Origin: Myxacorys californica WJT36-NPBG1
GTDB lineage: Bacteria; Cyanobacteriota; Cyanobacteriia; Leptolyngbyales; Leptolyngbyaceae
Direction: 5' to 3'
Assembly (NCBI GenBank): GCA_019359315.1
Contig: JAHHHO010000027.1
Span: forward strand, 1 to 64,000
Length of the DNA: 64,000 nucleotides
Made by a program: the position numbers and the translations under genes
The notes under the pieces: generated by a model
Databases searched by the model: none
Told to the model about the DNA's origin: nothing
Seen by the model: the letters and a program-made list of their open reading frames with translations, nothing else
Part shown: one piece after another, positions 1 through 64,000 of the stretch
Layout of the letters: every line of letters starts with the position of its first letter
Numbering within the stretch: position 1 is the first letter of the stretch

Positions 1-204
1 GGAAACTGCTTGTGGACTGCATAATTTTCGCTTGAAGCATCGTCAGTTAGCAACTGCTTAGGTTGGACAGATGAAAGCCTCTTGTTGTCTGGCTTCGACT
101 ACTGCCTATTTCCGATTAAGTCTAATACAGAAGGAACCGCTAAATTGCAGAACGGCGTGGAGGGCTATATCGTTAGAGAACAGTTGCCATCCTGAAATCA
201 GGTT
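1..204. other. Left edge upstream of modA
   Basis: No gene or clear promoter is seen. A short frame ends in a TAG near 61 and could be the 3' end of an upstream gene, but there is no evidence for it beyond being open. Confidence 0.3.
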
Positions 205-987
205 ATGAAAAGATATTTAATTGCAGCTGCGATCGCGATCGCAGCTTGCATCATAGCCTTACGTTTCGTACTATTCCCTACGACAGCGCAATCTAACAAG
301 CTGATTATCTCTGCGGCTGCTAGTTTAAAGGATGCCTTAGAAGACATTAAGCCAGTCTATCAACGCAGTAAAACAACCGTTGGTCTAACCTACAACTTTG
401 GGGCATCGGGCACATTGTTACAACAAATTGAACAGGGTGCGCCCGCCGATGTCTTTCTCTCGGCAGCAAAATGTCAAATGGATACACTTGATCAAGCAGG
501 CAAACTGGTAGCTGGAACCCGAAAAGACATTGCCCGAAATCGGCTCGTCTTAATCGTGCCCAGGTCGTCTAGAGGAGTGCAAAGCTTCGATCGCTTGACA
601 CAACCCGACATTAAGCGCATTGCGATCGGAGAGCCGCGCAGCGTTCCCGCCGGACAATACGCGGAACAGGTTTTGAGAAAACGAAAGCTCTACAACACTC
701 TCAAACCTAAATTTGTATTCGGTAACAATGTGCGTCAAGTGTTAGCGGCTGTTCAATCTGGGAATGCAGAGGCAGGATTTGTCTACCTTACAGATGCCAA
801 GATCTCAAATCAGGTGAAGATTGCTGTCACCGCAGACGAGGCGGATCATGCTCCAATTGTGTATCCGGTAGCGGTGCTGAGAAGTAGTAAAAACATTGAA
901 GCGGCAAAAGAGTTTGTGCAGTACTTGTCGAGTACCGACGCTAAAACCGTGTTAAGCAAGTACGGATTTGTTGTACCAACATCGTGA
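205..987 (+). CDS. modA: Molybdate ABC transporter, periplasmic substrate-binding protein ModA
   Basis: This is the periplasmic receptor that captures molybdate (or tungstate) and hands it to the membrane permease. Residues 1-30 form a signal peptide with a hydrophobic core and a TTAQS end. The mature protein opens with the family motif ISAAASLKDALEDI, followed by FGASGTLLQQIEQGAPADVF, which builds the oxyanion site in ModA proteins. The length of 260 aa is typical. The ATG at 205 has a weak AGG just upstream. The permease/ATPase gene starts about 20 bases after the stop, so the two form an operon. Molybdenum is needed for nitrate reductase, which fits nirA lying 3 kb downstream. The family assignment is firm; choice between molybdate and tungstate cannot be read from sequence. 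Confidence 0.95.
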   Translation: MKRYLIAAAIAIAACIIALRFVLFPTTAQSNKLIISAAASLKDALEDIKPVYQRSKTTVGLTYNFGASGTLLQQIEQGAPADVFLSAAKCQMDTLDQAGKLVAGTRKDIARNRLVLIVPRSSRGVQSFDRLTQPDIKRIAIGEPRSVPAGQYAEQVLRKRKLYNTLKPKFVFGNNVRQVLAAVQSGNAEAGFVYLTDAKISNQVKIAVTADEADHAPIVYPVAVLRSSKNIEAAKEFVQYLSSTDAKTVLSKYGFVVPTS

Positions 988-1006
988 GTACCAACCTTGT
1001 GACGTG

Positions 1007-2818
1007 ATGCCCCCTGCTCTCTCTCCTCTATGGATCTCGCTTAAAACTGCCCTGCTTGCCACCGGGATTACCTTCTTCTTTGGTGTTGCAGCGGCATATT
1101 GGATGCTGAACTACCGAGGCAAGGGAAAGGCACTAATCGAGAGCATCTTTGTCGCTCCCTTGATTTTGCCGCCCACAGTAGTAGGCTTTATTTTGTTGGT
1201 TCTATTTGGCAAAAATGGAGCAATCGGACAGTTGCTAAATTCGATTGACTTTAGCGTTGTGTTTACTTGGTATGGTGCTGTTGTGGCAGCGACCGTTGTT
1301 TCGTTTCCGTTGATGTATCGCACTGCATTAGGCACGTTTGAACAAATCGATCAAAATCTATTAGCCGTTGCTAAAACATTAGGCGCGTCTGACTGGACTA
1401 TTTTTCGATCTATTCTATTGCCACTCTCAACTTCAGGGATTTTGGCAGGCATCACGCTTGCGTTTGCTCGTGCGTTGGGAGAGTTTGGTGCAACTCTGAT
1501 GCTGGCAGGCAATATTCCCGAAGAAACGCAAACGATTCCGATGGCGATTTATTTTGCAGTCGAAGCGGGAGCCACGAATGAAGCATGGTTTTGGGCGATC
1601 GCAATCATGGGAATATCGCTCTCTAGCATTGCGGCAGCCAATCTTTGGCAAGATAAACGTAAACCGCAGGCTGTCAAACGCGAGCCGTTCTCTCCAGTCC
1701 TTAAGCCTGTCCTGGCTCCGCTCCTTGACGTTGCAGATTCTCCAAATCGCGGGCTAAGCGTGGAGATTGGTAAACAACTTGGCGGATTTCGAGTCGAGAT
1801 TGCGTTTCATGCCGACGCACCGTTAGGCGTGCTGGGTGCATCTGGGGCTGGAAAAAGTCTGATGCTGCGTTGTATTGCCGGAATTGAAACACCAACTTCT
1901 GGGCGGATTGTACTCAACGGACGCGTGCTGTTTGATGCCGATCGTGACATTAATCTAGCGAGCCGCGATCGCCGCATTGGTTTTTTGGTACAAAACTACG
2001 CGCTCTTTCCCCACATGACGGTGGCGCAAAACATTGCATTTGGTCTACCAAAAGGGCTGTCTCGCTCTGGTGTGCGGCAGCAGGTTGAGTCGCAGTTAAT
2101 GGCGGTGCAGCTAGAGGAGATGCACGATCGCTATCCGGCTCAACTCTCTGGCGGACAACAGCAACGTGTCGCCCTTGCGAGAGCATTGGCAAGTCAACCG
2201 GAAGCGCTGCTGCTCGACGAACCGTTTTCAGCCCTCGATACGCATCTCCGCAGTCAACTGGAACAGCAGTTGATTGCGCGTCTCGCTAGTTATCCCGGTG
2301 CGGTGCTGTTTGTTACGCACAATTTAGAAGAAGCGTATCGTGTCTGTCCAAACTTGCTAGTGATGCATGGAGGACGCGCGATCGCATTCGGGTCTAAGCG
2401 GTCGATTTTTGAGCGTCCGGCGACAGTGACAGTGGCTCAACTAACGGGATGTAAAAACTTCTCGACGGCAGTCGCGACGGCAGATAATCACATCCATGCG
2501 ATCGAGTGGGGCATTAGCTTACAGATTGCCGAGCCTCTACCCGAACAGTTTGCCTATGTTGGCATTCGCGCTCATCAAATTCTCTTTCCTCAAGACGCTC
2601 AGCAGCCTAATACGTTTCCCTGCTGGGTTGCGGCGACGAGTGAAACTCCGCATCGCATGACGATTTTTCTAAAGTTCAATGCTCCTCCGACGAGTCCGCA
2701 AGACTATCACCTTCAAGCGGAGGTCTTTAAGGAAAAATGGTTTGCGCTGAAGGCACAACCGTTGCCTTGGATGGTCTGTCTCGATTCGCTGCGGCTAATT
2801 CTGCTGACAGCAGCATGA
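1007..2818 (+). CDS. modB: Fused molybdate permease-ATPase ModBC
   Basis: Membrane permease and cytoplasmic ATPase of the molybdate importer in one chain of 603 aa. Counted from this ATG, about residues 5-215 are the permease with several membrane segments and the EAA-type loop (AKTLGASDWTIFRSILLP). The ATPase follows, with Walker A GASGAGKS near residue 277, signature LSGGQQQR near 380 and Walker B LLLDEP near 401. The last ~120 residues replace the usual molybdate-binding domain with a short TOBE-like tail. An open frame runs back to a TTG at 968 inside modA, but ATG 1007 (or GTG 1004) starts cleanly after the modA stop. ModB-ModC fusions are known in cyanobacteria. It should work with ModA, which is encoded directly upstream. 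Confidence 0.93.
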   Translation: MPPALSPLWISLKTALLATGITFFFGVAAAYWMLNYRGKGKALIESIFVAPLILPPTVVGFILLVLFGKNGAIGQLLNSIDFSVVFTWYGAVVAATVVSFPLMYRTALGTFEQIDQNLLAVAKTLGASDWTIFRSILLPLSTSGILAGITLAFARALGEFGATLMLAGNIPEETQTIPMAIYFAVEAGATNEAWFWAIAIMGISLSSIAAANLWQDKRKPQAVKREPFSPVLKPVLAPLLDVADSPNRGLSVEIGKQLGGFRVEIAFHADAPLGVLGASGAGKSLMLRCIAGIETPTSGRIVLNGRVLFDADRDINLASRDRRIGFLVQNYALFPHMTVAQNIAFGLPKGLSRSGVRQQVESQLMAVQLEEMHDRYPAQLSGGQQQRVALARALASQPEALLLDEPFSALDTHLRSQLEQQLIARLASYPGAVLFVTHNLEEAYRVCPNLLVMHGGRAIAFGSKRSIFERPATVTVAQLTGCKNFSTAVATADNHIHAIEWGISLQIAEPLPEQFAYVGIRAHQILFPQDAQQPNTFPCWVAATSETPHRMTIFLKFNAPPTSPQDYHLQAEVFKEKWFALKAQPLPWMVCLDSLRLILLTAA

Positions 2819-3309
2819 TTCTAGAACTGTCATCTAAGCACTGTCGATAGATCAAACCGTTTTCTCCACCACTTAGATAATACTCACGATCGCTTGATGC
2901 GTTCTAGATGAAGCAGGAGTCGGAGTCAGGGACATGCGATCGTAACTTAATAACAAGGAGTGGGAACGAAGAAACGAAGGCGGGAACGAAGAAACGAAGG
3001 CGGGAACGAAGAAACGTGCGATCGTAACTTAATAACAAGGAGTGGAAACGAAGAAACGAAGGTGGGAACGAAGAAACGAAGGTGGGAACGAAGAAACGTG
3101 CGATGTAACTCAATAACGAAGGCGGGAACGAAGAAACGAAGGCGGGAACGAAGAAACGTGCGATCGCAACTCAATAACGAAGGGTGAGAACTCTAGCGTT
3201 AGACCAATTCGAGAGAGCGCTAATTCGGGTTCTGGTAGCAGGTATAGTAATCTTGCCCGCAAATATAGAGCGTTAGATGTTGTAGAAGCAGTTTCCAGTA
3301 GCGTAAATT
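2819..3309. other. Intergenic region holding the tandem repeat array
   Basis: Between modBC and the ComJ-like gene. Apart from the tandem array (2962-3184) I see no convincing gene, no T-tailed terminator after modBC, and no clear promoter for the following gene. Confidence 0.6.
2962..3184. repeat. Nested tandem repeat (20-bp units in three ~80-bp blocks)
   Basis: The 20-base unit GGGAACGAAGAAACGAAGGC occurs with few changes at 2962, 2982, 3044, 3064 and 3124. Each pair is followed by a truncated unit that runs into a spacer of the type GTGCGATCGTAACTTAATAA. The whole arrangement repeats three times with periods of 82 and 80 bases (2962, 3044, 3124). A further copy of the spacer lies just before the array (2934-2961). 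Reading frames cross the array on both strands, but they only reflect the repeat and are not treated as genes. It resembles cyanobacterial tandem repeat arrays of unknown role. Strand is not meaningful. Confidence 0.9.
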
Positions 3310-3834
3310 ATGCCGAAGTTAGCATCTTTTAGTATTGGTCTTGACTATTCGCAGATGTGCATCTACGACCCAAGCCTCGAATTTCCTGGCAATGACTGGG
3401 ATGATCAGCATGTGGATCAAGGATTTACCTGGCGACCGTTCAGCGTGTCTTTTAGGACAATCGGTTCGGACGATGACTGTGATATCGAGATTTGGGACGC
3501 CTCTGAAATCAGTATTCAGCCAAATGCCGTTCGCGCAATTGTCGTCCCTTTTTCAGTTCCGATGTCAGGTAGCATCGTGATCACGGGCGGAACCAGTGTT
3601 GTACCTGAACATGAACTGAAACTACCGTCAGATGAGTATGCGCTTGTGTTTGAGTATGGCTTGAGAGAGGAGTACTGGCAGAATCCTGAGTACCAGGAAC
3701 CTGATGCTTTATTCATCCCAACGTGGTCCCGTCTGACTTTTATTCCAGATCGGTCTGTAGAGCCACGAATTTTACGAGCAGATTCGGATTTGTCTCCATC
3801 CTATCCCTTGCTGATGGAAGCTCGACCAGCATGA
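3310..3834 (+). CDS. ComJ-like protein (competence protein J family)
   Basis: A 174-aa soluble protein without signal peptide or membrane segment. Its layout matches Bacillus ComJ: an N-terminal LDYSQMCIYDP segment, a DW followed by GFTWRPFSVSF, a central RAIVVPFSVP strand, and a late LPSDEYALVFEYG segment (compare DW...GYA...ISF, VTVPFHV and LPKGDYQL in ComJ). In Bacillus, ComJ inhibits the competence nuclease NucA. No NucA homologue adjoins this gene; the staphylococcal-nuclease-like gene at 25.8 kb is a different family and far away. The call rests on pattern similarity remembered from the family, so it is moderate. The gene stands alone, between modBC and the nirA promoter. Confidence 0.55.
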   Translation: MPKLASFSIGLDYSQMCIYDPSLEFPGNDWDDQHVDQGFTWRPFSVSFRTIGSDDDCDIEIWDASEISIQPNAVRAIVVPFSVPMSGSIVITGGTSVVPEHELKLPSDEYALVFEYGLREEYWQNPEYQEPDALFIPTWSRLTFIPDRSVEPRILRADSDLSPSYPLLMEARPA

Positions 3835-4310
3835 GATCTGAGTTACCACTCTGTGTCACGCGATCGTGCCAAAGCACTATAGCTCTGCGTAGGCACTAAC
3901 CCAACAATCTATTCTTCAGTCACATTTTCTCAACAAAAGGGCAGGATGATGAATAGCTGAATAGGTTGTTGCCAAGATGCTTGGTAGACAGCAGTAGGCT
4001 GAAACGAAACCCTTCTAAAGCTAAGCGCTGAAACTTAGGCGGAAAGCCTCTGCGAAGTAATTCTTTCCGTTTAAAGCGAGCTAGCAACCCCCAAATTACT
4101 TCTCTATCAAAAGGCGGATTTGTCCTGCATCGCGTCTTTGTGTAGCAATCTCTACCGATCTAACAAATCAGATTGAATAGTCTGTCGAAGAAGAACGCTG
4201 TCTTATCTGATATCGCGATTAGCGCAGTGCGCAACTCCGAAGGAAACGCTGCTCTTAGGTTAAAGCAATCTTAAAAACAGCAGTTAACACAAAAATTAGC
4301 AGTTAACACT
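3835..4310. other. Intergenic region upstream of nirA
   Basis: Carries the NtcA promoter (4142-4183). Upstream of it is a 9-base inverted repeat GAAGTAATT (4054-4062) / AATTACTTC (4094-4102) of unknown role. No gene is seen. Confidence 0.6.
4142..4183 (+). promoter_or_regulatory. NtcA-activated promoter of nirA
   Basis: GTA at 4142-4144, eight bases, then TAC at 4153-4155 matches the NtcA consensus GTAN8TAC exactly. Exactly 22 bases later lies TAGTCT (4178-4183), which fits the -10 form TAN3T. This spacing is the canonical class II NtcA promoter used for nitrogen-assimilation genes under ammonium limitation. It lies about 130 bases upstream of the nirA start, leaving a leader of roughly 120 bases. 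Binding by NtcA is inferred from consensus and context. Confidence 0.85.
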
Positions 4311-5963
4311 ATGACAGAGACATCAGAAGTACAAACTGCCAGTGCAGTCGGCTCTCACATTGAGGCGGAAGCCGTTAACATCAACACCTCTCCATCTGAG
4401 AATGTGCCTGCTAAAACGCTAAATAAGTTTGAAAGAATCAAAGCTGAGAAAGATGGTCTAGTCCTAAAGCAGGAGCTAGATTACTTTGCAGAAATCGGTT
4501 GGGAAGCCCTCGATGAAGCCGATCGCGACTTTCGCCTGCGCGTTTTAGGCTTGTTCCATCGCAGCGTTACGCCGGGTCGGTTTATGCTGCGAATGCGAAC
4601 CGCGAATGGCATTCTTCCGAGCAGTCATCTGCGCGTGTTAGCCGAGATCGTGCAGCGCTACGGCGACGATGGCAACGCCGACATTACCACTCGTCAAAAT
4701 ATTCAACTGCGGGGAGTCCGCATTGAAGACGCGGCTGATATCTTCCGCCGATTTGAGCAGGCAGGGATGACCAGTGTGCAAACGGGAGTTGATAACGTAC
4801 GGAACGTCACCGGATCACCCGTGGCAGGGCTAGAAGCTGACGAGTTGATTGATACTCGTGGGTTAACGCGTGCGGTGCAGGACATGATCACCAATATGGG
4901 AGCAGGCAACCCAACATTCACAAATCTGCCGCGTAAATTTAACATTGCGATCGCGGGCTGTCGCGATAATTCTGTCCACGCAGAAACCAACGACCTCGCC
5001 TTCATTCCCGCCTACAAAGAGGGCGCGATCGGTTTTAATGTCATTGTTGGCGGCATGTTCTCGCCCAAGCGTTACGTAGAAGCCATTCCGCTTGATGCTT
5101 GGGTATTGCCAGAAGCAGTTGTTCCCCTATGTGAAGCGGTGCTATTGCTCTATCGCAATCATGGGTTAAGAGCCAATCGCCAGAAGTCGAGATTGATGTA
5201 TTTGGTCGATGCTTGGGGCATTGAAAAGTTTCGCTCAGAACTCGAAACTCAGTTAGGTCAAAGCCTGCAACCTGCGGCTGAAACAGATGAAATCACCTTA
5301 GACAAACGTGATCACATCGGCGTCTACCCGCAAAAGCAACCGGGACTTCACTATGTTGGCCTCCTAATTCCGATCGGTCGCCTCTATGCCCACGAGATGT
5401 TTGACCTCGCCCGCATCGCCGATACCTACGGCAGTGGAGAGATTCGCCTGACTGTAGAACAAAACCTGATCATTCCCAACGTTCCCATCAGCCGATTGCA
5501 GGCAATGCTCAACGAACCGCTGCTGCAAGAGCGCTTTCCAGCCAATCCTGATAACATGTCGCGCTGGTTAGTGTCTTGCACAGGCAATCAGTTTTGTGGC
5601 TTTGCGTTGATCGAAACTAAAAATCGGGCTTTGGCAATGATTAAAGCGCTGGAAGCTGAACTGACCGTATCGCGCCCAATCCGCATTCACTGGACGGGCT
5701 GCCCCAACTCGTGCGGACAACCGCAAGTAGCAGATATCGGCATGATGGGGACAAAAGGGCGCAAGAATGGTCAGGTTGTAGAAGCCGTTGATATTTGGAT
5801 GGGTGGCAAAGTCGGTAAAGAGGCACATCTCGGTCAGCGAGTCATGCAAGGCATTCCATGTGATGACCTTAAACCCGTGCTGCACACTTTGCTGGTCGAA
5901 CAGTTTGGCGCAGAGCCCAGACAAACCGGCTACTTTGTGCCGCCCGAACTTGCGTCTCCTTAA
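4311..5963 (+). CDS. nirA: Ferredoxin-nitrite reductase NirA
   Basis: Reduces nitrite to ammonium with six electrons from ferredoxin, in the cytoplasm, as the last step of nitrate assimilation. The protein has 550 aa with the two-fold sulfite/nitrite reductase repeat. The siroheme/4Fe-4S ligands are visible as C423-x5-C429 (CTGNQFC) and C464-x3-C468 (CPNSC). The first ~35 residues are a variable extension before the NKFERIKAEKDGL segment. The homologous sulfite reductase is longer, and the NtcA promoter upstream supports nitrite. Neither nitrate reductase (narB) nor nitrate transport genes are adjacent, unlike the nirA-nrt-narB operon of many cyanobacteria. It converges with the next gene, with 10 bases between stops. 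Confidence 0.94.
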   Translation: MTETSEVQTASAVGSHIEAEAVNINTSPSENVPAKTLNKFERIKAEKDGLVLKQELDYFAEIGWEALDEADRDFRLRVLGLFHRSVTPGRFMLRMRTANGILPSSHLRVLAEIVQRYGDDGNADITTRQNIQLRGVRIEDAADIFRRFEQAGMTSVQTGVDNVRNVTGSPVAGLEADELIDTRGLTRAVQDMITNMGAGNPTFTNLPRKFNIAIAGCRDNSVHAETNDLAFIPAYKEGAIGFNVIVGGMFSPKRYVEAIPLDAWVLPEAVVPLCEAVLLLYRNHGLRANRQKSRLMYLVDAWGIEKFRSELETQLGQSLQPAAETDEITLDKRDHIGVYPQKQPGLHYVGLLIPIGRLYAHEMFDLARIADTYGSGEIRLTVEQNLIIPNVPISRLQAMLNEPLLQERFPANPDNMSRWLVSCTGNQFCGFALIETKNRALAMIKALEAELTVSRPIRIHWTGCPNSCGQPQVADIGMMGTKGRKNGQVVEAVDIWMGGKVGKEAHLGQRVMQGIPCDDLKPVLHTLLVEQFGAEPRQTGYFVPPELASP

Positions 5964-5973
5964 CGGGAGAACC

Positions 5974-7425
5974 TCACTCTGAAGCCAATGGATCGGTGGT
6001 CGAAGTCGAAACAACTCCTGAGGTTGGAGAACGGCGTTGAAGCAGCCAACTGCCAATGATCAGAACGGCGATCGGCAGTCCAATCGAGACAAAGCTCTTG
6101 ATGCTGCTATTACTTGCGAGTGCATACTGCGCACTGCTTGATAGGCCAAACGCTAAACTGGTTAGCCCAAACAATCGTGCTCTCGGAAGCAAGGCGACAA
6201 AGGTGATCAAAATTGAGCTATACCAAGGCATTAGCCAAGGCGTTGCTATTAGCAACAACACTAGCGTGACCCATCCCATTTCCTCTAGTAGCTTCTGGGG
6301 TGTGTTATCCCAGTATCGATCGCTGCGCCATAATCGCCACGCATAAAAGCCAATGAAGCTAAGAATGGTGAGTCGCACCAAGCCTAATAAAATAGTTCGC
6401 CCTGCTTCGAGTGTTAGCCACTCTGGAGCTACAAAGATACGGGTTATATCCAACAAAAACCGTGCGATCGCAAGCAGAGATGACTGAAACTGCCCTTCTA
6501 CTCCTGGATTCAGCAAGCTACGCCATGCGGAAACATCAGGCAGGATGGTGAGGGTTAGCACACCCACGATCGCAATGGAGGCTGAGATCATTCTAAACAA
6601 CTGTTTCCCCTGCCCTCGACGCAGCAGCGCGATCGCCATTAATGGAACCCAAATCAGAGGCAGAGTTTTGGCTAACAGACCCATCCATAGCGCCGTAAAC
6701 GCTGTCCAGTAGCGCCATTTTGCATAACTAATCGCAAAGGCAATCAGACTGGTTGACACTAACAGATCGACATGGCCCGAACTGACTTGCTCCATCAGTA
6801 GCAGAGGATGCAAAAGATACGCGATCGCAACTCGATGTCGCTCCGTGGGCGGCAACCATTTCCAAATCAGAAATCCATTCAAGCTGTGCAATGCTAAACA
6901 AATGGCTTTATATACATAAACGGCAATGAGCGGATGCACAGCTACAAACGCTGCCGATACGGTAAATATGGCTTGCGAAACGAGTCCATAGGTTGAAGTC
7001 TGCCCCCAATCCACGTAGGGAGATAGCTCCGTTGAAAACGCAGCGGCTCTCACAACAAACGGGTTGACCCGGTTCAGATTCATTAACCCGGAATGTAGGT
7101 AAATATAGATATCGTTGCCCAAAGGATAGGCAATAAACGCTAGAACTAGAAACGGCGAAGCAGATTTCAATACATCCCTAAAGCGACCCGTAACCGCTGG
7201 CGGCGGATCGTGAAAGTGCTTGCCGAGCCAAATTAAATAGAGAATAGAGATGAAAACGTAGCTCAGACCAATTCCCAGTTGAACGCGGAGGTCTGGAAAC
7301 GTGGCAAACTTTTTTCCATCTGCCAGAATATAGTAGAACTTATCAATTCCCAAATGCAGAAGCGTTACGCTCAGGTAGGTTGATACCAGCAACGCCAGCG
7401 CAAATAGTAGTCTATGCTTATTCAC
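5974..7425 (-). CDS. GT-C type polytopic membrane glycosyltransferase
   Basis: A 483-aa membrane protein with about ten or more hydrophobic segments. The first luminal loop carries NDIYIYLHSGLMNLNRVNPF around residues 104-123; an acidic residue here (D105), followed later by a NPF/NPY motif, is typical of GT-C enzymes that use polyprenyl-phosphate sugar donors (mannosyltransferase families). It therefore probably transfers a sugar to a lipid or envelope glycan on the outer face of the plasma membrane. Substrate and acceptor are unknown. It is transcribed toward nirA and has no obvious operon partner. The ATG at 7425 begins a hydrophobic N-terminus as expected. Confidence 0.7.
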   Translation of the reverse strand: MNKHRLLFALALLVSTYLSVTLLHLGIDKFYYILADGKKFATFPDLRVQLGIGLSYVFISILYLIWLGKHFHDPPPAVTGRFRDVLKSASPFLVLAFIAYPLGNDIYIYLHSGLMNLNRVNPFVVRAAAFSTELSPYVDWGQTSTYGLVSQAIFTVSAAFVAVHPLIAVYVYKAICLALHSLNGFLIWKWLPPTERHRVAIAYLLHPLLLMEQVSSGHVDLLVSTSLIAFAISYAKWRYWTAFTALWMGLLAKTLPLIWVPLMAIALLRRGQGKQLFRMISASIAIVGVLTLTILPDVSAWRSLLNPGVEGQFQSSLLAIARFLLDITRIFVAPEWLTLEAGRTILLGLVRLTILSFIGFYAWRLWRSDRYWDNTPQKLLEEMGWVTLVLLLIATPWLMPWYSSILITFVALLPRARLFGLTSLAFGLSSSAQYALASNSSIKSFVSIGLPIAVLIIGSWLLQRRSPTSGVVSTSTTDPLASE

Positions 7426-7540
7426 ATATTCGGTTCAGATGAACTTTCTTTAAGATACCATTTGGATCAGTTTCTGCGATCTTAACTACAGAACTTTTGA
7501 CTAGCTCCAATGGCGTAAAGAATTTTGGTGTAAAGGATTT

Positions 7541-8557
7541 GTGCAGCACAAACGACTAATGGTGACGGTGAGTATTGGAAGTGTCCTGACGATCGCGCTG
7601 ATCGCAGGTCTCCATGTCGTGCTGCGCAATGCGATCGCGGCTCGATTACCGAGTCAGGTCTGCCTACCCATGTACGCGGCTGAGATCGTGTGTTATGCCC
7701 AGCCCGAAACTCTACTGACTCGTAAACAAAGTGCGATCGCGGTTGATCCGGCGGGCGTACTATTAGCCACCGGAGACGGCAACGTTATTCAACGGTGGGA
7801 TCTCAAAACTCGTCAATTGCTGCCGCCGCTAGTGGGTCACTCTAATTCAATTACGGCCTTGGCCATCAGTCCCGATGGACGAATACTCGCCAGTAGTAGT
7901 CTCGATCGCACGATCAAGCTCTGGGATGTGCAAACGAGCCGCTTACTCGGAACGATGCCATCAGGTCGAGCGTCGGTGCTAGTCTTTAGTCCCGATGGAC
8001 GAACGTTAGCCAGTGGAAGCCGGGTCCAGCGCTGGGCAGATGGAGTAGAAGCTCTGCCCGGAGTGCAGTTTTGGGATGTATCGACTCAGCAGTTCCGGTA
8101 CAGGTTAGGAGAACGACCTGCCCGCGCGATCGCTTTTAGTCAAGACGGACAACTCTTAGCCACCGGAGACATCAAAACAGAGGTATGGCTTGCTAAAGCA
8201 GGAGAACTTCTGCACACGCTTAATTCAGGAGATGTGACAGGATTATCCTTCGGGCAAGCGGGTCAGACGTTGATTACAGGCAGCAGCAAAATCAAAATTT
8301 GGAATCTCGCTACTGGAGAACCCGTGCGGGTGATGAAGACGGGAACATCAGATTTAGTGGTTAGCCCCGATGGCCAAATTCTAGCCACAACGGTTGGCGG
8401 TACGGTGCAGTTCTGGCAACTGCAAAGCGATCGCTATTTAGGTTTGCTGCGAACCTCGTGGTACAGCAGTTTATTTGTACAATTTGCGCTCGAAGGACAC
8501 GCGATCGTCGTGGGGAATAGCGAAGGAGTAAAAATCTGGCAAAGCCCTGAGAACTAG
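7541..8557 (+). CDS. Membrane-anchored WD40-repeat protein
   Basis: A 338-aa protein whose first ~30 residues contain one membrane or signal segment (LTIALIAGLHVVL). The rest is a beta-propeller of about six to seven WD40 blades: repeated SPDGR(I/T)LAS(S/G)S segments followed by (I/V)(K/Q)(L/F)WD or IWN. The GTG start at 7541 has AAGGA only three bases upstream; an internal ATG at 7559 is an alternative. The propeller probably faces the periplasm as a protein-protein interaction platform, which is an inference from the topology. There is no neighbouring kinase or effector domain, so its partner is unknown. Confidence 0.8.
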   Translation: MQHKRLMVTVSIGSVLTIALIAGLHVVLRNAIAARLPSQVCLPMYAAEIVCYAQPETLLTRKQSAIAVDPAGVLLATGDGNVIQRWDLKTRQLLPPLVGHSNSITALAISPDGRILASSSLDRTIKLWDVQTSRLLGTMPSGRASVLVFSPDGRTLASGSRVQRWADGVEALPGVQFWDVSTQQFRYRLGERPARAIAFSQDGQLLATGDIKTEVWLAKAGELLHTLNSGDVTGLSFGQAGQTLITGSSKIKIWNLATGEPVRVMKTGTSDLVVSPDGQILATTVGGTVQFWQLQSDRYLGLLRTSWYSSLFVQFALEGHAIVVGNSEGVKIWQSPEN

Positions 8558-9191
8558 AGGCAGAAATTCGTGAAAACGGAAAGGGTGAACAAAAGGAAAT
8601 ATTTTCTCCTTGGCTGCACGTTGCGCGGTGAGCACAGAATTCGAGTTTGTGATTGGGTAATTTCAAGAAATAGAAGTGTTGTGATCCTTCAGATATTTAA
8701 GAACACAGGACCAATGACTGGAATCAAAGACCAAACGTGTGAAATCAAGGATCAAATGATGAAATCACTGAGTCGAACGTTGTGACGCGACACATAAAGC
8801 TGTGAGTTGCGGAATCCGCTGCCGTAGTTTTGCAATCTTAATCGTGGATCTTCGCTAACAAATAAGTAGATCGCGCAATTGAAGACGCGATCGCAAGTTT
8901 TTAATCGCGCAATCAGTATACTAGAGCAGCAAATTTGTTGCACAAAGCAGAATCGAGCTTAAATTCTATGCATGTCACGAGTGAAAGCGCTATTTACGGT
9001 TCTCGTCTCGCAAGATGGGTTGCGGATCCATCCGTTGGGTCTATTGATTGATGCCAAAATACACTTAGAGCTATATTCATATGAGGTAGACCCTTAGCCA
9101 GTTTGATGTAGCACCGAACCATAAACTCTAACCTTAAACTCTAACTTTTGAGGTCGGCAAAGTTGACACGCCTGTAAATCCATCTACAAGC
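8558..9191. other. Intergenic region, no gene recognised
   Basis: About 630 bases. An imperfect direct repeat (GGAATCAAAGACCAAA, then GAAATCAAGGATCAAA) lies near 8718-8760. Short open frames here lack ribosome sites and family features. Confidence 0.5.
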
Positions 9192-10268
9192 ATGAAACGC
9201 GAATCACTCAAGAAAACCTTAATCAAAGTATTGTTGCCGTTTGGATTGACACTGCTGCTGGTCTTCTCTAAAGATTTTCTATTGCAATACACCGTTCAAA
9301 ATCCTGGTCCGGCAAACAGTGTCGAAATCGGTGCGACATTTATTCAGATGAATGCTGAAGCGTTAAATTTAGATTGGAAAGCTGCATATAAAGAAATCAT
9401 TAACGATCTCGGCATCAACCATGTTCGGATTCCTGTGTTTTGGGATCAGATCGAATCCGCACCCGGTATCTTTAACTGGAGCGCAATCGATTGGCAGATG
9501 AAGGAAGCTGCTAAAGCCAACGCAAAGGTGCTTTTAGCTGTGGGACACCGCGTTCCCCGCTATCCAGAATGTTATGCGCCCGCATGGACCCAAAACTTTA
9601 ATGATCAGGAATTTAAGCAATCATTATTGAACATGATAGAAGCAACAGTACTTCACCTAAAAGATCATCCCGCCCTTGAAGCGTGGCAAATCGAGAATGA
9701 ACCGTTAGCTAAGATTTTAGGCAAGATTTGGGGAGGGCCGACGTGCCGAGAGGTCACTCCATTCGTGACCGAGGAGATTAAATTCGTGCGATCGATTGAT
9801 CCAACTCACCCAACCGTTGTAACGTTTGCCACAACGCCTTGGATGGCTTCACAACTGCGACAAACCCTCAAGTTTGATAGCGATGTCATTGCCGTTACCC
9901 TATTTAACAAACTTTTTTTTAGAAGTCCGGTGTTTAACGGATATGTCGAGATGTTTAAGCTAGGATTTATCTCGCCATTGCGGTTGGCATATCAAAAAGC
10001 AGTTGCAGAACATCAGGGAAAACAATTTTGGATTGCAGAACTGCAAGCAGAACCGTGGGGTCCAGATGGTCCTTATCAGTTTGAGCATCCTGAAGATGCA
10101 TATCTATCTATGAATCCTGAACGCTTAACTGAAACTTGGACATACGCCATGCAAGCTGGGATCTCTAAGCTGTATTTCTGGGGTGCTGAATGGTGGTTAG
10201 CTGAGAGAAACAAAGGAAATGCTGCGATGCTGAATGCGGTGAAAAAACTAATGGTCGATCGCAAATAG
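9192..10268 (+). CDS. Clan GH-A glycoside hydrolase (GH5-like TIM barrel), membrane-anchored
   Basis: A 358-aa protein with an N-terminal hydrophobic segment (about residues 11-30: VLLPFGLTLLLVF) that acts as signal or anchor, followed by a TIM-barrel glycosidase. RIPVFWDQIE resembles the beta-2/3 region of GH5/GH39 enzymes. WQIENEP presents the acid/base glutamate after asparagine (E170), and FWIAELQAEPW gives the candidate nucleophile E283; both are the clan GH-A signature. It should cleave a beta-glycosidic bond in an extracellular or envelope polysaccharide. The exact substrate cannot be told. It sits alone between the WD40 and SDR genes. Confidence 0.75.
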   Translation: MKRESLKKTLIKVLLPFGLTLLLVFSKDFLLQYTVQNPGPANSVEIGATFIQMNAEALNLDWKAAYKEIINDLGINHVRIPVFWDQIESAPGIFNWSAIDWQMKEAAKANAKVLLAVGHRVPRYPECYAPAWTQNFNDQEFKQSLLNMIEATVLHLKDHPALEAWQIENEPLAKILGKIWGGPTCREVTPFVTEEIKFVRSIDPTHPTVVTFATTPWMASQLRQTLKFDSDVIAVTLFNKLFFRSPVFNGYVEMFKLGFISPLRLAYQKAVAEHQGKQFWIAELQAEPWGPDGPYQFEHPEDAYLSMNPERLTETWTYAMQAGISKLYFWGAEWWLAERNKGNAAMLNAVKKLMVDRK

Positions 10269-10392
10269 TCTAATCAATACTGCGGTTCGCGGCGGGCATA
10301 CTCAGAAAAAACCTCAGCAAACCAATTCATGTCTGCCGTAAAGCATTGAATGCTATACTCAAAGCGCTTTTTACTGTCTTTTTTACTGTCTG

Positions 10393-11157
10393 ATGACTAT
10401 GACCGATTCACCTCGCGACGTGAATTTAAGATCAGCACTGATCGTCGGAGCGGGTCAAGGCATTGGATTAGAGTTTGTCAAACAGTTTTTAAGCACAAAT
10501 CGCGCCGATCGCCTCTACGCCACCTATCGAAAGCCGAAATCAGACCTAGTGGAGATCGCAGACCCGCGCCTGCGCTGTTTGCCAATGGATATTACCGATG
10601 AAACACAGATTGCCGATGCGATCGCAGAGATTCAAACCGAAACATCTGCGCTGCATTACGTGATCAATTGTGTTGGCATTCTGCACGACTCGATCATGCA
10701 ACCTGAAAAAAGCTTGCGGCAGATCAATGCAGAGAACTTACTGCGGTATTTTCAAATTAATAGTGTTGGCGGCGTTTTATTAGCAAAACAGGTGCAGCCG
10801 TTGCTAAAGCATCGTGATCGCGCACTCTTCGCGACGATTTCTGCCAAGGTAGGCAGCATTGGTGATAACCACTTAGGCGGATGGTACGGCTATCGTGCCT
10901 CTAAAGCGGCTTTAAACATGTTGATGCGAACCACTGCGATCGAATACAAGCGAACCTGTCCACGTGCGATCGTCGTCACCCTGCATCCGGGCACAACCGA
11001 TACTGAATTATCCCGTCCATTTCAGCGCAACGTGCCGCCAGAAAAATTATTTTCCTGCGATCGCACCGTCAAACAACTATTAACCGTTCTCGATGGACTC
11101 CAAGAACGCGATAGCGGTGAATTCTTTTCTTGGGATGGCAGTCGGCTACCTTGGTAA
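10393..11157 (+). CDS. Short-chain dehydrogenase/reductase (SDR), C-factor-like
   Basis: A 254-aa NAD(P)-dependent oxidoreductase with a Rossmann fold. The cofactor motif is GAGQGIG near residues 18-24, followed by the NCVG strand motif. The catalytic residues are the serine in ISAKVGS and Y167/K171 in YRASK. The sequence resembles the CsgA/C-factor-like branch of small SDRs, whose substrates are mostly unknown. The start at ATG 10393 is followed by a second ATG two codons later, and neither has a strong ribosome site. No operon partner is evident. Confidence 0.85.
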   Translation: MTMTDSPRDVNLRSALIVGAGQGIGLEFVKQFLSTNRADRLYATYRKPKSDLVEIADPRLRCLPMDITDETQIADAIAEIQTETSALHYVINCVGILHDSIMQPEKSLRQINAENLLRYFQINSVGGVLLAKQVQPLLKHRDRALFATISAKVGSIGDNHLGGWYGYRASKAALNMLMRTTAIEYKRTCPRAIVVTLHPGTTDTELSRPFQRNVPPEKLFSCDRTVKQLLTVLDGLQERDSGEFFSWDGSRLPW

Positions 11158-11208
11158 AGATGTGAACCTCAAGAATAGTGTGCAAACCCCTCCGATTCAC
11201 ATTCTTCT

Positions 11209-11796
11209 CTACTGCTGACACTGAAGCGAATCAAACACCCTCTCGGCTTTTTCTCGTGCATCTTGTCCAGTCGTGAGCAAACTAATAATGTATCGATCGG
11301 CATTCAGGGTAACAGTGGCACGGTACGTCACACTGATGTTAGACCTAGACGCAACTTGTTTTGCCCGTCCTTCTCCGATCGTCACCAGAACTGTTTCACC
11401 ACAAAACTCTTTTGGCTCGATGCGTTCTCTTGTGACCTTAAAATCTCCCGCATCTCCCAGAGAAACGGTGTCTAAAAATCGCTCAATTCTGCGTTTTTCG
11501 CCCTCTTGAACCCCTTTCATGCGGGCTGCCAGTAGCTGAATATCAGGTTGCTCTGCACTATTGGTAATTAGAGCAACTCTAGCGCCCACAAAGTTTAATC
11601 CCAGGACACTTTGAGCGTTGGGGATGTTGTATTTAATAATATTGTTGGCGATCGCGTCTGCTTGCTGTGGACGTTGCGCATTGGCAATAAATTTCATCGT
11701 CAGCCCCAGCGTCCCAACTCCTAGCAGCGCGATCGCGCCGATCAACACCGCAATTGATTCCCAAATCGTGACTTTGTACTGAGGAATTTGTGTCAT
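11209..11796 (-). CDS. Membrane-anchored hypothetical protein paired with the P-type ATPase
   Basis: A 195-aa protein with one N-terminal membrane segment (about residues 12-36) and a soluble remainder with an alternating strand pattern and two cysteines (EFCGETV and the C-terminal CQQ). I do not recognise the family. Its ATG overlaps the stop of the upstream P-type ATPase gene by four bases (ATGA), so translation is probably coupled and a functional link is likely. It could be an accessory or regulatory subunit on the outer face of the membrane; that is an inference from gene arrangement only. Confidence 0.7.
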   Translation of the reverse strand: MTQIPQYKVTIWESIAVLIGAIALLGVGTLGLTMKFIANAQRPQQADAIANNIIKYNIPNAQSVLGLNFVGARVALITNSAEQPDIQLLAARMKGVQEGEKRRIERFLDTVSLGDAGDFKVTRERIEPKEFCGETVLVTIGEGRAKQVASRSNISVTYRATVTLNADRYIISLLTTGQDAREKAERVFDSLQCQQ

Positions 11797-14228
11797 TCCA
11801 AACTCACTCCCAAAAAACGATCAAAAAAGCGCGATCGCCAAACCCAACGCACAATAAAACACCACTCTATCGCAGCAAATCCTAAAAAGATGAGATCGGC
11901 CGTTTCGAGTGCCGACAATTCAAAGAAAATCCGAACGGGCGGAACGAATAAAATCAGCAAATACACCAAAATAAGTGCCACCGCCACAAACGTATAGCGC
12001 CAATCTCCGCTCAGCGGTTCACCACCCACCCACGCGGTCGTTGGAGGTTTGAGAAATGGAATTAAAAGCAGTTCACAGAATACCAAAATGGTCACCAACG
12101 CCGTGCGCGGCAGCGTAAAGTCAAGTTCGGTCAGGGTGACGTTGAGCGGCAAATCGAGCGCTGCACTGACGAGATAAAACAGATAAATTGTCAGTGCAAC
12201 CAATGTAATAGACAACGTTGCAGGCAACACAAAATGAAGCAACGAGCGAACCAGGCTTCGTTTTGGCTTTTCTCCAGGCTGCGCCCAAACCGGAATAAAT
12301 AACGTCGGGATGCCAACGCCAATCAATGTAATAATCGCGCTGTGTTTATTCATGAGCGGAAAACTATCCGCGACGATCGCGGTTGCGAAAATTAGCAGCG
12401 TCACGCAAGACAATCGCACCATAAATAACTTCAGTGCGTCTAACACGCCGTTGCGAATGCGCTGTCCTTCCAAAAATGTATGCGGCAATGCTTCAAACGA
12501 ATCTTTCAGCAGCACAATGTCAGCAATTCCCCGTGTCGCTTTGCTGCCGCTTTCCATCGCAATGCCTAAGTTGGCTTGTTTTAGGGAAAGCACATCATTC
12601 ACCCCGTCTCCGGTCATTGCCACATAATGTCCCGCATCTCGCAAACTCCTCACGAGTTTGGCTTTTTGCTGAGGCGTAATGCGTCCAAACACATTGTACT
12701 GACGGGCCGCTTGAGTAAATTGCGCATTGTCTAACTCTGCCAGTTGCGTTCCTGAAATGAGTCTAATTTCATCGCTAAATCCGGCTTGTTTTGCCAATGC
12801 CGCTACTGTATGCGGATTGTCTCCTGAAATAATCTTGATCGTGATTCCCGCTTTGACAAATCCTTGCAGCGTTTCCTGAACAGACGGACGCAACTGATCG
12901 CTAAAACTCAATACAGCCAAAGGCGTTAGCGCAGCGGGTAAAAATGGAGTCTCGGTTTGAAGCAAGTCTGGACTATAAGCAAACAATACCACTCGCAAGC
13001 CCTGTTGCGTGAGTTGCTCAGTCAGTTGTTCAATGTAGTCTGACACAGACGGACTGAGCGTAAAGCATTTTGTCAGCACTTCTGATGCGCCGAGAAAATA
13101 CGTTCCAGGAATGTCACGAAAAGAAATAGCGCTCCATTTGCGCTCCGATGAAAATGGAACCTCCGATCGCAGCGATCGCGCATAGCCAGAACAACTGAGC
13201 AAAATCGCCTCGCTGGTGCGATTTCCAGCTTGTGTACTCGCGGCGTAATCTCCCAGCAGGGTTCGCAATTCTGATTCAGAGCGCTCGATCGGATAAATTG
13301 CGCTTAATTCAATCTGATTGGTGGTCAGCGTTCCAGTTTTATCCAAACACAGCACATCGACATTACTCAGCGACTCGATCGCATTCGTTTGTTGAATCAA
13401 AACGTTTTCGCCTAACATTCTCACCGCACCCGTCGCATACGCTAACGTGATTGCAATCAGCAATCCTGCGGGGACGAGTCCAGCAATCACCGCCGCACGC
13501 TGCACCACTTCATTAAATGGCTGCGATCGACTAATAAATCCAATCCCGACTAACAGCCAAAGAAACAATGCAACCAGCAACAACACTCGAATGATTAAAT
13601 TAATTTCTTGCTGCAATGGCGTATAGATTTGCCGAAATTCTCTTGCGCCCACCACAAGCTGATAAGCCACCGTTTCAGTTCCCACTTTTTGCGCTTCATA
13701 ATGAGCGCGTCCACTCGCACAAAAACTGCCCGAATAGACCGGATCGCCCGACCGTTTGAGAATCAGATCCGATTCGCCGGTCAGCAACGATTCATCGACT
13801 TCGATCTGTCCGTCGCAAACAATCTGACCATCAACCAAAATTTGATCTCCTGGGTTCACCTGCAAAATATCGCCTAAAACAATTTCGTTCGGGTCAGAGA
13901 TGAGCGCTTCACCATTGCGAATAATCGTCGCTTGAGGGCGAGAGAGCAACGCGATTTCGTCTAGCTTGCGTTTTGCCCAAATTTCCTGAACAATGCCAAT
14001 AATGACGCCGCTAAAGATCACAACCGCTACGAAAACGGCATCACTTGGGCGTTTCAGCACAATAAAAACGCCGCTGATTACAAAGAAAACGGCATTCACA
14101 AAGGTAAATAGATTCTCACGAAAAATGCGCCAGTAGGAACGACTTGTCGGCAACGTCACCTGATTGGTGTTGCCCGCAAGCTTTTGTGCGTTGACTTCGC
14201 GATCGCTAAGTCCCTGTACCTGTGTCAT
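11793..14228 (-). CDS. Cation-translocating P-type ATPase (CtpE-like)
   Basis: An 811-aa P-type ATPase. Order of features: two N-terminal membrane helices, actuator domain with LLTGES, membrane helix 4 with VPAGLL, phosphorylation motif DKTGTLTT with the acceptor D296, nucleotide domain, hinge TGDGVNDVLSLKQAN, and six C-terminal helices. There is no N-terminal metal-binding domain and no CPC/CPH motif, so it is not a heavy-metal (P1B) pump. The overall pattern resembles mycobacterial CtpE, implicated in calcium transport, but the helix-4 PEGL of that group reads PAGL here. The ion is therefore uncertain. The stop overlaps the start of a small membrane protein gene. Confidence 0.88.
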   Translation of the reverse strand: MTQVQGLSDREVNAQKLAGNTNQVTLPTSRSYWRIFRENLFTFVNAVFFVISGVFIVLKRPSDAVFVAVVIFSGVIIGIVQEIWAKRKLDEIALLSRPQATIIRNGEALISDPNEIVLGDILQVNPGDQILVDGQIVCDGQIEVDESLLTGESDLILKRSGDPVYSGSFCASGRAHYEAQKVGTETVAYQLVVGAREFRQIYTPLQQEINLIIRVLLLVALFLWLLVGIGFISRSQPFNEVVQRAAVIAGLVPAGLLIAITLAYATGAVRMLGENVLIQQTNAIESLSNVDVLCLDKTGTLTTNQIELSAIYPIERSESELRTLLGDYAASTQAGNRTSEAILLSCSGYARSLRSEVPFSSERKWSAISFRDIPGTYFLGASEVLTKCFTLSPSVSDYIEQLTEQLTQQGLRVVLFAYSPDLLQTETPFLPAALTPLAVLSFSDQLRPSVQETLQGFVKAGITIKIISGDNPHTVAALAKQAGFSDEIRLISGTQLAELDNAQFTQAARQYNVFGRITPQQKAKLVRSLRDAGHYVAMTGDGVNDVLSLKQANLGIAMESGSKATRGIADIVLLKDSFEALPHTFLEGQRIRNGVLDALKLFMVRLSCVTLLIFATAIVADSFPLMNKHSAIITLIGVGIPTLFIPVWAQPGEKPKRSLVRSLLHFVLPATLSITLVALTIYLFYLVSAALDLPLNVTLTELDFTLPRTALVTILVFCELLLIPFLKPPTTAWVGGEPLSGDWRYTFVAVALILVYLLILFVPPVRIFFELSALETADLIFLGFAAIEWCFIVRWVWRSRFFDRFLGVSLE

Positions 14229-14638
14229 GAGAAGAGTTTAAGCCCGATTATATTACGCATAATGCAGTGCAGATCAACGGTAAGCATTTGGTTGCCAAAT
14301 TCTATGCAGCTCTACAGGATTTAGATTTACAGTAATTTAGTTTTACAGTAGGACTTGCGATCGCAGAATGGAGTTCCATGTTTCGTAGAAGTGATAGCCG
14401 TTGCTGTGTTGATTGTTGAGAAACATGTTTGAAATGCAACACCGAAAACCATTTATGTAGTAAGATGCGAAACTGATTTGTAAACGTTGAGCAATCAACT
14501 TAAATTCTTTTGCAAACCATTATATTTCAAGTCCGAAATCTCAGAATTCTAAGTGTAACTGGGTGTTTCTTGATAATTGCTTGGTAAAGAGAAAAGACAA
14601 CTTGTATTTTATGCCGCGATCGTTTGAGGACAAGCTGA
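14229..14638. other. Divergent intergenic region
   Basis: Separates the P-type ATPase (minus) from the SGNH hydrolase (plus), so it should hold both promoters. TTTACAGTA is directly repeated at 14326-14334 and 14342-14350 (16-base period), about 100 bases before the ATPase start. No gene is seen. Confidence 0.5.
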
Positions 14639-16030
14639 ATGTTTAGGTCTAGCCGTAAAACTTATAGTTATAGGTCTAGCCGTTCGTTGTACCAAAAGAA
14701 AAAGCCCTTACCCCGCAAGTGGATTTTGCTCTCAATTCCACTCGCGTTGATTGGGTTAGAGTTGCTGGTGCGGCTGATTGTTGGAGTTTCCGGAAAAACA
14801 GGTGAGCTATCGGCGTTTCAAGGCGAACCGCTGAACGTCACCGCGTATCGATTAAAGTATCTCGATCGCGCGGGCAAAACGTTCGACGGACTTCCCAACC
14901 AAGGACAACTGACGGTGAAGCAAAGTCCGGTGATGGGCTATCGGTTGGTGGGCAACCAAGAAAGTCAAGACTGGAAAATTAATGAACAAGGATTTCGTCA
15001 GGATCAAGCGATCGCGCTCGATAAACCGAAAGGCGAAGTCCGAATTTTTGTGCTGGGCGGCTCCACCGCTTTTGGGCAACTCAGTTCTAGCAATCAAGCG
15101 ACGTTTACCCAAAAACTAGAAGCGCGTCTAAATCAGCAAGTGGCGGCTCAAAAAGCCAATCCTGGTAAATTTCGTCCGACTGTTCTCCCTTATTTTGCCG
15201 ATGAGTTAGACAAAGCCCTAGCGCTCCCGCCTCAAATTCGGGAAAATCGCTACACCGTGATCAACGCGGCTGTACCGGGCTATATTTCTGGCAACGAACT
15301 GTCGAAACTGGCGTTTGATGTGTTGCCCTATCAGCCCGATCTCATTGTCGTTCTTAATGGCTACGCTGATTTGCTCGTGCCAAGCACTCAAGAAGGCAGC
15401 GATATTCCGGGTACAGAAAGTTTGTTAGAGAGCGCTCCTCGTCATCTATTCGTCGGATTAACGCAGCAGGTCAAAAATTTATTCTCGCAACTGTTTCTCG
15501 TTAAAGCCTTTCAATATTGGGTGCTACAGCCTCAAACTTCGCTCAAACAAGTTATTCCTCCAAGCGAGGGAGATGCGTCGTTGATACAACGGATGCCTAC
15601 CGAGGCCGATGAACTCAACCGCCGAGCAGAGCGCTATCGCCAAAATATGGGTCAACTGGCGCGGCTCACGAGTGCCTCAAAAGTTCCGTTAATTGTGGCA
15701 CTGCAGCCCGAAGTGACCAGTCGAGGTGCGAATACGCCCCGCGAGAAAGAGATTTTGGAGCAACTCGGTTCGCAGTATCCGCAACAGGTGAAAGCTGGAT
15801 ATTCAGAATTGCAGCGATCGCTCGATCAAGTCAAAAAAGAAGTGCCGCAGGTTACTACGTTTAATTTCTACAACGCTTACGCTGACTTTAAAGGCGAGGC
15901 GTTTCAAGACGCGATTCACCTGACGGATGATGCCAACACGGCCCTGGCAAACCGCTTATTTGACGCAATTTCAAAACAACTTCAGCTTCAACCCAAACCC
16001 TATGGCGGGACACAGCCCCCCGGCTCGTGA
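14639..16030 (+). CDS. SGNH/GDSL-like hydrolase with membrane anchor
   Basis: A 463-aa protein. A basic N-terminus rich in Arg/Ser/Lys precedes one membrane helix (about residues 29-48), so the bulk should lie outside the plasma membrane. Block I reads LGGSTAFG with the candidate nucleophile S142, a block like INAAVPGY and a VVLNGYADL follow, and the late DAIHLTDDAN supplies the D424/H427 pair. This is the SGNH fold used by esterases and by O-acetyl-handling enzymes of polysaccharides. GAGGA about eight bases before ATG 14639 supports the start. Substrate unknown; deacylation of an envelope glycan is a reasonable guess. Confidence 0.75.
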   Translation: MFRSSRKTYSYRSSRSLYQKKKPLPRKWILLSIPLALIGLELLVRLIVGVSGKTGELSAFQGEPLNVTAYRLKYLDRAGKTFDGLPNQGQLTVKQSPVMGYRLVGNQESQDWKINEQGFRQDQAIALDKPKGEVRIFVLGGSTAFGQLSSSNQATFTQKLEARLNQQVAAQKANPGKFRPTVLPYFADELDKALALPPQIRENRYTVINAAVPGYISGNELSKLAFDVLPYQPDLIVVLNGYADLLVPSTQEGSDIPGTESLLESAPRHLFVGLTQQVKNLFSQLFLVKAFQYWVLQPQTSLKQVIPPSEGDASLIQRMPTEADELNRRAERYRQNMGQLARLTSASKVPLIVALQPEVTSRGANTPREKEILEQLGSQYPQQVKAGYSELQRSLDQVKKEVPQVTTFNFYNAYADFKGEAFQDAIHLTDDANTALANRLFDAISKQLQLQPKPYGGTQPPGS

Positions 16031-16139
16031 ATATAACTTCTGATAGAAGGATTCTCTTAAAGCGATCCCCTAAGATGGCTGCGGTTGCGGTTTGCGTAAT
16101 TGCATCGCGATCGCATTATGTTCATGGAGGAATTTCTAT

Positions 16140-16487
16140 ATGAAAGGTTTACTATCATCATTGCGCCAAAGCTTATTGCGCGGCCTGGTTGTTGCATTTG
16201 TGGGATTGCTAAGCTGGGTTGGCATGAGCGCGATCGCAACTGACGCGATCGCAGCGCCGAGCGTTAAGGATGTGAGCGGACAGCAAGAAGTGATTAGCCC
16301 GGATAGCCAAAAGTACGGCTCCCGCGAAGAGGCATATGACAAAGCTGTGCAAGCGATCAAAGATCCGAAAGGTGCAGAGAAAGAATATGAGAAAGACTTA
16401 AAGATCTTTAAGAAAGAGACCCCAAACGCAGACAAGGTTATCGAGAATACAGCGAAGGCAGTGAAGCAAGCTACAGGCAAAGAATAA
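16140..16487 (+). CDS. Small secreted cyanobacterial protein
   Basis: A 115-aa protein. The ATG at 16140 is chosen because GGAGG (16126-16130) lies nine bases upstream; an open frame extends further 5' without a ribosome site. Residues 1-39 look like a signal peptide ending in ATDAIAA. The mature part is highly charged, mostly Lys/Glu, and probably helical (EKEYEKDLKIFKKE). I do not recognise a characterised family; similar small lysine-rich secreted proteins are common in cyanobacteria. A strong terminator follows 80 bases after the stop, which indicates an independent short transcript. Confidence 0.75.
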   Translation: MKGLLSSLRQSLLRGLVVAFVGLLSWVGMSAIATDAIAAPSVKDVSGQQEVISPDSQKYGSREEAYDKAVQAIKDPKGAEKEYEKDLKIFKKETPNADKVIENTAKAVKQATGKE

Positions 16488-16566
16488 CAGCCTGTTGAGC
16501 CGAGCGTGATCCTCGCGGTGGCGCTGCTTCAAGCGAGTGAACACAGCGAATAATCACAGTGATGAT

Positions 16567-16600
16567 AAGCCCTGTCTTGGCATGAGCAGGGCTTGTTTTT
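16567..16600 (+). terminator. Rho-independent terminator
   Basis: Perfect 8-bp stem AAGCCCTG (16567-16574) / CAGGGCTT (16587-16594) with a 12-base loop, followed by GTTTTT. It ends the transcript of the small secreted protein gene. Confidence 0.88.
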
Positions 16601-16783
16601 GTAAATCAGTGGATCTGACAAAGAGACGAAGCCGACCTGCATAGCGTTATGCAAAAACGTTATGCAAAGAGAGATAAATTCTGCTTACTCTTTCCTCCCT
16701 CATCCCTCGTTTTTAGCCTCTTTGCCCGTGTTCCTGTAGGGCTTGGCACTACAATGTATAAGAAATTTCGCACCCCTTGATTT

Positions 16784-18421
16784 ATGACAGCCAATCCGTT
16801 GTGGTACAAAAACGCCATTATTTATGAATTATCGGTTCGAGCATTTGCCGATAGCAATGGAGACGGAATCGGCGATTTTGTCGGATTAACCCAAAAGCTT
16901 GATTATTTAGAAGAATTGGGCGTGACTGCCCTTTGGCTGCTGCCATTTTTCCCATCACCGCTTCGAGATGATGGCTATGACATTGCCCATTACACCAGCG
17001 TCAATCCGATTTATGGAACGCTCGACGACTTCAAAGCGTTTCTAAAAGCGGCTCACGATCGCGGCATTCGGGTCATTATTGAATTAATTATCAATCACAC
17101 CTCCGATCAGCACCCCTGGTTTGATCGGGCGCGGCGTGCCCCAGAAGGTAGCTCGGAACGGAATTTTTATGTCTGGAGCGACACGGCTGAGAAATATTCA
17201 GACACGCGAATTATCTTTCAAGATTTTGAAACGTCGAATTGGTCATGGGATGGGATTGCCAAGGCATTTTATTGGCATCGCTTTTACCATCATCAGCCTG
17301 ATCTCAATTACGACAATCCCGACGTTCGAGAAGCGGTATTTGAGATTTTAGATTTTTGGATGGATTTGGGAGTCGATGGGTTACGGCTGGACGCCGTGCC
17401 GTACCTCTATGAGCGAGAGGGCACGAACTGCGAGAACTTGCCCGAAACGCACGATTACCTGAAAGCCCTGCGATCGCACATCGATTCAAAATACCCCGAC
17501 CGAATGCTGCTCGCAGAAGCCAATCAGTGGGCAGAAGATGCGGTGAAATATTTTGGCGATGGCGATGAGTGCCACATGAATTTTCACTTTCCGCTCATGC
17601 CCCGATTGTTTATGTCGGTGCGAATGGAAGATAGTCTCCCGATTATCGACATTCTTCAACACACGCCGCCGATTCCTGAGAACTGCCAGTGGGCGATCTT
17701 TTTACGCAACCACGACGAATTGACCCTAGAAATGGTCACGGACGAAGATCGCGATTATATGTATAACGTCTATGCTCAAGATCCGATGATGCGAGTGAAT
17801 GTCGGCATCCGGCGGCGTTTAGCTCCGTTGTTGAGTAACGATCGGCGTCAGGTTGAGTTGCTCAATAGCTTGCTGTTCTCCTTGCCCGGAACGCCTGTGA
17901 TTTACTACGGTGATGAAATTGGTATGGGCGACAACGTGTATCTAGGCGATCGCAATGGCGTCAGAACCCCAATGCAGTGGACGAGCGATCGCAATGCTGG
18001 ATTTAGCCGCGCCGCGTCTCAGAAGCTGTATTTCCCAGTGATTGTCGATGCAGAATATCATTACGTCACGACCAACGTTGAAGTGCAGAGCGCAAATCAA
18101 TACTCGCTCTTGTCGTGGATGAAGCAGATTATTGACCTTCGCAAACAGTACTCTGTCTTCGGAAGCGGCGACTTTAAGTTTTTGCCCTCTTCTAATCACA
18201 AAGTTTTATCGTTTATTCGCGCGGATCAGGAGAGCAGAATTTTAGTTGTTGCAAATCTTTCTGCGGCGGCACAGGCAGCAACATTTGATCTGTCACTGTT
18301 CACAGACTACACGTTGACTGAAATGTTTGGGGAGACTGAGTTTCCCCCGATCACGGATGACCCTTATCGGCTCAATCTTTCCCCATATGGGTTTTATTGG
18401 TTTGTTATGAAACCGATGTAA
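16784..18421 (+). CDS. treS: Trehalose synthase-like GH13 enzyme (maltose alpha-D-glucosyltransferase)
   Basis: A 545-aa GH13 enzyme of the TreS group, which interconverts maltose and trehalose in the cytoplasm. The N-terminal WYKNAIIYELSVRAFADSNG and DGIGDF segments are those of TreS. Catalytic residues: nucleophile D203 in GLRLDAVPYL, acid/base E245 in LLAEANQW, and D311 in LRNHDEL. The length matches TreS without the fused maltokinase seen in some homologues. No glycogen/GlgE genes are adjacent. Other GH13 members with a similar start (alpha-glucosidases, amylosucrase relatives) are possible but less likely. It converges with hisIE, 22 bases apart. Confidence 0.85.
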   Translation: MTANPLWYKNAIIYELSVRAFADSNGDGIGDFVGLTQKLDYLEELGVTALWLLPFFPSPLRDDGYDIAHYTSVNPIYGTLDDFKAFLKAAHDRGIRVIIELIINHTSDQHPWFDRARRAPEGSSERNFYVWSDTAEKYSDTRIIFQDFETSNWSWDGIAKAFYWHRFYHHQPDLNYDNPDVREAVFEILDFWMDLGVDGLRLDAVPYLYEREGTNCENLPETHDYLKALRSHIDSKYPDRMLLAEANQWAEDAVKYFGDGDECHMNFHFPLMPRLFMSVRMEDSLPIIDILQHTPPIPENCQWAIFLRNHDELTLEMVTDEDRDYMYNVYAQDPMMRVNVGIRRRLAPLLSNDRRQVELLNSLLFSLPGTPVIYYGDEIGMGDNVYLGDRNGVRTPMQWTSDRNAGFSRAASQKLYFPVIVDAEYHYVTTNVEVQSANQYSLLSWMKQIIDLRKQYSVFGSGDFKFLPSSNHKVLSFIRADQESRILVVANLSAAAQAATFDLSLFTDYTLTEMFGETEFPPITDDPYRLNLSPYGFYWFVMKPM

Positions 18422-18443
18422 CGACGCACCATCCGCAATCTGC

Positions 18444-19097
18444 CTATCGCTTGCGCTCTTGTAATTTGCGATAGACAGCGCCCAGATCCACACGGTGATA
18501 CGCGATCGCAACGAGGGTGTGATAGAACAAATCCGCAACTTCTCCCGCGATCGCATCTGCGTCATCATCCTTACAGGCCATTACCACTTCTGCCGCTTCT
18601 TCGCCAATTTTTTTGAGAATCTTGTTGTCGCCGCCGTCGAGCAGTTTGCGGGTGTAAGAGCCTTCGCTCGGAGTATCTCTGCGATCGCAGATGATCGAAA
18701 ACACTTGTGACAAGGTATCGGCAGGCGGCGGCGTCACCCCGCTATTAATTTGATGAAAACAACTGCGTTCTCCGGTGTGGCAGGCAATATCACCGCTCTG
18801 TTCAACAGTGACGAGCAGCGCATCGCTATCGCAGTCATAGCGGATCGCTTTGACCTTTTGGATATGTCCAGACGTTGCGCCTTTGTGCCAAAATTCTTGC
18901 CGCGATCGACTCCAGAACCACGTTTCACCCGTTTCCAAGGTTTTCTGAAGCGAGTCTTGATTCATCCAGGCCATCATTAACACGGTGCCGTCGAGATAGT
19001 CTTGCACGATCGCAGGCACTAAGCCACGATCGTCATATTTAATCGTTTCAACGGGAATCGATTGCGCGGAGATCAGTTCAGAAGACATAACATTCAA
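18444..19097 (-). CDS. hisI: Bifunctional phosphoribosyl-AMP cyclohydrolase / phosphoribosyl-ATP pyrophosphatase
   Basis: Catalyses the second and third steps of histidine biosynthesis in one 217-aa chain (HisIE). The N-terminal HisI domain (about 20-125) shows [29 protein letters not shown] and the metal-site cysteines in [10 protein letters not shown] and [10 protein letters not shown]. The C-terminal HisE domain (about 130-215) carries [16 protein letters not shown] with the acidic Mg2+ site of the MazG-like fold. This fusion is common in bacteria. It stands alone here, as his genes usually do in cyanobacteria, where they are scattered. Confidence 0.96.
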
Positions 19098-19141
19098 AAA
19101 ACCTAATGTTCAAAAAATCTAACACTGGGCGGCTGCATTGA

Positions 19142-21889
19142 TTATTCTAAGGGGAAATGCTCAGCTAAATAGCGTTTGGCGGTATCGCGATCGTGGATAT
19201 CCCCATCCAAGGTTGCCATTAATAAGCGCTCCAATATTTCTTTAAACTGCCGACCTTGTTTGTAACCCAGTTGCTTGAGGTCATTGCCATCCAACGGCGC
19301 TTTTACCCGTGACCAACAGGTGAGATATTTCCAAATTAATTGCCTGTGCGATCCTTCGGAGCTTGGCGAAGCCAATCGCGGCACTCGTACCGCTACAAGC
19401 ATTAACAGAGGCACATCATAGGGCTTAAGCAGTTGCACCACTTGGCTAGGCCGATTGGCTTTAGGTAGTGCTTCTGTCAGTTGCGCTTGCACCTGGCAGA
19501 GGTCGGTGAGACGCTCGATGCTGTCATGAGGCAGCTGGAGCGTTTGAGCCACAAATCCGCGTTCTTCAGGGGCTAATCGCGCTAGGAGAACTTCGAGCAG
19601 CAGTTGCCAGTGAATATATATCTGCTGCGGATCAAATCGACGGAGCCAGCGACCGACCAGCCGCAACTGCCACCACAATTCGTCATCGAGTTCTAACGTG
19701 GGGTGAATGCAGCTTAACGCTCCTAGCTCTGACAGTTTCTTGAGAGCGGGCTTCCAGTAAGGCGCTTGCAAGATGTGCTTCAGTTCGGCTTTGAGGCGAG
19801 TTTGCAGAGCAGGCGCAATGACTCGTTCGGATTGGTTCGATTGAAATTGCGTGTAAATGCCACTGGCGATCGCATAGCGAATGAATCCTTCAGTTTGCGT
19901 CTCGATCTCAAATCCAAGCCGCACAGCAAATCGCACGGCTCTAAAGATTCGGGTCGGGTCTTCAATAAAACTATTCGTGTGTAGCACACGAATGTGCTTT
20001 TTCTGCAAATCCAACACGCCTCCGAAAAAATCGAGCAATTCATTCGCGCGAGGATGGGTTAACCGCAGGGCCAATGCGTTGATCGTGAAATCCCGACGAT
20101 AGAGATCTTGACGAACCGAACTTGCCTCAACTTCTGGATTGGCGGCAGGATAGGGATAGAACTCCGTCCGAGCAGTGGCAATGTCGATCCAAAGCGAATC
20201 CAAGGTGGGATCGTTGTGCCACAGCAGCGCTGCCGTTTGAAATTTTCCGTGAATCTCTAATCGCGCTTGAGGATAGAGAGCTTGCAGCGACCGCGCTAAT
20301 TCTACTCCCGCGCCGACATCGGCAGACTGGTGAAAGCCATCGACAACGAGATCAATGTCATTCAGCATCACAGGCTGATCTGGCTCGGCAAGCAACAGAT
20401 CGCGGACACCGCCGCCGACGAGATACAGATGCCATCCGCGCTGTTGGGCTTGCTCAGATGCGATCGCCAGAATTTTCTGCAAAGGTGGAGTCAATCGGGC
20501 GAGATCGAGTCGCGCCGTGTGTGAGTGTGCAGAGGAGCGCCCAGTCGATGGGTCAGAGGGTTTGGATCGGCTCCCCGCTTCGTGCAATTGCCGCAAAACA
20601 TCGGTTCGAGTCACAATTCCAACGAGTTGCTCCTGCTCCAAGACGGGAAGCCGACCGATATCGTAAGTGACCATTAACGATTCGATCTCGGGAAGCAGGG
20701 TTTCGGGTGCGATCGTTTTCAAATTCGTCGTCATATAGCCCTTGACGGGCGCATGAGAGAATCCGTGATGCAACGCAATATCTAAATCGCGACGGGAAAT
20801 CATACCCACTAGACGATCAGCATCCACAACCGATAAACCAGAATGTCCGTACCTCAGTAAAATTCGCTGGGCTTCACCAATGGTCGTTTCTGGTCGAATG
20901 GTTCTCACCGGCGAGGACATCAAATCTCGCGCTGTCGGTGGCTGGGGAATCTGATCTCTAAATTGAGCCAAAATCTGATCGAGAAGCGGCTGCGGATCTT
21001 CTTCTCGGCGCGTTAATGCTGCTGCTTTGGGATGTCCGCCTCCCCCAAGTGGGCTAAGAACGGCATTGAGATCCGTTCCTGCAATGTGCGATCGCGCAAT
21101 CACCGCCAGCACATTTCCACCGTCTCGGCACGCCGCCCCCCGACAATAGTGATGCGCCAAAAACAGGGCGTCCATATCGGTCAGTTCCATAATTCGGGAG
21201 GCAAGGCTTGAGAGTCCTGGTACATAGTCCTCTGTTTGAAGCACGACCCAGGCCATCGTTTGCCCGCGAATGGTTTCGGACTGCAACTGCTCTAGCGCCA
21301 GACCCAAAAGCTCTTGCAGTTGAGGTGAAAGACCGGGATCGACGTATTCTGCGATCGCGCTTAGACTTGCGTCTTGAGTCATGAGCCACGCTAACGCCGC
21401 TGCATCCCTAGCCGTCGTGTGATCGTAGGTCAGCGAGCCAGTATCGGTGTGAATGCCGAGTGCCATCACCGTCGCTTCGCTGGGTGTGAGTGAAATCGAT
21501 TGAGCTTGCAAAATCTCTGCAATCAGCGTGGTAATTGCTCCAACTGAATCAAAATGAACTTCTGTTGCGGGAATATCACTATCAGCGCTTTTGTGATGGT
21601 CGTAGATAATAATGTCAATGTTTGGCAGATCAATCCACTTTGCAGTAGCGCCGATGCGATCGCGGCTTTGGGCATCGACGATCGCAATCGATCGAATTAA
21701 ATCTGGATTCACCGATCGCGGCTCGATCAAGGGATATTCGTCGCGGTGGAGCGCTAAAAAGTCACGCACAGCAGGATGGGCACCTCCTGAAAGGACAATC
21801 CGCGATCCCGGACGCAAGCGACTGACCCCAACGGCAGCACCTAGGGTATCAAAATCTGCTGTGGTGTGACATAGAATCAAGTCCATCAT
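19142..21889 (-). CDS. DHH phosphoesterase - CBS - CCA-adding nucleotidyltransferase fusion
   Basis: A protein of about 915 aa with three modules. The N-terminal DHH/DHHA1 part has [11 protein letters not shown] and YDHHKSAD, and GGGHPKAAA in DHHA1, as in nanoRNase/phosphoesterases. A CBS pair follows ([10 protein letters not shown] ... [10 protein letters not shown]), a likely nucleotide sensor. The C-terminal module is a class II poly(A) polymerase/tRNA CCA-transferase with [19 protein letters not shown] and [11 protein letters not shown]. This architecture is known in cyanobacteria and some other bacteria, where the C-terminal part can act as CCA- or A-adding enzyme. The start is set at the methionine before MDLILCHTT; a frame extends 17 codons further. 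A dispersed repeat (19356-19385) lies inside the 3' part, encoding [13 protein letters not shown]. Confidence 0.9.
19358..19385. repeat. Dispersed palindromic repeat, copy inside the CCA-transferase gene
   Basis: GGAGCTTGGCGAAGCCAATC followed by GCGGCACT. Nearly the same 28 bases occur in mutM at 35420-35448, and related copies are at 63074-63105 and 22183-22209. The inner GCTTGGCGAAGCC part is self-complementary. Here it is translated in frame. Confidence 0.7.
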
Positions 21890-21974
21890 TTCTGATAAGT
21901 TACTTAGTGATAGTGAAAACGCAGTTTCAATAACTGCCATAACTGGATTTAATTTGCTGTTTAGGGAGAAGGAA

Positions 21975-22163
21975 ATGTCGATCGTATTTCAAATTGCATT
22001 AACTGCGCTGGTTCTCTTCTCGTTTGTCATGGTGATTGGCGTTCCTGTTGCCTACGCTTCACCAAGCAACTGGGATCAATCGAAGCGCTTGATTCTGCTG
22101 GGGTCAGGCATCTGGTTTCTTTTGGTGATTACCGTCGGGGTTCTAAACTACCTCGTGGTGTAA
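21975..22163 (+). CDS. psbZ: Photosystem II protein Z
   Basis: A 62-aa two-helix thylakoid membrane protein of the photosystem II core (formerly Ycf9). The sequence [20 protein letters not shown] and [10 protein letters not shown] region, then WDQSKRLI and a second helix ending NYLVV, is diagnostic. The start is fixed by homology and by GGGAGAAGGAA directly upstream. It is divergent from the CCA-transferase gene and precedes ribH, an order also familiar from other cyanobacteria. PsbZ stabilises PSII and its antenna interactions. Confidence 0.97.
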
Positions 22164-22182
22164 GTTTGCGTGTGCATTGCAA

Positions 22183-22209
22183 TTCGCTTCGTGAAGCTCG
22201 GAAGGATCG
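22183..22209. repeat. Partial copy of the dispersed palindromic repeat
   Basis: TTCGCTTCGTGAAGCTCGGA then AGGATCG shares the GCTTCG-GAAGC core and GAAGGATCG end with the copies at 63074-63105 and 19358-19385. It lies between psbZ and ribH. Confidence 0.5.
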
Positions 22210-22449
22210 TGGGGAAGAAATCTTAATATTTCAACCCCACCCCTCTCTGTTTTCCGTCCTGCTAAGATAAGTTTTTCTAAACTTTCTTTGCTAAATGTTA
22301 AGGTCTAAATCAGCAAACCGGATCAATCCTACCAAAGCCGACGGATCTCGCTAGGTTTGAGGGGACATTCTGAGGCAGGTTCTCACCCCCAAAGGCAGAA
22401 AATCTGTTTAAGCTATCGGTGTGCATCACGTTGGTACTTAAATTAAACA

Positions 22450-23082
22450 ATGGCTATTTTTGAAGGAACATTTGCTCAAACGGATGGGTTACGGTTTGCG
22501 ATCGTGGTGGGTCGCTTTAATGATTTGGTGACGGGAAAGCTCTTAGAGGGCTGTCAAGACTGCCTCAAACGGCACGGAATTGATATCAACCCTCAAGGAA
22601 CCCAAACCGACTATGCCTGGGTTCCCGGCGCGTTTGAATTGCCTCTAGTCGCGCGTCAGCTTGCCATGTCCGGTCGGTATGATGCCGTTATTTGTTTGGG
22701 CGCGGTGATCAAAGGACAAACGCCTCACTTTGATTATGTCTCAGCTGAAGTGTCTAAAGGCATTGCAGCGGCTGGATTTCAAACGGGCGTTCCTGTCGTC
22801 TTTGGCGTATTGACGACAGACACCATGCAGCAAGCTTTAGAACGAGCAGGCATCAAGAGCAATTTGGGCTGGGAATACGGCATGAGCGCTTTAGAAATGG
22901 CGAGTCTGATGCGTCAGGTCAAAGGTGCAGTGCCAACTCCCTACGCTGATCCGGACTACAGCAATCCGGACTACAGTAATCCAGACTATGCCAATTCAGC
23001 CGCTGCCAACCCCGCTATTTCCTCCGCCGGGCATCACACCCTTCCTGCTTCGACGGTACATGCTTCAGATGCCTCTAGTTAG
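22450..23082 (+). CDS. ribH: 6,7-dimethyl-8-ribityllumazine synthase with C-terminal repeat tail
   Basis: Penultimate enzyme of riboflavin synthesis; condenses 5-amino-6-ribitylaminouracil with dihydroxybutanone phosphate and assembles into a pentamer or 60-mer shell. The core (about residues 1-158) shows [42 protein letters not shown] and [11 protein letters not shown]. Then comes an unusual ~50-aa tail with NPDYS repeats ([17 protein letters not shown]) and a low-complexity Ala/Ser-rich end; typical ribH proteins stop near 160 aa. The tail is encoded by 15-base repeats around 22955-22995. No FMN riboswitch is visible upstream. ribE lies separately at 45 kb. Confidence 0.95.
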
Positions 23083-23424
23083 CCTCTTTCGTAGCTGCAA
23101 ATGCTGGGAATCCATACGGTTTTGCAAGCGCTACGGCAGGCGATCGGGTTGTAGAAAGGCGTCTCAAAAGGGCGTCTTTTTGAATCTTGTTTGGAACTTC
23201 AGAGCAACCCAAGCTCCAAAGGATCGCAGAATCTTTCTCACCCAAACATTCTCGTCCACTCTATGCTATAAACTACAGTAATCTTGTCGAGAAACCGGAG
23301 ATTAGCTTGAGGGATGAAAAGCAGTTCAGAGTCGTTGTGGACGTTGATCGCTATTTCGCCTGCTGATAAATTTCTCATCCTAGTCATTTCTCTCTCTTCA
23401 TCCTTCATCCCTTAAGAGGTCGCC
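23083..23424. other. Intergenic region between ribH and cysA
   Basis: No gene is convincing. AGGCGTCT and GGGCGTCTTTTT near 23157-23180 are direct, not inverted, copies, so they do not form a standard terminator. Confidence 0.5.
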
Positions 23425-24441
23425 GTGGCCATCACAGTTCAAGACGTTTCTAAGCAGTTTGGCAGTTTTCAAGCCCTTGATCAGGTCTCGCTAGAAATCA
23501 AAAGCGGTTCTCTAGTGGCGCTATTAGGTCCGTCTGGGTCGGGCAAATCGACATTATTGAGACTGATTGCGGGTTTAGAGATGCCAGATTCTGGAAAGAT
23601 TTGGCTGACAGGAGAAGACGCCACCGATCGCAGTGTACAAGAGCGCAATATTGGATTTGTGTTTCAGCATTACGCGCTGTTTAAGCATTTGACCGTGCGT
23701 AAAAACATCGCCTTCGGGCTAGAGATTCGCAAAGCGCCAACCAGCAAAGTGAAGAAGAAAGTTGAAGAACTGCTGGAGCTAGTGCAATTGAGTGGACTTG
23801 GCGATCGCTACCCGTCTCAACTCTCTGGAGGACAGCGCCAACGAGTTGCCCTAGCGCGAGCCTTGGCGGTGGAGCCTCAAGTTCTCTTGCTCGACGAACC
23901 GTTTGGTGCGCTCGATGCCAAGGTGCGTAAAGATTTGCGGGCATGGCTGCGGCGGCTGCACGATGAAGTTCACGTAACGACCGTGTTTGTCACCCACGAC
24001 CAAGAGGAGGCGATGGAAGTCTCAGATGAACTAGTGGTGATGAACAAAGGCAAAGTCGAGCAAATTGGAACGCCTGCCAATATTTACGATCATCCCGCCA
24101 GCGCTTTTGTCATGAGCTTTATCGGGCCTGTTAACGTGCTGCCCAGTTCGTCGCATATTTTTCAGAACAACGGGTTTGACTCTGCCCATCCAGAGATGTT
24201 CTTGCGTCCTCAAGATGTGCTGATCGAAACCTCTCCCAATGGCAGCACGGTTGCTGCTAGAGTCACTCGTCTGATTCATCTAGGCTGGGAGATCCAGGCA
24301 GAATTATCTCTCGATGATGGTCAGATTGTCACGGCGCATTTGACCCGCGATCGCTTCGATCAGTTGAACTTAGCGCCTCAACAACGGGTATACGTCAAAC
24401 CCAAAGATGCAAAGTCTTTCCCGCTCTACTACTCGATTTAA
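23425..24441 (+). CDS. cysA: Sulfate/thiosulfate ABC transporter ATP-binding protein CysA
   Basis: Cytoplasmic ATPase that powers sulfate import. Length 338 aa. Walker [10 protein letters not shown] near residues 36-44, Q-loop FQHYALF, signature [15 protein letters not shown], Walker [12 protein letters not shown] and H-loop [13 protein letters not shown] are intact. The C-terminal TOBE-like domain (about 235-335) is of the CysA type. The GTG start has AAGAGG five bases upstream. No permease (cysT/cysW) or sbp gene is nearby, so it must pair with products encoded elsewhere. A related ABC importer (for example molybdate or phosphate type) is a less likely reading. Confidence 0.88.
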
Positions 24442-24542
24442 GCGACTACTCGATTGACGTGAGTTGTCCTTGTCTACATCCGGCGATCGCAACGCCGGTA
24501 TGAGTAGAATGATTGAGTCTAGAAAATATTGCCTCCTCTGCT

Positions 24543-25595
24543 ATGGTGACGCTCTCGCCCGAACTTAAAGCCCGTCTCTCCCAGCCTCTCAAGATAGGAC
24601 ACGTTGAGGTGAACAGCCGAGTGCTGCAATCGCCCCTTTCTGGAGTGACAGATTTAGTGTTTCGGCGGTTGGTGCGCCGCTACGCGCCCGAGTCGATGAT
24701 GTATACCGAAATGGTGAACGCAACTGGATTGCATTACGTCAAGCAGCTTCCAATCATTATGGAAGTCGATCCGAATGAGCGTCCCATTAGCATTCAGCTA
24801 TTTGATTGCCGTCCTGATTTTTTGGCAGAAGCCGCCCAGAAAGCGGTCGCCGAAGGAGCCGATACGGTCGATATCAACATGGGTTGTCCGGTCAATAAAA
24901 TTACTAAGAACGGCGGCGGCTCCTCATTACTAAGGCAACCCGAATTAGCCGCAGAAATTGTGCGATCGGTGGTTGAAGCCGTTGAAGTTCCGGTGACCGT
25001 CAAAACGCGCATCGGCTGGACAGAAAAAGAAATCAACATTCTTGACTTTGCTCGCCGCATGGAGGATGCAGGCGCGAAAATGATCACCGTGCATGGGCGG
25101 ACTCGCGCCCAAGGTTATAACGGCTCTGCCAAGTGGGAATGGATCGCCAAAGTCAAAGAAGTTCTCTCAATTCCGGTCATTGGTAACGGTGACATCTTCT
25201 CAGTCGAGTCGGCGGTGCGATGTCTAGAGCTAACCGGAGCGGATGGCATCATGTGTTCACGGGGCACGCTGGGCTATCCGTTTTTGGTGGGCGAGATTGA
25301 TCACTTTCTCAAAACAGGAGAGGAAAAACCTCCCCTCACGCCAGTTGAGCGGCTAGAGTGCGCCCGTGAGCATTTGCAAATGCTATGGGAATATAAGGGC
25401 GATCGCGGCGTCCGGCAAGCTCGCAAACACATGACGTGGTATTCCAAAGGCTTTATGGGCGCGGCAGATTTGCGCGGACAGTTGAGCGTAATTGAGAATG
25501 TTCATCAAGGGTTGGACTTGATTGATACCGCGATTACTCGTCTCAATCAATCTGGGTGGCAAGTTGAAGCAGAACCCGAACTCGTAGCGTTATAA
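24543..25595 (+). CDS. dus: tRNA-dihydrouridine synthase (DusB-like)
   Basis: FMN enzyme that reduces specific uridines in the tRNA D-loop using NADPH. About 350 aa. Visible motifs: LQSPLSGVTDLVFRRLVRRY at the N-terminus of the TIM barrel, QLFDCRPDFLAEAA, the active-site NMGCPVNKI with its cysteine, VTVKTRIGW, and the FMN phosphate site VIGNGDIFS and GADGIMCSRG. The helical tRNA-binding domain follows (RQARKHMTWYSKGF). The frame is open to a TTG at 24513, but ATG 24543 (MVTLSPELKARL) matches how cyanobacterial relatives begin; neither has a strong ribosome site. Confidence 0.94.
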   Translation: MVTLSPELKARLSQPLKIGHVEVNSRVLQSPLSGVTDLVFRRLVRRYAPESMMYTEMVNATGLHYVKQLPIIMEVDPNERPISIQLFDCRPDFLAEAAQKAVAEGADTVDINMGCPVNKITKNGGGSSLLRQPELAAEIVRSVVEAVEVPVTVKTRIGWTEKEINILDFARRMEDAGAKMITVHGRTRAQGYNGSAKWEWIAKVKEVLSIPVIGNGDIFSVESAVRCLELTGADGIMCSRGTLGYPFLVGEIDHFLKTGEEKPPLTPVERLECAREHLQMLWEYKGDRGVRQARKHMTWYSKGFMGAADLRGQLSVIENVHQGLDLIDTAITRLNQSGWQVEAEPELVAL

Positions 25596-25805
25596 AACGA
25601 TAAATGCAATGTGTTGTATAGCACTTTCGTTATGTCGGATCTTCTGTCACGCTTGTGTGAATTTGTAGTGAATCTATCAGGATCAAGCAGTTGCTTTAAG
25701 CTCAGTCATACTGATTTAGCATTGTAATAAATCGCGATCGCTGTGTCTGTACTCTTGAACTGACTGTGAAGCTATTAACTCTTTAGCGATGAGGAACGAG
25801 ATATT

Positions 25806-26648
25806 ATGCCGTTTACACTCATTCAAGGTACGTTTGAGCCAACGAGTGGAATACCCGATGGAGATTCAGTCCGTTTCAAGGCAGATGACGACACACTATT
25901 CGACAAGTTAGGTGGAAGAGCCGAATTCAAGAGCGAAGGGCAAGTGCAGCTACGCTACGAAGGCATTGATGCGCTTGAAAAAGCGGCGAAAAAAACTTTT
26001 TCTTCAAACGCAACCAAACGGAATATCGACCTACTTGGAGGAGAGAAAGCCGGACGGCCAGGATACATCCTTTCTGGCAATGTTGATGGCAATGGACGCC
26101 CGGTTTGCTTTGTCTTCGTTGGCAAACCTCCAAAATGGGACAATTCTGACCGAGGAGAGGAGCTAAACGCAGATATGCTGCGGGAAAGCATTAACTACAA
26201 GCTTCTGCAAGAAGGACATGTTTACCCCATGTTTTACGAGACTCTTTATAAAGAATTGCGCGATGTGATGGTCGCGGCAACGGAGAAGGCACGGGCAGAG
26301 AAGGCAGGAATTTGGAAGGCGGATCGCTCCGATCAAGGCGTTGAGATTGACATTCCTCCTAATTTGGCAGAATTACCACCCATTTTTCCGAAGTTGTGGC
26401 GGCGGCTGGAATCGTTTTATCAACGTCCTTCTAACCGCGACAAAACATTGAAGCAGTTTGTGGCGGCGCTATCACGAGGTAAAGACCGACTCTTTACGAT
26501 TCCAGATCAACGCTCAATCAAGCTTTCCACGGCGCTGAAAGTGGATGGAAATAAGCTGACGATGCTATATAAACCAGAGGAGATGGTATTTGAATCGGAT
26601 GTTCGGATTGAGCGGGTGCTTGCAAGTATGACGACATCCATCTTTTAG
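25806..26648 (+). CDS. Staphylococcal-nuclease-like protein
   Basis: A 280-aa protein with an SNase (thermonuclease) domain in the first ~180 residues. PDGDSVRF gives the calcium-binding aspartate, LRYEGIDALE has the R and E separated exactly as R35 and E43 of the Staphylococcus enzyme, and DGNGRPVCFVF supplies the third residue (R87). EKARAEKAGIW is the usual C-terminal helix. The remaining ~100 residues (about 185-280) do not match anything I know. There is no signal peptide, so it would act in the cytoplasm unless exported otherwise. All catalytic residues appear present, so activity is likely. A short inverted repeat follows the gene. Confidence 0.8.
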   Translation: MPFTLIQGTFEPTSGIPDGDSVRFKADDDTLFDKLGGRAEFKSEGQVQLRYEGIDALEKAAKKTFSSNATKRNIDLLGGEKAGRPGYILSGNVDGNGRPVCFVFVGKPPKWDNSDRGEELNADMLRESINYKLLQEGHVYPMFYETLYKELRDVMVAATEKARAEKAGIWKADRSDQGVEIDIPPNLAELPPIFPKLWRRLESFYQRPSNRDKTLKQFVAALSRGKDRLFTIPDQRSIKLSTALKVDGNKLTMLYKPEEMVFESDVRIERVLASMTTSIF

Positions 26649-26669
26649 AAGCACTGGTCGTAGGACTGA

Positions 26670-26697
26670 GGGCATTGTCAAGCGATCGACAATGCCC
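26670..26697 (+). terminator. Hairpin after the SNase-like gene
   Basis: Perfect 10-bp stem GGGCATTGTC (26670-26679) / GACAATGCCC (26688-26697) with an 8-base loop, 21 bases after the stop. It lacks a T tract, so it may be a transcript-end stabiliser rather than a classical terminator. Confidence 0.55.
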
Positions 26698-27217
26698 CAC
26701 AATCCCGATTCATCCAGCCCAACTTGCAGAAAATCATCTTTAGACCTCTTCATATTAGATTTCAAACAGCTTGAAACAATCGATTCCTAGTCATTCATAG
26801 CAAAGCTGATAGTGTTCTTTAATCCTAGCTAATCAGGTCAAGCGATTCAATCTGTCAATCCTCGTTAATCTGCAAGAAACCTATTGTTTTGAACCTTATA
26901 AACGGGAGACTAGGGCTTCTAAATATCTCGCGTTTTTTGCTTATTTGCGCCCTATCTGATAGATTTTCTTGTCCAATCCTACAGCTCAACAATTGCTCGA
27001 ACCCAAGGTGATTAAATCCGATTCTCACTACTCAACTCTCTGTGATGACGGCACGATTACTGCCTAAAATTGCCCAGATATTGGCCTATCCAAAATCTCC
27101 TCAAAGTACGACCAATGAAAATGACAACGGAGTTAGTAGTAGTAGGTCTGGAAGCTGACAATCAACGCTGAAATCATTAAAATTTGGCGATAGAACTATT
27201 ATTTCACCACTACCAGC
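26698..27217. other. AT-rich intergenic region
   Basis: No gene, promoter or repeat is clear. It lacks CGATCG sites, as does the next gene, and marks the left part of a compositionally distinct stretch. Confidence 0.5.
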
Positions 27218-28765
27218 ATGACTAAGACATCTATTACTGATGCCAAAAGAAGGGTTTCAAAGCATTATTTTGCCCTCGGAATACTGATAGCAACTTTGTT
27301 CACTTTGTGCTTTACAGCTAGGCTAGTCCCAAGCCCCACAAGCGACAGGGCAGTTTTTGTTTCTGTAGCTGAGTATCTACTTTTAGCAAATCATCTCTAC
27401 ATAGATGTTTACGACAATAAAGATCCGTTGTTTTTTTACGCTGTGTCAATGCAGCGAGTGCTTGGAGGGATAGGTGAATACCTATTTGAGTTGCTAATGG
27501 TAGTTATAGCAACAGTATCCGCATACGACATCTCGTGCATTATTGAGTGCACTGACACGATGCGTAAAAGAATTTTGCTGATTGCAGTACCTTTGCTTGT
27601 AACGGGGGCTTTCTGGCTTCCAGGATATACTACCCTGCCTGGTATAGCGCTCAGCTTATTGGCATGCTCTTTCTTTCTTAGAAAAAAGATGCTACTTGCC
27701 GGTGGATGCATAGGATTGGTGGCCTTCACGAAATTAATCGCGTTTCCTCTGCCGGCTGTCTTCTGCCTTACCTATGAGCTTATTCTATGGGATAAACAAG
27801 TTAGCCGCGAAAATCTCAAGCGCTTAATTACAGGATTCACGTCTGTTTCTGCGCTAATCATCGTAATACTTCTCACCAGGCAAGAATTACTTGGCTATCT
27901 GCAAACTCAGCAAAATAACTTCTTCTATTCTCAAGGTCTGCTAACAGACAACAGCTCCTTGGTCAACTCTTTTGCTTCACATCTTCGCACGATGTTTTTA
28001 AGCTCCCGGAAGTCACGGCTTTTACTATTTTCGTTAATCGCAAGCATGGGTTTCACTGGATACATAGCAATTCAATCCACGATTGAAAAGAAGATTAAGG
28101 CTTTTTTGATTGGTACACTCGCAACATGCCTCATTTCAATAGTCATATTAGGGTTGACAGGCATATGGGAGCATCACCTGTCGCTGATATACTTCTCGCA
28201 AACTCTTCTGCTTATCTGCATAGCAATAAGCATAAATTCAAAGAGGATCTTTGCTGGTTCATTATTCGGAATTGTAATATTAGTTTCAGCTATCCTGCTT
28301 AGTGGGACACTACGTGTTACTAGCCATTATGCTGACAACCCAATGCAAATAATCCCAAGGATTGCATCCTTGGCTCAACCCTCAGTTGAATTGAAGGCGT
28401 TTAGATCTATATACCCAAACGGAACAGGATTTGCGAGCCTTGGTCAGAACACCAATGTAATGCCCTATGGAGCAGCCAATGACAAACTTATGTGCCCGGA
28501 CTTTCATCAGTATCCTTGGTACTCTCCTGAAAAGCTTAGGCATATTCTTGACTGTGCCAAAACGGCACCGACACTTGTTGTTGATAGGAAATTTGTGCGT
28601 TTGGAGGAAGCACCTAACTTTTGGCCAAGGGAGTCTCAAAAACAAATTCTGCTAAAGAATTGGAATGATTTTGTGACGGAAGGGGAAAATATAATTCAAA
28701 CCCAGTACTCATGCAAGAATCTAGAGAGCATAAGAATCTGTAGCAGAGAACGACCAATATCTTAA
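27218..28765 (+). CDS. GT39-like polytopic membrane glycosyltransferase
   Basis: A 515-aa membrane protein with about ten hydrophobic segments. After the first helix it reads SDRAVFVSVAEYLLLANH and DVYDNKDPLFFY (D43, D63, D66, D69), the loop pattern of GT39/ArnT-like and related GT-C enzymes that take sugars from polyprenyl phosphates. The C-terminal ~130 residues form a soluble domain. It probably decorates an envelope lipid or glycan. The gene is AT-rich, contains no CGATCG, and has neighbours of ordinary composition on both sides, which suggests horizontal acquisition. No other polysaccharide genes adjoin. Substrate unknown. Confidence 0.65.
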   Translation: MTKTSITDAKRRVSKHYFALGILIATLFTLCFTARLVPSPTSDRAVFVSVAEYLLLANHLYIDVYDNKDPLFFYAVSMQRVLGGIGEYLFELLMVVIATVSAYDISCIIECTDTMRKRILLIAVPLLVTGAFWLPGYTTLPGIALSLLACSFFLRKKMLLAGGCIGLVAFTKLIAFPLPAVFCLTYELILWDKQVSRENLKRLITGFTSVSALIIVILLTRQELLGYLQTQQNNFFYSQGLLTDNSSLVNSFASHLRTMFLSSRKSRLLLFSLIASMGFTGYIAIQSTIEKKIKAFLIGTLATCLISIVILGLTGIWEHHLSLIYFSQTLLLICIAISINSKRIFAGSLFGIVILVSAILLSGTLRVTSHYADNPMQIIPRIASLAQPSVELKAFRSIYPNGTGFASLGQNTNVMPYGAANDKLMCPDFHQYPWYSPEKLRHILDCAKTAPTLVVDRKFVRLEEAPNFWPRESQKQILLKNWNDFVTEGENIIQTQYSCKNLESIRICSRERPIS

Positions 28766-28859
28766 TAGTGGCTAAGTGACAGAACCTTCGTTTGCATGAC
28801 AACAACACGAAGCTGCTTGGCTATATGTGTGTCTTGAAAGTAGTCCTTTCATCAAGAGA

Positions 28860-29903
28860 TCATTTTTCATCAAGCCGTTTTTGCAATTTCTTGATCGCCT
28901 GATACATTTCAGACAATCGACTGTAAAGGATGGACGATTTCAGAAAAACTTTGTGATCTACCGCAGGATAGCCCGATACGGTTCGACCCGCCGGAACGTC
29001 TTGTGTGACACCTGCTTTTGCAGATACGATCGCGCCGTCCCCAATGGTGATTTCATTCCCTACCCCCACCTGTCCCGCCAGAATCACACGGTTGCCGATT
29101 GTGGTTCCGCCAGCGAGTCCGACATGAGCCGCAAAGGCGCATCCATGACCAATCTGACAGCCGTGACCAATCTGCACTAAGTTATCAATTTTAGTATTGC
29201 GACCGACGCGGGTTTCACCCACGGCAGGGCGATCGATGTTTGAATTTGCCCCAACTTCAACCCCATCTTCTAACACGGTGTAACCCGATTGCTCCATCTT
29301 GAGCCAGCCCTCGCGAGTAGGCACAAACCCAAACCCTTCAGAACCAATCACCGCACCGCAGTGAATCATACAGTCTGCACCGATTTGAGTCCGTTCTTGA
29401 ATGGAACAGTTTGCATGTAATACTGTGCGATCGCCGATTTGCGACTCTGGATAAATCACTACATTGGGATGAATGATCACATCATTGCCCAGCTTAACGC
29501 TGGCGCCAATTACAACATGAGCGCCAATCGCAACGTTTTGACCAAGCTGGGCGGATGGATCAATGACGGCGGTAGGATGGACGCTGCGAGCAGGTTTGAA
29601 GGGTTGATAGAACAGCGCGATCGCTTGGGCAAAGGCCAGTCTTGGATTGCCAACTTCAACCCAAGCAATCCCTCGTTCTGTCGCGTTCGTCTGGAGGGTT
29701 GGATTCGCAGGCAAAATTAACGCACTCGCTCCAGTCGTTGCAACTTTAGCCGCATATTTTCCGACTTCAGCATAGCTCAATTGGTGGAGTATTGCTTTGT
29801 CGATCGCGGCAACTCCAGCGATATCTGGATCGTTGTCATTTATGCTGAGACTACTATTCGTAGCTGCGTTGCCCAATTTATGAACGAGGTCGCTAAATTT
29901 CAT
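28860..29903 (-). CDS. lpxD: UDP-3-O-acylglucosamine N-acyltransferase LpxD
   Basis: Third step of lipid A synthesis: transfers a hydroxyacyl chain from acyl carrier protein to UDP-3-O-acyl-glucosamine. The protein has 347 aa. An N-terminal uridine-binding domain (about 1-100) is followed by a left-handed beta-helix of hexapeptide repeats (about 105-300: VHPTAVIDPSAQLGQNVAIG, IGDRTVLHANCSIQ). IGHGCQIGHGCAFAAHVGLA contains the catalytic histidine near residue 245. The ATG directly follows the rlmD stop (TGAATG), so the two are co-transcribed. Many cyanobacteria keep lpxD although their lipid A is unusual. Confidence 0.94.
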   Translation of the reverse strand: MKFSDLVHKLGNAATNSSLSINDNDPDIAGVAAIDKAILHQLSYAEVGKYAAKVATTGASALILPANPTLQTNATERGIAWVEVGNPRLAFAQAIALFYQPFKPARSVHPTAVIDPSAQLGQNVAIGAHVVIGASVKLGNDVIIHPNVVIYPESQIGDRTVLHANCSIQERTQIGADCMIHCGAVIGSEGFGFVPTREGWLKMEQSGYTVLEDGVEVGANSNIDRPAVGETRVGRNTKIDNLVQIGHGCQIGHGCAFAAHVGLAGGTTIGNRVILAGQVGVGNEITIGDGAIVSAKAGVTQDVPAGRTVSGYPAVDHKVFLKSSILYSRLSEMYQAIKKLQKRLDEK

Positions 29904-31304
29904 TCAACCCTCTCTAATCTCCAAGAATGCAGCACACTCGACATGCGCGGTTTGTGGAAAGAAATCTGCTGGTTGAACTCTCATGAGCTGATATTGTGCA
30001 TCAGCACATAAGAGTTTTAAATCTCGCGCTAAGGTCGCTGGATTACAACTGACGTAAACGATCCGCTTAGGTTTCGTATCTCGCAGCGTCTCGATGATAG
30101 AAGCATCACATCCCTTTCTCGGTGGGTCGAGGAGAACAATGTCTGGATCGACATCTAAAGTAGAAAAAACTCGTTCAACCGGGCCAATGTGAAACTTAAC
30201 GTTTTCGATGTGATTAAGACGAGCGTTTGCTTTGGCTTGGTCGATTGCTTCTGGCTGGATTTCAAGCCCAACAGCGTACTTGACTTTTCGCGCGATCGGC
30301 AGCGTCAACGTCCCTACTCCGCAGTACAAATCCGCTACGATCTCTGTTCCCTGCAAGTTCAACTCATCGACAATCACTTGAAACAAGGCTTCTGCCGATT
30401 CGGTGTGAACTTGGAAGAACGTGTCAGCCCGAATCTGAAAGGTTAAATCTGAAAATTTTTCTTCTAAGTAAGATCGTCCCGCGATGATGTGAGTGTCTGA
30501 TCCAAAAATGGCGTTGGTGCGATCGCGGTTGACATTGAGTGAGACGCCGACCAAATCGGGATAGCGCTCTAACCATTGCTGCGCTTGCTCTTCGAGTCCG
30601 GCTAGGTTCGTATCGGTTGCCACCAAAATTAGCAGCATTTCTCCGGTTCGACGCCCAATCCGCAACCCGAGATGACGCAACTTGCCGCGATGCAGTTTCT
30701 CGTCATAGATGCCCCAGCCGCGATCGTAGAGGTCTTGCTTGACCTCTGCCAACAGCGGATTCAATCGCTGATCCTGAATTGGGCATTGATTCAAGTTAAC
30801 AATCTGATGCGTTCCTTTCTGGTAGTAGCCCGCCTGAAGTTGACCCGATTGAGATCGCGATAGGGGATACGTCACCTTGTTGCGATATCCCAACGATTCA
30901 GCCTGCAACACTTCACCGACTGGAGGCTGACTAAATCCGCCAATTCGCTCTAGTGCCTGAATGATTTGATTGCGCTTGGCCACGCGCTGATAGTCGTAGT
31001 CTACGTGCTGCCACTGACAGCCGCCGCATTTGTCCGCCACGATGCAACTCGGACGAATCCGATGCGGAGACGCTTCGATAATGTCGTGCAGCTTGCCTTG
31101 AGCGTATTGCGGCTTCACGCGCAGCAACCGCACCACTACGCGATCGCCGGTCACGGTGTCAGGCACAAACACCACACGCTCGCCAGAGCGCCCTACTCCA
31201 TCCCCACTGTCGCTCAGATCGGTGATGGTTATTTCAACCAATTCTCCTTGTCGCCACCGATCTGCTGGGGACTCGGCGGGATGGAATTCTAAATTTTGAG
31301 TCAC
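29904..31304 (-). CDS. rlmD: 23S rRNA (uracil-5-)-methyltransferase RlmD/RumA family
   Basis: SAM-dependent enzyme forming 5-methyluridine in 23S rRNA. The 466-aa chain has a TRAM domain (about 15-75), then CIVADKCGGCQW whose cysteines, with NQCPIQDQ, would hold a 4Fe-4S cluster, and a C-terminal Rossmann methyltransferase. ADLYCGVGTLTLPIA binds SAM, LLDPPRKGCD is motif IV, and VSCNPATLARD holds the catalytic cysteine C420. The bacterial family also includes TrmA-like and RlmCD enzymes; the exact target uridine cannot be read off. It is directly upstream of lpxD. Confidence 0.92.
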   Translation of the reverse strand: MTQNLEFHPAESPADRWRQGELVEITITDLSDSGDGVGRSGERVVFVPDTVTGDRVVVRLLRVKPQYAQGKLHDIIEASPHRIRPSCIVADKCGGCQWQHVDYDYQRVAKRNQIIQALERIGGFSQPPVGEVLQAESLGYRNKVTYPLSRSQSGQLQAGYYQKGTHQIVNLNQCPIQDQRLNPLLAEVKQDLYDRGWGIYDEKLHRGKLRHLGLRIGRRTGEMLLILVATDTNLAGLEEQAQQWLERYPDLVGVSLNVNRDRTNAIFGSDTHIIAGRSYLEEKFSDLTFQIRADTFFQVHTESAEALFQVIVDELNLQGTEIVADLYCGVGTLTLPIARKVKYAVGLEIQPEAIDQAKANARLNHIENVKFHIGPVERVFSTLDVDPDIVLLDPPRKGCDASIIETLRDTKPKRIVYVSCNPATLARDLKLLCADAQYQLMRVQPADFFPQTAHVECAAFLEIREG

Positions 31305-31360
31305 AGGAGATCCCGTTGAATAAAATGAACAGATTCCATTGTCGCTTGTCTATTCGCACT

Positions 31361-31612
31361 ATGGCTGAGTTAGAGTCTATTCTGAAATTTATTGAGACGA
31401 TCGAGATTGAGACGAGCGAGCAAGCCAATCCCGATCAATCGACGCATGAAATTGCGAATCGGTTGTGCGGCTACACGAAACCAGACTACACCACGCGAGG
31501 ATGGGCAATGGCGACAGGCTATCCGCAATCTTTCATCGATGGAACGCTGAATCAGACTGTTGTTTTAGTGGGTGAACTGACGGATTTTGGGCATTTCATT
31601 GCGTCATTCTGA
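31361..31612 (+). CDS. Small conserved-looking hypothetical protein
   Basis: An 83-aa protein from ATG 31361 (the frame extends upstream to 31316, which would overlap the rlmD promoter). The sequence MAELESILKFIETIEIETSE starts with an amphipathic acidic helix; later DYTTRGWAMATGYP and TVVLVGELTDFGHF look well folded. No membrane segment, no signal, and no family recognised. It is divergent from rlmD. Base composition and codon use look native. Called a gene because of its balanced composition and position, not by homology. Confidence 0.5.
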   Translation: MAELESILKFIETIEIETSEQANPDQSTHEIANRLCGYTKPDYTTRGWAMATGYPQSFIDGTLNQTVVLVGELTDFGHFIASF

Positions 31613-31667
31613 TTGAACTCTTCGATCCACTCAAGCAACGCCTGCCCTCCTACAGCACAACTCGGCG

Positions 31668-31722
31668 GGTGCTGCTGAGGTTAAATTATCAAACGTACTC
31701 AGCAGCCCTGGCGCGGTTTTTT
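31668..31722 (+). terminator. Hairpin after the small hypothetical gene
   Basis: Perfect 9-bp stem GCTGCTGAG (31671-31679) / CTCAGCAGC (31698-31706), followed after ten bases by T6 (31717-31722). The T run is further from the stem than usual, so the call is modest. Confidence 0.5.
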
Positions 31723-31817
31723 GGGCTTGAGCTGCCAGTCAAACGGCTCCTTTGCTCGCGTAAAACTGCTTTCAGCTACCTAGAGACAAGAACAGAGACA
31801 ACTGCCTAAAATAAAAC

Positions 31818-32098
31818 TGCCCACAACCAAATTAAGGTGTGGGCATAGGGACAGTTAAACGCTTGCGTCCATTATGGAATACTCCCTTTGCTGCTCCGTT
31901 ATTGGCAGGACGGTTATTAGAGTGTCCATCCTGAGTTCAACATCTAATTTTCAGACGGCAGACTGGGGAATACCAGTGTGGGCTGGAGTCCTGAATTACG
32001 TTGCGATAAACCTTCAAGATTAGGTTCAAGAAGGCTTAGTTTGCTTCTAGGGAAACCCCTAAATGTATCTTTTACAGCAGCTTTCGGGCTGCTTTTTT
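31818..32098 (+). ncRNA. Candidate structured non-coding RNA ending in a terminator
   Basis: There is no credible gene in 31613-32216, yet the stretch is dense in hairpins: TGCCCACA (31818-31825) / TGTGGGCA (31838-31845), ACTGG-GGAATA-CCAGT near 31964-31979, TAGGG-AAA-CCCCTA near 32048-32061, and a final T-tailed stem AGCAGC/GCTGCT (32076-32093). TAAAAT at 31807-31812 could be a -10 element. The sequence does not match the conserved cores I know for RNase P RNA, tmRNA, SRP RNA or common riboswitches. GAGTTCAAC near 31932-31940 would also fit the right end of an IS200/IS605-type element, so a transposon relic is an alternative. Strand is set by the terminator. Confidence 0.35.
32076..32098 (+). 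terminator. Rho-independent terminator without an assigned gene
   Basis: Stem AGCAGC (32076-32081), loop TTTCGG, stem GCTGCT (32088-32093), then a T run to 32098. It lies 464 bases after the nearest plus-strand stop and 118 bases before the next start, which implies an unannotated transcript. Confidence 0.8.
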
Positions 32099-32216
32099 AC
32101 AGTTTAATTTCAGAATCAGACGAGAAATCTGCGATCGTAATCAAATTAGCCAGTAAACTAGTGCGTGCGTAACGGCTGATCTTTTACTGATTCTACTGGC
32201 AAAATTTCTCTAACCT

Positions 32217-33707
32217 ATGCAGTTCCTCTCCCCCCTCTACGGTGTTTTTCTACTGTGTGTCATTGGAATTTTTTGGTCAGTCCGACAACCGTGGTTACGC
32301 TCGTGGCTGCTTTTTCTAAGCAGTTTAATTTTTTATTCATCGCTGCAAGCACAATTTATTCCCCTGCTATTAGTCGCGACGCTGATCAATTTTGTGTTGG
32401 GGCGAGCGCTCGGAGCGCCAGCAAACTGGAGAAACGATGATTGGCAGTTTGCTCAAGCCGATTGGAATAAAAAACGCTTCAAACTGTTGTGGATCGGAAT
32501 TTTTCTCAACATTTTGCTGCTGTTGGGGTTTAAGTATGTGCCGTTCATTTTGGGAACGATCGCGCCCTTTTGGGACGGAGATGCCCTGCAACAAAGTGCC
32601 AACTGGACAGACATTCACCTGATTGCGCCCCTAGGCTTAAGCTTTTTCACGTTTGAATGTATTGCCTATTTAGTCGATGTGTATCGCGGCGCACCGGCAG
32701 CTCAAAATTTTTTGAGCTTTTCAGCCTATAAGCTCTTCTTTGCCAAGCTGATCTCAGGACCGATCGTACGCTATCACCCCTTTAACAGCCAGTTAGAAAC
32801 GGTTAAATCGCTTCAAGTTGCACAGGTCACAGAAGGACTGTGGCTCATTGCGTCGGGTGCGGTCAAAAAAGGATTGATTGCCGATCGCTTAAATGTATTG
32901 GTGAATCTCAGTTTTGATAACGTTCAACGCGCAGGCAGTGCAGATTTGTGGTTGGTGACTTTCGCTTACGGGCTCCAGCTTTACCTGGACTTTAGCGGTT
33001 ATGTAGATGTTGCACGGGGCAGCGCTCTACTGCTGGGCATCGAGTTACCAGAAAATTTCGATTTTCCTTACCTCACCACTAGCATTGCAGACTTTTGGCG
33101 ACGCTGGCACATGACGCTCGGAGAATGGTTACGAAATTACCTCTACTTTCCGCTTGGAGGGTCGCGCCAAGGCTTGATCCGGACGTGTATCAACCTTGTC
33201 CTTGTGATGCTGATTGCGGGAATTTGGCACGGCGCAGCTTGGGGGTTTGTCGTGTGGGGGGGGTTGCATGGATTGGCGCTGGCAGTGCATCGTCTCACAG
33301 AAGCAGTGTCGAAGTGGAGCGGTTGGTTAGAGCGATTTTGGCAAAGTTTACCTGGGATTTTGCTGGCTTGGGTGCTGACTCAAACGATGGTGTTTGGCTC
33401 GTGGATCTTTTTCCGGTTGCCCAATGTGCAGGAAGCCTGGTTTGTTGTACAGCGCTTGTGGGGACAGACCGCCGATATTCAATTTGCTCAGAAAGTATAT
33501 GGAGAGGCAATCGGGCTAACGTTTCCGCAAATTGCGATCGCGCTGGGTGCGATCGCGCTGGGTATGCTAATTGCGTACATCTTCCAACGGGGTCTCAAAG
33601 TTCAGTTGACTTGGCACCTCAAGCTGCTACTGATTCCGGTTTGCCTATATGCGGTTTGGCAACTTGCGCCTGAAGGCGGCTCCAGATACATCTACTTTGA
33701 TTTCTGA
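32217..33707 (+). CDS. MBOAT family O-acyltransferase (AlgI/PatA-like)
   Basis: A 496-aa polytopic membrane protein of the MBOAT family, which moves acyl (often acetyl) groups across the membrane for O-acylation of extracellular polysaccharide. GLSFFTFECIAYLVDVYRG and FPYLTTSIADFWRRWHMTLG plus YFPLGGSRQG are family blocks, and H338 in GIWHGAAWG is the conserved catalytic histidine. The C-terminal helix pair ends in a short tail. SGNH-type partners (AlgJ/AlgX, PatB) usually complete the reaction; the SGNH protein at 14.6 kb could be one but is not adjacent. A cupin gene follows 79 bases downstream. Confidence 0.88.
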   Translation: MQFLSPLYGVFLLCVIGIFWSVRQPWLRSWLLFLSSLIFYSSLQAQFIPLLLVATLINFVLGRALGAPANWRNDDWQFAQADWNKKRFKLLWIGIFLNILLLLGFKYVPFILGTIAPFWDGDALQQSANWTDIHLIAPLGLSFFTFECIAYLVDVYRGAPAAQNFLSFSAYKLFFAKLISGPIVRYHPFNSQLETVKSLQVAQVTEGLWLIASGAVKKGLIADRLNVLVNLSFDNVQRAGSADLWLVTFAYGLQLYLDFSGYVDVARGSALLLGIELPENFDFPYLTTSIADFWRRWHMTLGEWLRNYLYFPLGGSRQGLIRTCINLVLVMLIAGIWHGAAWGFVVWGGLHGLALAVHRLTEAVSKWSGWLERFWQSLPGILLAWVLTQTMVFGSWIFFRLPNVQEAWFVVQRLWGQTADIQFAQKVYGEAIGLTFPQIAIALGAIALGMLIAYIFQRGLKVQLTWHLKLLLIPVCLYAVWQLAPEGGSRYIYFDF

Positions 33708-33786
33708 TGCCGATCTTTGCAAAAATTTCCCGGATCGATTTCCTTTCTTCCTGCATCATGGAAGAAACACGTTGTAAGCAATTCTT

Positions 33787-34197
33787 ATGGCACACCAACA
33801 CGCCCCCGATCCGGTTTCTGCTACCTCGCCCCCTGACGCAGAACTGATGCGCATTCGAGCTTGGGGAACAGTGACTCTTTTAGAAGAGGGGAAGCGTTAT
33901 CGGATTAATCGCATTGAGATCGAGCCGGGACATCACATTAGCACTCAGATGCACTATCACCGCAGCGAGCACTGGGTCGTCGTCGCTGGAACGGCAAAGG
34001 TCATTTGCAATGAAGAGGAAAAGATTCTGACACAGAAGCAGTCTACCTACGTGCCAATGGGAACGCCCCACCGAGTCGAGAATCCTGGTGTGATTCCGCT
34101 TGTGATGATCGAAGTTCAGAACGGGGAGTATTTGGGCGAAGATGACATTGTGCGGTTTGAGAAAGATCCAGATGCCCATCGAGATGAGAATTCTTAA
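33787..34197 (+). CDS. Cupin, mannose-6-phosphate isomerase (type II)-like
   Basis: A 136-aa single-domain cupin matching the C-terminal isomerase domain of bifunctional ManC/AlgA. WGTVTLLEEGKRYRINRIEI, then HYHRSEHWVVVAGTAKV supplies metal-ligand histidines and the glutamate region, and VPMGTPHRVENPG the last histidine. The real activity of such stand-alone domains is often untested; mannose-6-phosphate isomerisation, feeding GDP-mannose for polysaccharide, is a reasonable expectation. It follows the MBOAT gene in the same direction, in line with a polysaccharide context. Confidence 0.82.
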   Translation: MAHQHAPDPVSATSPPDAELMRIRAWGTVTLLEEGKRYRINRIEIEPGHHISTQMHYHRSEHWVVVAGTAKVICNEEEKILTQKQSTYVPMGTPHRVENPGVIPLVMIEVQNGEYLGEDDIVRFEKDPDAHRDENS

Positions 34198-34315
34198 CGT
34201 GTTGGGCATACTGAGCTATCTCGTAACGTCAGCCGTGGCATGATCTCTTGAATCAGTAACTCAGTTACGAGCTTCCTAAGCTTCTCAGTCTATTTAAGCG
34301 GCGATACCTACCTGT

Positions 34316-35344
34316 ATGATGCAGCTTCCGATTCCGGCACATTACGATCGCACGAAAGTCGGCACCTTTTGGCGTGTTCCTTACCAGCAACGGGCGATCG
34401 ACGCTGAGCAGTGGGCAAAGCAGCATCAGATTCAGCCTGCGTCATCGGATGATCGGCGGGTGTGTTTGCTAGCGATCGATGTGCAAAATACGTTTTGCAT
34501 TCCTGATTTTGAGTTGTTTGTGGCCGGGCAGTCAGGCAAGGGAGCGGTAGAGGATAGCGATCGCTTGTGTCAATTCATTTATCGCAACCTCGGAGTCATT
34601 ACAGAAATTGCTCCGACTATGGACACCCACACGGCGATGCAAATTTTTCATCCGATCTTTTGGATCAATGAGGCAGGAGAACATCCTACGCCAACTGCCA
34701 CAATGATTACCCTAGACGATGTTGAGAATGGAGTTTGGAAGGTCAATCCTGCGATCACGTACAGTCTAAAGCGCGGCAATTATGAGGCACTGCAAGATCA
34801 CGCGCTGCACTATACAAAGCAACTGACGCAAGATGGAAAATATCCGCTGACGGTGTGGCCATATCACTCAGTGTTGGGCGGCATTGGACACGCGTTAGTT
34901 TCCGCCTTTGAGGAAGCAGCATTCTTTCACTGCATCGCCCGCAGCAGCCAGACGAACTTTGAGATTAAAGGTAATAATCCTCTTACAGAAAACTACTCTG
35001 CGCTTAGTCCAGAAGTTCTTTCTAGTATTGATGGACAGCTTATCGCCGAGAAGAATAGCCATCTCATCCAATCACTGTTTGATTTTGATGCAGTAATCAT
35101 TGCGGGACAAGCAAAGAGCCACTGCGTCGCGTGGACGATCGATGATTTGCTCACCGAAATTAAGGCGAAAGATCCTAGTCTTGCTCAAAAGGTTTATTTA
35201 TTGGAAGATTGCACTTCTCCGGTCGTGGTTCCGGGTGTCATAGATTTTAGTGAGCAAGCTGACGCTGCATTTGAGCGATTTGCAGCGGCGGGGATGCATC
35301 TCGTCAAATCAACGGCTCCAATTGGGGATTGGCTGAAGGGTTAG
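34316..35344 (+). CDS. Isochorismatase-like cysteine hydrolase
   Basis: A 342-aa protein of the isochorismatase/nicotinamidase superfamily. The catalytic aspartate is D55 in [11 protein letters not shown] and the catalytic cysteine is C270 in [30 protein letters not shown] would supply metal ligands, as DTH..H does in nicotinamidases. The chain is about 120 residues longer than typical family members because of an insert between about residues 110 and 250. It might be a nicotinamidase-like amidase; the substrate is not certain. It is cytoplasmic, with no signal peptide and no operon partner. Confidence 0.75.
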
Positions 35345-35404
35345 CTGAGACGCGCATCTATTGCAGTGAACTAGATTTCAACAGAAATTGAGACGACTTT
35401 CAAC

Positions 35405-36274
35405 TTAGCGCGAGCGTTTGGAGCTTAGCGGAGCCAATCGCTGGCACTGAGGGCAGAAATGCGCCGATCGTCCCGCTAATTTCAATCGTTCAATAGGCGT
35501 CTCACAGGTTCGGCAGCCGTCGCCGTCGCGTCCGTAAACCCAAGCAACGCCACCATAATTGCCATTCACCCCTGACACGTCTCGAAAATCGCTAAATGAT
35601 GTGCCTCTAGCCGCAATGCTATCCTTGAGGACACGAATTACATTCTCTCGAAGAAGTTTAATCTTTGATGGGGTCAGCGTGGCACACAGGGTTTCAGGAT
35701 GGATGCCACTCAGAAAAAGCGCTTCATCCGCGTAGATGTTTCCGACTCCAGCAACGAGGGTTTGATCGAGAAGTGCATTTTTAATCGGACGCTTGCGATC
35801 GCGCAGCCATTGAGCAAAGTATTCCTCCGAAAACTCGTCTGAGAAGGGTTCAGGTCCCAAGTTTTGCAATCCAGTAATGATAGATTTGGGAGTGTGATCG
35901 CTGGGGACAAACCACATTTGCCCGAAGGTGCGCTGATCGACAAACCGCAATTCTTGCCCGCTTGGAAAGAATAATCGGACACGAGTATGTTTATGCAGTG
36001 GCTCGTTCTGGCTCAACCACAGCAATTGTCCCGTCATCCGAAGATGAACGCCAAGCCAACTTGCAGGCGATGAAGAGAGTTCGGCAAGCAAGTATTTTCC
36101 GTAACGATGCCATCCAACAATCGATAAGCCCTGCAATTGGGCAACAAATTCTAAAGAAGAGCTGGGAGCAGCGATCGTGCGATCGAGCAACACATCGCCG
36201 CCCTGAATGGTTTGATCGAGAGTGACTTGATTTAGGCCGAGGCGAACCGTTTCAACTTCGGGAAGTTCTGGCAC
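35405..36274 (-). CDS. mutM: Formamidopyrimidine-DNA glycosylase
   Basis: Base-excision repair enzyme that removes 8-oxoguanine and formamidopyrimidines and cleaves the abasic strand. The 289-aa chain begins PELPEVETVR, with the proline nucleophile (after Met removal) and glutamate. The H2TH region carries DQTLVAGVGNIYADEALFL, and the C-terminal zinc finger has CRTCETPIERLKLAGRSAHFCPQC. The last ~12 residues (RLAPLSSKRSR) are encoded by a copy of a dispersed repeat, so the C-terminus appears to have been reshaped by it. Relevant to oxidative damage in a phototroph. Confidence 0.96.
   Translation of the reverse strand: MPELPEVETVRLGLNQVTLDQTIQGGDVLLDRTIAAPSSSLEFVAQLQGLSIVGWHRYGKYLLAELSSSPASWLGVHLRMTGQLLWLSQNEPLHKHTRVRLFFPSGQELRFVDQRTFGQMWFVPSDHTPKSIITGLQNLGPEPFSDEFSEEYFAQWLRDRKRPIKNALLDQTLVAGVGNIYADEALFLSGIHPETLCATLTPSKIKLLRENVIRVLKDSIAARGTSFSDFRDVSGVNGNYGGVAWVYGRDGDGCRTCETPIERLKLAGRSAHFCPQCQRLAPLSSKRSR
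35420..35448. repeat. Dispersed palindromic repeat, copy at the 3' end of mutM
   Basis: GGAGCTTAGCGGAGCCAATC then GCTGGCACT. It differs from the copy at 19358-19385 by two substitutions and one base insertion. It is translated as part of the MutM C-terminus, just beyond the zinc finger. Confidence 0.7.
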
Positions 36275-36431
36275 GAGGAAAAGAATTTAGCTGAACACCC
36301 TCACGCTATCACGAGTTCAAACCTGTGTGGAATTGGGAGAGCTAATCCGTAGATTGAGAGAGCCTAAAGCTTGCTAGTTCTAGTCTTAGCGTGGGTACGT
36401 TACGAAGCAGTAGTAAGTTAAGGCTTCTTGC

Positions 36432-37058
36432 ATGAAACCGGGTCTGCACAGAGGGCAACTGACCGTATGGAAAGATGAGCAAGGATTTGGGTTCATCCAA
36501 CCAGCCGATGGTAGCCAGGATGTCTTTCTTCATATCACTGCATTGAAAGATAGAACCCGTCGTCCGCAGGCAGGCGATGTAATTTACTATTACCCAACCT
36601 TCAACCAGAACAACGAAGTTCGTGCAGACAACGCTTTTATTTTAGGCGCAAGAGCTAAATCTGTCTCCGCTTCAACAATTAGATCCACATCTAGAAACAC
36701 CGTACTTAAGCATCTAGTTCTAGTGTTGGAAACATTGCTTCTATCGGCGTTGCCAATGTGGGGAGCAATCCAGTTTGCATTAGCAACTGCTAATCCCATT
36801 CCGCTTATTCTCTATCCCGCAATGAGTTTATGGACTTTTGCACTGTACAAGGATGACAAGTCCCGTGCGAAGCGAAACGGATGGAGAATTTCAGAGAACA
36901 GATTGCATCTGCACGAACTAGCAGGTGGATGGCTAGGAGCATTCGTGGCTCAGCGCACGATTCGTCACAAGAATAAAAAGAGGTCTTATCAAGCAGTGTT
37001 TTGGGGAATTGTTACACTCCACTTGCTGCTTTGGTTGGGCTGGCTTCTCCTTAAGTAA
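36432..37058 (+). CDS. Cold-shock domain - DUF1294 membrane fusion protein
   Basis: A 208-aa protein. Residues 4-70 form a cold-shock (OB-fold) nucleic-acid-binding domain: GQLTVWKDEQGFGFIQPADG and DVFLHITAL carry the RNP motifs. Then come about three to four membrane segments (90-205) of the DUF1294 type, with YKDDKSRAKRNGWRISEN between helices and LAGGWLGAFVAQRTIRHKNKKRSY. The fusion is known in bacteria but its role is not established. It would tether an RNA/DNA-binding domain to the cytoplasmic face of the membrane. It converges with psaE. Confidence 0.85.
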   Translation: MKPGLHRGQLTVWKDEQGFGFIQPADGSQDVFLHITALKDRTRRPQAGDVIYYYPTFNQNNEVRADNAFILGARAKSVSASTIRSTSRNTVLKHLVLVLETLLLSALPMWGAIQFALATANPIPLILYPAMSLWTFALYKDDKSRAKRNGWRISENRLHLHELAGGWLGAFVAQRTIRHKNKKRSYQAVFWGIVTLHLLLWLGWLLLK

Positions 37059-37059
37059 A

Positions 37060-37082
37060 ACGCAGCATTTTTCTGCTTGCGT
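37060..37082 (-). terminator. Possible terminator between the CSD-DUF1294 gene and psaE
   Basis: Imperfect stem: on the minus strand ACGCAAGCA, a short A-rich loop, TGCTGCGT, then TTTTAC. It could serve psaE, though it lies 165 bases beyond the psaE stop. The plus-strand version directly follows the CSD-DUF1294 stop. Confidence 0.35.
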
Positions 37083-37246
37083 AGTTAAAGGGCCTGAGCA
37101 ACAGAGGTTTAAGCAACAGCGACTTGAGATAACTCCACTTTAATGAGGCTGGAAGTTGCACAAAATCGAGCAGAATTCTTGTTTGAATCCTACTCGATGA
37201 ATGCAACAGTGTTAGTTTTCGGAGTAAACAGTTAATTTGCAGGAGA

Positions 37247-37555
37247 TTAGTCTTTTTTCTTCTGCGTTTCTGGTTTAGCCTCAACTTTCCCAGGTTTCGC
37301 CGCCGCTGATGCTGACGCCGGAGCCTTTCCTGCTTTAGCCTTTGGAGGCTCGACTTCAACTAATTCATTCATGGCATAGTTGTTGGTGTTTACACCACTC
37401 GCATTGCCGCTGTAGCCAGTATAGTTAACGCGATCGAAGCGGACAATCACCGGATATTTGATGCCACTTTGATCAATAGAAGCAACCGTTCCAACGTCTT
37501 GGAACCAGTAGGACTCTTTACGCAAAATGCGGACTTTAGAACCACGTTGAACCAT
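37247..37555 (-). CDS. psaE: Photosystem I reaction centre subunit IV
   Basis: Stromal subunit of photosystem I that helps ferredoxin dock and supports cyclic electron flow. The 102-aa protein begins [20 protein letters not shown], with [20 protein letters not shown] and YAMNELVEV completing the SH3-like fold (about 1-68). An Ala/Lys-rich tail of about 33 residues ([19 protein letters not shown]) follows and is longer than in many species. The start is set by homology and by AGGAAG upstream of the ATG; the frame itself is open further. It is monocistronic. Confidence 0.97.
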
Positions 37556-37772
37556 GAGTGTCTTCCTTTTGTTATCAAACACCAACCAGCTAGGCGACAA
37601 CTTCCGCTAAGAACCCGTCACCTGACCTCGCTTGATGAATAATTTTCCCCAATTTACTACGGTTGGTGAACGGTTCAGCAGTTAGGAGGATGGGTTGAAA
37701 CAATCTGAAACAATCGGATGAAGGGAGAAAGAGTGAAAAGCAAGGCGACTCAACTCAGTTTAGGGTGAACCA

Positions 37773-39011
37773 CTAGTAGGTTCTGCCGCGCCAACGGGTG
37801 GGAGTTTGGCTAGAGGAAAGGAAAATTCGGAGAACAGCGAGCGGATCGGCGAGAGGAGAAAACCAGAAGAGCCAGCGAGCGGTCGCCTGTGAGAGATCAT
37901 ACGAGGGTGCGATCGCCCAATTTAAGGCAATCCGAATCGCGACTAAAAACCCATTTACACCAAGCGAGATTAAAGCCGGAAGCGTCGTATTTCCGTTTGC
38001 CACAAGAAGGCCAGAAATTAACAGCATGAATAACGGTAATCCCTGCACTGCCGTCAATAGCCATAGATCCCCCCACACCTGACCCTTAGTAGCTGCATCT
38101 TTGAGGTCGAGCGATCGCCCCCATTCATCCCACGTTTCTTTCATGCCGTCGTACATGCGGACTTTTAGCACCTTGGCTCCGTCGAGAAAGCCGACTTTAG
38201 CCCCACGTGCGGCAGCATGGCGGACTAGAGTCACATCGTCACAGAACGAGCTTCGAGCGCTGGTATAGCCATCCAACTGAACGAGCAGCGATCGCCGACA
38301 GAGGCAACATTGTCCGTTCGCCATTTTCCGCTCTGGCGGATTGTCTTGATCTCCAGCCGGACCAAAGCGATATACCAAGGTCATGAGCAGCGCGGGCTGT
38401 AACCAAATCTCGCCTGGGTAGTTGAGAATGAAGCGCGGTGAGAGCGTGATCAGATCGTAATCTTCTGCGATCGCGGTTTCCAACAAACTGCACACGAGTC
38501 CCGGATGCGGGATCGTATCGGCATCAATGCCTAGAATCCATTCGCTGTGGGGAGAGCTTGCCAGAAAGCCAGAATGTAGCGCCCACGGACGCCCAACCCA
38601 GCCGGAGGGCAACGGATCATCTGTCATGAGCCGAAAGCGAGGATCGCTCTGTTGTGCCTCTTGTACCAGCGCTGGAGTGCCATCGGTCGAACGACTATCG
38701 ACAACCGTTATTTCTCGCACCTCATAAGTTTGGCGCGTTAATCCCTCAAGACAGGGAGAAATGCGTTTCGCCTCATTCAGCGTTGGAACCACGACACTTA
38801 CTTGTCCAAACAGTCCGGGTCGAGGCGATTGAGGCTCAAGCGGCGGATGACGAGTCGGGCCTTTAAGTAGTCGGGACAGCAAAATCGCGATCGCCGGGAG
38901 CTGAATGATCAACAGCCCGACGAGAACGGCATCTTCACCCGAAAACGCGAAAGCCTGGGAATGGATCAAACCCAGGCTGTAGAAACCTACCCGAAAAAAT
39001 GTGGTCGTCAA
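37773..39011 (-). CDS. cruG: Carotenoid 2'-O-glycosyltransferase CruG-like (GT2)
   Basis: A 412-aa GT2 glycosyltransferase with one N-terminal and about three C-terminal membrane segments. The catalytic domain shows VSVVVPTLNEAKRI, VVDSRSTDGT, GIDADTIPHP (the metal-binding DAD) and SFCDDVTLVRHA. By similarity and by its position right after the cruF-like gene, it should attach the sugar to the 2'-hydroxyl in myxoxanthophyll (myxol glycoside) synthesis, as CruG does in Synechococcus sp. PCC 7002. The sugar type is not evident. There are 128 bases between the cruF stop and this start, so co-transcription is plausible. Confidence 0.82.
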   Translation of the reverse strand: MTTTFFRVGFYSLGLIHSQAFAFSGEDAVLVGLLIIQLPAIAILLSRLLKGPTRHPPLEPQSPRPGLFGQVSVVVPTLNEAKRISPCLEGLTRQTYEVREITVVDSRSTDGTPALVQEAQQSDPRFRLMTDDPLPSGWVGRPWALHSGFLASSPHSEWILGIDADTIPHPGLVCSLLETAIAEDYDLITLSPRFILNYPGEIWLQPALLMTLVYRFGPAGDQDNPPERKMANGQCCLCRRSLLVQLDGYTSARSSFCDDVTLVRHAAARGAKVGFLDGAKVLKVRMYDGMKETWDEWGRSLDLKDAATKGQVWGDLWLLTAVQGLPLFMLLISGLLVANGNTTLPALISLGVNGFLVAIRIALNWAIAPSYDLSQATARWLFWFSPLADPLAVLRIFLSSSQTPTRWRGRTY

Positions 39012-39139
39012 TCCGATACCCCTTTGTCCCTCTAATGGTTCTCAACTGATTCTCAGCACAACTGGTTCTAAATACGGCCATTTTTCTAGATAGAGACCTT
39101 GTGAGAACGGCTCTATCTAGAAAAACCGATGGCTCAGCC

Positions 39140-40081
39140 TTACTTTTGAGCAATTCCAACCGTAACGGGTGGCACATCGCCGCGATTGGTAGTCGCAAGC
39201 GGCGTTTGTAAGAGGCTTTCCACCGCCTCTGCGGAGCTAGATCGAGCCATTGCCCAAAGCGCGATCGCAGGTACAACACCCAAGCTCACACTGAGCGCTG
39301 TCGGAATCCAAAAGCGAGAATCGAGCTGAGCAACAGTGATAATTGCTCCAAACGCAAAATTGAGCAGGTAGACCGCCAGCGGAACCGTCAACTGAGCGCG
39401 GCTGAGGTTAAGGGAAACCTTGCCCCAAAACAGAGAAGCAACCGCCATAAACAGCGCTCCGGTGCCAAACCAGCCCGATAGATTGCGGTACGGCATTCCA
39501 AAAAACGCCCCCACTTCTTTAAATTCCCAGAACGGATAAGGGGTTTGGCTCATTGCCGGATCAAGTACGAAATCCCAAGCCGTCAGCATCACCGAACCCA
39601 GGGCGATCGCCCCTGCAATCGTCGCCCACCGAGGAAACTTCAATTGCTCTAACCCAGCCCGTGCCAACACATAGCAACACATGCCGACATAAAACCAAGA
39701 CAGCGGAATCGTAAATGGCACAAGCTCCGCAATTTTGTATCCCAATCCACTGAGGTAGCCATACGCCCCAAAGGGAAATCCCGTACTCGTCCCCAACAGC
39801 TCGCTGCCTAGCGACAAAATCACCGTGGGTAGCATGAACGTCAGCCAATGCCTGACACCAAAGGTTCGATATGCGTAAATGCTGACGGTAATTGCGCCCA
39901 AAAGAATATAAGCCACCCCACCATTTGCCATGCTCCAGCCAAACGCCGACTGACCAATAGTAGGAAGCGCTCCAATAAAGTCAGGATTGGGCAACACCAG
40001 CAGCAGCCCTGCTAATCCAAACGCTAGCGATAAGCTATGACCGATGAGACAACCGCGCTCAACAGTAACTAGATGCTTCAT
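39140..40081 (-). CDS. cruF: Carotenoid 1',2'-hydratase CruF
   Basis: A 313-aa membrane protein of the COG2324 group with about seven to eight helices. LGTSTGFPFGAYGYLSGLG, TAWDFVLDPAM and FFGMPYRNLSGWFGTG are the conserved blocks of this family. CruF adds water across the psi end of gamma-carotene, producing the 1'-hydroxyl needed for myxol. The downstream glycosyltransferase (CruG-like) completes the pair, and the arrangement matches the cyanobacterial cruF-cruG locus. Myxoxanthophyll protects envelope and thylakoid membranes against oxidative stress. Confidence 0.87.
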   Translation of the reverse strand: MKHLVTVERGCLIGHSLSLAFGLAGLLLVLPNPDFIGALPTIGQSAFGWSMANGGVAYILLGAITVSIYAYRTFGVRHWLTFMLPTVILSLGSELLGTSTGFPFGAYGYLSGLGYKIAELVPFTIPLSWFYVGMCCYVLARAGLEQLKFPRWATIAGAIALGSVMLTAWDFVLDPAMSQTPYPFWEFKEVGAFFGMPYRNLSGWFGTGALFMAVASLFWGKVSLNLSRAQLTVPLAVYLLNFAFGAIITVAQLDSRFWIPTALSVSLGVVPAIALWAMARSSSAEAVESLLQTPLATTNRGDVPPVTVGIAQK

Positions 40082-40447
40082 ACGGGATTCCTCTGAAAAT
40101 GTGGCATTGAACCATGCCTGCTATACAGTTTACAAATCTTTAACGATTTTCTCGCGATCGCTCAGCATTTTTCTAGATTTCTAGAAGGCTATTGAAGCAG
40201 AAATAATTTTTCCTTCCTAAGCTGTAATTTGCAATAGAGCCACTAAGCAAACGGTCAATCCAGTTTAAATACCTCTATAGTCACTAGAAATAATTTGTAA
40301 TTTGGTTGTCCTTGGAGACGCGATCGCGTCTGCTACGCCTCTTTTGGGGCAATCAAAATACATTCCCACCTCATGAAAAGGAATTACAGATTCCGAAATT
40401 AGGTTAGAATCCCTCAATCTCCTCACAACAGGTGCAACTGGACTTAA
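40082..40447. other. Divergent intergenic region with a 16-bp HIP1 palindrome
   Basis: Lies between cruF (minus) and the permease gene (plus). AGACGCGATCGCGTCT (40316-40331) is a perfect palindrome built around HIP1. I see no clear Fur, Zur or NtcA box. Confidence 0.5.
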
Positions 40448-41464
40448 ATGAATCAACTGAACAATGCGTTCACCCTCTTCCTCAGCTTGTTGGTTGAGGC
40501 GATTCCATTTTTGTTACTGGGGGTGTTATTTTCTGGATTGCTACAGTTTTTTGTCGATGAACGGCGGCTGTTAGCCCTCTTGCCTAAAAATCCTTTACTC
40601 GGATCTTTAGTTGGAAGTTGTATTGGGTTTTTGTTCCCCGTTTGTGAATGTGGAAATGTACCCGTAGCAAGACGGCTTCTAATGCAGGGTGCGCCACTTC
40701 CGGTGGCAATCGGATTTTTACTTGCGGCTCCAACGATCAACCCCATCGTTTTTTGGGCAACGTGGACGGCGTTTCGCGGTCAGCCAGAAATCGTTTTGTA
40801 TCGCATCGGGTTTTCGCTCCTGATCGCGACGATCATTGGCTGGGTATTTGGTACACAAAAGGATGTTCGTCCGTTATTGCAGCCTGCGTTGGCGTCGGTT
40901 CTGTCCTACCGTTCTCAAGCATCAGCCGACTACAGTAGTGGCACGCCTCCTCTCCTGCAATCGGGCACTTATTTCTTAGGGCAGTCAGCAAGACCACTGA
41001 TTACTGACCCATCAGAGTTACAGGCGGCAATGGTGGCGACGGCAACAAAACCCAATGGCTATCGACTTCGGCTTTTACTAGACAACACGATTCAAGAGAT
41101 GCGGGAGTTAGGCGGCGTTCTCATTCTAGGTAGCGCGATCGCGGCCGTCATTCAGGTGTTTGTGCCGCGAGAATTGATTCTTGGCTTGGGTCAAAGCCCA
41201 GTGACCTCGATTCTGGCCATGATGCTGTTAGCAGGTGTCGTTTCGATCTGCTCGACGGTCGATTCATTCTTCGCGCTCTCCTTTGCTTCCACGTTTACGA
41301 GCGGCTCTCTGGTTGCGTTTCTGGTGTTTGGCCCGATGATCGACCTCAAAGGGGTTGGGCTGATGCTGTCGATCTTCAAACCCAGAGCGATCCTCTACCT
41401 CTTTTTGCTTGCTGCCCAATTGACGTTCTTGTTGACGCTCGCTTTAAACCTGTATATCAGTTAA
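40448..41464 (+). CDS. COG0701 family permease
   Basis: A 338-aa inner-membrane protein with about eight helices in two repeats. FPVCECGNVPVARRLLMQGAP in the first half and the CSTVDSFFALSFASTFT block in the second are family hallmarks; the cysteines of CEC have been proposed to act in substrate handling. Relatives include the ArsP organoarsenical exporter and other putative metal or metalloid permeases. Together with the next gene it forms a conserved two-gene unit of unknown substrate. ATG 40448 begins six bases after an AAATG-like context without a strong ribosome site. Confidence 0.85.
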   Translation: MNQLNNAFTLFLSLLVEAIPFLLLGVLFSGLLQFFVDERRLLALLPKNPLLGSLVGSCIGFLFPVCECGNVPVARRLLMQGAPLPVAIGFLLAAPTINPIVFWATWTAFRGQPEIVLYRIGFSLLIATIIGWVFGTQKDVRPLLQPALASVLSYRSQASADYSSGTPPLLQSGTYFLGQSARPLITDPSELQAAMVATATKPNGYRLRLLLDNTIQEMRELGGVLILGSAIAAVIQVFVPRELILGLGQSPVTSILAMMLLAGVVSICSTVDSFFALSFASTFTSGSLVAFLVFGPMIDLKGVGLMLSIFKPRAILYLFLLAAQLTFLLTLALNLYIS

Positions 41465-41470
41465 CCGTTC

Positions 41471-42235
41471 ATGGCTCGACTCTCCTTTCGATCCCTTCTT
41501 CCGTGGCTTGATGTGATGGCGATCGCAGCTTGGGGCATCGCCTTGCTAAAGTTTTGGCTCACCGGCCAGCTTTTTCTACTGATTCACCCAAATTATGGCT
41601 GGCTGACTATTGGGGCTGCCGTTGCGCTGTTGCTGGTCAGTGCCTTGAGAGCGTTTTTTATTTGGAAAGCGAGTCGGCGTCCCGGACGGCAAATGCCGCC
41701 GATGCAGCACCTGAGTCTGTTTCCGCCGGGGTGGGGCAGTATCTTGATGCTCATCATGGCGATCGCGGGGCTAGTGTTTACACCCCAAGCCTTTGCCAGC
41801 CAAACGGCTCTCGATCGCGGCGTGGCAGACAGCATTCCTTACACACGAGTCAAACCTCAAGCGTTCCGGGGCACTATCCGCTCTGAAGACAAGAATTTGA
41901 TTGATTGGATCCGATCGCTCCAGGTGTATCCCGAACCTGACGCTTACGCTGGACAAAAAGCGAAGATACAAGGATTCGTGGTGTACTCGCCAAAATTATC
42001 AGAGCAGTATTTTCTGCTGACTCGGTTTGCAATTACCTGCTGTGCGGCGGACGCCTATCCCGTCAGTTTGCCTGTGAAGCTGACAACCGGAGATCGCAAA
42101 GCGTATGCGGCGGATACTTGGCTAGAAGTGGAAGGTCAAATGATCACCGAGACGCTGGACGGGAAACGGCAACTCACGCTGCAAGCCAATTCTCTTAAGC
42201 CGGTGCCCCAACCGAAGAATCCTTACAATTATTGA
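41471..42235 (+). CDS. TIGR03943 family protein, partner of the COG0701 permease
   Basis: A 254-aa protein: two to three N-terminal membrane segments (about 12-60 and 88-108) followed by an extracytoplasmic domain (about 115-254). The soluble domain has the paired cysteines of FAITCCAADAYPVSLPV and WLEVEGQM, features of the YcgQ/TIGR03943 group. This family almost always follows a COG0701 permease, as here with only six bases between genes. In Bacillus the related ycgR-ycgQ pair is under zinc (Zur) control, so a metal-related role is an attractive inference. No Zur site was seen upstream here. Confidence 0.85.
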   Translation: MARLSFRSLLPWLDVMAIAAWGIALLKFWLTGQLFLLIHPNYGWLTIGAAVALLLVSALRAFFIWKASRRPGRQMPPMQHLSLFPPGWGSILMLIMAIAGLVFTPQAFASQTALDRGVADSIPYTRVKPQAFRGTIRSEDKNLIDWIRSLQVYPEPDAYAGQKAKIQGFVVYSPKLSEQYFLLTRFAITCCAADAYPVSLPVKLTTGDRKAYAADTWLEVEGQMITETLDGKRQLTLQANSLKPVPQPKNPYNY

Positions 42236-42290
42236 TATCAGAACTTATGCGTGGCAAGGGATCTCCGCCTAAGTCCCCATTGGAATGGAA

Positions 42291-43067
42291 TCAGCGACTG
42301 ACAATTCCAGACCACTGAACCTTCTTCAGTTTCTCGCGACGGTACGAAAAGAAATTTGTCGGATCTTGATAGGTGCAGTGAGGCGCGATCGCAATTTGTT
42401 CTGGCATCAGTCCTAACTGTTCTAGCTGCATCCGGTTGACCTGTCGAACATCCAATCGCGATCGTTCGGGCGTTGCGTCAGGCAGAATGGGCGAATTGGG
42501 TAATTGACGTAATTGGTCTATTTTTTCGGCGTCAGGCAGGTCGGTTTGCAACGCCGCGATCGTCGAACCAACCTCGATGGCTACGGTATGAGACACCTGA
42601 TAGACCTCACCCGAAATTGCCGGACCTAAAGCCACACGGAGATCCTGTAGATCGCTACCTTGATCGCGCAGGCGGGCGATCGCAGCCGGGATAACTTTCA
42701 GCGCTGTTCCCCGCCATCCCGCATGAACCGCAGACACTTGACCCGTCTTACCATCGGCGATCAAAGCAGGCGTACAGTCCGCGCTACAGACCCACACCGC
42801 TTGATTTGCCCGTTCAGAAATCAATCCATCTGCCTGAGAGAACTCCTTGCGATCGTCAGGATTTGGAATTTCAGACGGGGCAAGGACAATATCACCATGA
42901 ATTTGTTGGGTCCGGTAAGGCTGAGCATCAGCGCTCAGGATCTCCGTTAGTTCAAATGGCGATCGCGGTGCAAACTGTTGGGTAAAAAATCCATGCGGCC
43001 ACGGGTCAAGCAGACTACAGGTAAGGTAGGGAAGATCGTTCCAGATTTGCCAGTGCCAAGCGTGCAT
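42291..43067 (-). CDS. pgeF: Multicopper polyphenol oxidase (laccase) domain protein / peptidoglycan editing factor PgeF
   Basis: A 258-aa cytoplasmic protein of the YfiH/PgeF family. FFTQQFAPRSPFEL, then CSADCTPALIADGKTGQVSA and VHAGWRGTALKVIP carry the conserved Cys and His that bind zinc, and VALGPAISGEVYQV and FFSYRR close the fold. Members have been reported as purine nucleoside phosphorylase/adenosine deaminase-like enzymes or as factors that keep peptidoglycan stems correct; the laccase label is historical. The gene is solitary and is divergent from the M23 peptidase gene, itself a cell-wall enzyme. Confidence 0.88.
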   Translation of the reverse strand: MHAWHWQIWNDLPYLTCSLLDPWPHGFFTQQFAPRSPFELTEILSADAQPYRTQQIHGDIVLAPSEIPNPDDRKEFSQADGLISERANQAVWVCSADCTPALIADGKTGQVSAVHAGWRGTALKVIPAAIARLRDQGSDLQDLRVALGPAISGEVYQVSHTVAIEVGSTIAALQTDLPDAEKIDQLRQLPNSPILPDATPERSRLDVRQVNRMQLEQLGLMPEQIAIAPHCTYQDPTNFFSYRREKLKKVQWSGIVSR

Positions 43068-43712
43068 AAGGATGAAGAGGTAAAGAGAAGCAAGATTTTT
43101 ATGGTAACGTTACTCGGTTTTGGTAAAGTGACGAAGCTGTGTACTTAATTCAGCAGATGCATTGCTCGAAGAATTGTAAAAGCTTTGTGAAGCGCTCCGG
43201 CTCGACTCAGTGAAACCACGAATAAAATTTTAGTTGTCTGAAGCGGCTTAACGATCGCGTCCTGAAAATGCGTTAAACCTGAGTGAGATCATTCTCAAAG
43301 CTCGAATTTAGCTTGACTGGATCACGAAAGCCATTTTGATCCAATGTTGGTGTTGGCAATCTCCGGGAACAACCAACACCTTTGGTCAAGTCACTGGAAA
43401 TGCTCACAGCAATTGCTAGCGCCATATCAGGCTACTAGCACTGGCAGCACCCCAGCGTCAGGTTCGGACTAGTAAGGTGGCGAGTTAATCTGGCGTCTCA
43501 GCAAAAAGCTGTCGATGAAATCTTCATAAAACTCGGTACGATAGGGCAGAGATATGGTTAATTAGTGTAAATACTTCCGAAATTCCTCGGAATCAATTTC
43601 TTTGTGAGCGGCACTTTAATGAATTGACATGGTGTCGGATTGATAGTGCCAGAGCGTTTGTCGAGACATTTTATAAATACCATCAGCATATTGTGCGTGA
43701 GGAGACTCAAAG
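43068..43712. other. Long leader/intergenic region before the M23 peptidase gene
   Basis: About 645 bases with no gene. It contains a perfect 8-bp stem GGTGTTGG (43349-43356) / CCAACACC (43373-43380), and GGTAACGTTACTC near 43103, in which GTAACGTTAC is palindromic. A structured 5' leader is possible. It does not match the c-di-AMP (ydaO) riboswitch core by eye. Confidence 0.4.
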
Positions 43713-44987
43713 ATGACCCAGCAATCCAATTCAACCGCTAAAGCGATGTGCAGTCGTAAAAATTTGATCAAACGCCTTGGTTGTCTTAGCAGCCTCAGTG
43801 TCTTTAGCAGTGGAGTTGCCCTTGCTCAAGTTCCCTCGCCGTCAGTCTCTATTACTCCATCCTCTATTGCGCCCGCTGCTGCCCCCACAGCCACGCTGCC
43901 AGCAGAGCCACCCGCGATTACCGTTGTGCGAAACGAAGAAGCCGCCCCCGAATCTCCAATCGTAGTTAAGGTTAAGCCTAATCCCGCTGCCGCGATTGCG
44001 CCTCTCGAACAGGCGGTTCCAGAACCGTCTCCGCCTTTAGCTTCTGAAAGAGTCTCCGCTCCGATCAGCGCAGAGCGCACTGGGGAAACCGCGCCTAGTC
44101 GTGCAAATACGGCTTCCGACCTAATTGGTCAGCCACCTGCCTCCTCAGAAGACTATGAAGCGCCTGACGCGGTTGTGTTCTCAGAGCGAATCTCTGGGTG
44201 TGAGTTTTCGGTACAGAAGGGACAAGTCGGCAGTTGTGGAGCAGCTTCTAAAGCGCCTATAGCGGTCAAACCATCAGGCATTTCTAAAGCAATCTCGAAT
44301 GTGATTTCAGGCGTGGTTCGTCCCAAATTTGCTGAAGTCTCTGCTGAGGCGGAGGCTGTCAGCGCTGCGCCTGTACAGGTCGGTCCAGTCAGTTTGTCGT
44401 CGAGCGGCATTGGCTGGAATGGCGGTTCTGTCGGCAGTGCTTACAGCACCGTCCAGTCCTACTACAATCGCACGGTTCGACCCCTCGGGATGCCAGGAAA
44501 CGGGAACGTGAGCCTGCTCTTTCCGCTCTCGATTCCGACGGCTATTACCTCATTCTTTGGCTGGCGGATTCACCCTATTACCGGAGCACAACGCATTCAT
44601 ACCGGAACCGATCTAGGCGCACCGATGGGAACTCCTGTGTTGGCGGCCTTAGCGGGTCGGGTGATTATGACGGGCTTGATGGGCGGCTATGGCGTCGCGA
44701 TCGGGATCGAACACACCGATGGAAGACAACAAACCCTCTACGCTCACTTATCAGAAGTGTTTGTTAAACCTGGTGATATTGTTCAGCAAGGAGCCGCGAT
44801 CGGGCGAGTAGGCAGCACTGGAAACTCGACTGGACCTCACCTGCACTTTGAATTGCGTCAACAAATGCAAGATGGTACTTGGGTGGCAGAAGATGCTGGA
44901 TTTGCTCTAGAGCAGTCTGTAGCGAGATTGGCAAAATCGCTACAGGTCAGTCAAAGTCAGCTTCCTCAAAAAACAGCCGCTAATTAA
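43713..44987 (+). CDS. Secreted M23 (LytM-type) metallopeptidase
   Basis: A 424-aa periplasmic protein that should cut peptidoglycan cross-bridges. Signal peptide about 1-39 ending in GVALA. A long proline/alanine-rich linker (40-270) precedes the catalytic domain. GWRIHPITG, then HTGTD gives H296 and D300, and HLHFE supplies H376 and H378, so the zinc site and catalytic histidine are intact and the enzyme is probably active. A short C-terminal helix follows. It has a long non-coding leader, suggesting regulation, and pgeF, another cell-wall-related gene, is divergent upstream. Confidence 0.93.
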   Translation: MTQQSNSTAKAMCSRKNLIKRLGCLSSLSVFSSGVALAQVPSPSVSITPSSIAPAAAPTATLPAEPPAITVVRNEEAAPESPIVVKVKPNPAAAIAPLEQAVPEPSPPLASERVSAPISAERTGETAPSRANTASDLIGQPPASSEDYEAPDAVVFSERISGCEFSVQKGQVGSCGAASKAPIAVKPSGISKAISNVISGVVRPKFAEVSAEAEAVSAAPVQVGPVSLSSSGIGWNGGSVGSAYSTVQSYYNRTVRPLGMPGNGNVSLLFPLSIPTAITSFFGWRIHPITGAQRIHTGTDLGAPMGTPVLAALAGRVIMTGLMGGYGVAIGIEHTDGRQQTLYAHLSEVFVKPGDIVQQGAAIGRVGSTGNSTGPHLHFELRQQMQDGTWVAEDAGFALEQSVARLAKSLQVSQSQLPQKTAAN

Positions 44988-45169
44988 CCTGCAAGAAGCG
45001 ATCAGTCTTCTAGAGTTCGCTTTGTGAACTTTCGGAACGGCGGAGAGGTTTCTCGTGGCAGCGGATAGCGAATGTAGCAGATTAAAAATTATAGTGATGC
45101 CTAATCTGCATTCGTTCATCCGCTCCCAAATCCGCTGCCATCACCTCGATAAGTTCTGACAGGCCTCAA

Positions 45170-45838
45170 TTACATGTAGCCATGCTCGGCTAGAAACGTC
45201 GGGGAAATCCGATCGGGAATTGTATCGGATAACGACCGTCCTGATCCCAAAAACTTCTCAACGTACTTGCCGAGAATATCACCCTCTAAATTGACCCAGC
45301 CTTCGGGTTTGAGGTGGCATAGGTTGGTTTCAGCATAGGTATGAGGAATTACCGCTACCGTAAACCACGAGCCATTGGGGGCACAATCTGCGATCGTCAG
45401 ACTAATGCCATTCACAGAAATACTTCCCTTCGGAAGAATATATCGTGCTACAGAGGCACTCTGAGTGGCAAACGTCATCTCCCAAGATGTCGCTGTCTGA
45501 ACTGCCGATTGAAATATCCCTACCCCATCGACATGTCCGGTTACAAAATGTCCGCCGAGTTTGCTGCCCACTCGTAGCGACGTTTCTAAATTGACTTGCT
45601 TTGTCCCGTCGTCAGTCTGACCCAACGTAGTCCGACGAACCGTTTCTGGAGACACATCAGCAATAAAGCCGTTGGATTTAATCTCCGTCACGGTTAAGCA
45701 AATGCCATCGATAGCAACACTATCTCCGATCTCTAAGTCCTGCATTAGAGAAGCGGAAGGGTCAGGACAAGCAATTTCAACTTGCTCAGTATTAAGTAAG
45801 GTCAGTGTTCCAACGGTTTGAATAAGTCCGGTAAACAT
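45170..45838 (-). CDS. ribE: Riboflavin synthase alpha chain
   Basis: Final step of riboflavin synthesis: dismutation of two lumazine molecules. The 222-aa protein has the two lumazine-binding barrel repeats (about 1-95 and 96-200). It starts MFTGLIQTVGTL, each barrel carries a SVAIDGICLTV or SVNGISLTI block, and GGHFVTGHVDG marks the start of the second. It uses the product of ribH (22.5 kb). It is divergent from the bifunctional nuclease gene, and the ribE / nuclease / aldo-keto reductase grouping recurs in cyanobacteria as far as I recall. Confidence 0.96.
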   Translation of the reverse strand: MFTGLIQTVGTLTLLNTEQVEIACPDPSASLMQDLEIGDSVAIDGICLTVTEIKSNGFIADVSPETVRRTTLGQTDDGTKQVNLETSLRVGSKLGGHFVTGHVDGVGIFQSAVQTATSWEMTFATQSASVARYILPKGSISVNGISLTIADCAPNGSWFTVAVIPHTYAETNLCHLKPEGWVNLEGDILGKYVEKFLGSGRSLSDTIPDRISPTFLAEHGYM

Positions 45839-46322
45839 GGGGCTAAAGAGGTAGTGAGACTGGAAGGGAACTTACTTTACGCTACACCCTGCCTTCCAGG
45901 TATATTTTTCTTTTCTGATCAAGATTTACGTATTGACAGATAACTTGAGGTAATTTTGGAAGAGCTTAGTGTTATATACCTGTTGCTTAACTTCGATGCC
46001 ATGTTATAAAGACGCAATTAAGCGCGTTTCTACAGGGAGTGATGGGATCTTACCCAGTAGTCAAAATACGCCTTTTGTCCCCATGGGAGGTCTAGTAATA
46101 TCCTCGTCATCGCTGATTTTAATTTTTAGGTGTTCGGTGAAATATAGAAGTGTCCTGTATTTTGTCAAATTTTGGGCTTGATCATTTAGGATCAAGGAAG
46201 ACAGGGCATACTTGTAGCTCACCCCCTCAGATTTTTCTACTCTACAGGGTGAGGAGTCTTTAATGACTTCCTGTCCCGACATCGCAGTATCCCCTTGCCT
46301 GAGGAGTTCAGAGGCTATACCG
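45839..46322. other. Region upstream of the bifunctional nuclease gene
   Basis: Contains a hairpin CTTGATC (46177-46183) / GATCAAG (46190-46196) and a second, CTCACCC (46218-46224) / GGGTGAG (46247-46253). The right arm of the latter overlaps a strong ribosome site (GGTGAGGAG, 46248-46256) in front of ATG 46263. A 70-codon open frame at 45969 is not supported. Confidence 0.5.
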
Positions 46323-46829
46323 ATGATTGAAATGAAGGTCGCTGGAATTGCGTTAGACGCTGCTACTCGAAGCCCGATCGTTCTATTAAAGGATTCAATC
46401 GACCGACGAGCGCTTCCTATTTATATCGGACAAGATCAGGCGAAAGCAATTATCAGCGTCTTAGAAAACCAGACTCCTCCACGACCCCTAACTCACGATC
46501 TTTTTGTGAATTTGATGGAAGCGTGGGATATGGTGCTAGAGAAAGTTATTATCCATTCCTTACAAGATAATACGTTCTATGCAGTGTTGGTTGTGATGCA
46601 GGGCGACGCACGGCGTGAAATTGACTCGCGCCCAAGCGATGCGATCGCAATTGCTCTTCGCACCAACAGCCCAATATGGGTGATGGAAGAAGTGATCGCG
46701 GATGCCTCAATTCCAGTAGATCGCGATGCGGATGAAGCTGAACGCCGTGCTTTCCGAGACTTTATCTCCAATCTCAGTCCTGATGATCTGATTCAGAAAG
46801 GACGATTTAGTAGCGGGGAAGCTCAGTAA
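46323..46829 (+). CDS. Bifunctional nuclease domain protein (DUF151)
   Basis: A 168-aa protein beginning MIEMKVAGIALDAATRSP, the usual start of cyanobacterial members. LPIYIGQDQAKAI, RPLTHDLF and DSRPSDAIAIALRTNSPIWV are the BFN blocks. Plant and archaeal relatives show RNase and DNase activity; the bacterial role is unclear. An in-frame ATG at 46263 has an excellent ribosome site (GAGGAG, six bases away), which would add 20 residues (MTSCPDIAVSPC...). ATG 46323 also has AGAGG eight bases upstream. Homology favours the shorter form, but the longer one may be made. An aldo/keto reductase gene follows in the same direction. Confidence 0.88.
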   Translation: MIEMKVAGIALDAATRSPIVLLKDSIDRRALPIYIGQDQAKAIISVLENQTPPRPLTHDLFVNLMEAWDMVLEKVIIHSLQDNTFYAVLVVMQGDARREIDSRPSDAIAIALRTNSPIWVMEEVIADASIPVDRDADEAERRAFRDFISNLSPDDLIQKGRFSSGEAQ

Positions 46830-46952
46830 ATCAAGCCTCGTGCTTCGGCAGTCGGCTACCAGAAGAAAAGCTTGATTGTAAAGATCTCTAATTTTTTCGA
46901 GAAATCAGGGATTCTGATACGCCGTTTTTTGGGTTCACGTAGTTAGAACACC

Positions 46953-48086
46953 GTGCACTACCGTCGCTTCGGCAAAACGAACTTACCTTACTCTGTCTTC
47001 TCATTAGGAACGATGCGCTTAGCGTCGGAAGAACTCGCGGCCCAAACAGTGCAGCGTGCGATCGCGATCGGCATCACTCACTTTGAAACAGCGAGGGGCT
47101 ATGGACAGAGCGAAGCGTTTTTGGGAGCGGCACTTCGAGGATTAGCGCAAGGTACAAGGCCGACACGCGAGCAGCTTTACCTAACAACCAAGATTCCGCC
47201 AACGCCGGATGCTGATGCAATGGAGCGATCGATCGACGAGTCATTGCAGCGCTTGGGAGTAGACTATCTCGATAGTTTAGGTATTCACGGCTTGAACACG
47301 TGGGAGCATTTTGACTGGGTGACGGCGAAAGACGGGTGTATGCGGGGGGTTCAAAACGCACAGGCAGACGGACGAGTGCGTCACGTTGGATTTTCAACCC
47401 ACGGATTTTTGGAGGTAATTTTAGCTGCGATCGACACTGATCTGTTTCAGTTTGTCAATTTGCATTACTCACTCTTCTTTAGGAGAAATGAAGCCGCGAT
47501 CGCCCGCGCTTCTGAAAAAGATATGGGCGTATTTATTATCTCTCCCGCCGATAAAGCAGGACTGCTCCACACGCCGCCGCAAACCCTGATTGACCTCTGT
47601 CAGCCCTTTTCTGCGTTGGAGCTAAATTATCGATTTCTCCTGAGCGATCCACGTATCACTACGCTGAGCGTTGGAGCCGCCACGCCCAGAGAGCTAGATG
47701 CCGTTCTCACAGTTCGAGATGAGAATCTAACCTTAGAAGAATTAAGAGTTATTGATCGCCTCAAAGAGCACCAGAAAGCAGTGTTGCAAAGCGATTTGTG
47801 TAGTCAGTGCTATGCGTGTTTGCCCTGTCCTGAAAGCATTCATATTCCAGAGGTATTACGGTTACGGAATCTAGCAGTGGGCTATGACATGACGGCATTT
47901 GGAGAATATCGCTATCGCATGTTTGAGAATGCCGGACACTGGTTTCCCGGAAGCAAAGCTAATCGGTGTAGCGATTGTGGCGATTGTTTACCTCGCTGCC
48001 CCCAAGCGCTCGATATTCCGACCTTGCTGCGCGATACGCACGATCGCTTAAAGGGCAAAGCAGGACGCCGACTTTGGCAAGATTAG
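46953..48086 (+). CDS. Aldo/keto reductase with C-terminal 4Fe-4S ferredoxin-like domain
   Basis: A 377-aa oxidoreductase. The AKR barrel spans about 1-275: MHYRRFGKTNLPYSVFSLG, ETARGYGQSEAFLG (with Glu in place of the usual Asp of the tetrad, Tyr present), TTKIP and IHGLN. The C-terminal ~100 residues carry two cysteine clusters, CSQCYACLPCPESIHIP and CSDCGDCLPRCPQALDIP, so two 4Fe-4S clusters are likely. Such predicted oxidoreductases (COG1453) are widespread and mostly uncharacterised. GTG start. It may take electrons from ferredoxin rather than NADPH, which is an inference. It converges with the next gene. Confidence 0.9.
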   Translation: MHYRRFGKTNLPYSVFSLGTMRLASEELAAQTVQRAIAIGITHFETARGYGQSEAFLGAALRGLAQGTRPTREQLYLTTKIPPTPDADAMERSIDESLQRLGVDYLDSLGIHGLNTWEHFDWVTAKDGCMRGVQNAQADGRVRHVGFSTHGFLEVILAAIDTDLFQFVNLHYSLFFRRNEAAIARASEKDMGVFIISPADKAGLLHTPPQTLIDLCQPFSALELNYRFLLSDPRITTLSVGAATPRELDAVLTVRDENLTLEELRVIDRLKEHQKAVLQSDLCSQCYACLPCPESIHIPEVLRLRNLAVGYDMTAFGEYRYRMFENAGHWFPGSKANRCSDCGDCLPRCPQALDIPTLLRDTHDRLKGKAGRRLWQD

Positions 48087-48097
48087 CAGCGGCAGAA

Positions 48098-48505
48098 TTA
48101 GTAGCGTCGTCCTCTCCAAAACACGCCCAAAACGACGCCGACCAGCACGGTATAGTCTAATGCTGGTAGCAAAGGAGCGGGCAGACCTAGCACTGACTTT
48201 AAAAACAAACACAGCAGCAAACACGGAACGAGCGCCCAGAGAATAGAGTTTGTCACAATAATTTGACGAAACCAGCGCTTTAAGACCACCACTCCTAGCG
48301 CTCCTACCCCGACCGCCGCCCCCAACCGGATCAGGATTTCTAAGGGAGAGTTGAGCAGTTGCAGGGCAACCGTGTGAACCACAGGCACAAGAAAACTGAG
48401 AGATAGGAGCAGATCAACCGCGATCGCAAAGATAGTGGTCACTACAGAGGCCTGAAGTAGCAGAATCCACGGCAAATATTTAAGCGGGCGAAGCGGATTT
48501 AGCAT
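48098..48505 (-). CDS. Hypothetical four-helix membrane protein
   Basis: A 135-aa protein with about four hydrophobic segments (roughly 11-37, 38-52, 58-77, 87-130) and a basic C-terminus (WRGRRY). There are no conserved polar motifs that I recognise. Coding is supported by a good hydrophobic pattern, a starting ATG and a tight convergent fit (11 bases) with the aldo/keto reductase stop. Probably a conserved cyanobacterial membrane protein of unknown function. Confidence 0.65.
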   Translation of the reverse strand: MLNPLRPLKYLPWILLLQASVVTTIFAIAVDLLLSLSFLVPVVHTVALQLLNSPLEILIRLGAAVGVGALGVVVLKRWFRQIIVTNSILWALVPCLLLCLFLKSVLGLPAPLLPALDYTVLVGVVLGVFWRGRRY

Positions 48506-48560
48506 GGTCTTAAGCGGCAGCTTTCTGAGTGTGCATTAGCCTTGTCGTCCTCATTATTGT

Positions 48561-48735
48561 ATCTGAGCAAACTATCCCTCTTTCATCACTCTCGCTGAAG
48601 TGAACTCTGAAACCTAGCTCCAGTGCGAGTTTCCTATTTTGACGGCTCGAAGATGACAAAAGAGCAAAACGCAGGTGCAGCAAAGCTTTCAGCTTTTGCT
48701 CCTACCAAAGTGATGAAAGAGGGCTATGCTGCCTA
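48561..48735. mobile_element. MITE-like inverted repeat
   Basis: The perfect 15-base arm CCCTCTTTCATCACT (48576-48590) is repeated inverted at 48709-48723 (AGTGATGAAAGAGGG). The match extends imperfectly outward (AGCAAACTAT / GCAGCATAG). The ~118 bases between the arms have no gene. An element of about 165 bases with terminal inverted repeats and no coding capacity fits a miniature transposable element. No clear target-site duplication was seen. A long hairpin RNA is the alternative. Confidence 0.5.
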
Positions 48736-48885
48736 ATCGTTAGAGACGTTTTAAGAAATAGCACTTACCATAAGAGACAAGCTACCGAGGCAAGCTATCT
48801 CAAACGATAGATGCTGGTTCCTCTAGGTCTATAATTTGATGAAAAGAACTTGACAAAACGTAACAATCCTTAGAGTCAGATTGGA

Positions 48886-51801
48886 ATGCAAGAGAAATCC
48901 CCCGTGTCGCAGGCAGAAAGAAGCTTTAGTAGTAATGCTCAGCCTGCGTCTCTAAGCAGTGGTAAGGCTGGCATGGTGCTGCAATCGGCAGACGGAACGA
49001 TTCAAGCTTGCGATGTAGCAGCAGAGCAATTGTTGGGGTACTCATCTGAGCAAATTATTGGCCAGATTTCGTTGCATGCCTTAGGACGAACGATTTGCCC
49101 AGATGGTTCACCTTTTGCGATCGATCAGCTTGGCATGATTGCTGGGCGCAACTTCAACGGAACCGCTGCCCCCCGTCAACCTGGTCAGAATGCCGTGATC
49201 GGATTCTACCGTGCAGACGGGACGTTGGTGTGGCTACAGCTAGACTCCAATCCTCTCTTCCAAAACAATGCCACCACTCCCTATGCCGTGGTAACGACGC
49301 TGCGAGCCATCACGCCAGCCCGTTTAGACGGCTCCTCTAAGGGGGGATCAAATTTAGATCGACCGCAGGCGGAAGCTGACCTTGACCGGGTTGAAGCGAA
49401 ACTCGATCGCCTCAATCAGGTACTCAATCACAATATGACTTCGCTCGCGGTTCAGTTAGGGCAGGCGCAACGGCTGTCTCACCAACGACTTGCAGAAATT
49501 GAAGCAATCTATGCGACGGCTCCGATTGGGTTGTATTTTGTCGATACAGATTTTCGCTATGTTCGGGTAAATGAGCTTCTGGCTGAGATCAATGGAACAC
49601 CTGCATCCGAGCATATCGGGCGGACGTTTCGGGAGGTTTTGCCCGAACTTGCCGATTCGATCGAACCCCTATTTCGGCACGTGATTGAAACGGGCGAACC
49701 GATCTTAGATTTAGAAGTTGTAGGCACTAATTGCGCTCAGCCCGGAGTAGAGCGAGTTTGGCTGTCGAGCTACTATCCGTTTGTAGAAGATGGACGGGTG
49801 CTAGGCATCAATGGCGTAGTGCAAGAAATTACTGATCGCAAGCGCGTCGAGCAAGCGCTGCAAGACACCGAAACCCGATTAACTCGGTTTGTCGATTCTG
49901 ACCTGATTGGCATTTCATTTGGAGATATTTACGGTGGTGTTAAATACGCCAACGATGAGTTTTTGCGGATTATCGGTTACTCCCGTCAAGAATTTGAGTC
50001 AGGACAAGTGAAATGGACAGACATTACTCCGTCCGAATGGTTGCAAGTTGATCAGCAATCGATCGCAGAAGCTCAAGCGCACAAAGCCTGTACGCCTCAC
50101 GAAAAAGAATACATTCGTAAAGACGGTAGCCGAGTTTGGGTGCTGATAGGCTTCACCCTAATTGGCGAAGCGCAAGAAGAGTACGTCGCTTTCGTTCTTG
50201 ACATCAGCGATCGCAAGCGGAGCGAAGAAGCATTGCGACAGAGCGAGCAGAACTTCCGGGCACTCGCCGATTCGATGCCAAACATGTTCTGGACGGCTCG
50301 ACCGGATGGTTGGCTTGAATACTACAACCAACGCTGGTTTGACTATACGGGCCTGACCCTAGAGCAAAGCCAGGGCTGGGGCTGGGAGCCTGTGCTACAT
50401 CCCGATGATCTGCCACGCTGTATTGACCTGTGTAACGAATCGATTCGTACTGGCAAAGACTATCAGATTGAGTACCGCTTTCGTCGTGCTAGTGACGGGC
50501 AGTATCGCTGGTTCCTAGGACGCGCCTTCCCACTGCGAGACGAGAACGGGCAGATTATTCGATGGTATGGGTCTTGTACGGATATTCACGATCAAAAATG
50601 TGCAGTGGAAGAGCGCGATCGCTACGCCGAACAAAGCCTGCGTGCCTTGGCTCAGGAACAGACTATTCGTCAAGAAGCCGAACGCGCCAACCAACTCAAA
50701 GATGAATTTCTTGCAGTGTTATCTCACGAACTGAGGACGCCGCTCAATCCAATTCTAGGCTGGGCAAAGCTATTGCAAAGCGGGCGGCTCAGCCCAGAAA
50801 AAACGCAGGATGCCGTCACCACGATCGAGCGCAACGCCAAGCTGCAGTCTCAACTGGTGGAAGATTTGCTGGATATGTCCCGCATTATGCGCGGCAAACT
50901 GACCTTAAATCAGTTCCCCATCAATTTAGGCTTCGTAATTTCGGCTGCCCTCGAAACGATTCGGCTCGCCGCAGATGCAAAAGCGATTCGACTGAATGTG
51001 ACGCTTGATCCAAATGTTCGATCCATTTTAGGAGATGCGGGTCGATTGCAGCAGGTGTTTTGGAACCTTTTGTCTAATGCCATCAAATTTACGCCAGAGC
51101 GAGGACAAATAGACGTAACCCTAACGGAAGTGGGTAACCAAGCGCGAGTTCAGGTGAAAGATACAGGCGTCGGCATTGACGCGGAGTTTCTACCACATGT
51201 GTTTGAGTACTTTCGGCAAGAAGACGGCTCAACCACGCGCAAATTTGGCGGATTAGGACTAGGGCTTGCGATCGCGCGGCAACTCGTTGAACTGCACAGC
51301 GGCAGAATTTGGGCAGAAAGCCTAGGAGACAACCAAGGCGCAACCTTCACTGTCGAGATTCCGCTGCTAAAAACCGAAAAGACTGAGCCGACTCGTGAAG
51401 CGGCGGAGTCCTCGCGGCGACCATCACCCCTCGCTGGTCTTCACGCTTTAGTCGTGGATGATGATTTTGATGCGCGAGATATCGTCGCGTTTTTGCTACA
51501 AGATGCAGGCGCGATCGTTCAAGTTGCCGACTCCGCATCAGAAGCTCTGAGCATTCTAGAACGTTTCAATCCTGACATTCTGCTCAGTGATATTGCCATG
51601 CCCGAAGAGGATGGATACGGCCTGATCGAGACGATTCGGGCCACTGGAAGGACGCTGCCTGCGATCGCGCTGACAGCATATGCGAGTGAAGTGGATCAAG
51701 AACGCGCGATCGCAGCAGGATTTCAGCACCACATTTCAAAACCGATCGATCCTGATCAAGTGGTTGCCATCGTGCTTGACCTTGTGCGAGATTCGATGTG
51801 A
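48886..51801 (+). CDS. PAS-domain hybrid histidine kinase with receiver
   Basis: A 971-aa cytoplasmic sensor kinase without membrane segments. Order: an N-terminal PAS-like domain (about 28-130), coiled coil (150-205), then three PAS/PAC modules (about 205-325, 325-450, 450-575), HisKA with LSHELRTPLNPILGW (H614), HATPase with NLLSNAIKFTP and GVGIDAEFLPHVFEYFRQ, GLGLGLAIARQLVELH, and a C-terminal receiver (about 850-970). The receiver has the acidic pair in VVDDDFDAR, phosphoacceptor D902 in LLSDIAMPEEDG and the lysine in HHISKPI. No separate response regulator is adjacent. The signal is unknown; PAS domains could bind flavin, heme or a small ligand. Confidence 0.95.
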   Translation: MQEKSPVSQAERSFSSNAQPASLSSGKAGMVLQSADGTIQACDVAAEQLLGYSSEQIIGQISLHALGRTICPDGSPFAIDQLGMIAGRNFNGTAAPRQPGQNAVIGFYRADGTLVWLQLDSNPLFQNNATTPYAVVTTLRAITPARLDGSSKGGSNLDRPQAEADLDRVEAKLDRLNQVLNHNMTSLAVQLGQAQRLSHQRLAEIEAIYATAPIGLYFVDTDFRYVRVNELLAEINGTPASEHIGRTFREVLPELADSIEPLFRHVIETGEPILDLEVVGTNCAQPGVERVWLSSYYPFVEDGRVLGINGVVQEITDRKRVEQALQDTETRLTRFVDSDLIGISFGDIYGGVKYANDEFLRIIGYSRQEFESGQVKWTDITPSEWLQVDQQSIAEAQAHKACTPHEKEYIRKDGSRVWVLIGFTLIGEAQEEYVAFVLDISDRKRSEEALRQSEQNFRALADSMPNMFWTARPDGWLEYYNQRWFDYTGLTLEQSQGWGWEPVLHPDDLPRCIDLCNESIRTGKDYQIEYRFRRASDGQYRWFLGRAFPLRDENGQIIRWYGSCTDIHDQKCAVEERDRYAEQSLRALAQEQTIRQEAERANQLKDEFLAVLSHELRTPLNPILGWAKLLQSGRLSPEKTQDAVTTIERNAKLQSQLVEDLLDMSRIMRGKLTLNQFPINLGFVISAALETIRLAADAKAIRLNVTLDPNVRSILGDAGRLQQVFWNLLSNAIKFTPERGQIDVTLTEVGNQARVQVKDTGVGIDAEFLPHVFEYFRQEDGSTTRKFGGLGLGLAIARQLVELHSGRIWAESLGDNQGATFTVEIPLLKTEKTEPTREAAESSRRPSPLAGLHALVVDDDFDARDIVAFLLQDAGAIVQVADSASEALSILERFNPDILLSDIAMPEEDGYGLIETIRATGRTLPAIALTAYASEVDQERAIAAGFQHHISKPIDPDQVVAIVLDLVRDSM

Positions 51802-51818
51802 GGTCAGAGGGATGCAGG

Positions 51819-52556
51819 ATGAATCGAGACGCTAAGCCAATCCGATCTATTTCAGCGCTGGTACAGAAAGTGTTGGGAACGAGCGTCTTACTGCTTGTGA
51901 CGGGAATCACTCAGAGTGCAGTTTCATCCGAAGGGTTGAACGCAGCGGTTGCCCCTTCGTTGAAATCCGCTTTAGTTCCGTCAAGCGAGCCATTTGTCTT
52001 CGCTCAAATGCGAGATGGTTCCTGTTCATCTTCTGTCAAAGGCACGACGGAATCCTCAATGTCAGAATCTGGACTCACCATTCCTAGCTTTTGGTGGCTA
52101 AGAGACGAAATTTCCGCCCAAGCCCAATTTGGCCGGAGACTAATCGATCGCTGGTTAGCATGTCCTGGAACGAACGGACAATCAAATCGCGTCGATTTTT
52201 TGGTCAATCAGCAAGTGTGGAGTTTGCTCGACTATTTAGAACGCTATCAGTTTGTACATCGCCTCGGAACCGTTGCAGGGGACTACCGCCACAATGTCCG
52301 CGTGTTCAATCGCCAAGGCACACTCTTAGCTGCCTACACCTGCGCGTTCAACACCGATGTCGCCAAGACAGAGGAAACCATATACACATTAAAGTCAGAC
52401 AAACCAAAGTCAGACAAACCAAAGTCAGACAAATTAAAGTCACAAGCTTCTCTAGCGTGTAGTTTAGCGCTCGATTCTACAGGCAAATTCGGTATTCGGG
52501 GACGCACTAGCCCTGACGGACTTTTGCCCAGAGAGAACGGTAGTGTTCGACCGTAG
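51819..52556 (+). CDS. Secreted hypothetical protein downstream of the histidine kinase
   Basis: A 245-aa protein with a signal peptide or N-terminal anchor (about residues 14-36, VLGTSVLLLVTGITQSAVS). The mature part has a conserved-looking core (WWLRDEISAQAQFGRRLIDRWLACP ... VDFLVNQQVWSLLDYLERYQF and VRVFNRQGTLLAAYTC) and then three to four copies of a KSDKP repeat encoded by 15-base units. I do not recognise a named family. ATG 51819 is preferred; a GTG at 51798 overlaps the kinase stop. Translation may be coupled to the kinase gene. Its 3' end overlaps the convergent solute-binding-protein gene by 50 bases, so the last ~17 residues could be a recent extension. Confidence 0.7.
   Translation: MNRDAKPIRSISALVQKVLGTSVLLLVTGITQSAVSSEGLNAAVAPSLKSALVPSSEPFVFAQMRDGSCSSSVKGTTESSMSESGLTIPSFWWLRDEISAQAQFGRRLIDRWLACPGTNGQSNRVDFLVNQQVWSLLDYLERYQFVHRLGTVAGDYRHNVRVFNRQGTLLAAYTCAFNTDVAKTEETIYTLKSDKPKSDKPKSDKLKSQASLACSLALDSTGKFGIRGRTSPDGLLPRENGSVRP
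52391..52440 (+). repeat. 15-bp in-frame tandem repeat
   Basis: AAAGTCAGACAAACC at 52391 and 52406, AAAGTCAGACAAATT at 52421, and a partial copy at 52436. It encodes KSDKP units within the secreted hypothetical protein. Confidence 0.9.
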
Positions 52557-53661
52557 CCTGAGAGAGCGGTTCAAGAAACTCGCTGCGATCGAGCAACGTT
52601 TTAGGATCGGGAAATAGAAGCGGGTCACGCTGCAACGCTTCAGGCAAAGAGTCTGGCTTAAGCGCTGTCAGAATCGGGGATGCCGCTTGACTTAGGAGGG
52701 AAAGCTGCGGAGCAATCTGAGGTTGCCAACAAAAATCAATCCATTGAGACAGGGTTGGATTTTGGGTAGTCACAGTCGCCGGACGAACCCACACATCCGC
52801 CCAAAGAGACGTTCCTGAAGCCGGAAAGACTGCTTTGATACCGGGGGAGCGCCGTCTAGAGGACAAAACCTCCGAAGACCAGCCCACCGCGACCCATGTA
52901 TCATCTAGCATCAACGGCTGTAGATAGGTTTCAGAACTATAGAACTTGGCTTGCCGATGCAAGGCTTTTAACTCGGATTCTAAATTCTCAACCTTGCTCA
53001 GATCCGGTGTGTTGTAGGACTTACCAAGTTTTTTGAGTGTCAGCCCGATCGTTTCTCGGGGCTGATCGAGCAGCGAAATGCGTCCCCTCAACTCTTCTCG
53101 CCACAAATCGGCCCAATCTGTGGGCGGCTTCAGGTTTTTTTCCTTGAAAATGTCGGCCCGGTAAGCAATCACAGTACTGCCCCACCGATAGGGTGCACCC
53201 CAAACCTGACCATTTGCAGCAGGGCGACCTTGATTATCGCGAGTCACGATCGCACGCCATTTTTCTGGTAGTTGCCTCCACTGCTCCCACACCGATACAT
53301 CCAGGGGTTGAATCAATCCCTGTTGAATTGCCGTAGTCAGCCAATAATCTCCTAACGTTGCTAAATCGGGAGCAGCGACATCCCGATTACCAATGAAAGG
53401 AATCCAGCTCGGAAGAGAAGACGGAGCGGGCGGATTGACCTGTTGCTTCCACTCTTGCAGCAGGGCAAACAAGTCTCCTAGCTGATCTTCTGGCTTAAAA
53501 TCGATCGCCGCTTGATTAAACTGTTTATGAAATTGGCTTACCACTTGGGCTGGAACCGAATCTCGCAGCGATCGCACCCGCAACGCATTCGGTGCTGGGC
53601 TGCATCCCGATAACGAAACCCCAAGGGCAGCGGTTCCTACTAAAAAACTCCGTCGATCCAT
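52507..53661 (-). CDS. Extracellular solute-binding lipoprotein (PotD-like)
   Basis: A 384-aa ABC-type solute-binding protein resembling PotD/spermidine-putrescine receptors. The N-terminus DRRSFLVGTAALGVSLSGC combines a twin-arginine-like RRSFL motif with a lipobox ending at C20, so it is probably exported folded and lipid-anchored. The rest has the two-lobe pattern: WGAPYRWGSTVIAYRADIF, PPTDWADLWREELRGRISLLDQ, and a C-terminal lobe. No permease or ATPase gene is near, so it either works with a transporter encoded elsewhere or has another role. Ligand unknown. Confidence 0.85.
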   Translation of the reverse strand: MDRRSFLVGTAALGVSLSGCSPAPNALRVRSLRDSVPAQVVSQFHKQFNQAAIDFKPEDQLGDLFALLQEWKQQVNPPAPSSLPSWIPFIGNRDVAAPDLATLGDYWLTTAIQQGLIQPLDVSVWEQWRQLPEKWRAIVTRDNQGRPAANGQVWGAPYRWGSTVIAYRADIFKEKNLKPPTDWADLWREELRGRISLLDQPRETIGLTLKKLGKSYNTPDLSKVENLESELKALHRQAKFYSSETYLQPLMLDDTWVAVGWSSEVLSSRRRSPGIKAVFPASGTSLWADVWVRPATVTTQNPTLSQWIDFCWQPQIAPQLSLLSQAASPILTALKPDSLPEALQRDPLLFPDPKTLLDRSEFLEPLSQATVEHYRSLWAKVRQG

Positions 53662-53689
53662 GCCTCACATCCAAGCTCTTGTTCTATTT

Positions 53690-54304
53690 CTATTTTCGCT
53701 CAACGCCAAAGCCGATCAGCGTAATCTCTGAGGGCACTTGTCCCGGCTCTGGACGGTTGTACGTCACAATCGTTCGCAGGCGGACATCAGGAGAAATGAG
53801 ACGCATTTGATCGACCGCGATCGATCGCTTGTAGGGCGTTGTCATTTCCAAGGTTTGGCGCATCGGCTGATAGGTGAACCGACCCGCGATCGCGCCGGGT
53901 TCAGAATAGCCTTGATCGCGCAGATAGAATCCTTGAATGGTGTCTCCATCCGCAACGTGAGATACAACTGGCAGTATCAGAGCCTCTGTTGGCGCAGAAT
54001 GGGTGACATACTGATCAGGGACAAACAGGGCTTTGAGGCTCATCGCAACCCGTTCGCCTGTTTCAGACAGCGTATCGAACGCGATCGCAAACCCTGGACA
54101 CGTACCTCCCATTTCGATCTGAGCGGGATCAATCTGAAAGTTTTCCGATGGCGTAAGAATGCGCTGTGCTTCGGTGTCAGTTAAGCGATCGACATGAAAC
54201 TCGGTAAACGATCGCTCGATTTCGCCACTAGGCATGGAGTGATATGTTCTTTCGGTTTTCCAGACGCCAGAACAAGCATCAAAAAATTCTTGAAAACTGA
54301 GCAT
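53690..54304 (-). CDS. CpcS/CpeS-like phycobiliprotein lyase
   Basis: A 204-aa protein of the CpcS/CpeS (DUF1001) family, lipocalin-like beta-barrels that attach bilins such as phycocyanobilin to phycobiliprotein cysteines. Support: FFDACSGVWKTERTYH at the N-terminus, IERSFTEFHVDRLT, a mid strand GRFTYQPMRQTLEMTTPYK, and LRTIVTYNRP then LIGFGVERK at the end. No phycobiliprotein structural gene is nearby, which is common for these lyases. Which subunit it serves (S, U or another type) cannot be told. It is downstream of the solute-binding-protein gene start region in divergent spacing, with no evident operon. Confidence 0.72.
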   Translation of the reverse strand: MLSFQEFFDACSGVWKTERTYHSMPSGEIERSFTEFHVDRLTDTEAQRILTPSENFQIDPAQIEMGGTCPGFAIAFDTLSETGERVAMSLKALFVPDQYVTHSAPTEALILPVVSHVADGDTIQGFYLRDQGYSEPGAIAGRFTYQPMRQTLEMTTPYKRSIAVDQMRLISPDVRLRTIVTYNRPEPGQVPSEITLIGFGVERK

Positions 54305-54382
54305 TACTTTTCCTATCGAGCCGTATCTACGAGTGTGACAGAAGCAGTGAATTTAGCAAATTTTAGTTTGGGATAGGGCTTC

Positions 54383-54425
54383 GGATCGCTCGCCAGCGCC
54401 CTCAATCTTGGATCGCTCGCCAGCG
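54383..54425. repeat. Short tandem duplication at the 3' end of the GNAT gene
   Basis: GGATCGCTCGCCAGCG occurs at 54383-54398 and again at 54410-54425, with a 27-base period. The second copy is within the GNAT coding end and the first lies just downstream of its stop. Confidence 0.8.
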
Positions 54426-54932
54426 ATCGCGATCAATCCCATATATCACTGCATCACTTCCCATAACCTCCGTTGTGCCTTCAACGGTTTCCCCAAGCTT
54501 CTCGGCAACCCGTCTAGAAGCAAGATTTGCCGGACGAATCAAACTGATGATGTGTGGTTGCTTTAATACTTCAAATCCGTATTGAATCGCAGCTTTAGCG
54601 CCTTCCGTTGCGTAACCTTGTCCCCAAAACGCGCGGTGCATCATCCAGCCAAGTTCAAAGCCAATCCAGCCTTCTGGGTTCAAAAAGCCCACTCGACCCA
54701 CCATCCTTTTTGTGTGCCGCTCTTCGACTGCCCACATTCCATAACCTCGCAATTGCCAATGTCCTAGCATCATTGCCATGCCTTGCCATGCTTCTTCGCG
54801 AGAGCGTGTATTTCCTCTGCCGATGTAGCGCATCACTTCTGGATCAGCGCTCATTTCTGCAAAGACATCTAGATCTGCTTCACAAAATTCACGCAAGATC
54901 AGGCGCGGTGTTTCCAATACAGGAATCTGCAT
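54402..54932 (-). CDS. GNAT family N-acetyltransferase (RimJ/RimL-like)
   Basis: A 176-aa acetyltransferase. ETPRLILREFCEADLDVF is the typical RimJ/RimL start, QLRGYGMWAVEERHTKRMVG and GFELGWMMHRAFWGQGYATEG the acetyl-CoA-binding region (GQGYAT loop), then a helix and VIYGIDRDRW at the end. It would acetylate a protein N-terminus, ribosomal protein or small amine; the substrate is not predictable. The start is ATG 54932, with GGGAG five bases upstream; a TTG start eight codons earlier is less likely. Confidence 0.9.
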   Translation of the reverse strand: MQIPVLETPRLILREFCEADLDVFAEMSADPEVMRYIGRGNTRSREEAWQGMAMMLGHWQLRGYGMWAVEERHTKRMVGRVGFLNPEGWIGFELGWMMHRAFWGQGYATEGAKAAIQYGFEVLKQPHIISLIRPANLASRRVAEKLGETVEGTTEVMGSDAVIYGIDRDRWRAIQD

Positions 54933-54956
54933 TCTCGCTCCCTGTCTGACGTACAA

Positions 54957-55400
54957 CGTTTTGATTCTAAACGAAAAGCTTTCATGTATAGGGAAAGTTT
55001 TTGCTTTAAACTTCTGGCTATATTAAGGGGATCAGGTGCGCCATTAATCAAATTGAACTTACTTATTATTGATAGGAATTAAGCTATCTATTAATGGACT
55101 CAACTTGAGTTCTTAACATATAGCTTTTATCTCGCTACAGCTTGTCATTAGATCAAGGATGCTAGACACTAAGCCCTGTCTGAACTACCAGTTATTTGGC
55201 GCAAATCTAACGAAATAGTTAACTATCAATTTTGCTATTTCGTTTACAATCTGACAAAACAATAAAGCAGCTACTCATTCGTTTGCTTAGCTACATTCTG
55301 ACAAAAAAACAAAAGGTTAAATGAATCGGAAATTCACTAAGAAAACTGCTTTTTTTGTCTACTATATATTTCAGAAAATGTAGGGGTAACAGGTCAGCAA
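54957..55400. other. AT-rich intergenic region
   Basis: No gene recognised. TCTGACAAAA occurs twice (near 55250 and 55297) upstream of the coiled-coil gene and could be part of its control region. Confidence 0.4.
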
Positions 55401-55772
55401 ATGGATACGCTACAAACGCAAATTAACACGCTCGATAGCAAGGTTGACTCTGTTCATCAAGTCGTTGAACAGTTGAGCCTTAGCCTTGCTCAAGTTCTCG
55501 CAGAAATGAAAGTAGCTCCAGGTCACCCGATGAGCCGGGCTTCCTTTGGTGGTGGCTCTGGGCGCTATGCCAGCGTTGGTTATCGTCAGATAGATTCGTT
55601 GGAACATAAAGACGTACTTTTAGATGATGGACAGGCTGATCCATCCACTCACAGTGGAGACAAAACTCTCTCTCTAGAAGTTCAAGTTCAACGATTAACT
55701 GCGCAATTAACGGCTGCCTACAACCGAATTGCTGCCCTTGAGGAGCAGTTATTAGCTCGACGAGTTTACTAG
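55401..55772 (+). CDS. Small coiled-coil protein
   Basis: A 123-aa soluble protein with helical segments at both ends: residues 1-38 (TLQTQINTLDSKVDSVHQVV) and 90-120 (LSLEVQVQRLTAQLTAAYNR), both with heptad-like leucine spacing, joined by a Gly/Ser-rich loop. It probably oligomerises. I do not recognise a characterised family. It converges with the CobT-like gene, 22 bases apart. Confidence 0.65.
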   Translation: MDTLQTQINTLDSKVDSVHQVVEQLSLSLAQVLAEMKVAPGHPMSRASFGGGSGRYASVGYRQIDSLEHKDVLLDDGQADPSTHSGDKTLSLEVQVQRLTAQLTAAYNRIAALEEQLLARRVY

Positions 55773-55794
55773 TTAAGAAAGAAGAAAGAGACAA

Positions 55795-56940
55795 TTAAGG
55801 CTGATTTTTTCTTTCTTCTAATTTTCTTCGTTGCTCCACTAACTCCTCGATCGCACTTAGTAGTTTTTGCTGGTTCCAGTTTGCATAGAGGTGGGCTGCG
55901 ATCGCTAATCCGCCCGCTCCCACGCCTTCTTTGACATACCCCTGCTCGTACATCCGGAGTTGAGCAAATCGAGAGGATGCAAAGCTCAGCGGTGTCGCCA
56001 GAAGTGGAACAGAACCGATCGCTTGCGCAAGCCCAATCGTATCGCCTGTTGGATCTTCTGCTACCCAGCGCGTCGTTCCGATCGCAACGTTTTCGGGTTG
56101 CCAATCGAGAGAAACATGGGTAGTAATCGCGCGAGTCAGCGCGTACACCGAGAGCATTTGAGTGCCGCCTGCCAGCAACACACCACAGGTTCGACTGGCC
56201 GCGATCGTCATGCCTGCCACCACAATTTGCATGGGATCGCCAACCGCGGCCGCTAGTGCAAGAGGATGAGTCTCCTCTCTGCTTGCAGCTAAACCCTGTC
56301 GCACCAAGTTCAGTTTTTGCGCGTGATTGCAGATTGGATGGCTACTGTTTACCTTATCGATCGCGTCAATTTCTAAGCCTAAAAGCACAGCGAGAGCGGT
56401 GGTCGTGCCGCCAACCACGCATTCTCCGATCACCAAGTACCGATCCCAATATTGAGCTGCTAGTTTTTCACCCCATTTCAATCCTTGCTGAAATAAATGC
56501 TCGGCTAGATTCCGGCTCATTGCTTGTCCTGTGCTAAGGCAACGAGCGGGTTCTCCATCTAAATCGATCGCAGGAACAGTGGGAGGTTGAGGCAATCCAG
56601 CGTTAAAGATCTGAACTGGAATCGAAAGCGCTTCAATAACGGCGCGAGAAATTAGAACTGGAGATGCCCCCGCCGTCAGAGGGGGGAGTGGATAGATTGG
56701 ATTAGGTTGCACGCCATTGATCAAGAATTCGGCATCTGCGATCGCAGTAAACCGGCGATCGTCTGGAGTTGCGCCTGCCGCAGAAATGCCTGGAATTAAT
56801 CCGGTTTCGGTAAAGCCCAACACGCAACCAAAGCAAGGCAACTGTCCTGCATATCGCTCCAGCCAACGGCGAGCCTGAGTCGGTTGAGTATAGACCGAAA
56901 CGAAATCATTCATCGCCATCAATACATTGTCCAGCATCAA
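55795..56940 (-). CDS. CobT-like nicotinate-nucleotide-dimethylbenzimidazole phosphoribosyltransferase (UPF0284/TIGR00303)
   Basis: A 381-aa protein of the archaeal/cyanobacterial UPF0284 group, distantly related to CobT, which activates the lower ligand base in cobalamin synthesis. Visible: PCFGCVLGFTETGLIPGISAAG, a repeat-rich IGECVVGGTTTALAVL glycine motif and MTIAASRTCGVLLAGGTQML. Cyanobacteria make pseudocobalamin with adenine as lower ligand, so the true base may be adenine; the biochemical role is an inference. Its ATG overlaps the stop of the DUF2232 membrane gene by four bases, so the two are co-translated. Confidence 0.85.
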   Translation of the reverse strand: MMLDNVLMAMNDFVSVYTQPTQARRWLERYAGQLPCFGCVLGFTETGLIPGISAAGATPDDRRFTAIADAEFLINGVQPNPIYPLPPLTAGASPVLISRAVIEALSIPVQIFNAGLPQPPTVPAIDLDGEPARCLSTGQAMSRNLAEHLFQQGLKWGEKLAAQYWDRYLVIGECVVGGTTTALAVLLGLEIDAIDKVNSSHPICNHAQKLNLVRQGLAASREETHPLALAAAVGDPMQIVVAGMTIAASRTCGVLLAGGTQMLSVYALTRAITTHVSLDWQPENVAIGTTRWVAEDPTGDTIGLAQAIGSVPLLATPLSFASSRFAQLRMYEQGYVKEGVGAGGLAIAAHLYANWNQQKLLSAIEELVEQRRKLEERKNQP

Positions 56941-57686
56941 TCATTGTCAAAGATGACTTGAATCCAGCGAGGTGGGCGCGGAATGGGTGAATTTAATCGG
57001 TCAAAAAGATACCAGGCTACTAAATGCACCATCAGAACATAAACGAGGCTGCGGATAACGATAATGAGAAAAACAGCCATTTGGATGACTTCAAGAGAGG
57101 GTTGAACCAGCAGCCCTAGTCTCGTAAAAATCCACTCCAAAAGATTGGTGGCTTGTACTGTTCCATAGAGCCACAGGTCTTCGCCCAGCAAGATAGAGCC
57201 TAACCACAGCCGAAAGAAATCTCCAAGTACACTAAGCAGTCCGCCCATTGGAACTGAAACCACCCAAGGGGCTCGTCGATACCACAGTACGCCCAGCAAA
57301 ACACCCAGCAGTCCGAACGGAATCACAAACTGAATGCTGCGGGGAGGCCCGATCAACACCGAAAGCAGCAATCCTGATACTAATGCCCCCATCCAAGCAC
57401 TACGGTTGCCCCATCGCAAGTACAACAGCGCGATCGGCACTGGAAAAAAGATTTGCAGCACCGGACCCATCGGAAAATAAGAATTGACGAGCCAAATTAG
57501 GCTAGAAGCACTGGCTAGAAATGCCGTCTCCACCATCATGATGGGACTCGACGGATCAACATTTCTCACCAGTCGTTTTCTCAGTTCGTCAATATCAGTG
57601 GAGTTTGCCTCTACGTCAGGAATCCAGTCTTCATCCAACTCAGAGGGATCAACTCCGCTTGACGGATCGTTGCGCAAATCGCTCAT
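56937..57686 (-). CDS. DUF2232 family membrane protein
   Basis: A 249-aa protein: an acidic N-terminal ~45 residues (DPSELDEDWIPDVEANSTD) and then about six to seven membrane helices. The helical part resembles DUF2232/YybS proteins, which are structurally similar to substrate-binding S components of ECF vitamin transporters. Because it overlaps the CobT-like gene, a role in uptake of a cobalamin precursor or related vitamin is an attractive inference, but not shown. It overlaps the upstream gene by 38 bases. Confidence 0.7.
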   Translation of the reverse strand: MSDLRNDPSSGVDPSELDEDWIPDVEANSTDIDELRKRLVRNVDPSSPIMMVETAFLASASSLIWLVNSYFPMGPVLQIFFPVPIALLYLRWGNRSAWMGALVSGLLLSVLIGPPRSIQFVIPFGLLGVLLGVLWYRRAPWVVSVPMGGLLSVLGDFFRLWLGSILLGEDLWLYGTVQATNLLEWIFTRLGLLVQPSLEVIQMAVFLIIVIRSLVYVLMVHLVAWYLFDRLNSPIPRPPRWIQVIFDND

Positions 57687-58056
57687 GCAGATCGAGAGAG
57701 AGGGGCAGATCTACTCTAGTGCAAATTTTGACTAGTGAATGGAGCAGTTGCGCTAGGCTACGCCGACCCAGAAGCGCCCACAGATTCATCGCTAAGCAAA
57801 GACAACCCAATCCGAGCAGAATGTAGGTCGGGGGCATCACAACGCCAACCATAAACCATGTGAGCACATGGAAGACCATGATTCCAGCGAACAGAGCCGC
57901 GATCGCAACGCTAATCCAGATCTGTCTTGCTGGACGCTGCAACCCCGTTAACATCAGCGTTGTTATCGTGGTTAACAGGTTTGCAGGAACGAGGAAGGTG
58001 CAAATCGCGACACAATGAGCGCGAGAAAACTCAAATAGGAGTGGAAAATCTAGCAT
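57649..58056 (-). CDS. Hypothetical membrane protein, first gene of the CobT-like unit
   Basis: A 135-aa protein with about three membrane segments (15-36, 46-68, 72-92) and a basic C-terminal tail. No family recognised. Its 3' end overlaps the DUF2232 gene start by 38 bases, and that gene overlaps the CobT-like gene by four, so the three appear to be one transcription and translation unit. The coding call rests on hydrophobic pattern and on this arrangement. Confidence 0.62.
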   Translation of the reverse strand: MLDFPLLFEFSRAHCVAICTFLVPANLLTTITTLMLTGLQRPARQIWISVAIAALFAGIMVFHVLTWFMVGVVMPPTYILLGLGCLCLAMNLWALLGRRSLAQLLHSLVKICTRVDLPLSLDLHERFAQRSVKRS

Positions 58057-58500
58057 TGAGTAATCGGGTTCGTCACAGCTTCAATAGGGTCGATTTTGGC
58101 ACTTGAGATAGCAAACATTCCTTTTCGTCCATCAATCTTCACAAATAGACATGCAATACTGGTAATCACTCGCAAAGTTGTAAAGAATATTAATGAGAAT
58201 CATTCAGTCTTTAATCTTGCTAACTATGTTTCCTTATTAGTGACATTTGTGGCGGAAGACTGAATAAAATTTTTATTCATTATTGCAGCAATCAATCTAT
58301 CTCCAAACCGATTCTCTTAGCTATTGATTTTATTGAGTTTTTTAGTATCTACATCAATTTTTTGTGACAGAGTTGACTTAGCAAGAGCGCTGCGGCAATG
58401 ACCCAACAATCTACGTAAACATCTACGTACTGTTAGTTCAAATCGTAATCCGTGTACTCTCGATGAAGAGACGATCGCGAGTATCGGAAATTCAGAATGT
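58057..58500. other. AT-rich divergent intergenic region
   Basis: Should hold promoters for the CobT-like unit (minus) and the retropepsin gene (plus). No B12-box (GCCACTG) or other riboswitch motif is seen on the minus strand. Confidence 0.45.
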
Positions 58501-59151
58501 ATGCATCAGTCACGGTTTGAGCGTTCAGCTACAGTTACGATTCGCGCAAAGCGCACTGCTAAGAGAACCGCATGGTATCTAGCCTTGTCAATGGTGATCG
58601 CGATGCCCATGTTCATCGTTCATCGGGCGACGGCAACTCAACTCTTCCTCAACTTCACCTATGATGACCCCTGTTATTGGGTCACTTCGTCGGGTCAGCG
58701 CGTCGGTTTAGGGCAATTGTGCGGCGGTGATGTGCCTGTTAAGAAAACAGCGCCTCTGCAAAAAGTCAGCAAGCGCAGTAACGATGGTGTGATTCGCGTC
58801 CCAATCAAACGTCACATCGCGTCAACACCCGTGATTGAGGTGATGTTAAATGGAGCCTATCCCGTTGACATGATTGTTGATACTGGAGCCAGTGCCTCGC
58901 TGATTACTCAAGCGATCGCACAGCACTTAAACATCAAACCGATTAGAACACTGCAAGCAGGTATTGCTAATGGAAGTGTTGTGCAGTTTCCGGTTGCTCG
59001 CATTCAATCGATGTCCGTGAATGGCTTGACTATCAACAATTTAGAAGTTGCGATCGCAGACCAAATGGATGTCGGATTGCTAGGGCACGATTTCTTTGGC
59101 AAATACGATATCAAGATCAAACGCGATGTCGTAGAGTTTTATCCTCGATAG
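58501..59151 (+). CDS. Retropepsin-like aspartic protease, membrane-anchored
   Basis: A 216-aa protein. A basic N-terminus and one hydrophobic segment (about 29-46) should anchor or export it. The C-terminal domain (about 95-216) is a single retropepsin-like lobe (clan AA): VPIKRHIASTPVIEVMLNG, the catalytic DTGAS (D127), a hydrophobic-glycine strand and LLGHDFFGKYDIKI. Being one lobe, it should act as a homodimer. Bacterial members are usually periplasmic and poorly characterised. It stands alone. Confidence 0.88.
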   Translation: MHQSRFERSATVTIRAKRTAKRTAWYLALSMVIAMPMFIVHRATATQLFLNFTYDDPCYWVTSSGQRVGLGQLCGGDVPVKKTAPLQKVSKRSNDGVIRVPIKRHIASTPVIEVMLNGAYPVDMIVDTGASASLITQAIAQHLNIKPIRTLQAGIANGSVVQFPVARIQSMSVNGLTINNLEVAIADQMDVGLLGHDFFGKYDIKIKRDVVEFYPR

Positions 59152-59172
59152 CTCTCTACATTTGATAACTCT

Positions 59173-59775
59173 CTACAACCATTGCTCTAAAAGACCAGGA
59201 GCCTGCCAAAGCAAGTAAGTAATCAGTCCGCAAGCGGCAGTAATGACGACGGTGAGCGCATAAGCAGCACACATGAGAATGCCATCCGACTCCAGCATGG
59301 CGACGACAAGAAGTAAAATTCCTGTCGTTGGAAGCGGATTTGTAAAGGGAATTGGCAAAATCAGCAAAATCGCCAACCAAGTAATGCATAGCCCATTGAA
59401 TCGCCAGACGTAAGGATTACCAGTCACTCGGCTGAAGCGAGGACGAGTAATCTTCTCTAGGATGCGCATGACTCGACGGATGTTGTGTAAAAGCTGTTTA
59501 GCAAAGGCTTGAGGAAATTTGAATTGAGCCACCTTCTTGGGCAACCAAGGCGATCGTCTCCCTAGCGCCATTTGCATTCCTAGCAGCACACATCCTGCAC
59601 CCGCAAAGCTGGTTAATCCGGGTGGAACTGGAAACAGAAATGGAATCACGAGCAGTGCGATCGCGAGACTGAATCCCCGCTCTGATGTTTGCGCCAAAAT
59701 TGCAGCCAGCGTCAACGGCTCTTCTGAAATGCGTTTGAGAAGAGCTTCAAGGTCTTGGGAGAATCGCAAGTGCAT
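59173..59775 (-). CDS. exoD: ExoD family membrane protein (exopolysaccharide synthesis)
   Basis: A 200-aa protein with about four helices. LRFSQDLEALLKRISEEPLT, LAQTSERGFSLAIALLVIPFLFPVPPGLTS, and ALGRRSPWLPKKV are the ExoD blocks. ExoD is needed for exopolysaccharide production and alkali tolerance in Rhizobium; its mechanism is unknown. It is solitary here and converges with the retropepsin gene, 21 bases apart. Confidence 0.9.
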   Translation of the reverse strand: MHLRFSQDLEALLKRISEEPLTLAAILAQTSERGFSLAIALLVIPFLFPVPPGLTSFAGAGCVLLGMQMALGRRSPWLPKKVAQFKFPQAFAKQLLHNIRRVMRILEKITRPRFSRVTGNPYVWRFNGLCITWLAILLILPIPFTNPLPTTGILLLVVAMLESDGILMCAAYALTVVITAACGLITYLLWQAPGLLEQWL

Positions 59776-60040
59776 AGAACAACTCGTAACCTATGGTTGA
59801 TGAATCAGTTGATGAATTCTAGAGCAAGATCACACAGCAGGCACCGCCTTCTCAGCTAAGTTAACACCTGCTTTAAAGATGGACAACCTTCTCTGATGTT
59901 CCTGATCCTTCATAAATTGAAGGACAAACGACATCCCCCTTGTGCAAAGATCTCCGATTTCTCAAAAAAATTGGAGATCCCGATACATAGTCTTTATATT
60001 CACGGACACGGACTTGGACATCACTTCAAGACATTCATTG

Positions 60041-60589
60041 TTAGGACTCATCCAGCAAATGAGTCGGTAAACCATCGATACTGACTTGGTTTTTGGCGTG
60101 CCAGTAGTCTTGCAGCCCGTCTTTGCCTTTTCGGATTGCCCAATCAATAATGGTGTCGCGATCGGTGACGAAATCATAGAGAGGAACGCCCGCTCCACAA
60201 GAAGTCTGCACTAACTCGACGGCAAGCTTGATGATTTGTCGCGTACCTGGAATCGGTGGAAACAATGAAGCTAGTTCTTGCCAAGCCACATCTCTTGGGT
60301 AAATCACCTGACCACGACCATACAGCCGCAAGATGAGGGGAGCGCCTTGAAAGCTGCAAAACATAATTGTCATTCGCCCATTTTCAATCAGATGGGCACT
60401 AGATTCGTTACCGCTACCCGTCAAATCAAGGTATGCAACGGCTTGAGGATTGAGAATGCGAAACGTATCGATGCCTTTGGGGGATAGATTGATTCGCCCT
60501 TCAGTCGGGGCAGTCGCTGTAAAAAAGAGATGTTGCTGAGCAATAAACTGCTGGAGGGATTCAGTGAGTTCTGGATAGAACTTTGCCAT
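60041..60589 (-). CDS. PPOX-class flavoprotein (pyridoxamine 5'-phosphate oxidase family)
   Basis: A 182-aa FMN-binding split-barrel protein. AQQHLFFTATAPTEGRINLSP, VAYLDLTGSGNESSAHLIEN and GRMTIMFCSFQGAPLILRLYG are the PNPOx-like core, then VYPRDVAWQEL. Related proteins bind FMN or F420 and reduce small organic substrates. The specific substrate is unknown. The ATG at 60589 is followed upstream by a tandem 20-base repeat (60643-60682) in the promoter region. Confidence 0.85.
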   Translation of the reverse strand: MAKFYPELTESLQQFIAQQHLFFTATAPTEGRINLSPKGIDTFRILNPQAVAYLDLTGSGNESSAHLIENGRMTIMFCSFQGAPLILRLYGRGQVIYPRDVAWQELASLFPPIPGTRQIIKLAVELVQTSCGAGVPLYDFVTDRDTIIDWAIRKGKDGLQDYWHAKNQVSIDGLPTHLLDES

Positions 60590-60642
60590 GTCAAAAGGGG
60601 GTGAACGTGACCCCTATCCTACCGAAAATGCTGCCGCTTAAT

Positions 60643-60682
60643 CTTAACTAAAGTGGCATTAGCTTAACTAAAGTAGCATTGC
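60643..60682. repeat. Tandem 20-bp repeat upstream of the PPOX flavoprotein gene
   Basis: CTTAACTAAAGTGGCATTAG (60643-60662) and CTTAACTAAAGTAGCATTGC (60663-60682), directly head to tail, differing at three positions. About 55-95 bases upstream of the start on the minus strand, a position suited to an operator. Confidence 0.85.
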
Positions 60683-60738
60683 TGGATGCTAATCACGCGA
60701 CGTTAGATTACTTCATCCAGCAAACCCGTTACCTTACC

Positions 60739-60939
60739 TTAGTATCCGCTTATCTCATAGCCTGCGGCGGTCACAGCTTGCTTAAAGGTTTCTTCAGACG
60801 CTTTTGCTTCGATGGTGATTGTTTTTTGGTCTAAGTCAATATCAATATGGGCGTCAGGCTCGTGCGTCAGAATTGTTTGTTTGATGTTTTCTGCGTCATC
60901 AGAGCTGTTTAGGGTTGGAACGTGTAGTTTTAATGCCAT
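60739..60939 (-). CDS. HMA-fold protein lacking the CxxC metal site
   Basis: A 66-aa protein with the ferredoxin-like heavy-metal-associated fold: MALKLHVPTLNSSDDAENIKQTILTHEP, then DIDLDQKTITIEAKASEETFKQAVTAAGYEI. In copper chaperones the loop after the first strand reads GMTCxxC; here it is LNSSDDAEN, so both cysteines are missing. It therefore cannot bind copper in the usual way. The start is set at the methionine before ALKLHVP, and the frame runs ten codons further. It could be a degenerate or repurposed chaperone. Confidence 0.8.
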   Translation of the reverse strand: MALKLHVPTLNSSDDAENIKQTILTHEPDAHIDIDLDQKTITIEAKASEETFKQAVTAAGYEISGY

Positions 60940-61056
60940 AGCAATTTCATTAGGTAAAGTTGGTAGCACTTTTGAGTATGGAGGGTGCGCGTTTTATCTT
61001 TCGCCTTGCCTAAGATAGATTTTAATTTTCACTAAACCAATGGGTTGAACTTCCGT

Positions 61057-62199
61057 TTAGCGCTTGGCTTCGTCAAGCCAGTCACCCAAAAGAGAAATGA
61101 TCAGAAATGCTGAGGCAACGGCGATCGCAGTTAATCGGCTGGGAATTGCTCCAATGTAATAAACGCTAAAGAAAACACTAAGCGCAACAACAACACAACC
61201 AGGAAGCTTACTCTTGATGAAAACGTTGGCAATATTATGCAAATCGTTTGCACGTTTCATTTTCTCAATCGGATTCTTACTGAATAGATAGCTTTTTAAC
61301 CGCTTGAGTTTGATTAAGGTGAATAGCTTGCTGTGAGTTGCCCCGCAGAAGTTTGGCTGCATCGCTAGCGCTCTGTCGAAGTTTGCGATCGCGCCTTCAA
61401 ATCGCCCGAGCTGTCGTAAGGCTAAGCCGCGGCGATGCCATAGTTTCGAGTCTTTGGGCTGGAGTTTGATGGCGTGATCAAAGCTGGCGATCGCATCGTC
61501 ACCCCGTCCTAACTTTCGTAAGACTTCGCCGCGATTGGCTAGGAGTTGCGCATTGTCCGGGTTAAGCTGAAGGGCGTGATCGTAGCTTTCAACTGATTCA
61601 TCGTAACGTTTGAGTCCATACAACACATTGCCTCGGCTGTGCCAGTCGTCCGCTTGCTCTGATTGCTCAAGTAGGGCATCATAACAGCCCAGCGCTTCGT
61701 GCTGTCGGTTCAATGCCCATAATAATGTGGCTCGCCGTCGCCACGCTTCGGTTTCATTGGGATTGCATTCAATCGCGTTACTGTAGCTCTCTAGCGCTTT
61801 GCGGGGATGAGTTCGGGCAAGCAGTTCGCCTTGATGCAACCAAGCCTCAGAGCAGTTTGGATCGAGTGTGAGGGCCTGATTGAAGGCTGCGATCGCAGCT
61901 TTTGAAGAGTCTAAATCTTGAAAAATTTGTCCCCGCAGAATCCATGCCTCGATCAGATCGGGCTGTAATTCAAGGGCGCGATCGACGCTAATGAGTGCCG
62001 CTTCAAGTTGCTTGAGTTCAGTTAACGCTTTGCTGCGTCCATGCCATGCGATCGCAGAATCGGGCTGAAGATCTAAGGCGCGATCGTAGGCACTGAGAGC
62101 CGCTTCAAACTCCTTAGCTTGGGCAAATTCTTCTCCTTGCCCCAGCGCTGAGCGCAGTAACGCATCGTCTTCTAGCCGAAACTCTTCATTCTCGCGCAT
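61057..62199 (-). CDS. TPR-repeat protein with C-terminal membrane helices
   Basis: A protein of about 380 aa with roughly eight tetratricopeptide repeats (residues about 20-290), each with the A..YDRAL.LQPD.A.AWHGRG pattern, then a basic linker and two membrane segments at the C-terminus (VVVALSVFFSVYYIGAIPS, AIAVASAFLIISLLGDWL). It should serve as a membrane-tethered scaffold on the cytoplasmic side. A TTG start at 62239-62241 lies only five bases from the divergent rpiA ATG; ATG 62199 leaves room for a shared promoter and is preferred. Partner unknown. Confidence 0.85.
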   Translation of the reverse strand: MRENEEFRLEDDALLRSALGQGEEFAQAKEFEAALSAYDRALDLQPDSAIAWHGRSKALTELKQLEAALISVDRALELQPDLIEAWILRGQIFQDLDSSKAAIAAFNQALTLDPNCSEAWLHQGELLARTHPRKALESYSNAIECNPNETEAWRRRATLLWALNRQHEALGCYDALLEQSEQADDWHSRGNVLYGLKRYDESVESYDHALQLNPDNAQLLANRGEVLRKLGRGDDAIASFDHAIKLQPKDSKLWHRRGLALRQLGRFEGAIANFDRALAMQPNFCGATHSKLFTLIKLKRLKSYLFSKNPIEKMKRANDLHNIANVFIKSKLPGCVVVALSVFFSVYYIGAIPSRLTAIAVASAFLIISLLGDWLDEAKR

Positions 62200-62246
62200 G
62201 GCATCTAGTAGACTGACTGTTGATTCTGTAAGTTTAAACAATCGAT

Positions 62247-62957
62247 ATGAGCGCTGAAACTGATCCCGTTAAATTGATGAAACAGCAGGTTGGATATGCG
62301 GCTGCAGAGCGAGTTCAATCTGGTTCTATTGTAGGGTTGGGAACTGGTTCCACAACAGCTTATGCTATTCAAGCGATCGGAGAACGTCTTCAATCGGGTG
62401 AACTCAAAGATGTCAAAGGCGTGCCAACGTCGTTTCAAGCGATTGTGCTAGCGCGTCAGTATGGGATTCCCCTCGTGTCGCTCGATGAAATTGAGAAGAT
62501 TGATGTGGCGATCGATGGAGCAGATGAAGTCGATCCGCAAAAGAATCTGATCAAAGGCGGCGGGGCAGCGCATACTCAAGAAAAGATTGTCGATTGTTTG
62601 GCAGATCAGTTTATTGTTGTCGTCGATGGTGGCAAGTTAGTCGATCATCTCGGTTCGACGTTCTTGTTGCCAGTCGAAGTATTGCCGATGGCAGTGACGC
62701 CTGTGATGAATGCGATTAAGAAACTCGGCGGTAAGCCAGAGTTGCGAATGGGCGTGAAGAAAGCAGGCCCGGTGGTGACAGATAACGGCAACTTGGTGGT
62801 GGATGTGAAGTACGATCGCATCGACAATCCAAAGGAATTGGAGCAAACGTTGAATAACATTCCTGGCGTTTTGGAGAATGGAATCTTTGCCGGAGTTGCA
62901 GATGTTGTGCTGATTGGGGAAGTGAAGGACGGTCAGCCGAGCGTTCGAGAAATGTAG
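62247..62957 (+). CDS. rpiA: Ribose-5-phosphate isomerase A
   Basis: Interconverts ribose 5-phosphate and ribulose 5-phosphate, in the Calvin cycle and pentose phosphate pathway. The 236-aa protein shows [20 protein letters not shown] (substrate phosphate loop), [20 protein letters not shown] with the catalytic-site aspartates, and [22 protein letters not shown]. Divergent from the TPR gene. The 11-bp stem after the gene may stabilise the transcript end. Confidence 0.97.
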
Positions 62958-62967
62958 CGATTTGGAA

Positions 62968-63008
62968 TTTAGGTTTTGGACTGAATTTATGCAAGTTCAA
63001 AACCTAAA
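62968..63008 (+). terminator. Hairpin downstream of rpiA
   Basis: Perfect 11-bp stem TTTAGGTTTTG (62968-62978) / CAAAACCTAAA (62998-63008) with a 19-base loop, ten bases after the rpiA stop. No T run follows, so it may act as a stabiliser or bidirectional end. Confidence 0.55.
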
Positions 63009-63291
63009 GCCTCACGGTAAGGACTTGAGATCGCTGCTTTAGAGGATGATGTTACGATCTCCCTTTCAGAACTGCGATTGGCTCTGTCAAGCCCCGAAGG
63101 ATCGCATTTCACTGGTCATTTCTGGATTGCACTTAAACCCATCAGAAATAAAGCGGTCTAACGTTCCCCTTCAGCGACTGTGAGCAACCTCGGTTCTGCA
63201 CCAGCACGTTATAGTTCGCTGCAAGGGGCTTGTTGGGGAGTTTCTCCGAGGATTTCAATTGTTTCCTGTACTGGTATTTCTATATATATTC
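63009..63291. other. Intergenic region between rpiA and the DUF4231 gene
   Basis: Carries the dispersed repeat (63074-63105). No gene is convincing. Confidence 0.5.
63074..63105. repeat. Dispersed palindromic repeat, intergenic copy
   Basis: GCGATTGGCTCTGTCAAGCC then CCGAAGGATCGC. On the opposite strand to the copies at 19358 and 35420 it reads with the same core. It lies between rpiA and the DUF4231 gene. Confidence 0.7.
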
Positions 63292-63789
63292 CTACTTCTT
63301 TTTCTCGGATGCAGATTGCCCCCAATTTTGATGACCTTCCGACCAAATCTCCATCACTCGGTCTGAGAATCGTCGAGTTTTCTCCTCTCCTTCTAATTTG
63401 AAATAGTCGCCAGCGTCTTGGAGATAAAGAAACTTTTCTGATTGCAATTTTTGTTGAACGTTGCGAGCATTAACCCAAGTCTTTTGAGAGGTGTTTTGGC
63501 TTAACAGAGTAGTAGAGAGTGCAGCAAGGGCACTGATGATTGGCACAATCCATTCCCACACACCAAGCTGTTTACTCGCTGCCAAGGTAGAAAGAATAGT
63601 TACTACAAACGTTAACAACACACTTGCTTGATTGAGGCGTGTAAATCGTCGTTTGTCCGAGTCAGCTATGTGCTTAAATCGCTGAATGAGACGATCGCAT
63701 TCTTCTAATGCCTCTGTATGTTTCTGTATCAACGATCTCTGAAAATCATCGGTTGGAGTTTCTCCAATAGCAATTTCCATATCTGCCAT
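63292..63789 (-). CDS. DUF4231 (SLATT-type) membrane protein
   Basis: A 165-aa protein with an N-terminal helical part, two adjacent membrane segments (about 52-95: LNQASVLLTFVVTILSTLAAS and WEWIVPIISALAALSTTLL), and a cytoplasmic C-terminal helical region (TWVNARNVQQKLQSEKFLYL, QDAGDYFKLEGEEKTRRF). This is the DUF4231/SLATT arrangement. In other bacteria, SLATT proteins sit beside nucleotide-sensing or TIR-like domains in defence systems; a stand-alone DUF4231 protein has no proven role. It lies next to an open, possibly broken frame on the same strand at the window's right edge. Confidence 0.75.
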   Translation of the reverse strand: MADMEIAIGETPTDDFQRSLIQKHTEALEECDRLIQRFKHIADSDKRRFTRLNQASVLLTFVVTILSTLAASKQLGVWEWIVPIISALAALSTTLLSQNTSQKTWVNARNVQQKLQSEKFLYLQDAGDYFKLEGEEKTRRFSDRVMEIWSEGHQNWGQSASEKKK

Positions 63790-64000
63790 ATGTCTGCTTT
63801 GAGTAATTAATTTTTCTCCAATCTATCCGATTAGCATAAGTACAAACACCGTGGTATTGCTGCCCAACGAAGATAAGCGGCGGCAGATTATCTTGATAAC
63901 CCCACCAAGATCTTTCGATGTCCGCTTCATCAACTGGTTATGCCGCGATCGCTATGATCGATGCTCCAGAATCTTTCGGATATTGGGAAGAGCTGCTTCA
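63790..64000 (-). other. Right edge: possible decayed or partial gene on the minus strand
   Basis: On the minus strand one frame reads SSSSQYPKDSGASIIAIAA, a TAA, then PVDEADIERSWWGYQDN and LPPLIFVGQQYHG and so on, ending by overlap with the DUF4231 start. The two halves read as one protein interrupted by a stop, or the first part is the 3' end of a gene that continues beyond the window. It cannot be resolved within this window. Confidence 0.3.

Follow-up and report, generated by a model that had tools for sequence, protein, structure and literature searches.

An apparently uncatalogued cyanobacterial small-RNA family with a conserved 5′ domain and an intrinsic terminator

The trans-acting small RNAs (sRNAs) of cyanobacteria include Yfr1, Yfr2, NsiR4, and the high-light sRNA PsrR1, which has a size of ~130 nt. 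According to the text of a survey of conserved Nostoc sRNAs, Yfr1 carries the motif CACUCCUCACACC, and NsiR1 occurs in tandem arrays (PMC4734099). PsrR1 has been reported to act on psaL (PMC10989914). The window analyzed here, a 64,000-nt stretch of DNA from Myxacorys californica WJT36-NPBG1, contains a genuine and conserved non-coding RNA gene of ~120 nt on the minus strand, at 31808–31930, that belongs to a real and apparently uncatalogued small-RNA family. We consider it likely that the gene encodes a stand-alone minus-strand small RNA, consisting of a domain and a terminator and most probably acting in trans.

Conservation and structure of the RNA

The sequence and structure conservation of 31808–31930 is far beyond chance and favors the minus strand. 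Specifically, a structured plus-strand covariance model (R2) detects the element in 123 of the 390 Cyanobacteriia genomes sampled, about a third, mostly as one full-length copy each. The element is recovered by all three models used (a sequence-only model, R2, and a structured minus-strand model, R3), and almost every match to the structured models is full length, with E < 1e-8. In the window's own genome, R3 identifies one copy (31812–31930, minus strand, 83.7 bits, E 9e-15). A nucleotide search of relatives returns colinear blocks in same-family genomes, and an alignment of ten homologs has 44 invariant columns, very constantly spaced, within its first ~119 bases. A pattern scan of named genomes yields 75 stretches, nearly all cyanobacterial, from genera including Nostoc, Calothrix, Tolypothrix, Phormidesmis, Myxacorys, and Kamptonema; as many strains of Nostoc and Calothrix carry the RNA, it is open to testing. 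One large-genome genus (L163–L168) has two to four tandem copies per genome, with starts ~230–350 bases apart and with a separate terminator hairpin for each copy.

Read leftward from 31930 to 31808, the predicted transcript would comprise a 5′ domain first and an intrinsic terminator last (Table 1). The domain is closed by pairing of GGACA with UGUCC (P1), and contains an imperfect inner helix, whose sequence is near-invariant (P2), and a variable tip. In an alignment of 60 sequences, 94.3% of the cells of P1, P2, and the terminator hairpin pair, as compared to 87.5% in shuffles; cells with changes on both sides number 70, as compared to 16; and the covariation score is 0.301, as compared to 0.167, with 0 of 500 shuffles as high by any covariation measure. 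Sliding the partner by 1–3 columns reduces pairing to 35–49%. Most double changes are located in the terminator hairpin, in which 92% of cells are paired and 8 of 10 pairs show changes on both sides. P1 (94.7% of cells paired, mainly through invariance and G.U variants) and P2 (97–99% of cells paired) contain few double changes; because these helices are invariant or vary mainly by G.U or on one side, they are well supported, though less directly. P1 has a competitor in the window group: a local GGAC/GUCC pairing, which the single-sequence minimum-energy fold adopts.

In nearly all homologs, a U-run directly follows the GC-rich hairpin, as in an intrinsically terminated small RNA: at least four of the last six aligned bases past the hairpin are T in 57 of 60 homologs, and the terminator character is clearest in homologs with the ends GGGTACTTTTT or GGGTATTTTTT. 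An earlier note on this DNA had proposed an unassigned structured transcript at 31818–32098; the several hairpins that it described there are present, and relatives indeed contain homologs with conserved structure and covariation, on the minus strand.

Table 1. Positions of the RNA, its structural elements, and nearby features in the window
Feature	Position	Strand	Remarks
Small RNA core, conserved	31808–31930	−	5′ end near 31930, 3′ end near 31808; ~120 nt
P1 closing helix, 5′ strand GGACA	31923–31927	−	pairs with UGUCC
P2 inner imperfect helix, 5′ strand (AACCGUC in the window)	31909–31915	−	pairs with 31857–31862
Apical region of domain, variable	31864–31908	−	little column conservation in alignment A6
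P2 inner imperfect helix, 3′ strand	31857–31862	−	inside near-invariant AGCGUUUAACUGU
P1 closing helix, 3′ strand UGUCC	31849–31853	−	pairs with GGACA
Intrinsic terminator hairpin, UGCCCACACC-UUAAUUU-GGUUGUGGGCA	31818–31845	−	10-pair helix
U-rich terminator tail, GUUUUAUUUUAG	31806–31817	−	includes the hexamer TAAAAT as read on the plus strand
22-bp near-invariant block	31973–31994		43–64 nt upstream of the RNA (minus strand); almost unchanged in nine relatives (the same genus and a neighboring one)
Intrinsic terminator	32076–32098	+	conserved in nine relatives

Genomic context and catalogued RNAs

The genes flanking the RNA vary from lineage to lineage, both in identity and in strand. In particular, an MBOAT gene lies head to head with the RNA in the window group, hemB (PF00490) lies head to head with it in Nostocaceae-type genomes, and the neighbors in other lineages are DUF1823, or an unnamed protein followed by a NIL/4Fe-4S ferredoxin. 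All four neighbor-strand combinations are present among the 138 loci with both neighbors, and the element holds orthologous intergenic positions within whole lineages. In the window, the neighboring ORFs are a 466-aa ORF, which we take to be RNA methyltransferase-like, the MBOAT gene, and a cupin gene. The RNA is independent of its neighbor genes and, in view of the lineage-varying neighbors and strands and of the tandem copies with their own terminators, is best read as an independent trans-acting RNA. A riboswitch, attenuator, or leader of MBOAT or hemB was considered and rejected, since the RNA lies on the opposite strand and the downstream genes vary by lineage.

An origin of the conserved sequence by processing of the 3′ UTR or terminator region of a minus-strand gene on its upstream side, with no independent sRNA gene, is unlikely. 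In 51 of 144 loci there is indeed a minus-strand gene on that side of the RNA, at times only 6–40 nt away, and the promoter data are consistent with such an origin: no −10 or other promoter signal was found at a constant distance from the RNA 5′ end across homologs, and the RNA may thus arise by processing of a longer one. Against this, the upstream-side genes are unrelated from lineage to lineage, and where the 5′-side gene is divergent (MBOAT in the window, hemB in Nostocaceae) the RNA must have a promoter of its own.

The 5′ end of the independent RNA is not fixed, and conservation begins near GGACA; in Myxacorys californica, transcription would presumably start near 31930. In the window group, the 22-bp block upstream of the RNA is a candidate promoter or operator, or a candidate 5′ extension. 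In several families (for example, at loci L053, L057, and L143), an GTTACnnTTTnnGATAC element is present on the RNA's own strand, 23–121 nt upstream. This element is possibly a promoter or regulator site; its reading as an HLR1/RpaB-like site was rejected as a poor fit to the consensus.

A decayed duplicate (89%) of window positions 31731–31866 is present on another contig of the same genome (C108:1518–1672; L002), where its neighbors are an IS4/5-family transposase and a complete PPC-domain gene. Of the PPC-domain gene, only the last ten codons remain in the window (31731–31763, AASQTAPLLA*), which probably marks a rearrangement breakpoint.

A search with Rfam 15 yielded no family above its gathering score in the window, where there were 0 matches, and none covering the RNA at 32 homologous loci. 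Nor did the window yield any tRNA or tmRNA gene. The earlier proposal of an sRNA other than RNase P RNA, tmRNA, or SRP RNA is supported. 6S RNA (RF00013) has no match at the element, the genome's 6S RNA being located at C18:39610–39794 (108 bits), and NsiR1 (RF02399) has no match to, and no overlap with, the RNA. In two relatives of the same genus (L057 and L060), NsiR1 and the RNA are ~400 nt apart.

A divergent relationship to a described cyanobacterial sRNA outside Rfam, such as PsrR1, appears improbable. The RNA resembles PsrR1 in size and in its wide distribution, but its pairing with psaL is not unusual: two psaL start regions give −20.4 and −30.8 kcal/mol, as compared to a background mean of −32.7 kcal/mol, in a weak test of pairing energy alone in one genome. 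Moreover, the conserved bases of the RNA lie in stems and not in one open seed. No match to the RNA was found in the portions consulted of the survey of conserved Nostoc sRNAs (PMC4734099), and no description of the RNA was found in the literature searched on the hemB leader, conserved Nostoc sRNAs, Trichodesmium and Nodularia transcriptomes, and PsrR1.

Strand and coding potential

The RNA is encoded on the minus strand. For 60 diverse homologs and 20 pairs, the minus-strand reading gives 990 Watson-Crick, 126 G.U, 11 A.C, and 56 other cells. The 126 G.U pairs of the minus strand become 126 A.C mismatches on the plus strand, and, correspondingly, in the plus-strand reading of the first hairpin C.A and A.C mismatches are common and G.U pairs are rare, the opposite of what RNA tolerates. 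The A-run ahead of this hairpin on the plus strand is a U-run after the hairpin on the minus strand, indicating that the hairpin is an intrinsic terminator. The fold stability of 31818–32098 is mild on the plus strand (z −1.9) as compared to the minus strand (z −4.1); for the core alone, the single-sequence values are too close to tell the strands apart (z −2.6 for minus, −2.2 for plus). The bit scores of R2 and R3 are close, so that the score comparison alone cannot decide the strand.

These data make it very unlikely that the RNA is the plus-strand sRNA of 250–290 nt, running from TAAAAT at 31807 to a terminator at 32098, that the earlier note had proposed; the plus-strand reading, modeled first (R2), was overturned by the pattern of A.C mismatches, which outnumber G.U pairs ~11 to 1 on that strand. 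The −10-like hexamer exists at 31807–31812, but it is the T-tail of the minus-strand terminator read backwards, and plus-strand promoter matches are no more frequent than chance predicts (1 found, 1.2 expected). The T-tailed terminator proposed at 32076–32098 is likewise present (AGCAGCTTTCGGGCTGCTTTTTT) and kept in nine relatives, and the 22-bp block lies between it and TAAAAT; it is not, however, the 3′ end of the conserved RNA, and the core occurs without any downstream plus-strand terminator in many lineages. Strand, start, end, and length are therefore revised to those of the leftward RNA. A second, short transcript, running divergently from the minus-strand RNA, probably ends at the plus-strand terminator. 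This terminator is common to the relatives, and in many other families it is preceded by a CTCATGCA box (window 32000–32098). The second suggestion of the earlier note, the right end of an IS200/IS605-type element with a remaining guide RNA, is not supported: no TnpA, TnpB, or transposase gene is nearby, and relatives keep synteny. The GAGTTCAAC sequence to which it pointed is present at 31933 but is not conserved.

The RNA is non-coding. As the earlier note observed, 31818–32098 is otherwise gene-free, and no ORF of annotated-gene size was found within it; a protein-coding alignment was named there as a finding that would speak against an RNA, and no conserved frame was found on either strand, every core frame having stops in most of the 60 rows and frame shifts being present as well. 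A short minus-strand protein gene (ATGGACACT...AGCGTTTAA, for example MDTLITVLPITEQQREYSIMDASV in the window) is extremely improbable and largely refuted by its frames, since the ATG is in frame 0 with the conserved TAA in 69 of the 94 sequences having both but in frame 1 or 2 in the other 25, internal stops are present in many, the ATG is lost in dozens of homologs, and pairing accounts for the conserved bases of the core.

Possible function and relation to described RNAs

If it is expressed, cyanobacteria possess here a widely conserved RNA that has no Rfam entry or, in the open literature searched, description. Its single-copy retention across families, next to unrelated neighbors, suggests an important function in trans. 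Most likely it would act in trans, perhaps by holding a protein or by presenting short conserved bulges to targets. Because conservation is concentrated at the paired base of the domain and its surroundings, and does not form a single open stretch, a protein-holding structural RNA, or one presenting bulges, fits better than a classical antisense seed. The mechanism and the targets are inferred. Possibly, although we lean against it, the RNA is an uncatalogued structural RNA, retained in single copy by several families of filamentous and large-genome cyanobacteria, and serves as the RNA part of a ribonucleoprotein or as a lineage-specific global regulator.

The RNA is similar to 6S RNA in being small and structured, in having one copy per genome, and in having a long hairpin-like domain. 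It is similar to NsiR1 in being a cyanobacterial sRNA with tandem arrays. It is similar to Yfr1, Yfr2, PsrR1, and NsiR4 in being intergenic, non-coding, and short, in having an intrinsic terminator, and in showing wide cyanobacterial conservation with occasional multiple copies. It differs from Yfr1 in the location of its conserved bases: in Yfr1 these form an open seed, whereas in the RNA described here they form the closing helix and the inner helix.
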